64,000 nt of DNA from Tieghemostelium lacteum (taxonomy: Eukaryota; Evosea; Eumycetozoa; Dictyosteliales; Raperosteliaceae). The position numbers were made by a program, and so were the translations under genes. A model generated the notes under the pieces. It did not search any database and was not told the DNA's origin. It was given only the letters and a program-made list of their open reading frames with translations. This document shows, piece after piece, positions 1 to 64,000 of the stretch. The stretch lies in assembly GCA_001606155.1 (NCBI GenBank), contig LODT01000001.1, positions 682,001-746,000 of the forward strand. Direction: 5' to 3'. Every line of letters begins with the position of its first letter. The stretch's first letter is position 1.

Positions 1-1
1 T

Positions 2-693
2 TGGACCTATGGCAGTTCAATAACACTTGGTCAAATTGCAACTGTAGTTATAACATTTGTAGCTATAATGACCATTTTTCAAAAGTATTTATATTCTCTA
101 TTCTCTATTCTCTATCTTTTTATTTCAGATTTTATATAATTAACCACAAAAATGAAATTTTATATAGTTTTAGAAATACATATAAATTACAAAATAGAAT
201 GAATTATATGGCATGTTTACAGCAGTTATCACCAATTTGTATATTTACATTTTTGATTGTTGTATGGGCAGGAGTAGCACCACATTTATTGGTTGGTAAA
301 CCACATTTATTCATTATGACTATTGGAATTTTATTTAGTTATATTCAATCTAGATATATAACACAGAGAGTATGTCACGATGATTGTCTATTGTGGTATT
401 ACATTTTAATTCCATTGTCAATCAATGTATTCAATTCCATTTTGGCACGATACAGTTCACCAATAATCAATGAAGAATATGCACTATATTTCCTATTTGT
501 ATTGGCATGTTGCCAATTCCTCATCTTTGCCTATTTTGTTACCCAACAGTTATGTCAACATTTGAAAATTAGAGTATTTGTTATACCATATCCAGGTTCA
601 ACAAACATTGATAATACCTCTCTTCTCTCAAATATGGAGGAAGGTGTATCACAAGATTCAAATACTGACGATGGTAATGATGATTCTAAATAA
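2..693 (+). CDS. CDP-alcohol phosphotransferase (ethanolamine/choline phosphotransferase-like), 3' part
   Basis: The last step of the Kennedy pathway, transferring phosphoethanolamine or phosphocholine from the CDP form to diacylglycerol in the ER membrane, is the likely role. The gene enters from the left edge. Frame 2 is coding at first, then an intron at 85..128 (GTATTT...TTTCAG, 44 bp) joins it to the frame ending at 693. The visible part is the multi-membrane C-terminal half. The GKPHLFIMTIG stretch followed by SRYITQRVCH resembles the region after the catalytic CDP-alcohol signature in eukaryotic EPT/CPT enzymes; that signature itself lies outside the window. The tail is acidic and Ser/Asn-rich. 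Ethanolamine versus choline specificity cannot be decided here. Confidence 0.8.
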   Translation, partial: DLWQFNNTWSNCNCSYNICSYNDHFSKVFIFSILYSLSFYFRFYIINHKNEILYSFRNTYKLQNRMNYMACLQQLSPICIFTFLIVVWAGVAPHLLVGKPHLFIMTIGILFSYIQSRYITQRVCHDDCLLWYYILIPLSINVFNSILARYSSPIINEEYALYFLFVLACCQFLIFAYFVTQQLCQHLKIRVFVIPYPGSTNIDNTSLLSNMEEGVSQDSNTDDGNDDSK

Positions 694-1074
694 ATTTATA
701 ATTATTGTATAATAAATTTAAATATTATCTATAAAACACTGTTATTTCTTTTTTTGTTTGAATTTAGTTTATTCAAACCCCAATAAAATCCAAAACCATA
801 ATAGATTGATAATTTGGTTTATAATGAAATTGTGTGTTGTTAGTGTTTGAACTAGTTATCTTACCAATTTAAATTTTTATTTCACATGTTTTTAAATTTA
901 AAACAAAATTAGATCTTTTTCGATATAACTTAATAGCCAAGAAGATTATTTTTTGTTGGTTCATTTTCTATCGATAAATATCAAGACTAGAAGAAGGATT
1001 AAAATTTTTTTACATCATGTAGAAATTTGATTTATTTATTTTTTAAGATATTAAGATATTATAAACAGTTTTGA
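694..1074. other. Intergenic, AT-rich
   Basis: This gap lies between two convergent genes. It holds AT-rich sequence with poly(T) runs and AATAAA-like motifs near 707-715 that could serve 3' end formation. I see no gene or repeat. Confidence 0.6.
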
Positions 1075-2486
1075 TCAATTTGAACAAGTTGGTTGATATT
1101 TACATTTTTGCGAGGTGGTTGGAACTAGAATACAATGGTGAGGAGGTTTGCATTTTATATCAACACAGTTAAAACAAAAATCTTGTTTAACACATTTATA
1201 GATTTGATTTGAGTATTCTTTACAATCATAACCTAACGCACATGAATATTGCAAACATGATTCACCCTGATACACATCAAATTGATTTACAAAGATATGA
1301 GAATTTGGTAAACATATTTGTCCTATAATACAAATGCAATCTTTGTTAAGTGTGTTGTTTACTTGAGTAGATGGCGACATTGTTGCAGAAGAAGTCATTC
1401 TTGGAATTCCTGTTGTTCCAGTGCCTGTTCTAGCAGATGAAGTGGATGATGGAATACTAGTTGTTGGTGAGGTACTTGTTGTAGGAGATGTACTAGTTGA
1501 AGTGATTGGTGGGGCTGGTGAAGTTGTAGTTTTAGTTGGGTTAGATGTAAATTTTTTAATTGTATCATTAATTATATTTAAATATTGAATTGAAATTGTA
1601 GCAGTGGATGAATTTCTATTTGTTTTATACAAGATGTTGGATAGACTTTGTAAAAATTTTGGATCTCTATTTGTATTAAATACTTGTAACTCACCATTTG
1701 TAATACTAACAACATCATATGATGTATTGCTAGATGATGAAAATGATAATTGATCAGATGGATCAACACTACCCAAAAACTTAAAAGTAATGAATTCAAC
1801 AATACAAATTCCAGATGAATTTGGATTAAAATTAGATTCTAAGAAACGATATTCACCTTTGGGGTTATAGGCAATAGAGGTATTAATGATATTCAATGAT
1901 GCTGAAATTATAATAGTTTTTTCACCAAATAAAATATAATTCATACTATTTCATTATTAAAATCAGTCCAAGCTGAATAACTAAGCGTATTTGATAATAT
2001 AAAACTTCTACAATCATCAAATAATGGAGTTGTTTTGATATTCAAATCATAAACAGCTGGTAATTTCAAGGTGGTTCCATATATTCCCCAAGTATATTTT
2101 AGACTATTTACATTACATAAAAAATCAGATATACCATCCCCATTAAAATCACCCACATAAAAATAAGAGCATAGATCTTCAGGTAAAGAAAGCATCAATT
2201 GACCAATTCCATCAAAATATGAAAAATCATTCTTAAATGGTCCTGCATGGCCATAAATTATATATAATAGACCGAATGTCGTACGAAATATAATTTCATC
2301 ATATCCATCATTATTTATATCTCCACATATAAAGTAATTTCGAATAAAGTTTTTTTCAAAGTTAATTCTGAAACCATTGACTTCATCAATCATCGAAACT
2401 TTTAAAGGTCTCTGGCCACCATATCTTGAGATATCACCAAAAAATACATATGTTTTAAGGGTTTGTTGATCGGTTGTTAGTATCAT
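1075..2486 (-). pseudogene. FG-GAP (integrin-alpha-like) repeat protein with Cys-rich tail, frame-broken
   Basis: Two open frames (1941..2486 then 1075..1944) overlap by four bases (ATGA) and together look like one protein. The first holds calcium-loop FG-GAP motifs: GDINNDG at about residues 55-61 and GDFNGDG at about 112-118. A third loop (DFNNE) begins at 175 just before the stop, and its continuation (NYILFGEK) lies in the second frame. That frame then has a Ser/Thr/Pro stretch and a Cys-rich region with the follistatin-like CK..HHC...C spacing. There is no signal peptide or membrane helix, so the 5' end may be missing. The break at 1941-1944 needs a one-base shift. Options are an assembly error, a true frameshift, or an intron using the weak GT near 1978 and the TTTCAG ending at 1902. 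Dictyostelids have many FG-GAP surface proteins. Confidence 0.5.
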
Positions 2487-3081
2487 TTTATTTTATCACT
2501 GAAGAAATATTACACCATTTCTACTGAAATAGAATAAAAAACTTAATGAATTAATTTTGAACAATGAATATTATATTATATAGACTCATTAAAAAATAAT
2601 GTATTGGGTGTGTTAAAATATAAAATTGTAAATTTGCAACATCTATATATTTTATTAATACTTTATTTTTTTTCAATTAGGGGCAATAACAAACAAGGTA
2701 CTATCAAAAACATTGCAAATCTATGACCAACTCATTATCAAAATATTCAAATCTATTTCGTATACTAAGTAATTAGAGAAGTTCCAAATCTATAAAAGGT
2801 TGAAATTGAAATATTGATTCCTACTACATTTTTCACATTTTTAAATAATTATAGAAAAGTTGTAAATTCTAGGCTTATATAAAGAATATATTAATTTAAA
2901 TTATATTAAACTGTATAGTAAAAGCATATATAAAAAATAAAGTTTGGTATTCTGAGACCCAAAACTTGCAGCTGATCATAGATTAAACCCGGAGTAACTT
3001 CCACAAAAATTCCGCATCTGGTTTGGTGTAATTATGCTGCTTTCAAAAACCTGTTTTAAATTGCATATGTGGTTTGTAATG
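2487..3081. other. Intergenic, AT-rich, left flank of the LTR element
   Basis: About 600 bp of AT-rich sequence with no open frame that I would defend. The last 150 bp are less AT-rich (CCCGGAGTAAC near 2990). The final six bases, GTAATG at 3076-3081, are repeated after the element at 5273-5278 as its target site duplication. Confidence 0.6.
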
Positions 3082-3302
3082 TGTAAGACTTAAGTTATAT
3101 TAAGGATAGTTATATTAAGTTCTAAAGTGTTATATGTATCTCTAACGTACTATAGACCTTACTGAACCACAATGGTTAATGTTTATTATATATGTTTACT
3201 AGAGATCCTAGATCTCTTAATATTACTATATATGGAAATGTTATTAGTTTTGTCTATTGTCCTATACTAAGACAAGTTACCTAGACAGACCAATGTCTGA
3301 CA
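3082..3302 (-). repeat. LTR, 3' copy relative to the element's orientation
   Basis: 221-bp terminal repeat with near-inverted ends TGTAAGAC and GTCTGACA. It is identical to 5052..5272 by eye and borders the polypurine tract. Confidence 0.9.
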
Positions 3303-3316
3303 ATCCCCCTTTCTTC

Positions 3317-4276
3317 TTAGGATGGAATGTAGACTTCTGGATCCTTATCTAAGACTTGGAACAGCTTTTCTAATAGTACACCACCACACTTATCAGACAG
3401 TACTAACAGTGATGTCACTACTTGATCTTTATATTTGTCTTGTAGACATTCTTTCACAATATCTTTGGTAGCTTGTGAGACATTTGATTTCTCTTGATTG
3501 TAATTGACACTATCCTTGGTATAACCTTTGTCTTTAAGTTCTTCTGAGCTGATCCACTTTTTCTGGTTAGATATTTGTACTAAATATTCTACATGTTTCT
3601 TAGCACTCTTTCTCTTACCAGTTACCCATCTTTTAGCCATTATACGTAACATTCCAACACCCATTCTAGAGTTAAGTATCTTTTCAACTAGACTAGCAAT
3701 CTCTTTAGTCTTGGTTGGCTCCTTTTCCTCTAGCTCCAATAATTCTATAACATTATTTCTCCATTTGTTGGTTCTTTCGTCTTTTTCTTTCTTTAGAATT
3801 TCTATCCATTCTTTCAGATGATTTGAGTTCTTTATATCAATGTAAGATTCTAATTCTATCTTCTTGAACTTCTCAATATCCATGAGTAAATCATCCAATA
3901 TTCTATGAGCAGCTTCTTCATCACCATTTCTGGAATTTCGTTGAAGATACTCCACCCACCTTTTTCCTTTGGTATTTCCAGATTCTGTAGAGACACTACT
4001 ATCCAATGATCCCATAATGCTTTTACCTTGGACTCCTGCTAACTCTTGGTGCACTACATGTTGTAAAGTCCCAGATTGATAATCGTCACCATCAATCTCG
4101 TCTACGAGCATATCAGTCACCCTTTTAGCCCTGTCCTCCGGCAGTAAACTTACCAGTTGTTGGTTTACAACCTCATTTACTACCCTTTTACCAGCATTAT
4201 CCAATTTTCCTTGTAGATCTACTTGCATTTGATCATTGTGAAGTACAGGTTGTTGACCTACAACCCCTTCTACCAA
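3317..4276 (-). CDS. Element-encoded protein, main open frame
   Basis: This is a lysine/glutamate-rich, probably helical protein of at least 319 residues that carries no domain I recognise. The listed start is a TTG and the frame stays open upstream into the 51-bp tandem repeats. It lies inside the LTR element, antisense to the window, where a gag-like product would be expected. I see no zinc knuckle or protease motif, so the gag assignment is positional only. It is treated as part of a fossil element. Confidence 0.5.
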   Translation of the reverse strand: MVEGVVGQQPVLHNDQMQVDLQGKLDNAGKRVVNEVVNQQLVSLLPEDRAKRVTDMLVDEIDGDDYQSGTLQHVVHQELAGVQGKSIMGSLDSSVSTESGNTKGKRWVEYLQRNSRNGDEEAAHRILDDLLMDIEKFKKIELESYIDIKNSNHLKEWIEILKKEKDERTNKWRNNVIELLELEEKEPTKTKEIASLVEKILNSRMGVGMLRIMAKRWVTGKRKSAKKHVEYLVQISNQKKWISSEELKDKGYTKDSVNYNQEKSNVSQATKDIVKECLQDKYKDQVVTSLLVLSDKCGGVLLEKLFQVLDKDPEVYIPS

Positions 4277-4529
4277 CGTTATATCCTGTAGTGGACCCGG
4301 TTGAAGACCATCAACCCCATCTACTAACGTTTCATCCTGTAGTGTACCCGGTTGAAGACCATCAACCCTCTCTACTAACGTTTTATCCTGTAGTGGACCC
4401 GGTTGAAGACCATCAACCCTCTATTAAAGTTTTATCCTGTAGTGTACCCGGTTGAAGACCATCAACCCTATTTACTAACGTTTCATCCTGTAGAATACCC
4501 GGTTGAAGACCATCAACCCCATCTACTAA
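4275..4529. repeat. Tandem 51-bp repeat inside the LTR element
   Basis: About five copies of a unit of about 51 bp, each containing CCTGTAGTG and CCCGGTTGAAGACC. In the minus-strand frame they encode a repeated GVDGLQPG motif followed by LQDxTLV. The block links the element's two open frames and may vary in copy number between insertions. Confidence 0.85.
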
Positions 4530-4841
4530 CGTTATATCTCGTGTTGCAGCACCATCGGTCCCCTCACTACAGTCATTGTTTGAATCAATGGTTCTCGTAA
4601 TATATTTATTCCATAATTCTCTATTGGCCTCCTTGCCAATCTTCAAAGGTTCATCAACCTCCATATCATATGGTATATTACTATTACTATTGACACCCAT
4701 GTCAATCTGCAGAGATTCATCAATCTCAATACCCTTATCGGTATTCCTATCCAGACCTTCAGGTCTAACCACCGATTCCACATCATCATTAATTATAATA
4801 GGCACATCTACCCTAATCTCTTCGTATACGTTCGTATCCAA
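4413..4841 (-). CDS. Element-encoded acidic protein, upstream open frame
   Basis: 142 residues beginning MDTNVYEEI, rich in Asp and Glu, ending inside the 51-bp repeat block. It starts about 210 bp inside the 5' LTR, the usual place for the first product of an LTR element. No known fold is recognisable. Confidence 0.45.
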   Translation of the reverse strand: MDTNVYEEIRVDVPIIINDDVESVVRPEGLDRNTDKGIEIDESLQIDMGVNSNSNIPYDMEVDEPLKIGKEANRELWNKYITRTIDSNNDCSEGTDGAATRDITLVDGVDGLQPGILQDETLVNRVDGLQPGTLQDKTLIEG

Positions 4842-5051
4842 CTCTATCTAGCGAAGCATCAGCTTCTATGTAAAATCTCTTGTCATCGTCAGGTATACAA
4901 ACAACCATTTTTACATACCAAATGTTTTAAACCATTGCCATATAAGATTTTTTAAATTTTTCATTTTCCCATTTTTAATAAATGTTGACTTTTGAAAAAT
5001 AATTTTTAACAGATAAATAATATGAGGTTTTAAAATCCTAAGTTATCGCCA

Positions 5052-5272
5052 TGTAAGACTTAAGTTATATTAAGGATAGTTATATTAAGTTCTAAAGTGT
5101 TATATGTATCTCTAACGTACTATAGACCTTACTGAACCACAATGGTTAATGTTTATTATATATGTTTACTAGAGATCCTAGATCTCTTAATATTACTATA
5201 TATGGAAATGTTATTAGTTTTGTCTATTGTCCTATACTAAGACAAGTTACCTAGACAGACCAATGTCTGACA
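5052..5272 (-). repeat. LTR, 5' copy relative to the element's orientation
   Basis: 221-bp terminal repeat identical by eye to 3082..3302. It is followed on the minus strand by TGGCGATAAC, the expected position of a primer-binding site, and by the host duplication GTAATG on its outer side. Confidence 0.9.
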
Positions 5273-5371
5273 GTAATGAAATTGTCTGTTGTGTAAAAAT
5301 ATATTTTATTTTCAAATTATCTTTCATTTAAACAATTTTATTTTTTTTTTTTTTTCAGATTTTTAGATTTG

Positions 5372-6085
5372 ATGAACAATGAATATAAACAACTTTTACA
5401 ATTAAAATATGAATATGAACAAAAAATATTAAGCCTAAACCAAAGTAATGATACATTGTCATCATCTATAGATATAAAAATCTCAAAAGAAAAAGAATAT
5501 AATACCTATTTAAAAGATGAGATTAATAGATTAAAAAAACAAATTGATCAAGAAAATGAATGGTTAGATAATCAAAAGAGTATAAATTTAAAATTAAAAT
5601 CACTTGATAATAGTAATGTTAGTAGTAATAATAAAAAGAATATAAATGATATTGAAAAGTTACATGATAATATCAATTTTATTAATGATAAAATTGAAAA
5701 TGAATTAGAGCCACTATTATCAACTCTATTTGAATCTTCAAAATTAAAATTAAAAATTAAAAGTGAAGTGGTAAAAGAGAATAGAGAAAAAGAAGATGAG
5801 ATGGAGGTTGATGATACAAGTCAATCATTTAAAAAGTTGGATACTTTATTATTAGGTTTTATCATTCAATATGCAATAGATTCTTTTGAAAACGATCCAT
5901 TAGTATATTTCTCACCAAAAGATGTACAATTAAGTCTCTCCATTTATTATCCAAAACTTCACAAGAGATTTGAAAATATAAAGTATTTTGAAAGAGATTT
6001 TAAATTATTACAAGAATTACATATAATTGAAATTCAACCAAATAATAATAATCTATATAGATTAGTACAGTTATTTAGAAATTAA
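5372..6085 (+). CDS. Coiled-coil protein, possibly CENP-K-like
   Basis: The ORF gives 237 residues from the ATG at 5372. Residues 1 to about 135 are a long charged coiled coil, followed by an acidic linker (EDEMEVDD). The C-terminal 80 residues (LLLGFIIQYAIDSFENDP ... LHIIEIQPNNNNLYRL) look like a small helical domain. The combination of a coiled coil and a short C-terminal domain ending in a leucine-rich helix plus strand resembles kinetochore protein CENP-K, but the match is weak and other coiled-coil proteins would fit. A long T-run and TTTTCAG just upstream (5341-5358) form a perfect splice acceptor. Either the 5' UTR is spliced or a first coding exon lies further left, which would put the LTR element in an intron. 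Confidence 0.55.
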   Translation: MNNEYKQLLQLKYEYEQKILSLNQSNDTLSSSIDIKISKEKEYNTYLKDEINRLKKQIDQENEWLDNQKSINLKLKSLDNSNVSSNNKKNINDIEKLHDNINFINDKIENELEPLLSTLFESSKLKLKIKSEVVKENREKEDEMEVDDTSQSFKKLDTLLLGFIIQYAIDSFENDPLVYFSPKDVQLSLSIYYPKLHKRFENIKYFERDFKLLQELHIIEIQPNNNNLYRLVQLFRN

Positions 6086-6248
6086 AATAAAAATAACTGT
6101 CAAATTAACTGATCTTTCTCCAAAAAAGGAATCTAATATCGTCGACACAAATACTTAAATGAAAATTTTTTTTCATATTTTTTCTAAATTTTACTTTAGG
6201 CGATACTTCCCCCACCAATAGTGTTAAACTAAAATATCATATTAGATA

Positions 6249-6764
6249 ATGACAGAATCAACCAACATAAGAGAAATTATAGATAATTTAATTGATGATT
6301 GGAAAAATGCAGCTCCAATTGGATTTGATATAAATATACTAAAGGTTTTAGAATTGGAAACTATTGAAAAGGGAAATATATGTTATTCAATGGTTGTACC
6401 ACAATCACTTTGTAATATTATAAATACACTTCATGGTGGTGCTATTGGTACTATTGTTGGTAGGTTTTTATTTAAATATATCCTTAATGATCATCATCTA
6501 TATATACTAATCTCTTTTAAAGATGTTGTTAGTTCAATTGCAATTGTATCAATGAACCCAGAATTACCACCATCAGTTAGTGTTGAAATATGTGTTCATT
6601 ATGCAGCCACCGCTAAATTGGATGAAAAGATTAAAGTATATTCCAATGTTTATAAAATGGGTAAAAATTTAGCATTTACAGATACAACAATTAGAAATTC
6701 AAAAGGTGATATTGTAGCAAAAGCTTCTCATACCAAATATATTGGTTTTAAACCAAAACTATAG
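6249..6764 (+). CDS. Hotdog-fold thioesterase, ACOT13/PaaI-like
   Basis: This likely hydrolyses acyl-CoA thioesters. An in-frame intron at 6460..6522 (GTAGGT...AAAG, 63 bp) is inferred because the open frame contains an insertion exactly inside the conserved core. Splicing restores TLHGGAIGTIVD followed by VVSSIAIVS, the HGG(A/L)...D signature of the ACOT13 group, in which the Asp acts in catalysis. The spliced product is 150 residues, close to ACOT13's usual length. The end AKASHTKYIGF fits the last beta strand. I see no targeting peptide. Substrate and location cannot be read from the sequence. Confidence 0.85.
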   Translation: MTESTNIREIIDNLIDDWKNAAPIGFDINILKVLELETIEKGNICYSMVVPQSLCNIINTLHGGAIGTIVGRFLFKYILNDHHLYILISFKDVVSSIAIVSMNPELPPSVSVEICVHYAATAKLDEKIKVYSNVYKMGKNLAFTDTTIRNSKGDIVAKASHTKYIGFKPKL

Positions 6765-6772
6765 ATTTTTAT

Positions 6773-6775
<3 letters not shown>

Positions 6776-6812
<37 letters not shown>
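6776..6812. repeat. (TA)n microsatellite
   Basis: About 18 TA dinucleotides directly after the thioesterase stop codon. Confidence 0.95.
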
Positions 6813-6813
<1 letters not shown>

Positions 6814-7048
6814 AATGTAAAAATAATAATAATCATAAAGTCAAAACACATACCCCACAACATTTTTCAGTGATAAAAAGAGTGGTTAAAATAACTTCTC
6901 ACCCACACTTTGAGTCTTAAAAATAATATTATATTAATGGTAGTTAAAATGTCAACCATTACACACTCACCCACACTTAAACTCTATATTCATCCACTAC
7001 CCTCCTCTACTTTTTTTAATATTCTTTTTTTATCAATATTAATAGAAG

Positions 7049-7666
7049 ATGATAAAGATATTTAGTTATTTTATAGTTATATTAAATTTCGGTAAATTAA
7101 TATTGGCAAAGGAGGAAGAAGAAGAATGGGATTTTGTAGGAAGTCATGGTAGTTTAATGTTTTTATCATTTGGAATAATGATACCAATTGGTATATTTAT
7201 CAGTAGATATTTAAAGATTTATAAATGGTGGTTTCCAATACATATATTTTTACAATCAAGTGCATTGGCATTCATGTTGACTGGTTATATAATAATGTTA
7301 ACAAAAATTGGGTTCACATTGGAAACAAATCATGCAAAAGTTGGATTTGCAACTATACTATTGATGGTTATAACCTATGTCGGTGGAATTATATCTCATC
7401 TCTTTTATGATCCAAAGAGAAAGAGTGCCCCTATATTTCCAGATAGACTTCACTGGTATTCAGGAAGATTAATCTACCTTTTGTCACAGGTTACTCTCAT
7501 ATTGGGTATGAGATTTGTATTTGCAAAAGAGATTATCATTATCTACAGTTTTTGTATATTAATTTTCCTGTGTGTTCCATTGATTATTGAACTGTTTATT
7601 TTTCAAAAAACTAAACATCGTAAAAGTCGTACTAGAAAAGATATACAGGAGGAGGAACATCAATAA
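7049..7666 (+). CDS. Cytochrome b561-type transmembrane protein
   Basis: A 205-residue single-exon gene with an N-terminal signal peptide (to about residue 20) and five further membrane helices. Histidines sit in the b561 pattern: SHGSLMF, WFPIHIFLQ, ETNHAKVGF and LHWYSGR. These four would ligate two haems in the FRRS1/ferric-reductase-like b561 fold. Transmembrane electron transfer, possibly ferric or ascorbate-linked, is the family role. There is no DOMON domain, so this is the membrane core alone. The C-terminus is a basic, then acidic, cytosolic tail. A short EEEEEW segment follows the signal peptide. Confidence 0.85.
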   Translation: MIKIFSYFIVILNFGKLILAKEEEEEWDFVGSHGSLMFLSFGIMIPIGIFISRYLKIYKWWFPIHIFLQSSALAFMLTGYIIMLTKIGFTLETNHAKVGFATILLMVITYVGGIISHLFYDPKRKSAPIFPDRLHWYSGRLIYLLSQVTLILGMRFVFAKEIIIIYSFCILIFLCVPLIIELFIFQKTKHRKSRTRKDIQEEEHQ

Positions 7667-8601
7667 AAATCATGTGACACTTTGTTGATGATATTATCCA
7701 TCAGCTCAGACCATCCACAAAATGCACACAAACCAAAATATCTGATTTATGCATTTTGTGATAATTATTCTGAAAATAAAATATCTTTGTCCCACCTTTT
7801 ATAACACATTTAAAAAAAAAAAAAAACAAAAATACAAAACTATAATGATTCAAATAATGAATACCATTGTATAATTTGCGCTTTCCATCATTTTCCACTT
7901 TAAATAGAATTCAAAAAGGCCGTTTGGAATTTAAAGATCAAACTTATTCATTGAAATCTGATTGATCATCTAACAATAAGGATTTTTTAGCAATATATAT
8001 ACCATGTTTTTTTTTTTATTCAAAGGCCAACTCGTATTTTAAAAGAATTTAAATGTTTTTTTGTAAACTGTCATCGAAATCATACAAAAACGTAAAAATA
8101 AAAAAAATCTATCTGTAGTGGGGTGGACATATGTTTTACCCGCATTCCATTCACAAAAATTAAAACCAAATCTAAAATTAATTTAAATATAAACACATTT
8201 AGACGTTAAATGAGTCGTTAATTTTTTTTTCCATTTCTTTTTTTTTTATAATATTTATTTTTAATTTATATATCAATCCTATCACATTCATTTCACATTT
8301 AGTTAGTGGGAATATTAAAGAAACAACAGAGATATATCTTTACTATATATATTTTTGTTTCCTCCCCCGAAAGATATTTTTCACATTTTCACTTAATTTG
8401 TATTAAATAATATATTATATTTTTTTTTTGTCTTTTTTTTCAAGTGAAAAGATTTTAGATATTTAGATATTTGGATTTAAAAAAAAATTAGTGGTTAGTG
8501 TCATTTTTGTTCAAAAAAAAAAAAAAAAAACATATTAACGATATATATGTGTTTGTTCTATAGGGGGTATTAAATCACTAATCAATCCAAAAAAAAAAAA
8601 A
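7667..8601. other. Intergenic, upstream region of the first Grl gene
   Basis: About 930 bp, extremely AT-rich, with many homopolymer runs such as an A-run at 8514-8530. A minus-strand open frame at 7701..7898 is homopolymer-rich and not convincing. It probably holds the promoter of the receptor at 8602. No tRNA or repeat was seen. Confidence 0.55.
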
Positions 8602-10811
8602 ATGACAAGATCATTTTTAAATAATGTAATATTATTCATTGTATTGTTAAGTTGTATTATAACAGTTACACAATCGATTAAAGTCGCAGTTTTGGCAACT
8701 GGTGGACCAGAAGATTTGGGATTCAATTACCAAGTTAATCAAGCCAAAGTAAATGCAGAAAAAGCATTAAACCTCAGAGAAGTCTATTATTTCTCAGATA
8801 TTCCAATTCCAGAATCTAAAGAATTCATTTATAATCTTTGTGAAAGTGGTTACAATCTAATTATTGTTTCCACCTTGGATTATCTATCAGGAGCAAGAGA
8901 AGCTGCAAAAGCATATCCAAATGTTCAATTTCTATTAAGAGGTTCTGGTGCTACCTCCAGTAATATTCAATCAGTTACCTATAATTTTATTTCTGCAAAT
9001 TATGTTACTGGTTATTTTGCTGGTATGTTTTATAAATTTATATATATAGCTTCATATTTTATATTAATATTATAAATTTAAAATTAGGTTTAATGACAAA
9101 ATCTAAAATTATTGGATATGTAACACCTGGACCACCAGCATCATCAAATTATGCAGCACATGCATTTTATGTTGGTGCTAAAAATAGTAATCCCGATATT
9201 GAATCAATGTATTTTTATTCAACAGGATCATGGTTAAATCCAGAGATTTCAGCAGGTGCCGCTAATAGTTTGCTGAGTGACTATGGTGTTGATGTTATTG
9301 GTCAAACTCAAGATGATATGAGTGTCCAAATTGAAGCTGTTGATAGAGGTTATATTGGTATAGGTACCAATGGTTTTAATCAAAAAGAGGTATTTGGTGA
9401 TAAGATTGCTCTATCTTATGTTCTCGATTGGACATCTGTATTTGTTGATCTCATTCAAAAGAATATTGATCACCCAGATGGTAACTACACCAAAACCAAT
9501 TATTATGGTGATTGGGATAACAGTTTCCTCACTTATACTCACAGTCGTAGTTTAGATCCACAAGTTAAGTCAATTCTAGATGAAATCATTTTGAATTTTA
9601 CCGCAGTTCCCAAAGCAATGGCACCATTCTTTTGTAATGATTACAATAAATATACATTCTCAGCTACCTATTTGACTGGTGCTGAACTCAATTGTATATC
9701 TCAAGCTAGATTCCAGAACATGTCTGATCCATACCCTGGTATGACTTGGTTAGGTAATTACACCATCCCCATTACTCTCAAAGAGGTTCCAAAAACATTT
9801 ACTCGTGCTTTTACAGCTACATCTGGTGCACTCATTCTATTAGCTCTCATTTTGGAAGCTGTCATCTACATTAACAAGGATAAACCAATTATAAGATCAG
9901 CATCTCCAATCTTTTGTATTCTCATTATTATGGGTGGTATTATTGTGTATGCAAGTATCATTCTTTGGACAGTTTCACCAACCACTGCAACATGTAATGC
10001 TCGTTATTGGTTAGTATCTATTGGTTTCACCACTCTTATTGGTTCCATGGTAGTAAAGAATTTCCGTATTTGGTTAATTTTTGATAATCCAGAACTCAAA
10101 ACTATCAAAATTACCAATTATCAATTGTTCCCATGGGTAGCTGGTTTATTGGTAATCAATGCACTTTTAGTTGCAATCATTACTGCCAGTGGTGATTTAA
10201 AAATGGTTGAAGTTATGGGTATTGATGATTTAACTAAATATCAATATATGCAAGTTTGTAAGATGAATAATTCCGGTGCTATAGCTTTATACATACTTTT
10301 AGCCTATTTTGCTCTATTGCTATTAGTTGGTGTCTTTGTATCATGGAAGATTCGTATCGTAGATATTGCAGAGTTTAATGAATCTAAACCAATTGCCAAT
10401 ACCCTCTATGCCATCAGTTTCTCACTTTTTGTTATTGTATCTCTAGTCGTATCACCTCAATATTATTTAGATCAACAAATGATCTTGTGTATTGCTGGTC
10501 TATTTATGGCAACTGCTGCACTTGGTATTCTTTTTGTTCCAAAACTCTATGGTCTTGCAACTAGAGGTTCAAGTACTGAGCAATTATTCTCCATGAAAAA
10601 ATCCTCTATTGCCTCTTCAAGATCTAGTGCCTCCAAGAATAGTTCCAATCCAGACAGTGGTGACTCTGGTAAAAGTAGTCATAATCCACACAATTACTAT
10701 AAAAAATCAACAAACAATGTTTTGGCTGAATTTACTGATGAGTCGATTTCTGATCAAGAAGATGAATCAAATGATTTACCAATTGAAAATACCAATTCTA
10801 ATCGTGTATAA
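8602..10811 (+). CDS. Grl-type class C GPCR (GABA-B receptor-like) with BMP/PnrA ectodomain, copy 1
   Basis: Spliced over the intron 9023..9087 (GTATGT...AATTAG, 65 bp) the product is 714 residues. Order: signal peptide (about 1-26), an extracellular BMP/PnrA-like periplasmic-binding fold with NDLGF-type start (EDLGFNYQVNQAKVNAE) and the TQDDM...GxGTNGF ligand-cleft region, then a class C seven-helix domain (about 382-630). The conserved cysteine pair expected for that domain is present (TATCNARYW and QVCKMN). The cytosolic tail is Ser-rich and acidic. In Dictyostelium, Grl proteins are plasma-membrane receptors acting in development and GABA/SDF signalling; which member this is cannot be said. 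It is the first of three tandem copies in the same orientation. Confidence 0.93.
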
Positions 10812-11894
10812 AAAAAAACCATTATAAAAAATAATACATATAATAATAATAATATCAAATAATTTTTTTTTTAAAATATAAAAAAGAAAAATATAATGAT
10901 TCGAACGAATAATAATAATATTTATATATAAATAAAAATAAAATAAAAATGTATAGAAATCAAATAATGTTTAAAAAAAAAATCAAAAAGAAAAGACACA
11001 GAACAGAAAAAAAAATATCATTGAAATCAAAAAATATATTTAAAGTTTCATATGGAAAAAACGAGGCCTTGCTTGTTTTTAATCAATATATATTTATTAG
11101 AATAATCGTCTACAGAATTGATTTTTAAACTAAAAACCATTTTAGGGCTTATACAGCTTTAATTTTGATTTTTTTAACTTCCAATGGTTGATTAGTTAAG
11201 AATTAATGATATCATATCAATTTTCAAGCAAAACAGATAAAAATTAATTTTTTTTAATTTTTATTTTTTTTTTATCAAATCAAATATGCAAAAATAAACC
11301 TTTCTCAAAAGTCGGGGTAATCCACAACCGAAATGAACAAAAATGAAAAACCGACAATAATCAGATTAGTTGAATTGTCCCTCAGCAAATGACATGAATA
11401 TTATAAATAACCAATCAAAAACCCTCACATCAAAAACCATCCAATAACAAAGATTTAATGTGTTCATTGTCAAATAACGCCATTTTTTATGATATTTTTA
11501 AATTTTCAGAGCAAAATGGTAGTTTACCTGAAAAAATCCCAAAGATCAAACAGAGATATAAACACAACCTACCCAATAAATATACACAGATCTATCTTTC
11601 AATATAAATTTGAAAAGAATATATGTAAATTTCGGTTGTCGTAATTGATTTTCATCCATTTAATAGATTGATTAGTTATTTTACTTCTAAATCAGAATTT
11701 TTTTTTTTTATAAACTATAGTTTTCTAAATTTCTAATAGACATAGATTGATATTTGTATCTTTTATTTCAAATCACCACATTATATATATTTATAAATCT
11801 TCAAATCTTTTTTTTTCTGTTTTTTCTGTTATTTTCTTCATTTGAAAAATATCTTTACATTTTGATTATTAATTTTTGTAAAATTTAATTTTAA
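10812..11894. other. Intergenic between Grl copies 1 and 2
   Basis: About 1.1 kb of AT-rich sequence without a defensible frame. A somewhat less AT-rich stretch at 11290-11560 may hold regulatory sites. A T-run at 11700-11710 and TATATATAT at 11783-11791 precede the next start. Confidence 0.55.
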
Positions 11895-14228
11895 ATGAAA
11901 TATTTATATATATATATTTATTTATTAATATCCGTCTCAACTGTTTTATCAATTTATGATGAAAATATAAAAATTGCAATTATATCATCAGAACATCCAA
12001 ATGATTTAGGATATAATTATCAAGTTAATGAAGCCAAAGTTAATGTTGAAAAATATCTCAAATTGAGAAATGTAAATTATTTTAGTGGTGTACATGATGA
12101 TCCATATATATTTATGGAAAATCTAATTGTAAATGAAGGTTATAAAATTATAATTGTTGCAACTTATGATTTTACCTATCAAGCTGCTGATTTATCAGAT
12201 CATTATCCAAACACTCAATTTCTAACTAGAACGGTATATTCCAAAGATAATACAAAACAAAATAATTTACAATATGTAAATTATGATTTTGCTGGTGCAA
12301 ATTTTTTTACTGGTTTATTTGCTGGTATATATTTATATTTTTATAAAAGTGTATATATTTATATTAATTTTTTATTTTTTTTAATGAATATAGGATATGC
12401 AACAAAAACAAATAAAGTTGGATATATACAACCTGGAGAACCAATATCAGGAGAATATCCAGCACATGCATTTTTTTTAGGAGCAAGAATGGCAAATCCG
12501 AATGTTGAAGCTTATAATATAATTACAGGATCTTGGAGTAACATTGAAATTTCTAGTAGAGCAACACAGAAATTAATTGATGATTATAATGTTGATATAT
12601 TTGGTCAAACACAAGATGATATGACAGTTAGTATAACAGCAGTTGATAATGGATTTGTTGGTATGGGTACCAATGGTTTCAATCAACAAAAGGTATTTGG
12701 TGATAAGATTGGTTTCAGTTATATTTTAAATTGGACTGATTGTTTTTTGGATTTGGTAATTAATACAATGGATCATCCAGATGGTAATTTTAATCACACT
12801 ACTTGTTATGGTACTTGGGGCAATGGATTTTTAACTTATAATTTTGCAACCAATATTGATCCTTTTATAATTGAAGAGATGGAAAAGAAATTAGATCCAA
12901 TAATTGCAGATGATTCAAAATTATTCTTTTGTTCACAGTTAAATCCATATCTATTTAATGGCTCTCTTTTGGATACTAATAATTGTGTATTGGAATCAGA
13001 TTATTTTTTTAATCTAACTGATCCATATCCTGGAATGACATCATTGGGAGTCTATCAAATTCCATTAACATTAAAACAAGTACCACAACCATTTACCTAT
13101 GGTATATGTATAGCATGTGGTATATTAATTCTATTGGCATTAATTATGCAAGTTATAGTTTGGATGAATAAGAATCGTTCCATTATACGTTCAGCATCAC
13201 CAATATTTTGTTTGCTAATTATTATGGGTGGTATTTTGGTTTATATTGGTATTATATTTTGGTCTATTCCACCAACTAATGCTAGATGTAATCTTAGAAT
13301 TTGGTTTGTATCTATTGGTTTTACCATTCTAATTGGTTCGTTGGTAGTAAAGAATTTCCGTATTTGGTTAATTTTTGATAATCCAGAGTTAAAAACTATA
13401 AAAATTACCAATTATCAATTAATTCCATGGATCGGTGCATTGATATTGATTAATGGTATCTTAATGGGTGCCATTACAGGTGCAGGAGATTTAAAATCCA
13501 TTATGGAAATTGGTACTGATGATTTGGGTAAATATGAATTTCAAAATGTTTGTCAGATGTCCAATAGAGGTTCAATACCATTATATATTCTGTTAGGTTA
13601 TTTTGCAGTATTATTATTAATTGGTGTATTTGTATCATGGAAAATTCGTATTGTTGATATTGCAGAATTTAATGAATCCAAACCAATTGCCAATACTCTC
13701 TATGCCATCAGTTTTTCTTTGTTTATTATAATATCATTGGTAGTATCACCACAATATTATATGGATGAACAAATTATATTGGCTATAGCAGGATTATTTA
13801 TGGCAACAGCTGCATTAGCAATTATATTTATACCAAAAATCTATGGTTTAATTATTAAACCAGCAAGTTTAGATAATACCTTATATACCAAAAAGAAATC
13901 ATCAGTTAGTACTAGTAGATCAAGTGGATCAAAAAATAGTAATGGTAATAGTAATGAAGTTAAATCTGTTGATTCTCAAAATAGAGTAAATAACAGTACC
14001 GATGTAAAAAAGAGTAAAAATAGTAAAAATAGTAAAAATTCAAATCAACCACAACAATTAAATAATATAATGTTAAAAGATTTTACTGATGAATCTGATT
14101 TATCAGAAGAACCTGATAATGTATCAGATCATCAACCAACTATTCCAAAAGAAAATATTTTGGTTTTGGCAGAATTCACTGACGACAGTGATTTATCCGA
14201 CAATGAATATATTCAAGAAAATGTATAG
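11895..14228 (+). CDS. Grl-type class C GPCR with BMP/PnrA ectodomain, copy 2
   Basis: The continuous frame hides an in-frame 69-bp intron at 12325..12393 (GTATAT...AATATAG). Removing it restores FAG-YATKTNKVGYIQPGEP, which aligns with both neighbours, and gives 754 residues. It has a signal peptide (to about residue 19), the BMP-like domain with HPNDLGYNYQVNEAKV and GQTQDDM...GMGTNGF, and seven helices including KNFRIWLIFDNPELKTIKIT and VSWKIRIVDIAEFNESKP, near-identical to the neighbours. The tail is long and Ser/Asn-rich with two copies of a (D/E)FTD(E/D)SDLS motif. The ectodomain is more diverged than the helices, which fits ligand diversification after tandem duplication. Confidence 0.93.
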   Translation: MKYLYIYIYLLISVSTVLSIYDENIKIAIISSEHPNDLGYNYQVNEAKVNVEKYLKLRNVNYFSGVHDDPYIFMENLIVNEGYKIIIVATYDFTYQAADLSDHYPNTQFLTRTVYSKDNTKQNNLQYVNYDFAGANFFTGLFAGIYLYFYKSVYIYINFLFFLMNIGYATKTNKVGYIQPGEPISGEYPAHAFFLGARMANPNVEAYNIITGSWSNIEISSRATQKLIDDYNVDIFGQTQDDMTVSITAVDNGFVGMGTNGFNQQKVFGDKIGFSYILNWTDCFLDLVINTMDHPDGNFNHTTCYGTWGNGFLTYNFATNIDPFIIEEMEKKLDPIIADDSKLFFCSQLNPYLFNGSLLDTNNCVLESDYFFNLTDPYPGMTSLGVYQIPLTLKQVPQPFTYGICIACGILILLALIMQVIVWMNKNRSIIRSASPIFCLLIIMGGILVYIGIIFWSIPPTNARCNLRIWFVSIGFTILIGSLVVKNFRIWLIFDNPELKTIKITNYQLIPWIGALILINGILMGAITGAGDLKSIMEIGTDDLGKYEFQNVCQMSNRGSIPLYILLGYFAVLLLIGVFVSWKIRIVDIAEFNESKPIANTLYAISFSLFIIISLVVSPQYYMDEQIILAIAGLFMATAALAIIFIPKIYGLIIKPASLDNTLYTKKKSSVSTSRSSGSKNSNGNSNEVKSVDSQNRVNNSTDVKKSKNSKNSKNSNQPQQLNNIMLKDFTDESDLSEEPDNVSDHQPTIPKENILVLAEFTDDSDLSDNEYIQENV

Positions 14229-14739
14229 TAAATAATAATTAAAAATATTTATAATATATAGAATTGTAACAAAAAATAGAAAAAGAAAGAATGATCTTTT
14301 TTATTCTAAAAATATAATTATTTGCAGTTGCAAAATTAATTAATAAAAATTAAACGATTGTTTTTATTAATCTGAACAATCACATATTAAAAAGTATCTT
14401 TTAAAATTAGAATAGTTATTGAAAAAAACGATTAAAAAATATCAAGGAAATATGAAAATTTAAAAAACAGTGGAAAAATTATTTGAAAAAATATGTTCAA
14501 ATTTTTAAAATTGTCCAATCAAAAAAAAGACTTTTTATGACAAGCTTTATTTATTTCGTCAAATGGCTGATTTCTCTATTTTTCTTTATGAAAAATACCA
14601 AAATATCATTGTTTTTATTTGAACTATGAGACGAAAGAGGTTTTTTTATAGAACAAAGATATCTCAAGTCGATTTGTGATTATTGTAGTTTTTTTTTTTT
14701 TCTTTTACTATCTTTTTTTTTAATACCAATAATAATAAA
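14229..14739. other. Intergenic between Grl copies 2 and 3
   Basis: About 510 bp of AT-rich sequence with T-runs close to the next start. No gene or repeat was seen. Confidence 0.55.
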
Positions 14740-17015
14740 ATGAAAATAATAATATTAACTTTATTAATATTATTATTTATCAATTTTACTAATTCACAAT
14801 CTAATCCAATAAAGATTGCAGTAATTAGTACCGAGAAACCAAATGATTTAGGATATAATTTTCAAGTTAATGATGCAAAAGTTGCAGTTGAAAAATATTT
14901 TAATTTATCAAATATCTTTTATTATAGTGCCATTGATAAAACAAAAAGTGAACAATTTATTAGAGATTTATGTGAAGATGGTTTTAAAATTATTTTAGTA
15001 CCAACATTGGATTACACAACACAAGCTAAAAAAGTTGCAACCTCCTATCCAAATGTTCAATTTTTAGTTAGAGGTAATAACACAGTTACAAATAATGTAA
15101 TTCATGTAAATTATAATTTTGTTGGTGCAAATTATATTACTGGTTATTTTGCTGGTTTAGTTACAAAAACTAATGTTATTGGTATTTATTAAAATAATAG
15201 TAATATTAACTATATTTAAATATACTAATATTTTTTTTAATAGGATATATTCAACCAGGACCAAAATCAATGAATAATTATCCAGGACATGCATTTTATT
15301 ATGGAGCCAAAAATGCAAATCCAAATGTTACAATGTATTGGTATACAACAGGGTCATGGTCAAATCCAGAGGTATCAGGAGGAGCTACCAAAAAATTAAT
15401 GGAAGAATATAATGTTGATATCTTTGGTCAAACACAAGATGATATGACAGTTAGTATTACTGCTGTTGATCAAGGACATATTGGTATGGGTACTAATGGA
15501 TTTGATCAACAAAAAATCTTTGGTGATAAGATTTCATTTAGTTATATTTTAAATTGGACTGATTGTTTTAAGGATTTTATAACTAATGTAATGGCCTATC
15601 CTGATGGTAATTGGCCAGGTCGTAGTAATGGTTATGGTAATTTTGATAATACATTTATGCCAGTGACATTTGGTAGAAAAGTTACACCAGAGATTAAACA
15701 AAAGGTTGATGATCATATTGTTTATTTTATGAATTTGGGTTTATTAAAGGCTCCATTTTATTGTGATGATGCTAATAAGTATATCTTTTCTGAAACTTTA
15801 TTAAATTCTGATGGTTGTATACTGCCTGCTCAATTTCAAAATATGACTGATCCATTACCTGGTATGACTTGGTTAGGTAATTATAGTATACCTATAACAT
15901 TACGTGAGGTACCAAAATCTTTTACCTATGGTTTTGTAATTGCATCTGGTGTTTTAATTTTCCTATCATTAATTTTAGAATTAATAATTTGGTTAAATAA
16001 GAATCGTTCAGTTATTAGATCAGCTTCACCAGTATTTTGTGAATTAATTGTTTTGGGTGGTATCATTGTTTATATTGGTATCATTCTTTGGACAATCCCA
16101 CCAACTAACGCTCTATGTAATGCTCGTTATTGGTTAGTATCTATTGGTTTTACAATTCTCATTGGTTCATTGGTAGTAAAGAATTTCCGTATTTGGTTAA
16201 TTTTTGATAATCCAGAGTTGAAAACTATTAAAATTACAAATTATCAATTGTTCCCATGGGTTGGTGGTTTAATTTTAATTAATGTTGTTTTGATGGCTGC
16301 TGTTAGTGGTGCTGGTGATTTATCAGTTATTGATGCTATGGGAATTGATGATTTGGGTAAATATGAATATATGCAAAAATGTCAAATGGTTAATGGTTCA
16401 AAAGGTACTATTCCATTATATATTCTATTGGGTTATTTTGCAGTATTATTATTAATTGGTGTATTTGTATCATGGAAAATTCGTATTGTTGATATTGCAG
16501 AATTTAATGAATCCAAACCAATTGCCAATACTCTCTATGCTATCAGTTTCTCTCTGTTTGTTATTGTATCTTTGGTTGCATCACCACAATATTATATTGA
16601 TCAACAAATGATTCTATGTATTGCTGGTTTGTTTATGACAACTGCTGCACTTGGTATTATATTTATTCCAAAGCTTTATGCTTTGGCAACTAGACAACAA
16701 ACTAAAAATTCACAATCTTCATTGTATACAAAGAAAAAATCTACTATTGCCTCTGCTCGTACAAGTAACAGTAAAAATCAATCAGATAGTAAAGATAGTC
16801 AAAATCAAAATCATAATCCAATGCAAAGTGAATTCACTGATGACAGTGATCTCTCTGAAGTCGATCAAAAACTTCCAGAATCTGGTCAAACTCTTTCAAA
16901 TAACAGAGTTTTTGAATTGGGTTCTGGTATGTCTGCTATTGCTTTAGGTAGTGATTTTACTTCTGATTCTGATCCAAATTCAATTGATAATAATAATAAT
17001 AATAATAATGTATAA
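14740..17015 (+). CDS. Grl-type class C GPCR with BMP/PnrA ectodomain, copy 3
   Basis: Two frames join over the intron 15182..15243 (GTATTT...TAATAG, 62 bp) to give 737 residues. The layout matches the two upstream copies: signal peptide (about 1-20), BMP/PnrA-like domain (EKPNDLGYNFQVNDAKV; GQTQDDM), class C seven-helix domain and a Ser-rich acidic tail with EFTDDSDLSE, ending in poly-Asn. The intron sits nine codons further downstream than in copies 1 and 2 (after NVIG rather than after YFAG), in the same phase. This gene closes the three-gene array; the tRNA/retroelement island begins about 180 bp further on. Confidence 0.93.
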
Positions 17016-17195
17016 TAGTAGTAATCAAAAAAATAATTCAAAAACAAAAAAAAAACTGAGATCAGTTTTATTTTTTTTTTTAATATATAATATAATATAT
17101 TTTTTTTTATAATCGAAATATATATAGAAACAATATTCTTTTTTAAATAAAAACAAAATTTACATAGAAATCAAAACTTTATTTTTTTACTCCAG

Positions 17196-17323
17196 TATAA
17201 CATGGTAAGGAGCATACTTATAAAAAAAATTTTTCTTCTTTTGTTAAGGCGTACCATTTGATACTCTTGTGCCCACTAGTAGGAGGTGGATCAAAAGAAA
17301 AAAAAAAAAAAAAAAAAAAAATT
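17196..17323. mobile_element. Short TRE-like non-LTR retroelement remnant upstream of tRNA-Arg
   Basis: The segment GGTAAGGAGCAT-CTTA, a T-run and GTTAAGGCGTACCATTTGATAC...CTAGTAGGAGGTGGATC match, in the same order, the 19.7-kb locus next to the LINE fragment. It ends in a run of about 24 A at 17300-17323. The end lies about 50 bp before tRNA-Arg, the distance at which Dictyostelium TRE5 elements insert upstream of tRNA genes. It carries no coding sequence. Which end of the element this is depends on orientation, which I cannot fix with certainty. Confidence 0.6.
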
Positions 17324-17374
17324 TTTTCTAAAAAAAATATATAGCCTTGATACAAAATTTTTTTTTAATGTCAA

Positions 17375-17446
17375 GGCTGTGTAGCACAGTGGAAGTGCGA
17401 TTGGCTACGAACCAATAGGTCGCAGGTTCGAAACCTGCCTCAGTCG
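17375..17446 (+). tRNA. tRNA-Arg(ACG)
   Basis: A 72-base cloverleaf: acceptor GGCTGTG/CTCAGTC, D arm GCAC...GTGC, anticodon stem ATTGG/CCAAT with loop CTACGAA (anticodon ACG, read as ICG), and T arm GCAGG-TTCGAAA-CCTGC (the B box). It is followed by a T-run at 17451 that would stop RNA polymerase III. The acceptor stem has one T-T mismatch and one G-T wobble, so the gene could be slightly decayed or the product edited. A TRE-like remnant ends about 50 bp upstream. Confidence 0.9.
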
Positions 17447-17932
17447 AAACTTTTTATTTTTTCTTTCCCAGGTGAATTAATGGTGTTTTGCTCCTGGAAT
17501 GCACAGTTAGGTATTTATATAGTAAAATTTCGAGTTACAAAAATTTGAGTTATTCTGTAGTAAAAATCAAAAATATCCAAAAAATCTTTTTTGTAATTCA
17601 GTGTAGTGGCTATAATTATTTTCACATAAGCGAAACTCCACCACAAACAACCACATCAGGAAACAGTAATTTAAATAGTATTTCTGGTATTGTTGATAGT
17701 ACAAGTGTATCATCAAAATTCTTTTGCCCACATTTGAAAAAATTTGATTTTTTTTACAGGTGATACAAAATAGCCTTATAAAATATCCAAAAAATCTTAT
17801 CTAACCCACCAAATAAAATTTTTTTTTTCACTTAACTTTTTTTTGCTCTATGAGAGCTCAAATATATATATAATTAATTTAAAATCACCTGTATATTTTA
17901 TTTAATATTTTTAATAACATAACATTTTCTTA
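17447..17932 (+). other. Spacer with a possible coding scrap
   Basis: Within this 485-bp gap, 17628..17760 reads as a coding-like scrap (SETPPQTTTSGNSNLNS...) with ordinary codon use, preceded by TTGTAATTCAG at about 17594-17604, a plausible acceptor. I find no start codon or upstream exon. It may be a fragment of a Ser/Thr-rich secreted protein gene. The rest is AT-rich promoter-like sequence before 17933. Confidence 0.3.
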
Positions 17933-18784
17933 ATGAATAGTGGTAATGAGAGTTTGGCAAATTCACAACAAGTGAAAAATAGGACTACTTATAGTAATAC
18001 AGTACAAGAGACGAATGAGTTTGACGAATTTGAAGCTGGGTTACTTTTGTCTAGTCTCTCACAAATAGCAGATATTAGAGACTCTATAATGGTGAATGAG
18101 ATGATAAACAGAGAGGAGAATATTGACATAGAAGTTATAAAACAGGCTGAGAGTAGAATCAATAACAAAAACAATAATAATAATATTAATAATAATAATA
18201 ATAATAATGATGAAATTTTTAGCACTCAGTCAATGTTGTATGAAGATATTATAGAATCTTACCCTGATTTATTAAGCAAAAAGAACGAAGCACTAATGAA
18301 AAAAATATTTGGATCCAGACAACCACAGGAGGCACTTACAGAAGGGGACCATTTAAAAGCATATCAAGCTGAATTGGACAGTTTAATTGGTTCGAAGGAA
18401 GGAGAATACTTTTGTAAAGTGGATGGCTGCCAAATAACAAGCAAGAAATTGTATAATGCTCGTAGACATGTGTGGAGGTACCACAACACTCAAGTAAAAG
18501 AAAGGAAAAAACAGATACCTTTAATGCCAGGAGCTCCCAAAATCATAGTTCCTGAGGATCACGTTAAATGCGAACATATTGGATGCAAAGTAGTAGTTGT
18601 AAAAAGAAACTATTCCAACCATAGTATAACTGAACATCATGCTGGTGTTCCTGATTTCGATTGCTCTAGTTGTCCAAAGTGCAATAAAATTAAATATAAA
18701 ATATATCAACTTATTAATCTTAAGAGATTCAACAAAACATCTAATACAAGTAAGTATAGTTACCAACGAGAATTACAAATGTAA
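17933..18784 (+). CDS. Protein with two C2H2 zinc fingers
   Basis: 283 residues from ATG 17933. After a poly-Asn tract (about 78-92) come two C2H2-type fingers: YFCKVDGCQ...RRHVWRYH at about 158-183 and VKCEHIGCK...NHSITEHH at about 212-235. Both have Cys-x4-Cys-x12-His-x4-His spacing, and a CSSCPKC pair follows. DNA or RNA binding is likely. A strong donor (GTAAGT, 18750) lies close to the stop, so the C-terminus may continue in an unseen exon. The gene sits alone inside the tRNA/retroelement island. It could be a host transcription factor or a leftover of a mobile element; it resembles no transposase I know. Confidence 0.65.
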   Translation: MNSGNESLANSQQVKNRTTYSNTVQETNEFDEFEAGLLLSSLSQIADIRDSIMVNEMINREENIDIEVIKQAESRINNKNNNNNINNNNNNNDEIFSTQSMLYEDIIESYPDLLSKKNEALMKKIFGSRQPQEALTEGDHLKAYQAELDSLIGSKEGEYFCKVDGCQITSKKLYNARRHVWRYHNTQVKERKKQIPLMPGAPKIIVPEDHVKCEHIGCKVVVVKRNYSNHSITEHHAGVPDFDCSSCPKCNKIKYKIYQLINLKRFNKTSNTSKYSYQRELQM

Positions 18785-19558
18785 TATCAATAATAATAAC
18801 TAATGACATAAACTCTTTAGATCCAATCTATAAAAAATAGGTTTCTTATACTGTTGTCTATGTTAGTATTTATTAAAAAAAAAAATTGGACCATCCACAA
18901 AATTTTGTGTTATTTGTTTAAATGATATTTGACTCAAATGACAGTTTACTAATTTCTAAACCTACCAATCTCTTATCTCTAACAGGGATAATAACCAAAT
19001 AAATACCAGTACAGATTGGCATTTACCCCAGAGGAAATTATTCCATCATTAGATAAAGTCGATGTCAATTCAGTGATATTAATCAATAACCCTAAACCCA
19101 TAAATATTATGCAAAAATTCTGAGACCAACAATTATTTATTTACATTTCAACATCTTCACAACAAGAATTGATCAAAGTAAAAGTAATATTGTTCACTCT
19201 GCGCAATGTTATAGCAGACTGGATAAATTTTTTTAATAATCTTGAAAATTACTGGCAATATCAATAAAACTTTGACATTTACCCCCATGATTTTGTAATT
19301 AAATAATTTTCAAAGTAACATTCCAATTATTGGGGTATTTATTTCTATCTTTTATTTTAGTTTAGAACAGGACATATTCTTCACAATGAATTGTGTGAGT
19401 AAAAAAAGGATACTTTTATAAGTACTTTGGTAAATCAAAGGACTTTACTTGAATTATATTCCAAATATCCAATAATCATAATAATAATATCTAAATCATC
19501 ATTTATATAATAATTTAATAAAATACATTCATTCATTCGAAATTTTCCATATTAACAT
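18785..19558. other. Intergenic, AT-rich
   Basis: About 770 bp with no convincing frame. ACCCATAA at 19096-19103 matches the DUSE promoter element of Dictyostelium small RNA genes, but I cannot show a structured RNA downstream. The 60 bp before 19559 are very AT-rich. Confidence 0.4.
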
Positions 19559-19704
19559 TGTTGTAAAGTACTAAGTATTAACAGTTACGCTAAAAGGTCT
19601 TAAGATGATAGTTATCCATTCCTGACTACCTTTTATGTATACTTTATACTAATCTATATTGTACTCTTGTAACTTGGTAAGGAACATTCTTACATTGTTT
19701 TAAA
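19559..19704. repeat. 146-bp direct repeat, left copy
   Basis: Begins TGTTGTAAAGTACTAAG and ends ACATTGTTTTAAA. It matches 20788..20933 with about two substitutions (GTTATCC/GTCATCC and GGAACATT/GGAGCATT). The inner 136 bp run TG...CA, but the match continues 10 bp beyond. Confidence 0.9.
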
Positions 19705-19782
19705 CATTTTTTTTTTGTTAAAGGCGTACCAATTGATACCCTTATGCCCAGACCCCTAACATGTAGGAGTTGGATCTAAAGT

Positions 19783-20787
19783 TTATTTATGTACATTGAA
19801 AAGGGCCATAAAATGGTCTGGTATTAGAATTTGTATTAGGTTGTTATTTTTGCACCAAGTCTTGGTGAACATTTTGATTTGAAATTTGATCGAGGATATA
19901 CATTGGTTTTTCACCTTGTCTATAGTGGTACTGTGGTGGAGCCTCCAGTGTTTGGACATTAGGCGGAACGTTTTTTCCCATTCTGCTCTTTTAGCTATAT
20001 TCATCTTGTAGGTGACAGCTAGCCAGTTCAGTTCCATATCAATTTTATCGTGATTTTTCTTATTTCTCGAATACCATATGAAGTCAAACAATATAGCAAT
20101 AAATGAACCCAATACTGGGTTGTTGATTTGGTTTAATATTCTTTGGTTCCATTGGTATCTACTTGATAGAACTCTTTCTTGAATATTCTTTATGAAACCC
20201 AGTCTTTTACAGGTAAAGAATATGTGTTCTGACGTTTCTGTTTCCTTGCAGAATGGACACACACTACCATGGACTTTTGGTAAAGCTTTAAGTATATATC
20301 TCCACATCAGGTCTCTACCTTTGTTATTATGACAGTTCTTCAGGTTTTTGAGGATGTGGGGTAGATTTACATTCTCTTCTCTTAATTTTCTTTGGCCCTC
20401 AGTGAGTATCATTACTTCTCTTTGACCGTCTATACGTTTCATCATTACTTCATATATTTCTTTTAATCTTATTCTTCTATTGGTTCCTTCTGGAATTGTC
20501 TTGGAACCTATTTCTGTTTTAGAGTTTGTGTAATCTTTCCATGCTTCAAAACAGTTTTTCATAAATTCAGACGGCATATTGTTTCTCCATCTATGTATCC
20601 ATGCATCCTCGTAGGAGACTGCTAGAGCTGAAGATCTATTTAATCTTTTGATGAAGGTGGTAAAAATCCAAGCTTTTTGAGCCCTTGCTCTAATATCCAT
20701 TTTCCATAGACTGATTCCACCATGTAAAATTGATTTGGACGCTCTTGCTTGTGATATTTTGTTTCTATTTTTCTTGGTAGGGTCCTT
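19783..20787 (-). pseudogene. LINE ORF2 C-terminal fragment (reverse transcriptase tail with zf-RVT domain)
   Basis: Translating the minus strand from 20787 gives an open frame of about 330 residues with no start of its own. It opens with the post-catalytic thumb motif of LINE reverse transcriptases (ISQARASKSILHGGISLWKMD) and ends with the CCHC zf-RVT signature CPFCKETETSEHIFFTC. The catalytic FxDD box would lie upstream and is missing. The frame has no internal stop over 1 kb, so the truncation may be recent. In Dictyostelium, TRE elements are the only non-LTR retroelements known to me, and they target tRNA genes; the tRNA 200 bp away fits. Confidence 0.8.
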
Positions 20788-20933
20788 TGTTGTAAAGTAC
20801 TAAGTATTAACAGTTACGCTAAAAGGTCTTAAGATGATAGTCATCCATTCCTGACTACCTTTTATGTATACTTTATACTAATCTATATTGTACTCTTGTA
20901 ACTTGGTAAGGAGCATTCTTACATTGTTTTAAA
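20788..20933. repeat. 146-bp direct repeat, right copy
   Basis: Near-identical to 19559..19704. It abuts the truncated end of the LINE frame and ends 46 bp before tRNA-Ser. Confidence 0.9.
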
Positions 20934-20979
20934 AATTTCAGAAACCGGTTTATCATAAAATTTTTAATTTCACATCATA

Positions 20980-21060
20980 GTCGATTTGGTAGAGTGGTTA
21001 ATACGTTTGCCTGCTAAGCAAATTCCTTCGGGAGCGCAGGTTCGAACCCTGCAGTCGACG
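20980..21060 (+). tRNA. tRNA-Ser(GCT)
   Basis: An 81-base class II cloverleaf: acceptor GTCGATT/AGTCGAC, D arm with AGTGGTTAA, and anticodon stem TTTGC/GCAAA with loop CTGCTAA (anticodon GCT, Ser AGC/AGU). It has a long variable arm TTCCTTCGGGAGC and T arm GCAGG-TTCGAAC-CCTGC. A T-rich terminator begins at 21061. It is bracketed by a TRE-like element 46 bp upstream and a second LINE fragment about 57 bp downstream. Confidence 0.95.
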
Positions 21061-21116
21061 TTTTATTGTTTTTTTTAGGTTTTAAAAAATTTTGTGGGGT
21101 TTTTTTTTTTTTTTTT

Positions 21117-22240
21117 GGGCAGTGCCTATGAATCATGGGATCTAAAGCTAAGACAAGAAGCCTTCAAGGATATGGAACCTAAACAGGCTGCTTTGTCTAC
21201 ACCATGATAATAATGTTAGCGAGTTCCAAGAATGGTACATTAAACAAATCAAAAACAAAAAGATTGTCTCCGATATTCTCAGACCACAAGTGGATGCATG
21301 GGAAAACTATAGACAAGACCACGCCAGATCGATACCTGAACTGAGAAAGCTAAAAGATTAAGTAGGTGATATCAAAATAGTAAATGGGATTAGAAATGAC
21401 CACAATCAACTCATCAAGTTAAGAGATATATACAAGAACCTGACCATCAAGAAACACAACTCTAGGGTTAGAAGGACTGATGGCCAATCCAATCTCCAAC
21501 TAGACCTTAATCTACAAGGTATATTCCCTAGAATAGCTAGAATTGTTCATCACAAAGGTAGAAATCACCAAAGAAAGAGATGCCCTCTAAATGAATGTAA
21601 TTCAACATTCTCTGATCCATACATCCACTTTTTTTTCAACTGTAAGCTATCAACCAAACACTGTAAGGAAATTGTTCCCATTGTCAACCAACTCTCTATC
21701 AAGAAAATCCACTCTTGGAGTCTAAATGCCATAGATCTAAATCAAATCAGCCACCACGAGAAAACATTCCCAACCCTGATGGCTATAATAATGAACCAAA
21801 TGTGGAATATAATCTGTTACAACCTCTTTGAAACTGACAAATCAAATAGACCACCACCTGTAATGAACACAGCTATAATAAGAAAAGAACTATCCGAAAC
21901 AATCAACATTGCTAAATGGAAACTGCTAAAATACCTAGACTACCAATCAAGGATCAACAACTCCAATGACGATGTTAAACTTAAATTTGAATTCAATAGA
22001 AACTGGCAAACAGTTTAAACAATCCTCTACCAATTCCACATTATTATTATTTTTAAAATTCCAATTTGAACAACTGAAAATAAAGAAGAACTTACAAACA
22101 AGAACTAAAACAAGAAGACCCCATAAGAAGAAAACAAAAACAAGAAGAAGAACACCCACCTATCACAACATAAATGTATCAATCACAACTCACAATAAAA
22201 ACTCACATCACAAAACAAAACAATCAAAACCAAGATAAAT
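21117..22240 (+). mobile_element. Second LINE (TRE3-like by position) fragment downstream of tRNA-Ser
   Basis: The fragment starts after a T-run about 57 bp beyond the tRNA and reads in the same direction as the tRNA. It holds a degraded ORF2 C-terminus and an A-rich 3' region to about 22240; the exact 3' end is unclear. In Dictyostelium, TRE3 elements insert downstream of tRNA genes and TRE5 upstream. Position and the reverse-transcriptase tail suggest a TRE3 relative, distinct in sequence from the element at 19.6-20.9 kb. Confidence 0.65.
21121..22018 (+). pseudogene. LINE ORF2 C-terminal fragment with CCHC (zf-RVT) motif, degraded
   Basis: The coding trace starts at about 21126 (AYESWDLKLRQEAFKD). 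It shifts frame near 21205, has an in-frame TAA near 21358, then stays open to 22018. The zf-RVT-like signature RCPLNECNSTFSDPYIHFFFNC (first part at about 21578) is intact, followed by helices to FEFNRNWQTV. It shares only the domain type with the minus-strand fragment upstream, not close sequence. No catalytic reverse-transcriptase motif remains. Confidence 0.7.
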
Positions 22241-22320
22241 ACCATTTAACACCAACCACAAACACAATTTTAACAGATAATACCTCTCAATAAATAAACG
22301 TAATTAAGACTTTACCGTAG

Positions 22321-22563
22321 TACTGGCGCATTGCTAGTTACACAGGTCCAAAAAAAACCATCTTTGGTGTAGCAGTAACGATAGTATCTATCATTTCACA
22401 GTCTTTATCCAATACGTATTACATTACTGTCACTCAGATCTCAATTCATGTATTGTTTGGCACTATGTGCACTCTTAATCTTATCATTATCGCAGTTATT
22501 TTCCTCATCACCACTACTATTCAAAATGGTCGTAGTGTTAGCTATTGTTTTAGTGGTTTTTAA
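22321..22563 (+). other. Orphan membrane-type open frame (exon-like)
   Basis: 80 codons without an initiating ATG follow ACCGTAG, a plausible splice acceptor ending at 22320. The translation (YWRIASYTGPKKTIFGVA...) has two strongly hydrophobic segments, the second running through LFGTMCTLNLIIIAVIFLI. GC content and codon use are higher than in the surrounding spacer. It could be one exon of a decayed or unrecognised membrane protein. I cannot link it to neighbouring exons. Confidence 0.3.
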
Positions 22564-23124
22564 CTGAATGCAGATTTAGTTAGACTCTGTTTTAATGATT
22601 TCTTTTGGTTGGTGATTCTGGTTTGGGGACTCTTTTATTACTATCAAAGAATGATCCACTTTTGATTTTGCAATTAATTCCTCTCTATTGATTTGGTAAT
22701 TCTACTTTAATACTTTTTTTTTTGGTTGTTCTGTTTGCTTGGGTTTTTTCTGTGATTTCTGAAGTAATTCCTTATATCTGGCTTTTTTGCATTCTCTTTT
22801 TTCTTATCTTTTATTACATCCTTTATAACCTTTTTAAATCCTGAGCTTTCGTTATCTTCTTGTTGATTATCTTCTAAATCATCCAATTCACTCACAAAAT
22901 CTTCATGGTCACAATTTTCTTTTCGTTTTTTACCATTTATTTATCTATCTAAAATTGTTTTTATATTATTGATTTTCATTTTTTATTGGAAAAGTGAAGT
23001 CAAATATATAAAATAAAATTCAGATTTAGAAATAAATAAAATATTTACTCAAAAAAATAAAATGATTTCATTTTTACCATTCAACCTTTCTCTTTTTTTT
23101 TACTTGTTATCTTACCTTAACCTT
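22564..23124. other. Spacer with a lysine-rich minus-strand frame
   Basis: The minus strand at 22707..22895 encodes a charged, low-complexity stretch (LEDNQQEDNESSGFKK ... KKPDIRNYFRNHRKNP) that starts with GTG only and stays open a little upstream (CDHEDFVSE). DIRNYF resembles a PIP-like motif, but this is weak. It may be part of an unrecognised gene or of the element debris to the left. The rest is AT-rich. Confidence 0.3.
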
Positions 23125-25791
23125 TTATTTATTTGAAATCAAAATAGAAGATATACAAGTAATATCAGTATATCTAGCTCGATTTGAACTATAAAGATGT
23201 GGTATGCAGCCATATTGACTTGAAGAAAAGAGTAGAGTATCCTGATCAGGATCAACTATTTGATTTCCATCATACATAAATACATTGAATTCAGTACCAT
23301 TGAATACTCTTAGGCTGTGATAGGTTGATATATAAAAATGTTTTAATTGAATTTGAATAGGTGAGATTTTGTTTAATTCTTTCCAAATAATTGAATCTAC
23401 GCCTTGAAGGTTATTGTTACCAATGGTATGAGGATATACATGTTCGAGAACAATGGCAACTTGGTATTTGTTTTTTGATAAAATATCTAGAATTCTCTCT
23501 GATAGTTGGTTAATCAATTGATAGGTTCTATCACCACATTTAACAGATAGATATGGATTTGGAATTGGTGGTATTTGGAATTGATATGATGGACCTGTTC
23601 TCGTATCATCAAAATATGACCAAGATTTAATTCCAAATCCCCAATCATCTTTCTCTTGATATTTATGGAAGATTTCTAATTCAATAAAGATCTTTGTACC
23701 TTTTTTAACTGGGCTGATAGTATGAGTACAGCCATCGTCATCAAAATAGGTAGCCAACCAATATAGTGTCTTGCTTTCTCCATTGATATATGGCTTGTAA
23801 ATAAAACTATTGCCATCATAAGAGACATGATGATCACCACCTGTTTCTATGTTACTGGTCCCAATAGGCAAAATTAATGTACCAATTTCATTCTCCTGTC
23901 TATGAGAATTTAATTTTAATGGTTTATTCATGTTCTCTAAAATAATTATTCTCTTTGCTGATTGATTGATAACAATGAAATTACTAATTTTTAAAAGATT
24001 ACCGTGTACATTGTATACAAACTTACCAATTTTACACTCATATTTTTTGTTGAACAGAATTTCATGACCATTACCATCAGCAAGTGGTTTAGATATAGAC
24101 TTCAATTTTTCAATATTTGGTTCTAAAAAAGTACCAAAATCCTCGCCGTTGATATTGATGGTGTCTATATAGCTGGGATCCATGTTTTCAAAATCCATTT
24201 CAAACTCACCAACCAAAATGGAAGGTTTATAAATTTTTGATATTAGTTTTGGTATGGTTTGATCAATATTATTATTATTACCATTATTGTTGTTATCAAG
24301 TTGTGAATCATTAGGATTAGCTGAGAAAAGACATCTATTTTTAATTTGTACATCATTGGCCAAAGCCATTTTAAAGAAATTGTGAAGTTTGATATATTCT
24401 ACAATACAAGCATCTGTATATGTGATATCTTTCTTCACGGTGTTGTTGATAACCAAGACAGACAAACATGAGATATTATCAAAGTCATATCCGTGAATAG
24501 GGAGTTTTGATTGAAATGCTCTAATCTCTCCGTATCTAGAGGAAATGTATAAATGCATTTGGGTTTGTGAATGTTGATGAGGACCATTTTTTAGAGTATA
24601 GTTATCAACAAGATCCAGTCTAAAATTAGAATAATGATTATAGATTTCATCTTCTGGAAGATTCTGTTCATCTTGTGAGAAATTCTGAATGGTGAATGTC
24701 TGAATTTCAACTTGATTTGGAAATTTTAATTTCAATAGGTTCCAAAGATGAGAATCTATACCAATGATTTCAGAGTCTTTTGGATTGTTTGGATATAAAT
24801 TGTTCAACACCAATCCAAAACTTTTAACGTTTTCATCTACTAAGATCTCTGATTTCAATCTATCAGCCAATAACTTTAATACTTCGTCTTTTTGCTTTGA
24901 ATTATCAATATTAAATTGAGGTTGACTAATTTCCCTTATACAGGAAATTGGTTCATCAGAGATGTGACTTTCATGCTGGTCATCATAAATGGATAATCTG
25001 TCGCTTATGAAGAGGAACTCTGAGACTTCATAACAACTAAATTTTAAGTGAAGGTACATCCTCATTCCAGAAACCATAGGTAATATACGATAGTTTTGAG
25101 AAAATGGTTGATTGGGCAAAAATGAAAACCATTGCAAAGTGTATTTACTTTTGTTATTCTCTTTATATTGCTGAAAAGAAAGATTAAATTTAACACCAGT
25201 TGTAAGAGATTGTAGTTCGCCACCTTGTCTATTATTATTATTATTATTATTATTACTACTGTTATCATTACTATTATTTATATTTTGAATTGAAGTACCT
25301 CCAATAGGTACTAATATATTGATACAATTCAACCCTTCAAAATTATAAGGATTTATATCTTTACCCTCTTCTAACACAATTATTTTATGTGGTATTAATT
25401 CTTTTACGCCATTCATTTCTCCATCATCTAATTTACCCAACACCGCTGAGAAATTATTGAAAAGTTGATTCAAAATGTTTTGTGATAATCCATTTGATAT
25501 TACAATTTTATGGTTCAGTCCAGAGGAATATATTTGTTTAATTCTATCAACATTAGGATTCAATAAAGTCCCGCATTCTAAAGAATCTACTGAAAATTCT
25601 AAGTAATCTTTAGAGTCAATATCTCCATTGATTTCATTTATGAGATAAGGTGTTTCATAAAGTTCAGTAACCAATTTATTAATCTTATTATTAGGATCAT
25701 TTTGAAATCTATAACCACTTATATTTTCTTTCAAATCCAGTGATTTACTGAATAATGTCTTGAAACTGTTATAATTGAGTGGGATATCCAT
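23125..25791 (-). CDS. Unknown 888-residue protein made of two related halves
   Basis: The first ATG is at 25791, and the TTG further upstream is not used. Two halves align by eye. NILVPIGGTSIQN pairs with TLILPIGTSNIETG, LVLNNLYPNN...IIGIDSHLWNLLKLK with IVLEHVYPHT...LQGVDSIIWKELNK, and SSRYGEIRAFQ with SSSQYGCIPHLYS. GTLLNPNVDRIKQI also pairs with GTFLEPNIEKLKSI. Each half ends near a DIT(Y/C) motif and a hydrophobic strand. A poly-Asn insertion sits in the first half. There is no signal peptide or membrane segment, so it is probably a cytosolic globular repeat protein. I do not recognise the domain. Confidence 0.8.
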   Translation of the reverse strand: MDIPLNYNSFKTLFSKSLDLKENISGYRFQNDPNNKINKLVTELYETPYLINEINGDIDSKDYLEFSVDSLECGTLLNPNVDRIKQIYSSGLNHKIVISNGLSQNILNQLFNNFSAVLGKLDDGEMNGVKELIPHKIIVLEEGKDINPYNFEGLNCINILVPIGGTSIQNINNSNDNSSNNNNNNNNRQGGELQSLTTGVKFNLSFQQYKENNKSKYTLQWFSFLPNQPFSQNYRILPMVSGMRMYLHLKFSCYEVSEFLFISDRLSIYDDQHESHISDEPISCIREISQPQFNIDNSKQKDEVLKLLADRLKSEILVDENVKSFGLVLNNLYPNNPKDSEIIGIDSHLWNLLKLKFPNQVEIQTFTIQNFSQDEQNLPEDEIYNHYSNFRLDLVDNYTLKNGPHQHSQTQMHLYISSRYGEIRAFQSKLPIHGYDFDNISCLSVLVINNTVKKDITYTDACIVEYIKLHNFFKMALANDVQIKNRCLFSANPNDSQLDNNNNGNNNNIDQTIPKLISKIYKPSILVGEFEMDFENMDPSYIDTININGEDFGTFLEPNIEKLKSISKPLADGNGHEILFNKKYECKIGKFVYNVHGNLLKISNFIVINQSAKRIIILENMNKPLKLNSHRQENEIGTLILPIGTSNIETGGDHHVSYDGNSFIYKPYINGESKTLYWLATYFDDDGCTHTISPVKKGTKIFIELEIFHKYQEKDDWGFGIKSWSYFDDTRTGPSYQFQIPPIPNPYLSVKCGDRTYQLINQLSERILDILSKNKYQVAIVLEHVYPHTIGNNNLQGVDSIIWKELNKISPIQIQLKHFYISTYHSLRVFNGTEFNVFMYDGNQIVDPDQDTLLFSSSQYGCIPHLYSSNRARYTDITCISSILISNK

Positions 25792-25913
25792 ATTTAGAAA
25801 TTTTAATAAAAACAAAAAAATCTACCAAAGACAAAGAATCCAACATCCATTTAAATGTAGTATGTAAATTTAAAAAAAAATTTTATTTTATTTTACTATA
25901 AAAATTTAATTTA

Positions 25914-27628
25914 CTAGAAATCAATTTCAATCCAAGTAAAATTAAAAATTCTTGGTAAACCTTGATGTATAACATTTTCCCAATTTGACCAAGTAAATGG
26001 TGGACATTCATCATTTACAGTTGGGCCATTTCTAGCAAAAGTTGTAAATGTTTCAAACATTTTACTATTCATTACTTTACCATCTATACCACCCCATGCA
26101 CCTTTATAAAACCAACTTGATGGTTCATATGGTGATCCTCCTAAATCATATCTAGCTGCTATTGCATCTAAAATAAAAATTTTATATATTAATACACACA
26201 AACCTATATTTATATAATATTTATATACATACTACCGGGATAACCAAATGATAAAGGATCAGATTTATATTGATTATAAGAAATTAAATATTGTAAATCT
26301 GATAAATTTTCAACTTGTGATTGTCTTTGTTTAAAGATATTAGCTCTTGGATTGTATTCATAACTAAACAGATTACCATATAATTGTTCATAGTATGAGT
26401 ATCCCATCAAATCAAAAATCTCTAAACTATATGGTCTGTTATAGGATGGCCAATATTGTTGTTGAATCAGTGTAAATGTTTGATCGGATGCAACATAACC
26501 AATTGGATACTGTTCAACTATCCATAGGGTACCAGCTACCAATGGTTGTGAAGGTTTAAATAATTTATAATCAACAATCATAAATTGAATATTATTGGTA
26601 CCAGAGTTAAATGGTACAAAATTTTCAATCCATTCAAAGCCACTATTGGATAATCTATTTGCAACTAGATTTCTAATCCAATATAAAAAGGATTGTGGTG
26701 TAATTCTATTGTATAGTGTTTGATTTAATATAGAATTTAAAGTCTCTGTCAATTGTAATTTAGATGGACGTATCATATAAAAATCATCAATACTAACTAA
26801 TAAACCAGGATACGATGCAAATAAAGTTTCATAACCATATGGAGTTGATGCAACTGGTATTTTTATACGTTTGTAAATTCTAATCATATCAGTGTACTGT
26901 GACCATGTTGTATGACCAACCATTAAATCAGTATTATTATCTGTAAGTTTAATTAATGTTGTACAATGTCCAGTTGTAACCATAAACTCTTCCAATTCTT
27001 TTCTATTCATTTCTGAAAAACTATGATTTTGTTGTGAAACTGCTGATTGAATATCTTCAATATCACCATATAAATTTATCAAATAAATTTCCAAAAATGA
27101 TAATTGATATTCATAAGGTGCTGCTGAATTATATCCTAAATAAATACCATTTAATTGTTCCAATGCATTAGAAACTTGTAACCAATAACCGCTTTCTTCT
27201 GAATTTTCATTTAATTGATTTTTCATAAATTCTATATTTTCATATACAAAATTTACAACTTCAACTGGAAATTCATTCACATTACTTGTATTAAATTGTG
27301 AATTAAAATAGTTAATTGAAAAGTTATAAATATATTCCCATGTAAGATAAGATTCTAAAAATCCTGCTCCTTTAAAAGCCAAATCATCGGTAATCATTGA
27401 ATTGGTTTCAATATATAATTTACCCCATCCATCTTTAAATAATTCATCTTTAAAATATCCCCATGCAATTAAACTTTCATTTTTACCAGCTACAACTTGA
27501 AATTCTTCATTTAGTGAAAAATATTCAATATCATTTTCGTTTTCAATTAAAAAATTAATTTCATTTGAATTAATAATAATTAAAAAATTGAATAATATAA
27601 ATAAAATTGATAAATTTTTAGTAATCAT
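25914..27628 (-). CDS. Phospholipase B-like protein (PLBD/Plb family), secreted or lysosomal
   Basis: Two exons, 27628..26233 and 26167..25914, joined over a 65-bp intron (GTATGT...TTTTAG). Splicing creates SFGYPGNAIAARYDLGG, the family's conserved core near the C-terminus. The product is 549 residues, the usual size. The ATG at 27628 starts a clear signal peptide (LSILFILFNFLIIINS); the longer frame begins with TTG. TGHCTTLIKLT holds the cysteine expected to be the N-terminal nucleophile released by self-cleavage in this Ntn-hydrolase fold. Several NxS/T sites are present. Dictyostelium plb proteins are secreted or lysosomal amidases acting on phospholipids. Paralogue identity is not assignable. 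Confidence 0.9.
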
Positions 27629-27745
27629 AGTAACAAAAAAAATATTTCTAATAATATTTTTATTTATAAAAAATCTTTTTGAAATTGGGTTTTTGATCAA
27701 ATAGCCTGGTATTTGGGAAAATATAAAAATTTATAATTTAAATAA

Positions 27746-29344
27746 TTATTGCTGAAATTTTAAAAATGGTAAAGTTGAATTTTGAATTTCTACTGATAGT
27801 GATTTGATATCTATATCAGTAACTCTATCTTCAATTAGTTTGGGTACAATTTTTCTAATTGAATTATATAACATTTCAGTTTGAGTTGATAATTTAAAAT
27901 TTCCAACTAGTTTTTCTTTTCTAAGATCAATAGCTTGGCAAGCAATTATTAAAGTCATAGAAATAACATTTAAAAGTTTTTCAATCATTAATTTTGAACC
28001 CCATGCAGAATGTAAACCTAAACTTACAACATCTTGATTAAATTGCTCTGTTACTAAATTGTGTATACATGCTGGTGATGCTTCTTGTCTTAACCATGCT
28101 ACTAGAGAACTATGTGATATTTGCATACCTTTTAATCCACTTAGTCCTGGTTGTGCTGATAATGAATTTGGTAATCCTCTAGAGAAATGTTTGTGCATCA
28201 GTAGTGCTACAAGGGAATGTAAATGATTAGCTACCAATGTAATATCAATCTTTATTCCATCCATAACTCTTGCCATATGATTACCCATAAAATTACCACC
28301 ACTCAATGGGTCACCATTATAAGGGTCAATTAAAGGATTGTCATTTACAGATAGATACTCTATCTTACAAGTTTCTTTTGCCTTTTGAATTTGTTCTATA
28401 ATTACACCCAATATTTGTGGAGCACATCTAAGTGAATATACTTCTTGAACTGGTTCATTAAGCTCTTCAGTAGTACCTTCATTTCCAAAAGAATTTAATT
28501 TACACATGATTTCAACATTTTTGGAAATAGATTTTTGATAGTCATCACAATCCAAATATTGTCTAAGCATATTGGCAACTTGAATTTGACCTGGATGACC
28601 TTTAATGAGATGAATACGATTATCATAATGACCAGTATTGGCTTGTAATGCTTCAACAATCAATGAAACTGCTCCTATAGTTGCTTCAAAACATTTTTCA
28701 AATTGATGCAAAGTCAGGGAACTTACAGCACTTATAACTCTAGTACCATTTATTAATGCCAAACCTTCTTTTGATTGTAATTTTATTTCTGATATTCCAG
28801 TCAACGAAAGTGCTTCTTGAGCTGATATAACATTCCCTTTATAATAAACCATACCTTTACCACAAAGTGATTGTGCAATATAAGATAATGGTAATAAATC
28901 ACCACTAGCTCCAACAGATCCATAAATAGGAACTTGTGGGGTAATACCTAGATTTAAATGTTGTAGTAAAGTTTTAACTACCACAGGTCTTACAGCACTC
29001 CATCCTCTTGAAAGTGCTAAAACTATTATAAATTGTGATGCTCTTACATAGGGAATTGGAAAATAATCACCAGTACCACAATTTAAAGAATCCAATAATT
29101 TACATTGATGTCTTTGCAATAAATCAGAACCAATCAATACATTAGCATTACCACCAAAACCAGTATTTATACCATAAATTACATGATTTTCAACTAATCT
29201 CTTTTCCAATTGTTCTCTACCTTGTTCAAGAAAGTTAAAAACACTTTTTGATAATTTCACTTCAACTTTTCCATTGGCAACCAAATTTATGTCTTCAATT
29301 TCAATTTCGGAATTATCCAATTGAATTATAATTTCCTTTCTCAT
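27746..29344 (-). CDS. hutH: Histidine ammonia-lyase
   Basis: Converts L-histidine to urocanate and ammonia, the first step of histidine breakdown. The 532-residue single-exon product starts at ATG 29344. The Ala-Ser-Gly that cyclises into the MIO electrophile is at about 146-148 in YGSVGASGDLLPLS. The active-site loop YGINTGFGG is at about 57-65. LINGTR, the QLDCDD-like region and EQFNQDVVSLGLHSA complete the family core. The length is typical for HAL (about 500-550). PAL is less likely because the sequence lacks the plant-type extension and fits HAL motifs closely. It lies tail-to-head after the phospholipase B-like gene, 118 bp away. Confidence 0.93.
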   Translation of the reverse strand: MRKEIIIQLDNSEIEIEDINLVANGKVEVKLSKSVFNFLEQGREQLEKRLVENHVIYGINTGFGGNANVLIGSDLLQRHQCKLLDSLNCGTGDYFPIPYVRASQFIIVLALSRGWSAVRPVVVKTLLQHLNLGITPQVPIYGSVGASGDLLPLSYIAQSLCGKGMVYYKGNVISAQEALSLTGISEIKLQSKEGLALINGTRVISAVSSLTLHQFEKCFEATIGAVSLIVEALQANTGHYDNRIHLIKGHPGQIQVANMLRQYLDCDDYQKSISKNVEIMCKLNSFGNEGTTEELNEPVQEVYSLRCAPQILGVIIEQIQKAKETCKIEYLSVNDNPLIDPYNGDPLSGGNFMGNHMARVMDGIKIDITLVANHLHSLVALLMHKHFSRGLPNSLSAQPGLSGLKGMQISHSSLVAWLRQEASPACIHNLVTEQFNQDVVSLGLHSAWGSKLMIEKLLNVISMTLIIACQAIDLRKEKLVGNFKLSTQTEMLYNSIRKIVPKLIEDRVTDIDIKSLSVEIQNSTLPFLKFQQ

Positions 29345-29386
29345 TTTTATCAATTATATTTTGAATATAAATAAAATGAATCAAAT

Positions 29387-29445
29387 ATTTATCTTATTCT
29401 GTTCATTCTTAAATAATCCGAACAGAATAGCAGAATAAGATAAAT
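29387..29445. repeat. Imperfect inverted repeat (hairpin)
   Basis: Left arm ATTTATCTTATTCTGTTC (29387-29404), a 15-base loop, and the right arm at 29420-29445. The right arm is the full reverse complement carrying an extra 8 bases (a local TATTCTG-type duplication). It sits about 45 bp upstream of the histidine ammonia-lyase start. A cruciform, a mini-element relic or a regulatory site are all possible. Confidence 0.7.
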
Positions 29446-29524
29446 ACGTATTCTAAAAATAGAATAGTGGTGTGGTTCAAAATTTTAAAAAATGAAAAAT
29501 AATTAATTATTGATATGTTTTATA

Positions 29525-29566
29525 AGATCTTTAAAGATCTATAAGATCTTGAGATCTTATAAGATC
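29525..29566. repeat. Cluster of AGATCT palindromes
   Basis: Four AGATCT hexamers and one GAGATCT in about 40 bases, arranged as nested palindromes such as ATAAGATCTTGAGATCTTAT. Confidence 0.75.
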
Positions 29567-29726
29567 TGGGAAAAGAGAATTTCTGCTCATCAGGTAAGAA
29601 ATGGTATCAGCCTTTTTCATTGGTTGCCCGATTTATCTAGATACGCAGGAAGATTTTAATTCTAAGTCATTGGTGAAACTAAATAGCTTATTATTATGTT
29701 ATTAGTGGTGTAAAGCTTATTCCACT

Positions 29727-29912
29727 TTATACTTCATCAACTCCATTACAATGCGCACAAATTGGACATGGATATCTCTTGGTTCTTTTGGAAGTTGGTT
29801 TCATATGCTGAAATTGTATTCTGGTACTCTTATAGTCAAGTTGTGTGAGGATATTTTGGTTTAAAGACTCTAATTTTTGTTTAACTCTTTGGCTACTTTT
29901 TTCGTTGGACAT
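29727..29912 (-). CDS. Small hypothetical protein with a CxxCxxC motif
   Basis: 61 residues from ATG 29912: a helical, charged N-terminus and a basic end with RYPCPICAHCNG, a half zinc-binding site. It could be an independent small gene, a relic of a larger protein (the C-terminal Cys-rich tail of a transposase is one possibility), or chance. The first 20 codons look like real coding sequence. Confidence 0.35.
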   Translation of the reverse strand: MSNEKSSQRVKQKLESLNQNILTQLDYKSTRIQFQHMKPTSKRTKRYPCPICAHCNGVDEV

Positions 29913-30041
29913 TTTTTGATCTATTTGTTATTTTATCCTAATGTAAGAGTTTCAAAGAAAATAAAAATTTTTATTTTAAAGTAAATTTCAAAAATTCATT
30001 TTGTTGTAAAATTTTAATTTTTATTTGTTTGTCCACACACA

Positions 30042-33000
30042 ATGTTCAAATTTAAAATTAAAGATTGTGAATATTCCTTTGAAGATATTACGAATGATGT
30101 AAGTATCTTTAAGACTTTAAAAAAAAACAAGATATAAATATTAATAATAATAATAATATTATAGAACGATGAAACTCTTAAAAAGAAACTCTATGAAAAT
30201 TTCCCAAAATGTCAATATAATAATTATATAAATTGTAAAGTTTCAGAAGATATATGGGGATTTATCAAAACATTAAAAGAGTTTACAGAATCTTATAGTG
30301 GAAATGATACAAAGTTAACTAAATTATACTACCAATTTGTTGGATCACTAAAACTTGAGAATATTGTAGATATTGAAATGTTAAATTATCTACAAACAGA
30401 ATATCTTTATAATAGTAGTAAAGATTCTTTAAAAATCTTCTATTCTCAAATATACCGAGCCTATCTAATTAATCATAAAACTCAGAATTTTAATATTAAA
30501 GAATTCATAGAGAACCTAAGACATTTACTATTATTACCAAAAGAGATATCCTACACCATCATTGGTCAACTATTAAATGTACAGAGAGATATCTTTAGAA
30601 ATCAACATTTACTATCACTTTTGATATTTGTTTTCAGAGATGGTAAATCTTATCAAGGTCTAAAAGACTTAATTGCACAGGAATTTGAAGCACAATTTCA
30701 AGATAAATCCTATTATGGTTATATACCTGATACCACTTTAATTGGATTAAATTGTAAATTGGCTTTTGACATTGTATTGGAACTCTATACCCCACCAGAG
30801 AAATCTTGTCAATTTAATCACATGATTTTATTATCACGTTTGATTGATCATCACCAACAACAAGATCAAAAACAATTAATGAAAGATCAACTCTTAAAAT
30901 TCTATCAATTGAAATTGGAATCATCAGAAAACTCATTTGATAGTTTCTATGAACTACCAAATCTTCTATATCAATTTTATCTCAATGATAATGATTTGGT
31001 AAATTTTACCAAAAATAGAATATTAGATATCTATCTATTAACTATATCAAGAACAAACTTGGTTAAAGTATTTCATGTCTTAGCTTATCCACAATTACCA
31101 CCAAATAATTGGTTACAATTAAATTTAAATTTAATTTCAATGTAAGTAATCTACAAGATTCATCTATTTATTATATATATAGTATTAATGTAGTATTTTT
31201 AATAACATTAGGAAAATTATTGAAACAATAGAAATTAATAATTTTTTATCCTATTCTGAATGGATTGATAAATATTTAAATCTATTGGGACAAGAGTTAT
31301 TTAGGGATAGAAAGTTTATAAAACAATATTTTGAAATTTGTTATAAATTAACAAATCATAGTCTACACTGTGAAAATATTTTAGAGTATTTAGTTATAAA
31401 TCATCAAGATTCAGTTCAAGAGATTCTATTTAGAGATTCATTTCTATTTGGTAATCTATTGCAGAGATATTTTTCTAAATTTTTAAATACCCCCAGTGAA
31501 TCACTTTTGGTAAAACTAATGACCTCTAGTGTTAGTTTGATACAGAAAAATCTAAAATCCTATCAATCCCTTTGCTCACAATTGGAAAAGAAGTTGAATG
31601 GTTATATTAAAAATCATCAAATTGAAGATGATTATCTAAAAGTTTCAGAAAATCACTTGTTATTCATTTTCAATAGTTTATATTTAGTCTATAGTAACAA
31701 TAGTGATAATTCCAAAATCAATGAAATTGTAAATCAATTAACTGATATATTTACAACTTTTCATAAGGAATCTACTGGTTCAACTGCTATCTTCCAATTG
31801 ACTAGATTTCTTTTAACCTATGGTTTAGTTAATAAAGCTCTTCAACATCTACCTGAAGTATTAAAAATGGTAGAATCAATTAGCAACACCTCAGATACCA
31901 GTAGACAGGAATTAATTTTGGAGAAATTTTGTAGATTATTAATGATTAATACTTCATCACCAGAATTGGTAGTATATCAATCCCAATATCTTCACTATAT
32001 TATACTATTCAATTGTAATCAATCATCATTAGAAAATCTATTACAAAATCATCCAACTATCATAAAAACTATAGATTTACAACAACTATTATCTCCAACT
32101 ACCTATGACAGTATAATCAATCAAAAACAATTTGATGAAAATTTTGAAACTATAATTTCAAATTTTTCAATAATATTTAAATATTATAATATTAATAATA
32201 ATAAGAATAATAATAATTTCTTATGTTTAAAAATAATAATTGAAAAATTATTATCTTTATACCGACCTAGTGAGTATAAATCAATTTATCAACAAACATT
32301 TGAAATTTCAAAATCATTATCAACAATTATAAACTATTGTAATAATAATCTGATTCTATCATTTTTAGATGATAAATTAGACTTATATTATGGTTCTTCA
32401 GCAAATTCATTTAAAATTGTATATCTAGTAATATTATTAAATTATACTTACAATAATAATAATAATAATAATAATAACCCAATATTACAACATTTTAAAC
32501 AAAAATCACATCAAGATTTTATAAATTATATGAAATCTATATTATTGAAACAACCATCTGTTTCAATAATAGATGTTTTAAATTTCAAAGTACTAGTAAA
32601 TCATTCAACTATAATTAATAATAATAATAATATTAATAATGATAATAATATTAATAATGATAATAATTTAATATTTAATAATAATGTATTATTAAAAACA
32701 ATATTTAAATATTTATTAAATATAGAAAATAATAAGGATATAGTAACCTATTGTTTAGTAAATAGAATGGTATTTCAATGTATTAGATCATTATTGGTAT
32801 GGGACCAAATTAAATATACAATTAAAGTAACAAATCAAGTTCATTTGGGTGATAATGATAATGTATGTTTAATTACCAAAACTCATACACCAATGGCAAT
32901 ATGTCTTAGTAAATTACAGAGATTTGGTATATCCGATTGTAAATTGATATTGGATAATTTGGAATCTTTTTGTTTGAGATTTGATTATAATCTAGAAAGA

Positions 33001-33465
33001 GATTATTTTATCCAACCACAAGTCAATAACATTACAACGTTACCGATATTTGGTAGAGTAAAGAATCTTAATCATTTGGAAATGTCTCTAAATGATGTTA
33101 TTCACTATAGTATTGTGATTCATCGTCTCATTGCTTTCAATTGTAATTTGGTATCTGTAATCTGTAGAATTAGCAATCAAGATTTACGTCCAAATGATAG
33201 TGTTCAAACTACCAATTTAATCTTCACAACACTCTTACAAAATCACAAAAATCTTCAACTATTAGAATTTAAATTGGAATTAGTTTCAAAATCTGTAGAT
33301 GACAAAGTTGTACCATTCTTTAAGGAATTTAAAAGCTTACTACATGCATCCAATGTTAAAGTCAATTTAGTTTCACTATATAATCCTAAATATACATTTA
33401 CATTAACCAATGATACAAAAGATGAAATTTTAGAAATATTTTTAGAACAAGTTTATAATGAATAA
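30042..33465 (+). CDS. Large hypothetical protein, three exons
   Basis: Exons 30042..30098, 30165..31141 and 31212..33465, with introns of 66 and 70 bp (both GTAAGT donors, TTATAG and CATTAG acceptors). All phases match and give 1095 residues. The protein is mostly alpha-helical, leucine-rich and without signal peptide or membrane segment. Asn-rich insertions lie in the middle. The last 250 residues contain strand-like stretches (LLVWDQIKYTIKVTNQ; LQLLEFKLELVS) reminiscent of the C-terminal domain of Dictyostelium LRR/F-box-like proteins, but no canonical repeat is clear. I do not recognise it. Confidence 0.75.
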
Positions 33466-33520
33466 TAATAAAAATAAAAATAAAAAAAATAACTTAATTA
33501 TTTATTTATTTATAGATAAT

Positions 33521-34381
33521 TTATTCTAATCTTTCAATAATATGTACACCAGAGTCGGTATCAACAATTTCACTTAATTCCCCAACCTCCAACTGAAAAG
33601 ATGCATCTTCAAAGGATTTTTGCATTCTACCTCTTGTAAAGGTATCCAACATTCCACCACGTTTAGCAGAGGAACAATCTGAATATTTTTGAGCCAATTC
33701 CTCAAATTTATAAACATTAGAAAGAATTCTTGCTCTGTAATCTTGTAGAATTTTAATTGCCTCCTCTTTAGATCTAGTAATTTTATCTTCTCTCCAACTT
33801 GATGGATTTCTACTACCACTATGTTTAACTAATAAATGTCTACATTTAACTTGTTTTGGTTCATTTTTATTCTTTGTTTGTTTACTATTACTACTACTAT
33901 TACTATTATTATTACTATTATTACTATTGGTACCTTTTAGAATAAATTGTTTACTACTTGAACCAAAACTAATTATAAAACCTTCTTTAACTGAAACTGG
34001 TTGATTTGGTTTAATCTTTTCAGAATTTACAAAACTACCTGAACTAGATTGTAAATCAATTAGATAGAATCGGTTATTTTGACCATGATATACTAGTGCT
34101 GCATGTCTTCTAGATACTGATGGATGATCTAATACCACTGTTGACACTCCACTATTTCTACCAAATACTGAATATTCTTGGTTTGATATATCAATAGTCT
34201 CCTTTACAACTCCATTCTTTATTACCTCTAAATAAACTGAACTAACTGGTTTTGATCCCCAATTTGGACATATAAATGGTGGTATATCACCTTCTTCCTC
34301 TTTTATTTCATCTTTTTGTTTATTAATTGTATCTTCTGTAACATTAGTAGTTGTAGTATTATTTATTTCTGTTGTAGACAT
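33521..34381 (-). CDS. FHA domain fused to Pin1-type parvulin prolyl isomerase
   Basis: 286 residues. FHA domain at about 48-148, with the phosphothreonine-binding set VFGRNS (74-79), SVSRRHA (88-94) and FVNSEKI (117-123). A Ser/Asn/Lys linker leads to a Pin1-type PPIase (about 178-286) very close to human Pin1: CRHLLVKHSGSR, PSSWREDKITRSKEEA, YSDCSSAKRGGML, MQKSFEDASF and DSGVHII. The catalytic cysteine (C236), both histidines (182 and 280) and one of the two phosphate-binding arginines (R191) are there; the second is Asn (N192). An FHA domain replaces Pin1's WW domain, as in trypanosome PAR42-type proteins. It should isomerise phospho-Ser/Thr-Pro bonds. It shares a 145-bp divergent promoter with the gp210 gene. 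Confidence 0.93.
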   Translation of the reverse strand: MSTTEINNTTTTNVTEDTINKQKDEIKEEEGDIPPFICPNWGSKPVSSVYLEVIKNGVVKETIDISNQEYSVFGRNSGVSTVVLDHPSVSRRHAALVYHGQNNRFYLIDLQSSSGSFVNSEKIKPNQPVSVKEGFIISFGSSSKQFILKGTNSNNSNNNSNSSSNSKQTKNKNEPKQVKCRHLLVKHSGSRNPSSWREDKITRSKEEAIKILQDYRARILSNVYKFEELAQKYSDCSSAKRGGMLDTFTRGRMQKSFEDASFQLEVGELSEIVDTDSGVHIIERLE

Positions 34382-34526
34382 TTCAAAAACATGTGTTGTT
34401 TGTGTGCAAAATTAAAAAAAAAAATTGAATTTCATTCTCATCCACTCAAATTAGTTTTTTTTTTTTTTATTTTTTTTTTTTTTAATTGATCAAACGAAAA
34501 AAAGGAGGGAAGTGGGTGAACAAACA
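34382..34526. promoter_or_regulatory. Divergent promoter of FHA-parvulin and gp210 genes
   Basis: Only 145 bp separate the two start codons. The core is a poly(A)/poly(T)-rich tract (34412-34482) of the nucleosome-excluding type common in dictyostelid promoters. No clear TATA box is visible. Confidence 0.6.
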
Positions 34527-37500
34527 ATGATAAAAAAAATCACCACTTTTACTACTATAACAACTACAAGTTTATTAATAGTAACTCTATTGTTATTATT
34601 AATAACAGTTAATGCAGATTCATCAAGTGATTATGCATTATCATCAGTTTCATTATTGTTACCTTACAGTACCAATAAATTTAGAAAACCAATAAAATTA
34701 GAATCAAATAAAGGTTGTTTTGAATGGACAACTTCAAATCCAGATCTAATTGAAATTATACCACAATATGATACCATTTCATGTGGTGTAGATGGTGATG
34801 GACAACCAACAACCCAATTATCAGATCTATCTGCATGGGAACAATCCCTATCCGATCAAAATCAACAAAAATGTTCAAAATCCATTAATATCCTAGTTAG
34901 AAATCCTGGTTCATTAACCAATGCCGAAAGAAACTCTGCATTTATTTATGCAGAAGAAAAGAGTATGTTCAAAAAAAAATCAAAAAAAAAATAAGAAAAA
35001 AAAAAGACAGATATGAATATATATTAACATCTTTATTAAACTATTCATTAGTGACAAATAGAATATTACAATGTGAAGTATTTGTTGATAAAATTAGTAG
35101 TATTGTTATTGAAACAACAACAAAGACAATGTATAAAGATGATGTTGAGGAACTTCATGTGAGAGCTTATGATTCAGTTGGAAATGTATTTTCAAGTATT
35201 GTAGGTTTGGAATTTGAATGGTCAATTCAATCTGGTAATGTCATTCAAATTGTACCATTTAGAGGATTTTTACGTGACGAATTGGCATTGAAAATGGAAC
35301 AGGAAGGTTTACAAACCTCATTTGTATTGGTACAGGGTGTGGATACAGGTCGTACACAAATTCACACTAAACTAACTGACCAGTACTACAAGGACATTCA
35401 CCACAGTACTACTATTAGTATTTTAGAACCTCTTCAATTGAATCCCAATTACCTTCTCTATGTCATTCCAGGCACTCAAATTCAGTATCAACTTCTCACC
35501 AAAAAACGTAATACTCTAGAGAACATTCAACTTCCTAATCCCAACTATCTATGGTCAAGTAGTAATTCCAAAGTTGGTATGGTTGATAATTCTGGTCTTT
35601 TTATGGCTATGGATTTGGGTAAAACCGAATTAAAAGTACAACATGCCAACATGTCAGATAATAGAGTTCAGAGTCTTGTTAATGTCGTACAAGCTAGTTA
35701 TTTACAGATAAAGATTGAACCTCTCTCCAAGAATCTAGGTCCTGGACCTGTTGTCAATTGGAATCTCATTCAGACTCGTAACTATATTGTAATTTTGGAA
35801 CTTTTTGATGCATCTGGTCACAAGATTTACAATCCTGATATAGCATTTGACATTCAAATTCCACAAGAATATTTTGAACCTCTGCCAAACAGTGAAATTC
35901 CACCAGCTAGAGAAAAACGTTCGGATAGCTATTACCTGAAAGCCATTAAACAAGGTACAACCTCCATAAAGGCAGCACTCTTAAGAGTCTATGATATTCA
36001 ACGTAAACAAATGGTAGAGCTGTTGAATCCAATTACAGTGGAACAACCTGTAAACATACATCCAGAGATCTTCTTGACACCACCTATTGTCTACTTGCCT
36101 TTTATTCCAAAATTCAAACAACAGTATCCTCTAAAGGCTACTGGTGGCTCTGGTGAATACTCTTTTCTAAGTAATCACACATCTATAGTTACAGTAGATC
36201 AGAGCGGTCTTATCACTAGTAATTTCCAACCAGGTCAAACTGAAATTGTTGTAGTCGATAGAAAGAATCCACATAATCGTCAATCCATGATTGTATTCTT
36301 ACTTGAACCCAATGAAATTCAGATTGTACCTCTACCTTCAAGTCAAGTCGAACTTGGAAAACAAGTTGAACTCTATCTAAAACTGAAATCTAGTCAGATT
36401 CCACGTGAATTGGATGGTAGTTTTGATAAATATCAACTGCCTGCATTACCATGGAAAATGGATGATGAAAAGATATTTAAAGCCGTACCTGAACAACCCA
36501 ACCATTTCCTGTCACTTAGAGAAGGTTCTTCATTAGTTCAAGTTGAGTTCCTAGGTATGAAATCTAGTTTACGTCTATTTGCATTCCAACACTTGAAAGT
36601 CCAACCAGATTACATTCTATTGACTCTTGGTAGTAGTAAGGTAGTTACATTTACCGGTGGTCCTGAACCTTGGTATCTCGATCCAAAAGTCTACACTCAA
36701 CAAGTTCAGTTAGGTGAAGGTTTAACTAAACAACAAGTATCACTATCTCCACTGCAATCCAATTCCTTTACAGTACAATGTCTACAACATTCCAGTGGTA
36801 CCATTCAATTGTCAGTTGGTAACAAACCATCAAGTACCAATCAAAATCCAATTATTCAAACTATTGATATCCCATATGGCTGTCAATTACCAAAGTCCAT
36901 TCAAATTGTTCAAAAAGATTCCTCATCTAGTTCCGCTGAAAAACAATTAAATGACTGTGTTACCAGTACTGCTGGTGATATTATTGGTGATACTATTCGT
37001 TTGAGAAATCGTAGAACTGTTGATTTTGATTTGTTGGCATTAGACGAACAAGGTCGTGTCTATAATAACCATTCTACTCTACTCTATGATTGGTCAATTT
37101 CTGATGAATCTAAAGCCTCACTATCTCCATCAAAATCCGATTCCTCAGCCTCATTGAAACTCTATGATCAAGAAGGTAAACTAACTCTCAAAGCCCAATT
37201 GAATGGTTACAAAACCTCACAGTTACAATCACAACGTATATCCATACCCAAAACCACTGGACACACTCTCAAGTCACAACTGGATCTCTATCTTATCAGT
37301 ACTGTAAAATTGGAACCTGAAAGCAAATTACTCTATCTTTCTGATCAGAATCTATTGAAAATGCAAGCTATTGGCGGTAGTAAAAACTTTAAATTCTCAT
37401 TAAACAATAGCAAGTTGGCAACTATAATTCCAAATAATGATGCTAGAGATCAGATTTTACTTAGACCTTTACAATCCGGTTATGTTAGAGTACAGGTTGA

Positions 37501-40276
37501 TGATCTATGTCAAGGTATTCAAGGTGAGCAAGTATCATCAAGTCACTTTGGTTCTGTACAAATTTCTGAAGTACATTCCATTCAAATTCAAGTTCCAAAT
37601 ATGGTTCAAGTTGGTAACAGTATTGATCTTACCATTCGTGCCTATTCCATGTCTGGTGATGAATTTGATGCCTCACAATATCAGTACATGTCCAGTGCCA
37701 TTAGAATTGATAATCCTACTATACTATCAATGCAACCAAGTTTAGATTCATCACAACTCTATCATTTGAAAGGTCTAGATCAAGGTTTAGTCAGTCTATT
37801 AGTACAAATTACCAATCCTATAACTAATAACACAGTACTGTCAAAGACTGTTTTAATCCAAGTCTATCCACCATTTAAACTGTCATTGAGAACTCTACAT
37901 TTGATGCCTAATGGTCTCTACCAAATTCATTGGTCTGGTGGTAGTACAAGTCAAGAAGTTGAATTCCAATCTCATGATAATTCCATTGTAACATTCCAAG
38001 GTACATCTAATAGAGGTGAATTGAAAGCTCTAAAAGTCGGTGAGACTAAAGTCACAAGTAGAGCTTACATTATTGATAATATCAATGGTCAACGTCTATT
38101 GATTGGTGAAGATCAACTCATTGTCTATGTAAAGAATATGAATGGTATTCGTATTCATTGTTCCATTGATAAGGTTTTAGTTGGAAATGAAGCTAAACTA
38201 CGTGTTGTAGGTGACAATGGTGAGACTCCATTCACCTACGGTACTGTAGATTTATACTTTAAATGGGAGTCTTTAGACAGCAATGTAGCATCCCTCGCAC
38301 CAATCTATCAACAATTTAATAGTTCAGTTGAATTGGAAGGTTCCTTTACCATCAGAGTACTTGGTATCAATCCAGGTCAAACCACTATAACTGTATGGGC
38401 CTATCAAAATGCACAAATTAGCCAAGACTCACCAAGTAACTATATATTCCAATCCAAGAGTTTCCAAATTCAAGTTTTACCAGTAATCCCTATCCCAACT
38501 AGTACTCTACTGTTACCTTTGAATGCCATATCCAATCATCCATACTCTCAAGTACCCAATGTCAGATACCAAACTCTTGACCAATACTCTTCATGTCAAG
38601 GTATTGTACAGATTCAACATCAACCACAACCAAAACTCTCTACTCTTGATAAAGTTGGTACCTGTCTACTTTCAGTCCAAAGAGACTCTCATATGGACAC
38701 CAGTAAACTTTTAATGGTAAATGTTAAACCATTCTCTCATTTGGAAGTCCTACCACTACCCATCAACAAGATGTCCAATTCTCGTAGATTAGGTGGTCAG
38801 TCTATGGTCATTAGTATTCAAGATCAAATGTCATTTATCAGCTATTTACGTGACGATTTAGGTGAACTCTTTACAGAGTATGCAAATGTTGCCAATTTAG
38901 TAATTGAACCTTCTAATACCGGTATTGTTGGTATCACCACTGATGTCTCTAATAGTAATTTCACTATTCTACATGTTAAAGGTATTAGACCAGGTCAAGT
39001 AACCCTACACATCTACCTTAAAGATCAACCACATCTCGATGACTACATTAAAGTATTTGTTGGTAAACTCATTGAACCTTATTCACCAGTACTTCACGTT
39101 GGTAGCACTGTAGAATTTGATTACATTCGTGACCAAAAATCATCAGGTACCAATAAACAATTGTCATCAAGTTCAGATAGATGGGAAACCTCTGATCCAT
39201 CCTTACTCTCTATCAATGGTCAAAATGGTAAATCTAAAGCTCTGAAGGAAGGTCAAACTTTTGTCAACTATATTCAATCACCAACATCCTCTACACCAGT
39301 TGTCATTAGTAAGATTCATTCAATTCAATTGGTCAATGCAGAATCTGGAGCTGCCACCATCAACATTAATCAAGTAGATAAGGAATTTAAATATTATTTA
39401 CGTTTCCTCAATCAAGATGATATGGAATTTACCCAACATGCCTCAATTGATCAATCTATTCAAGGTCAATGTTCCATCAGAACCAACAGTAAATTTGCAC
39501 ACACCAAATTTGAATACGATTCCAATACTGGTGAATACTATTGTGTTGTGATTCCAACTGGACAAGATAGTTATAATCTTGAGAAACTTCAATTAACAGT
39601 TCAAGTTTACAACAAGGAGAAGAGCTACAGTCTTGAAAAATCATTCCCATTGCATATTGAAACCTCATTATCTATATTAAATGTACCAACATCAACTATA
39701 CGTCTTAGTCAACATCAGAGAGAATTCAAATTGGTCATTCAATCTCAGTCACAAGTATTTGTGGAAACTGATTCCAAACTTCTCTCTATCCAACCATTTG
39801 TAGATACAGATACACAAACACATCACGGTCGTTATAAATTCCTCATTCAACCAATGAAACCAACCGATTACTTCCAAGATGAAACCATTACAGTCTCTGT
39901 ATTGGATGCTGTCAGTCAACAAAAGAAAACTCAAATTCTATTTGTTTCCAATCATGCAGAATCCTCAGGTAACAGTTTTAGTTTCTATTTTGTTCTATTT
40001 TTCATGTTATTAGTTATTGTTGGTGGTCTATATATTACCATTCCACAATTAACTGGTCCAAAAACTAAACAAGAAAAATCATCATTCCCAACCAACCAAT
40101 CACTATTTTCTCAAACCTATAATCCTTCAACTTATAATAATAATAATAATAATATGAATTCACCTGTAAATTCAAGATTCCAAGAATCTTATCCAACTGC
40201 TTTCCGTACTCCACCACAAGCACGTTCAACTATACATCTTAGAGAATCAATTTATAAATCTCCTGGTCAATATTAA
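34527..40276 (+). CDS. Nuclear pore membrane glycoprotein gp210 (Nup210) homologue
   Basis: Exon 1 34527..34962 (start at ATG 34527; the open frame's earlier GTG is not used), an 89-bp intron, then exon 2 35052..40276. The spliced product is 1886 residues, essentially the length of animal gp210. It has a signal peptide (about 9-31), a very long lumenal region of repeated beta-sandwich Ig-like domains with Big2-type motifs (WSSSNSKVGMVDNSGLF; IVTVDQSGLITS), a single membrane helix near the C-terminus (SFYFVLFFMLLVIVGGLYIT) and a short cytosolic tail. gp210 anchors or surrounds the nuclear pore in the pore membrane. The junction reads EEK-MTNRILQCEVFVDKI, matching the family. Confidence 0.92.
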
Positions 40277-40597
40277 ATTGAATTAATAATATTTAAATAA
40301 AGAAAAAAAAAACTTTACATTATATAAAACTACAAATAATTATAAAACAATCTCAAATCTAATCACAAAAATATCTAGTGGTTTTCATTAATTAGTTTTT
40401 TTAGAATCCCAACTTAATTTTGGATTGTGTTATATACAATTATTTGAAAAAAAAAATCTTTAAAATATCTAAGGAGTTTAACCAATCAAAAACTTACCAT
40501 TTTTAATGAATAAACGAGTAGAGGTTATAGAAAAAAATAGTATACAATAGTTTTTTTTTTTTCCATTTCATTTGAACACAAGTGAAGAACAACAATA
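40277..40597. other. Intergenic, AT-rich
   Basis: 320 bp between same-strand genes. It is AT-rich, with a T-run at 40551-40562 just upstream of the next start. Nothing else was seen. Confidence 0.6.
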
Positions 40598-41439
40598 ATG
40601 AAATTACATTTACTTCTATTAGCATTAGCATGTTTAATAGCTTTGGTCTATGGGGGAACAAAGAATTACTACCCATCTAGATTCGCTAGTGAATCTGATA
40701 GTGATAGCAGCGACAGTAGTGGTAGTGATTCTGAAAACCCACCTTGGCCACAATTTGATCCATCTCATGTATATAAAGGTTGGGAATTACCAGCTGATGA
40801 ATTAGCTTTCCACGAAGGTAAAATGAAAGAAGCTATTGAATTAGCAATTTCAAGAAATGCTGTATTTGCTTCTACCATTGTTAATGCTACATCTGGTGAA
40901 ACCGTTTGTCAATCTGTAAATAGTATTGGTAAAACTAAAGGTATTTATCATAAATACATCTATTTACTATTCACTAAATACTAATAACTTTTTTTTTTGA
41001 ATGTTATATTTCATTAGATATGACAATGCATGGTGAAATGACAGTAATGCAAAATTGTTCATCTATTTATGGATTATTAGATTGGACAGGATTTTATATT
41101 TATACTACTGGTGAATCATGTCCAATGTGTCAATCTGCAATCATGTGGAATAGTTTCTCAAAGATTATTTTTGGTACCAATGTAACAACTCTCTATTGTA
41201 ATATGTGTCTTACTCAGATTTTAGTTGAATCTGCTGCTATTAATTCAATGGGTTATGGTCTTGCTGATTGGGGTGAATATGTACCAGCTCAAATTATTGG
41301 TGGTATCATGTCCTCTGTCACTGATTCTATGTTTATCAACTATTGTAATGAACCAAACTCACCTGTTAGAGTAACTCCAAATTGTTCTGGTTCTGGAAAT
41401 TCTCATAACAAACAAAGAAAAAGAAAAAGTCACAAGTGA
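40598..41439 (+). CDS. Secreted cytidine/guanine deaminase-family protein
   Basis: Two exons (40598..40940, 41018..41439; 77-bp intron) give 254 residues. A signal peptide (about 1-19) and an acidic Ser/Asp stretch precede a CDA-fold domain with the zinc set HGEM (in TMHGEMTVM) and GESCPMCQSAI, the H-x-E and PCxxC-type motifs with Ser-Cys in place of Pro-Cys. CNMCLTQ adds a further CxxC pair. The helix LAFHEGKMKEAIELAISRN matches the N-terminal helix of guanine and tRNA adenosine deaminases. The C-terminus is basic. Deamination of an extracellular or vacuolar base is the inference. The intron lies just before the catalytic HxE. Confidence 0.85.
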
Positions 41440-41527
41440 TTAATGGTTTGCTAAATTTTTAAATAAAAACATTAAAAACTTTTTGGTATCAAATTTGTTT
41501 GATGACTTTTTGCTAAACTCTAAAACA

Positions 41528-43156
41528 ATGATATCAAAAGTTATAACAATAGATATTTTAAAACATTTATATAATAGTGTTAATAACATTCATTATTTTA
41601 CTCTAAATTCAATTTTAAAATATGTTTGTAAAGATTGGTATCGAATTGTTAATACAAGTGCTTTTACCCAGGCATTCATGAAAGTTCAAAATGACAGAGA
41701 CCTATTTGCATTTGATAAATTTGTAAAATATTCAAATTACAGAGCATCAGTTCACATTAACCGTACAACACATTCAGACTATAATGTAAAACCTGATTTA
41801 GATGAGAAAATTACAGCTATTGAATGTGATTTACAGTATATAAATATTGTAAGAGGTTCGATGAGTCTTAAGGAACTCATAATATCCCCAAAATACACTT
41901 CTCATGCAATTTTTTATCCACTAAAATCAAGGTTCATCGATATTATATCAAATAGTAATAATCTCACATCTCTATCTATTACAGTTTTGCTATATTCAAG
42001 TGGGAAAGATTTCTCAAATATCCTAGAAAAACTTTGTTCTCCATCATCCATGTTAACATTAAAAACAATTAATAACCTAGAGCATATTACATTTGGACAT
42101 AATGAATCAACCTCCGAATCGATATTATTGATACTAAAGAATTGTCCAAAATTAAAAACTCTCATTTTGGGTCACATTTCACGATCAACCACAGAAATAT
42201 ATAACACTGAAACTTTTTGGTCTAACCTAAATAATTGTCAAAACTTGACAGAATTATCCATTAAAAACAATCTAATCGATCCAGTGCTATTGATTACGGG
42301 ACTAAACCACAATAAAACTCTACTGAAATTAGAAATTGCTTCATGTAGATTCCAACCCTATGATGAACTTGAAACTCTACCAAAGCTAACCAACACCACC
42401 CTAGAAGCTGTTTATGAAAGTGATACAATAGATCCTTTTATTTTTGGAAACATGTCACTCTATCAGTTTTGGACAGTTCCATCAAATCTAAAAGAAATTA
42501 CACTTTCTCGTCTAAGTTTACTATCAGAAAACCAATTTCTAACCAAATTTCAGAAATGTAAGAAATTGTCTTTTGCTGTCGAAGATGATGGAGATTCACA
42601 GGCCAAGTCCAATTTTTTTATTCAGTCACCAAATATCTCTCATATTGTTTTAGATGTTCATTATGATGTATATGAAGTTAAACTCAAGAAATCAATTCTT
42701 ACATCTCTGTTAAAGTCCATCACCCTGAACCCCAATCTCCACATTGTTGATATCCAATTTGAACTCAAACTCAAATATGTAGAAGAGTTAATTAAAAACT
42801 CCACTAATATAACCACTTTGAAACTAAATCATGTTTCTCAATGGAATTCTAATCAATTTACTAATGCCATCGTATCAAATCAATCTCTAAGATCCATAAG
42901 CATCGAGATGATTAATAAATTGGAGATTATAAGAGAATCAATATCAGAATATCTACAAAATCTCTGTGAAATGATATCTAAATGCCCAAACCTTTCTAGT
43001 ATTGATATAGCTACACCTTTGCATGGTACAATACCAAATGAAGATATTGAACTCCTCAAAAATACTTTACAAATATATTATGAAAATATTCATTCTCTAA
43101 AACTTAAAAGTGCAAATAAAATAATTAAAACTTTAATTTGTAAATATTATCTATAA
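41528..43156 (+). CDS. Leucine-rich-repeat protein with an F-box-like N-terminus
   Basis: 542 residues from the first ATG. The N-terminal 45 residues (DILKHLYNSV...LNSILKYVCKDWYRIV) look like a degenerate F-box. Repeats of NCxxLxxLxI form follow, for example NSNNLTSLSITVLL, NCPKLKTLILGHIS, NCQNLTELSIKNN and NQSLRSISIEMINK. Adaptor for a ubiquitin ligase would be the usual role, but the F-box is weak. It starts only 88 bp after the deaminase gene and converges on the TGS1 gene with a 14-bp gap. Confidence 0.75.
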   Translation: MISKVITIDILKHLYNSVNNIHYFTLNSILKYVCKDWYRIVNTSAFTQAFMKVQNDRDLFAFDKFVKYSNYRASVHINRTTHSDYNVKPDLDEKITAIECDLQYINIVRGSMSLKELIISPKYTSHAIFYPLKSRFIDIISNSNNLTSLSITVLLYSSGKDFSNILEKLCSPSSMLTLKTINNLEHITFGHNESTSESILLILKNCPKLKTLILGHISRSTTEIYNTETFWSNLNNCQNLTELSIKNNLIDPVLLITGLNHNKTLLKLEIASCRFQPYDELETLPKLTNTTLEAVYESDTIDPFIFGNMSLYQFWTVPSNLKEITLSRLSLLSENQFLTKFQKCKKLSFAVEDDGDSQAKSNFFIQSPNISHIVLDVHYDVYEVKLKKSILTSLLKSITLNPNLHIVDIQFELKLKYVEELIKNSTNITTLKLNHVSQWNSNQFTNAIVSNQSLRSISIEMINKLEIIRESISEYLQNLCEMISKCPNLSSIDIATPLHGTIPNEDIELLKNTLQIYYENIHSLKLKSANKIIKTLICKYYL

Positions 43157-43170
43157 AATAGATAATTAAG

Positions 43171-44151
43171 TTACTGACAATCAATTTTGTTTTTTTTATT
43201 ATTGTTAACTAAATTACCAAAATAAATAGAAATTGTTTTTAATTGATCATTTATATAGTTTTCTTCAATTTCACACTGATCCGAGCCACCTAACTTTTTT
43301 GACATAATAGTTAATTCTTCAATGTCATAATTACTAGTGTTTTTGGGTAAAAAGTATACAATGTTTTTGGTAATTCTCAATGCTTTTTGGAAAATATCAA
43401 AACCATTTGGTACCATATCACTTAGAGAAAATTCTTTAGATTGAATGTAATTAGGACCACCCCAAGGAGGTGAAAGGAAAATTACATCGATAGGTTGTGT
43501 TTCTATAGACTTTTTATAAACACCACTTGTAAAATTCATATAATCACTATTTATAAAATCAATTTTATCACCCTCTGGATAATAGATTTTATAGTTATGT
43601 CTTGCAATCTCTAATTTTAATGGATCAATATCCACCGATAAAACCAACTTACAATATTCACTAAACTGTATACTATTACCACCAGCTCCACAAAAACCAT
43701 CTAATAAAACATTGCATTCACATCTCTTGGCAATATGTTTTGCAATTAGCTCTGGTGTAACTGAAAACCAAGATTCCTGATCCAAAACAATACCTTGATC
43801 AAATTTTGAAAATAATCTATATCTCTGATTATAATATTTCTCTATAGATTTATCATTTACAAAAAATGGTTTTATATCTTCTTTATTAATTTCTACTTTT
43901 TCTTCTTCTTCTTCTTTTTCTTCTTCTTCTTTTTCTTCTTCTTCCTCGCTTTGAGTTCCTTTATCTACCTCTTCCTCTTCATCTTCAACTTTATCATGTT
44001 TTTCAATTTCATTATGTAATCTCCTAATTTGTTTTTTTAATCTTTTTCTTTTACTCTTCGTAAATAAATGAAAATTTTCATTATTAATTTGCTTTAATAA
44101 ATTGGTTTCTTTAAATTTATGTTTAATTGGAGTTTTTGGAACTTTACTCAT
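43171..44151 (-). CDS. TGS1: Trimethylguanosine synthase (TGS1), cap hypermethylase
   Basis: 326 residues from ATG 44151. It converts m7G caps of snRNA, snoRNA and telomerase RNA to m2,2,7G using SAM. The order is a basic N-terminus, an acidic Glu-rich tract and a Rossmann methyltransferase domain. Motif I is DGFCGAGGNSIQFS, the acidic motif is LSVDIDPLKLEIARHN, INSDYMNF follows, and the catalytic SPPWGGP box is at about residues 226-232, with its Trp stacking on the cap guanine. The family's WF(S/Y)VTPE region (ESWFSVTPELIAKHIA) precedes motif I. It is compact compared with animal TGS1, as in yeast. Confidence 0.92.
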   Translation of the reverse strand: MSKVPKTPIKHKFKETNLLKQINNENFHLFTKSKRKRLKKQIRRLHNEIEKHDKVEDEEEEVDKGTQSEEEEEKEEEEKEEEEEKVEINKEDIKPFFVNDKSIEKYYNQRYRLFSKFDQGIVLDQESWFSVTPELIAKHIAKRCECNVLLDGFCGAGGNSIQFSEYCKLVLSVDIDPLKLEIARHNYKIYYPEGDKIDFINSDYMNFTSGVYKKSIETQPIDVIFLSPPWGGPNYIQSKEFSLSDMVPNGFDIFQKALRITKNIVYFLPKNTSNYDIEELTIMSKKLGGSDQCEIEENYINDQLKTISIYFGNLVNNNKKNKIDCQ

Positions 44152-44371
44152 ATGTTCATTTGACCTTCTCAAAAATTTTAAATAAAAAAATTTAAAAAAA
44201 AGTAACACCTTTACAATTACCTAAAATTCAATTGAAAGAAATGTAATTGGTGTACAAATTATTTTTTATTTTAATATTAATAAAAAAAAAAAGAAAGTAT
44301 AATTCATCATTGGTTTATCAAGATGATTGAAACTAATAAAATTGAAGTAAAAAAAAAATAAAATAAATTAG

Positions 44372-45106
44372 TTAATTAACATTTAAAATGTTTGAATTCA
44401 AAGTGGTAGTTGGAGGAGTAGTGAGAACTGGGTTAGTTGGTTGAGCTTGAGGTTGAGCTTGAGGTTGAGCTTGTGGTTGAGCTGTGTTACATTGTACTTT
44501 TTGTTTGTATTGAGTAAAATAACCCAATTTTCTTCTTGAAACAGTTCCAGTGATTGGACAATAAATATTACATTCGGTAATTGGTTTCGAATAGAGATGA
44601 ATTGAAACTGATTCATCTTCAATTGACTCCATCATGTGGAAAGCAATTTCATCAGTGATATAACCAACTGAACCATTGTCAATTGGGTGTACATAGGATT
44701 TTTCTAATTCACCACAACCATAGGTGCTCTTGGTGCTCTTGTAGACAAAATAAGTCTCTTGAAGTTTACCATTGACGCAACCCATCCAGCATCTTTGATC
44801 TTCGTGGTTGTGAATTGGTGATGGTTGATCTTTTCTCCAACAAATAACCATCAATTCGAATTGATCTGTTCTAGCAATTAGGTTTCTAGTGTATCTAAAA
44901 GGACAATAGAATACATATTCTTTCCAATCATCACAATTGTTAATGTAGTTATTCAACAATTCTGAAATGGTTTCGCTGTGACCATAATATCCTTCTGGTT
45001 GTAATTTACTAAATTCATTTTGTAAATTATCTACCAATTTGTCTAAAGGTTTTTGTGTTGATTCATTTAGACATACATCTGGGCTTTGAATAATAGTACT
45101 ATTCAT
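44372..45106 (-). CDS. Cysteine dioxygenase type I
   Basis: 244 residues from ATG 45106. It oxidises L-cysteine to cysteine sulfinate with a mononuclear iron. The cupin core carries PSPIHNHEDQRCWMGCVNGKL, with the two His ligands in HNH and a cysteine positioned to form the Cys-Tyr cofactor. EIAFHMME supplies the third His and VSIHLYSKPI the last strand. The first 40 residues are helical as in CDO1. The C-terminus has a short (QPQA)n repeat followed by Thr/Pro-rich low complexity. The gene is divergently placed from a 950-bp spacer and 220 bp from TGS1. Confidence 0.9.
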   Translation of the reverse strand: MNSTIIQSPDVCLNESTQKPLDKLVDNLQNEFSKLQPEGYYGHSETISELLNNYINNCDDWKEYVFYCPFRYTRNLIARTDQFELMVICWRKDQPSPIHNHEDQRCWMGCVNGKLQETYFVYKSTKSTYGCGELEKSYVHPIDNGSVGYITDEIAFHMMESIEDESVSIHLYSKPITECNIYCPITGTVSRRKLGYFTQYKQKVQCNTAQPQAQPQAQPQAQPTNPVLTTPPTTTLNSNILNVN

Positions 45107-46056
45107 CTGTGTTCTATCTATCAATCTATTTGATTATTATTATTATTATTTATATATTTATTATTGTAACAATGTCAATAATATGTTTTAAATTTTGTTT
45201 TTATATTCAAAATTGAAATTGAAATTGAATCACAAAAGGGTGTGTGAGTGTGGGGTGTGAGGAGGTGTGGAAATTTAAAAAAGTAACAATTGTTTGAAAA
45301 TTTCAAAAATAGATCAAAAAGTTGATCCTTATTGGTTCTCGATATTAATAAACTAAAATAGTCTATATTAAACTAAGTAATAATGTTGAAATGTGTAGAG
45401 CTAGTCTATTTTTTGTTATCCTTGGAAATTTGAAAAAAAAAAAAATAGTTGGAAAAGTAGTCTAGTTTTTTGAAAATTGTTAAAGACAACATCTACCTCA
45501 CCCCCCTGTGAATATTCATACTAACCCTAATTAAGCTGTAATTCTTTATAGACTTTTGACCAATATAGTTTATTTTATAATAAAAATAAAAATTATTTAA
45601 AAGTTCACCAATGTGGTAGAGGGGTATTGCAAAATAGATATTTTAAAAAAAAAATATTAAAATAAATGTTGTTTCAATGAACAATTTTATATAAATAATT
45701 ATTTGTATAATACAAAAAAAGGGAGTATATAATAATACACTGATATTAGAGTAATAATTAAAAGTGAATAATTTTAAAAAAAAAAAAATAAATTAAAAAA
45801 TATCTATTATGCTTTTCCTCAAAAATCCAAAATATACGTTGTCCCGTTTGAATTTTCATCATACTTTTTTAAATTTCAAAATATCTCTGCCTAAAGTGAG
45901 AAAAAATAATATCATAAAAAATACAATGAAAATTCAAAATGAGATAATATTTCACTATTGAAAACTTTTGTTATAATAAATAAAGTACATTGTGTTTGGT
46001 ATCAGATTTTTTTTTTTATTATTATAAACAACAACACCATGTGGATAATTTCAAAA
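45107..46056. other. Intergenic, AT-rich with a GT-rich patch
   Basis: This is the promoter side of cysteine dioxygenase. It contains an AAT-type triplet run (45134-45149 complement), a GTGTGTGAG...GGGTGTGAGGAGGTG patch at 45239-45270 that is unusually G-rich for this DNA, and many A/T runs. No gene was found. Confidence 0.5.
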
Positions 46057-48759
46057 TTATTGTGGTGGGGTTGGTAATGCTCTTTTAACAACAGGTTGTT
46101 TTGGTATGGGTATTGGTAAAGGTCTCTTTGCAATATTTGCTTGTTGTTGTTGATCTTGACCATCAGTGATGGTATTACTATCAGAGTGAGAAGAATTTAC
46201 ATTTAAATTTGTTTCTTTTTGTACATTGTTAATTAATGGTGGAGGTGGTGTGGTGGGTGGTAAGGGTCTTTTAGATACTATATTACTATTATTTTGTGGT
46301 AGTTGTGGTAGTGGTTGTTGTTGTGGTTGTGGTTGTTGTATATTTGAATTGGAAGGGGATCTTTGTGGTGGTTTTGGTGCTTTATTTGGTGTTATAAAAG
46401 TAGCAGTTGTTGGTGAGCCATTTATACTATCATTATTATTAATATTTGAAGAAGATGGTTGTGGTGATATTGGAATAGGTGGCTTTGGTTTAGTAGATAA
46501 ATTAATATTACTATTACTTGAGGGTGTTGGTGTAGTTTTTAAAATGGGTGGAGGTGGCATTGGTTGGGAATTTGATCGATTGGTTCTTCTAATAACATTA
46601 ATATTACTATTATTAGATATGTCTGAGTTACTGTTTGAAAGTGTAGAGAGATTTGGTGTACTTGTATTGGAAGTATTTGGAACAGGTGTTGGAGGTAATG
46701 GTGGTAAATTTGATGTAGGAGGTGGTGGTGTTGATGGTAAAGGTGGTTTACTACTAGATGTTATCATATTGGGTAATTTATTTTTTGGAAACTCTGGTGA
46801 TTGAAATTTAAGTGTTTCTTTACCATTACTGCTAGAAGTACTACTATTATTTTGATCATTATTATTTTTGTGAATTATAGAAGTTGGGGTCATTGGTAAT
46901 GGAATACCTTTTTGACCAGGTTTTAAAAAGAAAGCAGGTTCACTTTGAGTTCTATTGAAATCTTTGTGAGTGTCGGATGTTGGTTGAATAGGTAGAGAAT
47001 TTTCTCTTTTTTCTTTTGAACCACCACCGAATAGTTTCTTTTTCAAAGTACCACTACTACTGTAATCTTTTTCTTTTGTGGTTCCGTCAGGTGACGATGG
47101 TAAGAATGCTGTTAGATTTGCATTGGAATTCGATCTTGATGATTTCTTATTTTGTTGGTCATGACCAAGTAAAGAGTTCAGTCTAGTTATAGTATTATAT
47201 TTATCATTACCAATTAGGTTATTACTACTGTTGGAATGTGATAGGTTACCTGTAGATGATGACAATGGATTACTCTGTTCCTTTTCATTTATAGTTATAT
47301 AATCAAAACAAAAGAGACAAACTCTAACAGGTTTGTTCTTTTTGATATTTGGAATTAGTTTTTTACCACTACTACATGAACCACAAACAACTTTACCACA
47401 GTTTCTACAATGATGTCTACGATTGATAATTGTGAAGGAGTCATTGCAAAACATGCATTTTGAAGCCTCTTTATCAGGGACCCACACAGGGACCTCTTCA
47501 GTTCCCAATGTGTGTTCATAGGTTGCCGAGCTATTAGTTTCAATTTTGGTACCTGCCAACAACTCTCTAAAATCATTTAACCAATTATTCTTCTCTTTTA
47601 CAGTCTCACTAAAGACAGTAAAGGATTTTTGTGAACTGGATACAATCTGAAAAGCATTCTTTTGATTATCACGATCTTTTACATCCTTAATCTTGTTGAT
47701 ATCGGACAACATGATTAATCTATGGAATGTATAGGTTGTGTGCATTGCTGTAGTTGGTGGTGAAAATGCACCTGTTCCCGCATTCTCTGCCAGAGAATTT
47801 GGATTAAAAGAAGTATACATTACAGCATCTGTAAACAAAAAGAACCAACGTGGTTTAATTGCTTTTCTACAGACTTTCATTAGACAACCTTCACGGACAA
47901 ACAATCTTTGATCATTTATCAATCTGGGTCCACCCACCAAACAGTTTTGAATCTGTTCTACTTTTGCTTTGTTTTCCTGTTTTCTAATTTCTTCATTTAC
48001 ACACTGAGTTGTTTTTGTAACTAATTCCAATACAGCTTCTATATCTTTAAAATCTCTATGATCAGGTTCTGTATTCTTTAATAACTCATTAAACAATAGT
48101 TTATATCTTGGCATTCTTTGAACTGGTGTAATCTATATACATATATTAATATACTACAATCTATACCTCGTGTATGTCTACTATTACTTACTAATAGAGA
48201 ATTTAAATCCAATTTAGATTGTTGACTTTCTCTAACAGTTTGAAGAAAGGATACAAAAGATGGTTTCTTCTCTTGTAGTTTCTGTATAGTTTCTATAGAG
48301 TTTCCTTGGTTTTTACCATAGGATATAAAGGATTGAAACTGTTTTGACCTTGATAGAAATGGTTGAAAAATACTCTCACTCTGTTCATCATAAAGTATTC
48401 TCTCCAAATCCAATATTATTGCATCACTGAGTTCTTTTATACCTTCAATATTTGAGAATATAGATAGAATCATATGATTCTCTAAAACTGCAGGTTGACC
48501 TGATCTAAGTGGTTCTAAATAAAACTGTTTAATAAAATATCACAATTAGACACCAAATCAATTTGAAATATAACAATAGTATACAAACACTAATTGCATT
48601 TAATAAGTGTTGATTATATGATTTCTCAGTTGTATAAACTTCTTTTATCAATTTTGTTCGATGAGATTCCTCAATTGTATATTCTGTTGTTTGTTGTTGT
48701 GACACTTCATTATTGCTATTTTCTATATAAAATTCCTGTTGTGTTTCAACAGTTGTCAT
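46057..48759 (-). CDS. RhoGEF with DH, PH and FYVE domains
   Basis: Three exons (48759..48589, 48524..48192, 48132..46057) joined over 64- and 59-bp introns give 859 residues. DH domain at about 14-215, with the helix TKLIKEVYTTEKSYNQHLL, FYLEPLRSG across the first junction and the signature ITPVQRMPRYKLLFNELLK across the second. PH domain at about 245-365 (REGCLMKVCRKAIKPRWFFL). FYVE finger at about 387-449 with WVPDKEASKCMFC and RRHHCRNCGKVVCGSCS, which binds PI3P. A long Ser/Asn tract and a proline-rich C-terminus with many PPxP motifs follow, likely SH3 docking. This is FGD-like in domain order and should activate a Rho/Rac GTPase at PI3P membranes. The second intron interrupts the DH signature, which supports the splicing. 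Confidence 0.92.
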
Positions 48760-49163
48760 ATTTTCTTGCTCTTTTTAGAAATTAGTATTTATAATAATGT
48801 GTTTTGATAGATATATTTAAAATGGGAAAAAAAATAATAAATAAATGTGTCAAAAAAAATTTTAAAGTAAAAAAATATCTTGATATTATTATTAGTGGTT
48901 TGTTAGACAAATTAATTTTTCTTTTATTTTTTTTTAATTAATTAAAAAAAAATATGAAGTTTAAAACTTCAAATAATGTCCCAAAGTTTCGATTGATTCT
49001 ATTCTTTCATTGAAAGAATAACCTTATAATTAATGATCTTATCTTAGTTTTTGTTTTTTTTTCTTTTGATATTTTTGATATTTATTTTGTAAATAATAAA
49101 ATAAAGTTAAATTCAAATAAAATTATTTACAATAAAATTTAAATTGTATTATATAAAGAAGGA
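48760..49163. other. Intergenic, AT-rich
   Basis: About 400 bp between two minus-strand genes: the RhoGEF promoter and the 3' end of the next gene. AT-rich with T-runs. No feature seen. Confidence 0.6.
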
Positions 49164-51464
49164 TTAATAACAAACATGATCCCATAGAGGAGCATGTTGA
49201 GGTGGAGATGATAGAGTTCCATTGAGATGTTGGAATTCATGAACAAAATAAATGGTGAATCTGTATAATTGTTCATGACCAAAATGTCTCTTGTTAAATT
49301 CTCTGCAAATATAACGACCCATTTCCAAACGCATTGGATCGGCACCGTATTGATTGAACCCATTCTCCCAGTACTTGAACCAACGATGGTTACCATAGGA
49401 TGGATAGAATGGATCGGGTTTGTCAAATGAGACCTCCTTGTTGATTTCAAAGTTAAAAATACCCTCTTTCTTAAACAGCTCCACTGGAGTACCATCCTCC
49501 AAATTACCGTGAATTACATGCCACCAATGTGTCTTTGGTGGTGATGGACTGAACATATTCCAACCCTGATCAAGACGCAACAAATATCCAAATTGATTGT
49601 ATTCTGATTTGTAACCCAAATTGAAGTATCTAAAGGTATGTAAATTGTAAGCCAACAAGAACCAACAGATAAATGCCATCCAAATGTTATTAACCCATCC
49701 ATAGTATCTTGGGAGTGGTTTGGCAAATTGTTTCTTCTCTTGATAGAGTGATGGTTTCTGTTCCTGAATTTGAGATTGTTGAGTCTTTTGGTGAATAAAT
49801 AGCATAATTCTACCAAAGAAAGCTTCAGAGAATGATGATGGAATATAATTACATGCCCAAGCGAATGGGAATAGTAAGGGTGATTTAGAGCAGATCAATA
49901 AAAGTGCATGAATATTTGATTTTCTAATGCCATTTCCATCGATGGTTACCAACCAATCATCACCTAATAAAAGTGATTTACTGTCACTGATTCTATTAGA
50001 CTGTTTTTTGGTGCTGGAGTTGCTAGTTGGTTTTCTATTCAAAAGTATGCCGTTATCTTCGATAGTCTCTTCATCTTCTGATGTCTCTTCATCGTCAATA
50101 GTTGAGATGTTGATAGGTGAAGATACAGAAGATATACGATCCTCAGGATTAATTCTCTCCAATGGTGAGAACTCTGCGGTATTTGGAAGAATAAAGAATG
50201 TCTTGAGTGTCAATGTAATGTATTGCGATAGCGGACTTGTGGTATTATAGTGTACTCTCAATGGTCTTTGTCCCTTGAGAATTTTCTGATCAGCCCAATT
50301 AAAGAATCTGTCCCATGCAAAAGGTGGTATATTGATAGCCTGTGCACCAGCAGTCACAAAAAAGAACAAACCTAAACGAAGACAACTTACAAACCCTGCA
50401 TGCATACAAAAGAATCCAAAAGCAGCAAACAAACGGAAATAGTCAGTCCAGAAGGGAATGGACATGAAGAATATTCCAAAAAGTTCCCATTTTGCAACGG
50501 CTAGGGTCATGAGTCTGAGTGGTTCACGAAATTGCACTAAAAATTTTGCAAAATCAGTGGCAAAGTAGTCTAATGTGATGGCATAGAAGGTGGCTTCACC
50601 ATTCTTCCATTCCTCACCAGTCTTGTGGAAGAATGAGGCTACGTACATGCACCCCATTTGAAGAAGGACAGCAAAGGTTGCAAAAGAGAGGAATCTATAA
50701 CGATTAGAGTACTCGGCAGTCAGAGGTTTGTATTTGTAGTAGCTGTCCTGTTTTTGCACTGACGAGAAATCCAGTGAGATTTCTTGACTGTTTTGATCTT
50801 TTGATATAGTGATATCTTGACCACCGTTGGCAGAGTGCTGTTGAGGTGAATGTTGACCTACTATGATACCGCTTGAAGGTGTTTCTATGTCATTGTGGGT
50901 ACTGTTGATTGTTGGAATGGGTTTTTGTTTTTCAGTTGCAAATGTTGCAGTGTCTACTGAATAGAACTGTGCAGTTGGTAAGAACATATTGATAAACAAC
51001 ATCATACGGAAGAATACGTCACCACCATGACCGATTACACCGTTGTAGGCTTGTAATGAGATGGTCATAAACCAGGTCAGTACTGAAAAGGTTTTGGTTC
51101 TGTACCCTATCATCATGAGGAATGCAAATCCAATGTGTATCCAAAAGAAGAACAGTTGTGCACCCCAACTTGTGTTTATCAAATGTATAGGGAAGAAGAA
51201 GTTACTACTATATCTAGTGACTATTAAAGATCTTGGCATTATACCTTCTTCAGTGTACATTACACGTAAATCTGTAAGTCTCTCTAGCATATCACCAATG
51301 ACACAAAGTGCCATCACAACTCTAAACAATGCAATAGATCTCAAATCCATTCCAAACATTTGTTGCATTTTCAGCTTAAATCTACCCCATGTCAAATTTG
51401 ACATGTTAAATTCAATTCCACCAATTCCATTACCAATTGGTGATTTTAATTTAGATTTCCCCAT
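49164..51464 (-). CDS. HTTM-domain membrane protein (vitamin K-dependent gamma-carboxylase-like)
   Basis: 766 residues, single exon. The N-terminal half has the multi-helix HTTM layout seen in gamma-glutamyl carboxylase: DLRSIALFRVVMALCVIGDM, IMPRSL..., WGAQLFFFWIHIGFAFLMMIGYRTK, then NGVIGHGGDVFFRMMLFINMFLPT, and later helices to INIPPFAWDRFFNW. The C-terminal part (LRLDQGWNMFSPSPPKTHWWHV; EFNKRHFGHEQLYRFTIYFV) is the globular domain of HTTM proteins of the bacterial/protist type. Ser/Gln-rich loops are inserted between helices. True carboxylase activity is not implied; many HTTM proteins have unknown substrates. Divergent from the SUMO ligase gene. Confidence 0.85.
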   Translation of the reverse strand: MGKSKLKSPIGNGIGGIEFNMSNLTWGRFKLKMQQMFGMDLRSIALFRVVMALCVIGDMLERLTDLRVMYTEEGIMPRSLIVTRYSSNFFFPIHLINTSWGAQLFFFWIHIGFAFLMMIGYRTKTFSVLTWFMTISLQAYNGVIGHGGDVFFRMMLFINMFLPTAQFYSVDTATFATEKQKPIPTINSTHNDIETPSSGIIVGQHSPQQHSANGGQDITISKDQNSQEISLDFSSVQKQDSYYKYKPLTAEYSNRYRFLSFATFAVLLQMGCMYVASFFHKTGEEWKNGEATFYAITLDYFATDFAKFLVQFREPLRLMTLAVAKWELFGIFFMSIPFWTDYFRLFAAFGFFCMHAGFVSCLRLGLFFFVTAGAQAINIPPFAWDRFFNWADQKILKGQRPLRVHYNTTSPLSQYITLTLKTFFILPNTAEFSPLERINPEDRISSVSSPINISTIDDEETSEDEETIEDNGILLNRKPTSNSSTKKQSNRISDSKSLLLGDDWLVTIDGNGIRKSNIHALLLICSKSPLLFPFAWACNYIPSSFSEAFFGRIMLFIHQKTQQSQIQEQKPSLYQEKKQFAKPLPRYYGWVNNIWMAFICWFLLAYNLHTFRYFNLGYKSEYNQFGYLLRLDQGWNMFSPSPPKTHWWHVIHGNLEDGTPVELFKKEGIFNFEINKEVSFDKPDPFYPSYGNHRWFKYWENGFNQYGADPMRLEMGRYICREFNKRHFGHEQLYRFTIYFVHEFQHLNGTLSSPPQHAPLWDHVCY

Positions 51465-52289
51465 TACTAACTTTATATTCTATAATAGTACTCTGTATAT
51501 ATTTGATTTTACAAAGAGAATAATATCTATATTGTTTTACTATATCCTGTAAAATAAATCTGACAAATTACTATAATTGAGGATTATAATAAAAAGAAAA
51601 AAAAAAGACAGTGTGTCAAGTTAATATTGCTATTACTAATTGTTTAAGGAGAGGAATAAGTTTGGGTTGAGATGTAAATAATCAAAACCACTAAACACAC
51701 TTTTAAATATAATTTGTTTTTTTTTTTTAAATTAAGCTAATAATTGTTATAGGATGATGACTACAACAGTGAAACTTAGTGTGTGATCAGTGGTGTATTT
51801 GACTTTTTTTTGTGAGGAAGTGATTCAATACTAACATTTACAAAACAAGTTTTATAAAACAGTAAATCAAATATCAGTATCTCTAATGAAGGTATAACTT
51901 AAGGAAAAAAAGTCTCGTTTGTTTAAATGAAAAAAAATCTAATTTTTTTTTAATTTTGTTAGTTGTCAGTAGTTAGATAATTTGCTGACTATTAAAAATC
52001 AATGGAAATTTCCTTTTTTTTATAAAAAAACATATCAAATCTTTAACATTCCAATCTTGAATCATGATTAAAAAAAATAAAAAGAAATATATATTCTTTC
52101 CTATTATGATTTTAAATATTGATATTGTTAAATGAAATTCAATTTTTAATATCTGTATTGACAAAACAAAGCAATGAGCATCTTGCATTACAATTAAAAA
52201 AAACATAAATTTTTTTTAAATTTTTTACAATTTATTCACGTATCCGTTAGTTATTCGACTACAGTAATAATGACAATAACCCTTGTAAA
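51465..52289. other. Intergenic, divergent promoter region
   Basis: About 825 bp between the divergent HTTM and SUMO ligase genes. AT-rich with poly(A/T) runs at 51715-51730 and 51935-51955. A minus-strand frame at 51973..52206 is hydrophobic low complexity and not convincing. Confidence 0.5.
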
Positions 52290-52897
52290 ATGCCTCTTAC
52301 ACCAAATGAAATAAGTCAAATAACAGTCAAGTTACGATGGCAAAATGATAATGAAACTAAAGAAAGATTAAAAGAGTTTGTTTATAAAATGGTGTTCAGA
52401 TACTTTTAGATGTTTAAACACTAACATTTTATGTATTTGAAAAATAGTTTAGCATCTATCAACAAAATATTGTTAGCAGATTTAAAGGATATATTTAAGA
52501 TTTTAAAAGCTACAAGAGGAATACCATTAGGAATGTATGGTAACAAAGCAGAGTATGTCAAAAGAGTTTTTTCATTGGTTTCTAGTGGAGATATAAACGC
52601 TAGAAGTTCTATACAAGTACAAGGACGTATAAAACAAGCTAGTAATTATGGAAAAACTGTTAATAGTAATGATATCTATAATCGATCTCACCCACAAGTA
52701 CCTCAATCATTATTAAATCAACAAAATAGTCAAGTAAACTACCATCATCAACCTCAAATTCAACCTCCACCTCAACAACAACTACAACCAAACTCTCAAT
52801 ATCGATTTAATATACCACAATTACCAGTACCTATTGGTCTGAATATAAATGCAACTATAAATATACCGCCAGGATATAATTATAATGCTCCCCAACC

Positions 52898-52980
<83 letters not shown>

Positions 52981-54271
52981 CCCAATAGAATTATAAACAA
53001 GCAAGCACCTCAATATGTAACAAGATACCCTAATGGTACCTATATTTTTAAACTTCCACCACAACCACAACCACTAAATAACCAACCAAAAATGGTACCA
53101 AAATTGAGTCCGCATATATCTAATGGTGTAGGACTTCAATTACAACAACTAAACCAAAAAGCTCAACAACAAGGATTGACATCAGTGTACAGTCCTTATT
53201 TTACTAAAGAAACAGAGATTAAATTCAATGAAAAGCAATCACCATTTGTAGAGGAAATACAGAAAATTCACACACAACGTTATAAGGATAGTGCCAATTA
53301 CTATTTTGACATTGACAATCATATTATTACACAGTTGGAAAAGAAACCACCGGAAATTCAGATTCACATACGTCTTTTTAATCCAAACATTGGATATGAT
53401 ATTCTATATCAACAGGATCTCAGACTGAAAGTTAATGAAAAGAATGTATTTGTTAATATCAAAAAGATTCGTTTTAAAGCATTTCAACATCCTTTTATCA
53501 TACAAAAGGGTATTGATATTACACAATTTATAAAGAAAAGAAACAGAATTCAATTGAATTTCCGATCGGAAGGTGTAATTGTAATTCAAGTGGTCAGAGA
53601 CAAACCTCTGTCAAAAATTGTCGAAGGATATGTAAATCAGTATAAACAATTTGCCTCTAGTGGTCAAAATCTATTACAACAGGCCAAAAAGAAACAGGAT
53701 GAGGATCTTGAAGAGTTAACCTATGATCTCACCATGAGATGTCCACTCTCTTACAAGGTTATTGAATATCCTGCCAAATCTACATTGTGCACTCACAATC
53801 AATGTTTTGATTTGGGTGCTTTTATAGAGTACTCAAATCAACAACAATTGTGGAATTGTCCAATTTGTCATTGTACAGCCGCTCCACACACTCTAAAAAT
53901 TGACCATTATTTTAAAACCATCATTGACAAGGCACCAAAAGATTGTTATCATGTCTCTGTATTCCCTGATCAAACCTATGAATACAAAAATGATTCTGGT
54001 GAGAAATTTGATATAACAGGTGGTATTCAATCCTCAACTTCAAAGAATCTCAATAGCAGTAATAATAATAAGTTACAGTTGGCATTAGCAACTCAAAATG
54101 TTGATTCAATTATTGTTGATTTAGATGATGAAGATGATGTTTTACCAACCTCTATACCCAATAACAATAATAATATCACCAAAAGCAATAATAGCATTAA
54201 TAATATTAGTAATCATCTTATTAATAATAATATAAATAATAATAATAATTATAATAATAATAATCATAATC

Positions 54272-54322
<51 letters not shown>

Positions 54323-54666
54323 GTAATCAAAATTCTAATAATAATATAATATCAAATTCAACCAATAATCTTCTAAATAATGTAAATTCTGCCTATATGA
54401 ATTATGATGATGATGATGATAATGATGATGAAGAAGAAGAAGAAAATGAAGAAGAAGAGGAAGATTATTATCCCTCCGTTTTAAACAAACATAGTAGATA
54501 TATCTATGATTTATGGGACGATGATGATTATAATGAAGATGAAGAAGAAGAAGAAAATGAAGATGATTACAACCCAACTCAAACAATCCCATTTGGTACC
54601 AATACTAGTAGTAGTAGTGGTGGCGGAGGTGGTAATGATGCAATAGTAATTAGTGATGATGAATAA
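52290..54666 (+). CDS. PIAS/Siz-type SUMO E3 ligase (SAP, PINIT, SP-RING), frame break at CAA repeat
   Basis: Exon 1 52290..52393, a 54-bp intron, then exon 2 to 54666. Order: SAP-like domain (LLADLKDIFKILKAT...GNKAEYVKRV), Gln/Pro/Asn-rich linker, PINIT domain (SPYFTKETEIKF to VVRDKPLSKIVEGYV), and SP-RING (LTMRCPLSYKVIEYPAKST, then CTHNQCFDLGAF and WNCPICH), where the E2 binds. A poly-Asn tract and an acidic tail follow. Two SUMO-interacting motifs are visible: IIVDLDDED and, at the very end, AIVISDDE. Upstream of the CAA repeat the good frame reads ACA (Thr); downstream it reads CAA (Gln). One base too many, for example in the CCCC at 52890-52893, would explain this, so I suspect an assembly error or a real frameshift allele. 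The intron donor (GTTCAG) is weak. Confidence 0.82.
52896..52980 (+). repeat. (CAA)n tract
   Basis: About 28 CAA triplets inside the SUMO ligase gene. It is read as poly-Gln or poly-Thr depending on frame and is the site of the frame break. Confidence 0.95.
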
Positions 54667-54764
54667 AAAAAAAGAATTACAAAGTACTTTTTTTTTATAT
54701 GTTATCAAAAACAGATAATTGATAAATTTATTTTTTTATCCTTATTTTTGTAAGAATCACAGAT

Positions 54765-56567
54765 TTACATATTTAAAATATTTAAACCTCTACCTTCAAC
54801 AGAAAGATTGTGTGCTCTAACAGAACCTTTCACAGTTGGATTCTTTAACTTTTCAATTTCCTTATCAATTTTGTTTAGGACACGAATTGGAGAATTGATT
54901 GGTTCTGCTTTTGTGCCTACAGGTCTGATGGTATAATCCAATTTTGGACGTTCACAACCAGTGGCATGTTTAACATGTGATGGTAAATAATCCTCCTTAT
55001 TTAGTTTTCTAGTTAGGACATCGGTGCTACTGTCATCAATCATTTGTAGCTTATGAGAGGGAGAATTTGCATGAAGCTCTTTGAGGTTAATATCTTTCTC
55101 TTCATACTTACGATCAGTGTGAGATTCCACTGGACGAGTCCATTTGTCAATGATATTGTATGCCAATTTCTTGACTTCTGGAGTTTCTTTTTCATTCTTT
55201 TTAATGACAACAATGGTTTTGGGAATATTACAATCTTTGATCTTGGATAAACGAATTGGCAGAATATATAGAATCTTCAATAAGGCCACCTTAATCTTTA
55301 GATTGGGTTGTGAGCCATCTGGAAGTGGTGAAAGCCATATATTAATGGCATTATATACATTTTTTTCCAGTAGATTTTCGGAAAGGTCTTTTTTATACAG
55401 AATACTTTCGACCTCGGGTAATAATAGCAGTTTGGCAAGTGCAGGCTGTTTGGATCTATTCGATTGAAGATCTTGTTCTGCAGCCATTTCCATCTTTGTA
55501 ATAATGGTTTCTGCAATCTTATCTTTTTCAATATCAGATAGAACCTTTGGTTTTCTTTTCTTTATAGATTCCATAAATTCATCGAATGGGTTCACAGATT
55601 TGGGTTCACCCTCCTCAATTACTGAGTTTTCATCGTCTTTCTTTGATTTCTTGGATCTGGCTTTTCTTTCTGTTTTCTCTTTTGGTTTTTTGGATTTTAT
55701 TGATCTCTTTCTTTTTTTACCTTCACCATCACTATAATCTGAATCACGATGATCAATATCGTCCATATTGTCATCCTCTTCTTCTTCTGGTTCCTCCTCT
55801 TCTTCTACTTCGTAACCAAGATAATTTGGGTCCTTTACATTAGATTCTACACCCTCCTCATCTAGTTTTGGTTCTTCAGAAGTCACTTCTGTTTCACCTT
55901 CAACTTTTGCTGTAAGTTTCTTTAATCTTCTACGAGATTTTGGTTTCTCATCAACCTTTTCTTTTTCTTTTTCTTTTTCATTTTCATTGAATAGATCATC
56001 TTCATCATCACCCTCTTCATTATTGGTTTGTTGTGGTTCCTCATCCATATCCTCTACATCTTTTTTAGACTTTTTCTTGGATGATTTATGATGTTTATGT
56101 GATTTTTTCTCTTTTTTATCTGCCTTCTTTTTTTTCTCTCTCTTTGATCTCTTTTTCTCCTTTTTGGAGAGTTTTTGTTCTTCCTCTTCACCTTCCACAT
56201 TTTCTGTTTCTTCCTCTACATTTTCCACTTCTTTACTATTTTCAACAGTTTCTGTTGTTTCCTCATTCTCTTTACTAACAATAGAAGTAGTATCTTTAGT
56301 TGAAGTTGATTCTTTTTCCTTTGACTCTGTATTTGTACTAGTTTCTGTTGTTGGTCGAGATAGTTTTTCATCCAAATCCATTTTTGAATTGGAATTGGGT
56401 TGAGAATTTATAAATTCATCATCCTCAACAAGCATACTAGAAACTGTATCTGAATCTTTTCCCAAATCTACAGAATTGGGATTTTCATCGTTAAGTGGTG
56501 GAATTAAATTTGTTTCTGGATTATTATCTATTGTATTGATACTATTTTGATCTATTGAATCCTCCAT
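54765..56567 (-). CDS. IWS1/Spn1 transcription elongation factor
   Basis: 600 residues, single exon. The N-terminal two thirds are acidic and lysine-rich low complexity (EEEQKLSKKEKKRSKREKK). The conserved C-terminal core begins near VNPFDEFMESIKKRKPK. It forms the TFIIS N-terminal (LW-type) helical bundle: KIAETIITKMEMAAEQD, KQPALAKLLLLPEVESIL, VYNAINIWLSPLPDGSQPNLKIKVALLKIL and VKKLAYNIIDKWTRPV. Spn1/IWS1 binds Spt6 and histones at elongating RNA polymerase II. The tail after the bundle is longer than in yeast. It converges on the SUMO ligase gene with a gap of about 100 bp. Confidence 0.93.
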   Translation of the reverse strand: MEDSIDQNSINTIDNNPETNLIPPLNDENPNSVDLGKDSDTVSSMLVEDDEFINSQPNSNSKMDLDEKLSRPTTETSTNTESKEKESTSTKDTTSIVSKENEETTETVENSKEVENVEEETENVEGEEEEQKLSKKEKKRSKREKKKKADKKEKKSHKHHKSSKKKSKKDVEDMDEEPQQTNNEEGDDEDDLFNENEKEKEKEKVDEKPKSRRRLKKLTAKVEGETEVTSEEPKLDEEGVESNVKDPNYLGYEVEEEEEPEEEEDDNMDDIDHRDSDYSDGEGKKRKRSIKSKKPKEKTERKARSKKSKKDDENSVIEEGEPKSVNPFDEFMESIKKRKPKVLSDIEKDKIAETIITKMEMAAEQDLQSNRSKQPALAKLLLLPEVESILYKKDLSENLLEKNVYNAINIWLSPLPDGSQPNLKIKVALLKILYILPIRLSKIKDCNIPKTIVVIKKNEKETPEVKKLAYNIIDKWTRPVESHTDRKYEEKDINLKELHANSPSHKLQMIDDSSTDVLTRKLNKEDYLPSHVKHATGCERPKLDYTIRPVGTKAEPINSPIRVLNKIDKEIEKLKNPTVKGSVRAHNLSVEGRGLNILNM

Positions 56568-56715
56568 TCTTTATAAAATCAAAATTGTTACAATGTCAAT
56601 AAATAAAACTAAAATTTAAAAAAAAAAAAAAAAAAAATTAACTTAGCCACTGTTTTAAACTAATAACTTGTTTCAGATTTTTTTTTTATTCCAACGTTCA
56701 ATGCATTTATTTTAA

Positions 56716-57398
56716 ATATGAATATTTTGGAAAAGCTACAAATAGTTTTGTAATTTCAACTTGATAGACTATGACAGAGGTATTAAGATCAACTATTAGA
56801 TAAAACTGATTGTTGATCTTTACCATTTGGGTAAAGTATTTTTCATAAACTCAAAAATTAAATGTTGATGATATAACATCAGCAATGGATTCATAGACTT
56901 TAGAAGCCTCACCAGTTTTTAAATCAATTTGCAGTACACTCAATTCTCCTTGGGTTGCTAAACTTGAGGCTACTAAATTAGAACAGTGCATAACAGTTTG
57001 AGTTTTGAGGAAGACCAACTACTGATTTTGTTGGTAATTCTGATTTTTCATTAATGTCATAGGTATCGAGAGTATATTTACCAGAATTAGTTAAATCAAT
57101 TAGATAATAAGTTTCGGAATTCACACATCCAGTTGCCAAATTGAATTCATAGATGTTATATTGATAAATGAAGATGTCAACGAAGAGAAATTATAAATTA
57201 ATATAACTTCACTGTAATAGTCTAATTGACCACCAATATATACAGTATTTGATTCAGCATCATAGTAAGCCGATTGTAACTTTCATATCCTTCCATAAAA
57301 TTTGAGGTTCTGTTGAATTTAAATATTCACCACTTGAACTCACAGTTATAATCACAAGAGCTTCATGCTGTATATAAACTTATACATAGTATTGCAAA
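56716..57398 (-). pseudogene. Decayed copy of the secreted X-family gene (exon 3 only)
   Basis: The sequence aligns almost base for base with exon 3 of the gene at 58090..59159 (for example GTAGTTGGTCTTCCTC and the GGTGAGGCTTCTAAA region on the minus strand). It carries several small deletions and frame changes and no complete frame. Exons 1 and 2 are gone except for a scrap of exon 2 (CAGAATCAATTGTTAAAATA at about 57498). That scrap is fused directly to the promoter of the truncated Y copy at 57545. Confidence 0.85.
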
Positions 57399-57544
57399 CT
57401 TTATTACAAAAAAAAACAAATTCATTAGTATTTGGTTTATATATATAAAACAAAAATTTAATTTATGTATGTAAATTAAATTTAATTTATGTTCAGAATC
57501 AATTGTTAAAATACAATCAAATATCAATCTAACTCTTGTAAAAC

Positions 57545-57822
57545 ATGTTCAAATTATCTCTGGTTCTACTATGTCTTATTGGGGTGGTGGAGCTACTGCA
57601 CCAGTTAACACTTCAATTTCCATAAAATCAGTATCAAATGCCAATGTGACTGTAGTCTTAGTTGGTAAAGATGTTACTATTCAATCTTATGCTGTTAATT
57701 TTGATACTCCAGTTGGTGAATTCAAAGATTTGGTATTCTCCAATGGTAACTCTACTCTCACTGGTGGTTCTATGATTTCTGTCCCAGCCATCTCATGTAA
57801 TGAAGAAGCTTTAAATAAATAG
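57545..57822 (+). pseudogene. Truncated copy of the small secreted Y-family gene
   Basis: It starts like the gene at 60083 (same ACTCTTGTAAA leader, then MFKLSLVLLCLIG). It then jumps over about 120 bp of the mature region into GGTGGTGGAGCTACTGCACCAG and loses the frame. Further on the original frame is open again (TSISIKSVSNANVTVV ... GGSMISVPAISC), but the Ser-rich and hydrophobic GPI-type end is missing. It is a clear partial duplicate. No product with the signal peptide and the mature domain in one frame is possible. Confidence 0.85.
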
Positions 57823-58089
57823 TAATGATAATAAAATGAAAATATTTTTTTGATAGTTATGATTAAGTTTAATATTAGAGTTAATTCATTTTGGTCTTTA
57901 CTTGGAAAAATATAAATTTATAAATCTTATATCCAAAATATAAAATTTTAAAAAATAGATAAATATTCTTAGCCACTTATTGAAATATTAGTATTTACTA
58001 GAATTTTTTTAATGATCATAAAGAAAGAAAATACCTTTACAAATAGGAAAATTTTTAGTGGGCCCATCATGTTTCAAAGTTTAATTCAT

Positions 58090-59159
58090 TTATTTTAAAT
58101 ATGAAGCTTTTGAATGAACATCAAATAATTTTGTAATTTCAACTTGATAGACTATGACAGATGTATTAAGATCAACTGTTATTAAATAAAACTTACTTTT
58201 GATCTTTACCATTTGAGTAAAGTAGTTTTCATAAACCCAATAATTATATGATGAAATAACATCAGCACTGGATTCATAAATTTTAGAAGCCTCACCAGTT
58301 TTTAAATCAATTTGCAGTACACTCAATTCTCCTTGGGTTACTAAACTAGAGGCAGCTACATAAATTTGATTATTAGAACACAGTGCATCACAGTTTGTGT
58401 TTTGAGGAAGACCAACTACTGATAATCTTGGTAATTTTGATTTTTTGATAATGTCATAGGTATCGAGAGTATAGTTACCAGAATTGGTTAAATCCATTAG
58501 ATAATAAGTTTCGGAATTCAAACATCCAGTTGCCAAATGAACATTCATAGTTGTTGTATTGACAAATGAAAATTTCAACCAAGAGAAATTTAAAATAAAT
58601 ATAACTTCACTGTATAAGTCTAATTGACCAGCAATATATACAGTATTAAATTCAGCATCATAGTAAGCCGATTCACTATTGTAAAAAGTTTCAGATCCAT
58701 ACCCAATATTAATAAGTTCTGTTGAATTTAAATATTCACCACTTGAACTCACAGTTATAATCTCAAAAGCATTTTGCTGTGTATATAAACTTATACATAG
58801 TATTAGAAACTTTATTACAAAAAAAAAAAACATATTCATTAGTATGGGGTCTATATATAAAACAAAAATTTAATTTACATACATTATTATCAGAATCAAT
58901 CGTTAAAATTTGAAAAATTGATAATTTTTTACTATTAATTGTTGGCATCGGGGTTGTGGTAAGGTCACCAGAAGATACATTAAAAACAGTCATTTGATAA
59001 AGGCCATCATCCAATTCAATAAAATATAAACTTTCTGGTTGTGAGTTTACACCAATTAATGTACTCTAAATAATATTGAATATTAATATTAAAAATAATT
59101 TAATTTAAAATACAAATAATTACAATTAAAAGTACTAGAGTTACAATTATCAATTTCAT
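58090..59159 (-). CDS. Secreted X-family protein, copy 2
   Basis: Three exons: 59159..59124, 59065..58883 and 58809..58090, with introns of 58 and 73 bp. The structure is the same as in the copy at 60886..61933 and gives 312 residues. Exon 1 encodes only the signal peptide core (MKLIIVTLVLLI). The mature protein reads as repeated beta strands (ESLYFIELDDGLYQMTVFNV; YDAEFNTVYIAGQLDLYSEV; LSVLQIDLKTGEASKIYESS), suggesting a beta-propeller. There is no C-terminal membrane anchor. Function unknown. It faces the truncated Y copy tail to tail. Confidence 0.75.
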
Positions 59160-60082
59160 TTTTGAATAAAATGAATAAATTTTTGTTATTTGGACTAAAA
59201 TTTAAATATCCAATTTTATTAGGATATTTTTTAAATTAAATTAAATTGAATAGATATTTACTTTTAGTTAGAGAACATCAGAGAAAACTTTAATTCTTTT
59301 TCTTTTTATCCCTTCAGATAACTCATCTTCATAACTAGATTTTCTCAGTAGTTTTGATTCAGAATTAGTCTCTGAAACAATAGATAAATAGATTGCAATG
59401 AAACTGTTAACATTATATATTCATATATAAAAAGTAATATTAACATTATATTTTTGGTTTAAAATATATCAATTATTAATTATTATTTCAAAATATGTTA
59501 ATTAATTCTTAAATGATCCTTTATTTAATGAGTATATAAAAGTTTTTTTTTATTTTTTTTTTAAAAATCTCAACTGCGTAGTTCAAAATTTTAAATAAAA
59601 AAAAATTCGACCACGTTTACTAGTTTAAACAACATTTGTTCATTGCAAAGCTGGTAATTAAAATTGAATCAAAAACTATCTTTTTAGAAAATCAAGAATA
59701 TCTAAAAAGTATAGATAAGATCTGTAAAAGATAGGTAGTTAGTTGGTTAATTAAATCAAGACCAATAACATCATCAAAATTTTAGTCTTAAACACAACTA
59801 CAATCTTAAATTAACACATTGGAATTTTACTTAAAGAGTAAAATTTTGATGGTCTAGAAATAAATTTGCCACGTTAATTAAAAAGGAATTAAATAGTTAT
59901 TATAAAACTACTACAAATTCTTTAAAAATTGGGGTTCAATTGAATCAAACCACGTTAATGCCAACAAAGCCCGTTTGAAATTCTAGTATAAATAGAATTG
60001 AATTCACAACAAAAATACATCAAATATCAAAATTCAAATCAATTAAATAACAATCAAATATCAATCTAACTCTTGTAAAAAC
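59160..60082. other. Long divergent promoter between X copy 2 and the Y gene
   Basis: About 920 bp of AT-rich sequence. A TATAAATAG box at 59987-59995 lies about 90 bp before the Y start codon, followed by an A/C-rich leader (AAATACATCAAATATC) that is shared with the truncated Y copy. No gene was found. Confidence 0.6.
59987..59995 (+). promoter_or_regulatory. TATA box of the Y gene
   Basis: TATAAATAG about 88-96 bp upstream of ATG 60083, in front of a C/A-rich leader. This is a good match to dictyostelid TATA elements. Confidence 0.55.
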
Positions 60083-60577
60083 ATGTTCAAATTAACTCTA
60101 GTTCTTCTATGTCTTATTGGATTAACAATGGTCCAATCACAAACTATTACAGCCTCTTCATTAACTGTAAACAATGCCTCTCTTGAAGCTTCTGCAACTT
60201 CAAAATGTTCTTTTGTATTCACCTTGGGTTTAACTTTGGATGGTGGAGCTAGTGCACCAGCTAACACTTCAATTACCGTAAAATCAGCATCAAATGCCAA
60301 TGTGACTGTAGTCTCAGTTGTTGGACCAACTTCTGGTATTACTGCTATTCTTGGTGCCCCTATTCAATCTTATGCTGTTAATGTAGATACTCCAGTTGGT
60401 CAATTCAAAGATTTGGTATTCTACAATGGTAACACTGCTCTCACTGGTGGTTCTATGATTTCTGTCCCAGCCATCTCATGTACTGAAGAAGCTTCATCTC
60501 ACTCATCATCATCAACACTATTAATCAGCAAAATTTCTGCTGCTATTCTTGGTGCCACTTTATTATTAATCCATTAG
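60083..60577 (+). CDS. Small secreted, probably GPI-anchored protein (Y family)
   Basis: 164 residues, single exon. Signal peptide 1-19 (MFKLTLVLLCLIGLTMVQS), then a Thr/Ser/Ala-rich mature domain with two cysteines (KCSFVFTLGL and AISCTEE) and several NxT sites. It ends in a Ser-rich stretch and a hydrophobic segment with nothing charged after it (ISAAILGATLLLI), typical of GPI attachment. This looks like a dictyostelid cell-surface glycoprotein. No family name is assigned. A truncated copy lies at 57545. Confidence 0.8.
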   Translation: MFKLTLVLLCLIGLTMVQSQTITASSLTVNNASLEASATSKCSFVFTLGLTLDGGASAPANTSITVKSASNANVTVVSVVGPTSGITAILGAPIQSYAVNVDTPVGQFKDLVFYNGNTALTGGSMISVPAISCTEEASSHSSSSTLLISKISAAILGATLLLIH

Positions 60578-60885
60578 ACTCCTCGTTTAAATAAATAAAT
60601 AGTTATGTATTAACTCTTATAATTCTTTATCTTAATGATAGATTTTATCACAACTCTGGAGATTTCTTTTCTTCCTAAGAAAACAGCTATAGACCTTCTA
60701 TTAAACCAAAATGAATTCATCAGTAACTCTTCATGGTTCAAACAAACTTTCATCATTAAACTCTTTTTAAATTCAACACAATCAATATTGGCCATCTATA
60801 ATATGGAAGTATATAATACAATATATTCTACAGATAAAAATATTGAAAAGGTGAACATTGTCATTATTATAAATCAAAGGGTTGT
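60578..60885. other. Spacer between convergent Y and X genes
   Basis: About 300 bp. The frame 60635..60898 on the plus strand overlaps the X stop and is not convincing. No repeat seen. Confidence 0.5.
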
Positions 60886-61933
60886 TTATTGTAAATAAGA
60901 GGCAAGTGGGTTAACTACAAATAATTTTGTAATTTCTACTTGATAGACTACTTTAGAGGTATTAAGATCAATAGTTATTAGATAATACTGACTGTTGATT
61001 TGTACCATTTGAGTAAAGTAATTTTCTACTGCCCAATAGTTATAAGATGATACTACATTGGAACTGGATTCATAAATTTTAGAAGCCTCACCAGTTTGTA
61101 AATCAATTTGCAGTACACTCAATTCTCCTTGGGTCTCATAACTAAAAGCGGTGATATAAACCTGATTGTTAGCACAAATTGTATAACAAGTTGTATCTTG
61201 AGGTAGACCATCTACTGTCACTGTTGATAGTGACTTTTGATTAATGTCATAGGTATCAATGGTGTAGTTTGTGGAACCACTAACTTCCATTAGATAATAG
61301 ATATCTGAAATCATACATCCTGATACTTGTTGACCAGCAATGCTGGTTACATTGATAACGGAAGCTTTCAATGTATCGAAATTATAAACTAATATTACTT
61401 CACTGTAAAAGTTTACTTGGCCACCAACATAGACAATATTTGATTTAGCATCATATTGAGCAGAGTTAAAAAACCAATAGGTTTCGGTTTCTTGTATAAC
61501 CAAAACAGGTTCTGTTGAATTTATAAATTCACCGCTTGAACTTACAGTAATAATAACAAGTGCTTCTCTATCTTTATAATCTTGTTCACATAGTATTACA
61601 AACTTTTATAAAGTTAGTGTTAACAGTTTTAAAACAGTGTTTCTATTATTATAATACATACATTATTATCAGAATCAATTGTTAAAATGCTATAAATTGA
61701 GTAGTCTTTACTAACAGTTGGCATCATGGTTTTGGTAAGGTCACCAGTAGCTACATCAAATTCAGTCAATTGAAAAACGCCATCATCTAGATTAATATAA
61801 TATAAACTTTCTGGTTGGGATTTTACACCAATGAATGTAATCTAAATAGTGCTCAATGTTAATATTCTATTAGATATATACAGTTAATAATAATTACAAT
61901 TAAAAGTAATAAAGTTATAAGTAATAGTTTCAT
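60886..61933 (-). CDS. Secreted X-family protein, copy 3
   Basis: Exons 61933..61898, 61841..61662 and 61602..60886, introns 56 and 59 bp (GTAATT/TTTTAG-like and GTATGT/AAAAG). The product is 310 residues: signal peptide MKLLLITLLLLI..., then ESLYYINLDDGVFQLTEFDV and strand repeats such as YDAKSNIVYVGGQVNF and LSVLQIDLQTGEASKIYESS. It is clearly the paralogue of copy 2, with many synonymous and some replacement differences. Its role is unknown; beta-propeller-like and probably secreted. It lies tail to tail with the Y gene. Confidence 0.77.
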
Positions 61934-62347
61934 TTTATAAGATAATAAAATAATGATAAAATAGTTTCGTTTAAATACTGTGACCTAAGCTGATGAATAT
62001 TATGATAATTAATGATTTGGGAAAGGGTATTCTTTGCAAAAGAAAAAAATATCTAAAATATCTGTTACAATATTACCGCACCGATGTCATATTTTTTTAA
62101 TTTTTTTAATCAATCGGCATTGTAATTTAAATTTTGTGTACTATGAAGTGGTGATAAAACACAAAAGGAATGAATAGAACAATAGATTGTGGAATCGTCT
62201 ATGAATGGAAATGGCACTCAACATGTTCTAATAAAGTTCAAATTTAATCATGTGAGACAATGGAAGCATTGAAAGATTAAACAGAACACAACATCATAGA
62301 AATCCTTACACAAAAATTCTATTTTTTTTTATTTTGGGCAGATATTT
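61934..62347. other. Divergent promoter of X copy 3 and the ankyrin gene
   Basis: About 410 bp, AT-rich. TTTTATTTTGGGCAG at 62327-62341 just before the ankyrin start resembles a splice acceptor, so the ankyrin mRNA may have a spliced leader exon here. Confidence 0.5.
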
Positions 62348-63022
62348 ATGAAGAATTATAAAGAAAAAACAAATAATAACAACAAAAGAAAAAAAAACAA
62401 AAATTACTACTTGCAAGAAATAAACAAAAATGACTATATTATTCAAAATTCAGAAATAGAAAAAATCAAAATCCTTCTAGAAGAGGGCATTTCTATCAAT
62501 TACAAGGATAAAGATGAAAAAACAATTTTGTGGTGGGCTGTTTTCAACAAAAACTATGAATTGGTTCATTATCTGATTAACAAAGGTGCAAAGTCTTACA
62601 TACCAGACAAGCTCGGAAAAACGCCTTTTGAACTTGCAAACCAACTAGCCTTAGGCGGATATCGTGAACCTGGTGAGGAGAATCCTTACATTAAGATTAT
62701 TGGGTTATTGAATCAAAAAAATAATACAAACCAAGACGATATAGAGGCATTAAGCAAAAGCATGAATAATTTAGGCTTGCATAATAATATTCTATCCTCA
62801 AATTATTCCTCTCTATCCCTATCACAAGAACAACAACAAACCAACACTAGTAATATTAATCAAAACCTAAACATAAATAAGAATAAAAATAATAATAATA
62901 TTAATGGGAGTTCAAGTACAGATAATATTACCACTATCAATAAAGAAAAAACAAAGACAAATAACATCCCAGAAAAAAATCCTGAAATAGAAAATAAAAC
63001 GACCCTATGCAGAATTATGTAA
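62348..63022 (+). CDS. Ankyrin-repeat protein with C-terminal CaaX box
   Basis: 224 residues. Two ankyrin repeats are visible: EIEKIKILLEEGISINYKDK with KTILWWAVFNKNYELVHYL, and INKGAKSYIPDKLGKTPFELAN. A Ser/Gln/Asn-rich linker follows. The protein ends TTLCRIM. Cys-aliphatic-aliphatic-Met at the very end is a farnesylation signal, which would tether it to membranes. The lysine/asparagine-rich N-terminus is unusual, and a further upstream exon is possible. Partner unknown. Confidence 0.75.
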   Translation: MKNYKEKTNNNNKRKKNKNYYLQEINKNDYIIQNSEIEKIKILLEEGISINYKDKDEKTILWWAVFNKNYELVHYLINKGAKSYIPDKLGKTPFELANQLALGGYREPGEENPYIKIIGLLNQKNNTNQDDIEALSKSMNNLGLHNNILSSNYSSLSLSQEQQQTNTSNINQNLNINKNKNNNNINGSSSTDNITTINKEKTKTNNIPEKNPEIENKTTLCRIM

Positions 63023-63327
63023 TTTACTCTTTTTCATTCAAATTTTAAAAATTGGTTTCCTGTATTGAAACCTGTAACTATTAGTTGATTTAAAAAAATT
63101 GATTAAAATCAAATAAATTTACTTCATTTTGTCATGAAATCTCTCCAACAACAAATCTGCAATGACATCAATGAACTGTGTAACCATATTGGCAGAGTAA
63201 ATCATTTGTGAATCGCGATGATTTGATTTTGACTGAGATCTTCATGTTATACCAAAATGGTGATCAGAGGAACCAAATAACTAACCAAAGAGAGGCAGCT
63301 ACAGTGCATACGGTAATAAATTTAATT
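63023..63327 (+). other. Spacer with a short, possibly decayed coding region
   Basis: ATG 63134 opens 25 codons (MKSLQQQICNDINELCNHIG...), stopped at 63211. In the next frame a coding-like stretch continues (NRDDLILTEIFMLYQNGDQR) until about 63300. Codon use looks real across both. It may be a relic of a small gene or a frame-shifted remnant. No domain recognised. Confidence 0.3.
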
Positions 63328-64000
63328 TCACTGTTTATTTTTATTGCAAATAATGTGAGTATTTTGATTAGGGTGAGAGATTTTTAGATTTTTTCTTGCT
63401 TTTGAAAATATTAGAGTGTTGGTGTCAGGTGGTGGATAAAGATCATTTGAAGAAGGTGTTGGAAAAATATATACAGGTTTACTGGAATGTGATGAACGGG
63501 TAATTGGTAATGAAGAGCTCTTATTACTTGCTGACAATGTACTTGTTGTACTACTATGACTAATAGTCTTTATAATCTTATCTAAATCTTCAACTGTATA
63601 GAGTATTGTTAATTGTTTGGCATCCTTAGGACACTCACACATTTCTTCAAAATGATATAAGCATGCTACTATAGGTTGTTGTTGTTGTTGATTATCATTA
63701 TTATTGTTTTTGTTATTATTATTATTATTATTACAGTTTTTACATTTTAAATAGGTTAGGAAACAATCATATTTACAGACACTACATTGAAATGGTTCAG
63801 TTGAAAGTAGATCTTGAGTTGAATGGTTTGCATAGACAGTTTCTAGGGATAGTTTATCTTTGAATTGAGCTCTCAAAGCTTGTTCTTTGAGTTTGATTTT
63901 TTGAAATTCTTTTACTAACCAATGAGAGAGGTCAGGTGATGGATTTCTAGAGGCAATGTTACAGAGTAATTGCTCTATTGAGAAGACGGATGATCTATTG
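63328..64000 (-). CDS. KDM5/JARID1-type histone demethylase, C-terminal part
   Basis: The frame is open to the right edge, so the catalytic JmjC domain lies outside. The first visible residues (RSSVFSIEQLLCNIASRNP...) and SHWLVKEFQKIKLKEQALRAQFKD match the helical region before the C5HC2 finger. The finger follows: FQCSVCKYDCFLTYLKCKNC, an Asn/Gln insertion, then VACLYHFEEMCECPKD and LTILYTVEDLDKII. This is the zf-C5HC2 plus PLU-1-like arrangement of KDM5 H3K4 demethylases. The end is Ser/Pro-rich. The poly-Asn insertion inside the finger is a dictyostelid feature. Confidence 0.88.
   Translation of the reverse strand, partial: NRSSVFSIEQLLCNIASRNPSPDLSHWLVKEFQKIKLKEQALRAQFKDKLSLETVYANHSTQDLLSTEPFQCSVCKYDCFLTYLKCKNCNNNNNNNKNNNNDNQQQQQPIVACLYHFEEMCECPKDAKQLTILYTVEDLDKIIKTISHSSTTSTLSASNKSSSLPITRSSHSSKPVYIFPTPSSNDLYPPPDTNTLIFSKARKNLKISHPNQNTHIICNKNKQ

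Follow-up and report, generated by a model that had tools for sequence, protein, structure and literature searches.

In published work on D. discoideum, TRE5 and TRE3 elements occur together at 13% of the tRNA genes. Several elements can be found on one D. discoideum tRNA gene, and TRE-TRE tandems are described as forming without integration of the elements into each other (PMC5391098, PMC5006619). The published distance between the TRE5 target-site duplication and the tRNA gene is about 44-54 bp, and an interaction between ORF1 protein and TFIIIB has been published for D. discoideum TRE5-A (PMC5911963). For D. lacteum, described as having a particularly small genome, Dl_TRE5-A is entered in Table 1 of PMC5006619 as lacking tRNA gene specificity (7405 bp, one full-length copy); the table also has Dl_TRE3-A with two full-length copies at distances of 23 and 87 bp and a 4386-bp consensus, and two Ty3/gypsy elements, Dl_DGLT-A.1 with an LTR of 163 bp at 63-64 bp and Dl_DGLT-A.2 with an LTR of 206 bp at 55-65 bp.

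The window analysed here is a stretch of 64,000 nucleotides (positions 682001-746000 of contig C42, in a genome of 23.3 Mb on 43 contigs). An earlier note on this DNA had proposed a serine tRNA gene between two LINE fragments, and the gene was confirmed: both ARAGORN and Rfam (RF00005, 62.1 bits) place tRNA-Ser(GCT) at 20980-21060 on the plus strand. From left to right, the locus holds a partial 206-bp LTR (19416-19552, minus strand; 96% identical over 138 nt to the copy at C43:45482, relative to which it is inverted), an outer 133-bp solo-LTR-like repeat (19562-19694, plus strand), the tRNA-distal copy of a 12-bp target-site duplication, TTGTTTTAAACA (19695-19706), a T run, the 3' tail of a 5'-truncated TRE5-like LINE (19711-20785, minus strand), an inner 133-bp repeat (20791-20923, plus strand, TGTAA..TTACA), the tRNA-proximal copy of the duplication, TTGTTTTAAAAA (20924-20935), then 44 bp and the tRNA gene. 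Both 133-bp repeats are of the type called type 1 below and have TTGT on both flanks; the inner one ends 56 bp from tRNA-Ser, and the outer one has an A at position 123. Behind the tRNA gene lies the 3' tail of a 5'-truncated TRE3-like LINE (21135-22357, plus strand). The names TRE5-like and TRE3-like are inferred and liken the two families to the published elements by description. What the analysis shows are the positions, orientations and duplications and the clustering across the genome; in our judgement the locus is very probably layered, with retrotransposons that inserted separately and at specific positions around a single Pol III gene.

The second tRNA gene of the window, tRNA-Arg(ACG) (17375-17446, plus strand; ARAGORN and Rfam), has, 77 bp upstream, a remnant of this TRE5-like LINE's 3' end that has decayed to 78% identity (17239-17297, minus strand; repeat families D3 and D5). 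In the stretch 17198-17297 this LINE end stands together with the end of a 133-bp repeat. Adjoining this tRNA gene, an open frame of 581 aa at 15270-17015 encodes a family 3 G-protein-coupled receptor domain (7tm_3, 168.7 bits).

Over 1075 nt, the LINE tail upstream of tRNA-Ser shares 99% identity with the single full-length copy that was found for its family, at C23:180183-184890 (4708 bp; ORF1 of 364 aa, ORF2 of 1176 aa), and corresponds to element positions 3632-4706 of 4708. The C-terminus of its ORF2 lies in the stop-to-stop frame 19783-20799, and the T run at its left edge is the element's poly(A). Inspection by eye gave a poly(A) tail and the 12-bp duplication with one mismatch (11/12 identical), which ends 44 bp before tRNA-Ser, within the published range of about 44-54 bp for TRE5 (PMC5911963). 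Once the inner 133-bp copy is subtracted, the LINE junction lies 57 bp upstream of tRNA-Ser. In the full-length C23 copy, a duplication of 14 bp, likewise found by eye, ends 44 bp before tRNA-Leu(AAG). The Pfam domains of this copy are Exo_endo_phos (27.9 bits, above the cut-off) and RVT_1 (117.8 bits); for this family zf-RVT stayed under its cut-off. The family resembles TRE5 of D. discoideum and Dl_TRE5-A in its placement upstream of and opposite to tRNA genes, in the endonuclease-like and reverse transcriptase (RT) domains of ORF2 and in the overlapping ORF1 and ORF2 frames.

The edges of the two LINE fragments differ from those first read. The upstream LINE had been described as ending 46 bp before the tRNA gene, but LINE homology stops at 20785, 194 bp away; in between stand the inner 133-bp repeat with its flanking TTGT, whose edge was mistaken for the LINE end, and the LINE's own 12-bp duplication, which ends 44 bp from the tRNA gene. 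The start placed at 19559 is likewise outside the LINE, inside the left copy of a 152-nt direct repeat which abuts the LINE on both sides. Downstream, homology begins at 21135, 74 bp from the tRNA gene, instead of about 57 bp, and continues to 22357, beyond the end drawn at 22240. The solo-LTR-like repeats sandwiching the upstream LINE had been overlooked. The note had also described two different zf-RVT tails. Different they are, with an alignment between the tails of only 96 aa at 26% identity, and a comparison of the ORF1 proteins of the two LINEs gave no significant similarity. As a Pfam match, zf-RVT was not significant: the upstream tail matches this model with 14 bits (E = 0.082 and 0.079), below the cut-off of 27.5, and the downstream tail had no match in Pfam, zf-RVT included. 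A cysteine-histidine stretch ending in HxFFxCK can be seen by eye in both tails. Both window tails are linked to RT because fuller copies elsewhere in the genome carry this domain.

Targeting would be doubtful if copies of these fragments were scattered without regard to tRNA genes, and this was examined genome-wide. A protein search for the upstream family gave 46 fragments; three of them (30-32% identical, inside relatives of the other LINE) were removed, and other weak matches, down to 27% identity, were retained in the remaining 43. Among these, 35 are placed upstream of tRNA genes and run the opposite way, one lies upstream in the same orientation and seven have no known tRNA within 2 kb. 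Of the 36 fragments near a tRNA, 35 are thus upstream and opposite, and the targeting reading was not refuted. The tRNA list comprises 44 Rfam matches plus ARAGORN calls on the fetched loci, 48 in all; it is incomplete, and the counts of tRNA genes, repeats and LINE fragments are lower bounds.

Nucleotide alignment over 48 stretches gave 26 tRNA genes with an upstream-family copy within 3 kb upstream (rows grouped by hand; one is an odd ARAGORN call on C37), a count which leaves out the matches at C17:100122, C37:22103 and C37:207101. The gap between LINE and tRNA gene was 50-80 bp at 9/26 genes in the raw data and at 18/26 after the intervening 133/135-bp repeats and their 4-bp duplications were subtracted; the copies at eight genes stay outside 50-80 bp despite this correction. 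Three upstream-family loci (C19, C23:538k and C31:595k) had no tRNA within the aligned stretches. Over 29 hand-grouped loci of the family, the gap of 50-80 bp was found at 18 with correction and at nine without. If no more than 420 tRNA genes are assumed, the chance of landing 50-80 bp upstream in this orientation is at most 2.8e-4 per copy. TRE5 elements are expected about 50 bp upstream of tRNA genes, facing the opposite way. The upstream TRE5-like LINE appears to be tRNA-targeted, and more clearly so after solo-LTR subtraction. One full-length copy is found both here and for Dl_TRE5-A, but the copy here has 4708 bp and is tRNA-associated, whereas the published element has 7405 bp and is given as not tRNA-specific (PMC5006619). 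That entry could be explained in part because solo LTRs hide nine of the 18 well-placed copies. If the upstream LINE is Dl_TRE5-A, which fits the single full-length copy and does not fit the 7405 bp, the entry in Table 1 of PMC5006619 needs revision.

The downstream tail aligns in two blocks (92% and 98.7% identical, blastn) to a full-length copy on C30 with an ORF2 of 1168 aa, in which Pfam detected Exo_endo_phos_2 (35.8 bits) and RVT_1 (123.9 bits). The reading frame of the window copy is broken before 21362, and no target duplication was noticed when its flanks in the window were inspected by eye. The genome-wide set of this family has 30 fragments and takes in more distant relatives. Eleven of the 30 lie downstream of tRNA genes and run the same way, one lies downstream in the opposite orientation, one falls across a tRNA match, and for the other 17 no tRNA is known within 6 kb; 11 of the 13 fragments near a tRNA gene are thus downstream in the same orientation. 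This placement is shared with Dl_TRE3-A, as is the number of two full-length copies, whose alignments start about 35 and 74 bp past their tRNAs here, against 23 and 87 bp in Table 1 of PMC5006619. The window copy is only a truncated tail, and the full-length copies align over about 4.7 kb compared with the published consensus of 4386 bp (PMC5006619). Relative to the TRE3 range of 40-150 bp downstream in the same orientation, the window copy at 74 bp is inside, as is one full-length copy (74 bp), and the other, at about 35 bp, is just under. The positions of the downstream LINE are in keeping with TRE3. The proposal of TRE5 upstream and TRE3 downstream at a single tRNA gene is therefore supported by position and orientation genome-wide, more strongly for the upstream family. 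L070, L071 and L075 hold additional LINE copies that share about 40-59% identity with the downstream LINE and have open frames of 322-693 aa; ARAGORN found no tRNA on these three stretches.

The repeat on both sides of the upstream LINE belongs to a family of 133 or 135 bp with 46 genome matches (DNA search; 40 of the 46 candidates scored). Of these matches, 37 lie upstream of tRNA genes and share their orientation, two lie upstream in opposite orientation and seven are near none. There are two types, which differ in the first 12 bases. Whole copies in the fetched stretches end at a median of 56 bp from the tRNA gene for type 1 (n=9, range 49-63) and 64 bp for type 2 (n=10, range 63-71), and all 19 whole tRNA-adjacent copies have the same orientation. 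LTRs usually run TG..CA. The repeat runs TGTAA..TTACA, and its 4-bp duplications vary by locus (TTGT, AGAA, ATTA, AATG, CCAT); some copies, such as those at C4 and C30:1524225, have no clean duplication. Among 12 type 1 copies without gaps, nine are identical, and the family therefore moved recently. Two of these identical copies, C21:206 and C38:196011, have equal flanks and may be one duplicated locus.

Two further LTRs were measured beside tRNA genes. A 206-bp LTR ends 55 bp before the tRNA at C43:45482 and a 163-bp LTR ends 64 bp before the tRNA at C23:1752125 (lengths taken as the extents common to other copies), which matches Dl_DGLT-A.2 and Dl_DGLT-A.1 in Table 1 of PMC5006619 and makes Tieghemostelium (Dictyostelium) lacteum the probable host. 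The 133/135-bp repeat is like DGLT-A in its TG..CA ends, 4-bp duplication, side, orientation and both spacings, but it is another sequence, with 46 matches and no coding copy found, and by LTR length or copy number it has no entry in that table. Between two copies of the repeat, no coding interior (gag, RT, RNH, IN) was found in this assembly with these searches. One polypurine-like junction stands beside the repeat at C30:1306699, and its 155-bp neighbour, searched genome-wide for an internal region, matches only itself. One pattern for the junction of LTR and primer site gave one match, whose letters fit neither repeat type. The flank at C30:1524225 was considered as a primer-binding site and rejected; by eye it is a LINE tail plus about 15 unexplained bases.

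The 133/135-bp repeat is best classed as solo LTRs derived from a DGLT-A-like element, the parent of which has been lost or is missing from the assembly. It is also conceivable, though we regard it as rather improbable, that the repeat is a minimal non-autonomous element which the two LTR families resident here mobilise with their integrases, and that its end sequence determines how far from the tRNA gene it lands, in increments of roughly one turn of DNA (about 10 bp). This idea arises because type 1 (56 bp) shares its spacing with the 206-bp-LTR element (55 bp, one copy) and type 2 (64 bp) with the 163-bp-LTR element, for which one copy was measured at 64 bp and one more, on C18, lies at 63 bp by coordinates.

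For the stack at tRNA-Ser the following order can be proposed. A solo-LTR-like 133-bp element would have inserted at about -57 and duplicated TTGT. The TRE5-like LINE would then have integrated at the same place in opposite orientation by target-primed reverse transcription, with 5' truncation, and the copying of a 12-bp stretch would have re-created the landing site next to the tRNA gene. A second 133-bp element may have inserted into the re-created TTGT; both 133-bp copies would stand at the same TTGT because the LINE duplication restored it. Independently, the 5'-truncated TRE3-like LINE would have landed 74 bp downstream, oriented like the tRNA gene. The assembled Pol III factors would be recognised, with a contact between ORF1 and TFIIIB assumed as in D. 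discoideum TRE5-A. The inner window copy is identical to eight other copies, and the A at position 123 of the outer copy is common to C11 and C23:532679. Since the two copies thus fall into the identical majority and a variant, two insertions are likelier than one 152-bp duplication. This order is an inference from few bases, and the argument about inner and outer copies from one shared base. The presumed parent of the inner repeat is antisense to tRNA-Ser. A sandwich of LTR, LINE and LTR is also present at tRNA-Trp on C38, with another tetranucleotide, and in decayed form at tRNA-Thr on C4, where the outer LTR is partial.

The 152-nt direct repeat directly borders the LINE on both sides, so the LINE might have made a single 152-bp target-site duplication which carried one pre-existing 133-bp element, and both copies would then be one insertion. 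An analogue of about 150 bp at C38, seen by eye, has two identical copies; identical copies there are uninformative between two insertions and one duplication. We think this explanation unlikely. The duplication of the full-length C23 copy is 14 bp, the outer and inner window copies belong to different sub-lineages at position 123, and at C4 the inner copy is complete but the outer one begins only at position 58, although later trimming of the outer copy could account for this. Many LINE tails have the repeat at their tRNA-proximal end, and its orientation beside tRNA genes is fixed, as might be expected of the LINE's own 5' module, comparable to the duplicated B-module of TRE5-A. This was rejected as very improbable: the 5' UTR of the full-length C23 copy has no such sequence and the 133-bp copies have their own 4-bp duplications, so that the repeat is not a B-module of the upstream LINE.

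Clustering at tRNA genes could in principle come without targeting, if a compact haploid genome had lost its insertions at other places through purging; selection against other sites is discussed in PMC5006619. Purging would fix neither the orientation (19/19 whole 133/135-bp copies) nor a spacing within a few bp (medians 56 and 64 bp), and we give this account almost no weight against separate, position-specific insertions.

Among the 44 Rfam tRNA genes, 20 are preceded by a 133/135-bp repeat no more than 100 bp away. The upstream LINE, oppositely oriented, is found within 2 kb of 19 of them, and the downstream LINE, oriented alike, within 6 kb of eight; one of the eight is tRNA-Arg, by way of the fragment behind tRNA-Ser. 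Both sides are occupied at 4/44. Dual TRE5/TRE3 occupancy of one tRNA gene is already known in kind. Compared with the TRE-TRE tandems of D. discoideum, the layers here alternate LINE and solo LTR. Apparently new are a tRNA-targeted Dl_TRE5-A and the 133/135-bp family, neither of which was found in Table 1 of PMC5006619 or in the open-access literature, with few subscription journals covered. These observations would correct the picture of the species, in that its TRE5-like LINE appears tRNA-targeted, and they suggest that, upstream of Pol III genes, the machineries of LINEs and LTR elements act on almost identical nucleotides, with an order readable from the layers. At five contig ends (L008, L011, L012, L024 and C33:1-99) a targeted tRNA gene is no more than about 1.1 kb away, and stacked retrotransposons perhaps broke the assembly there.
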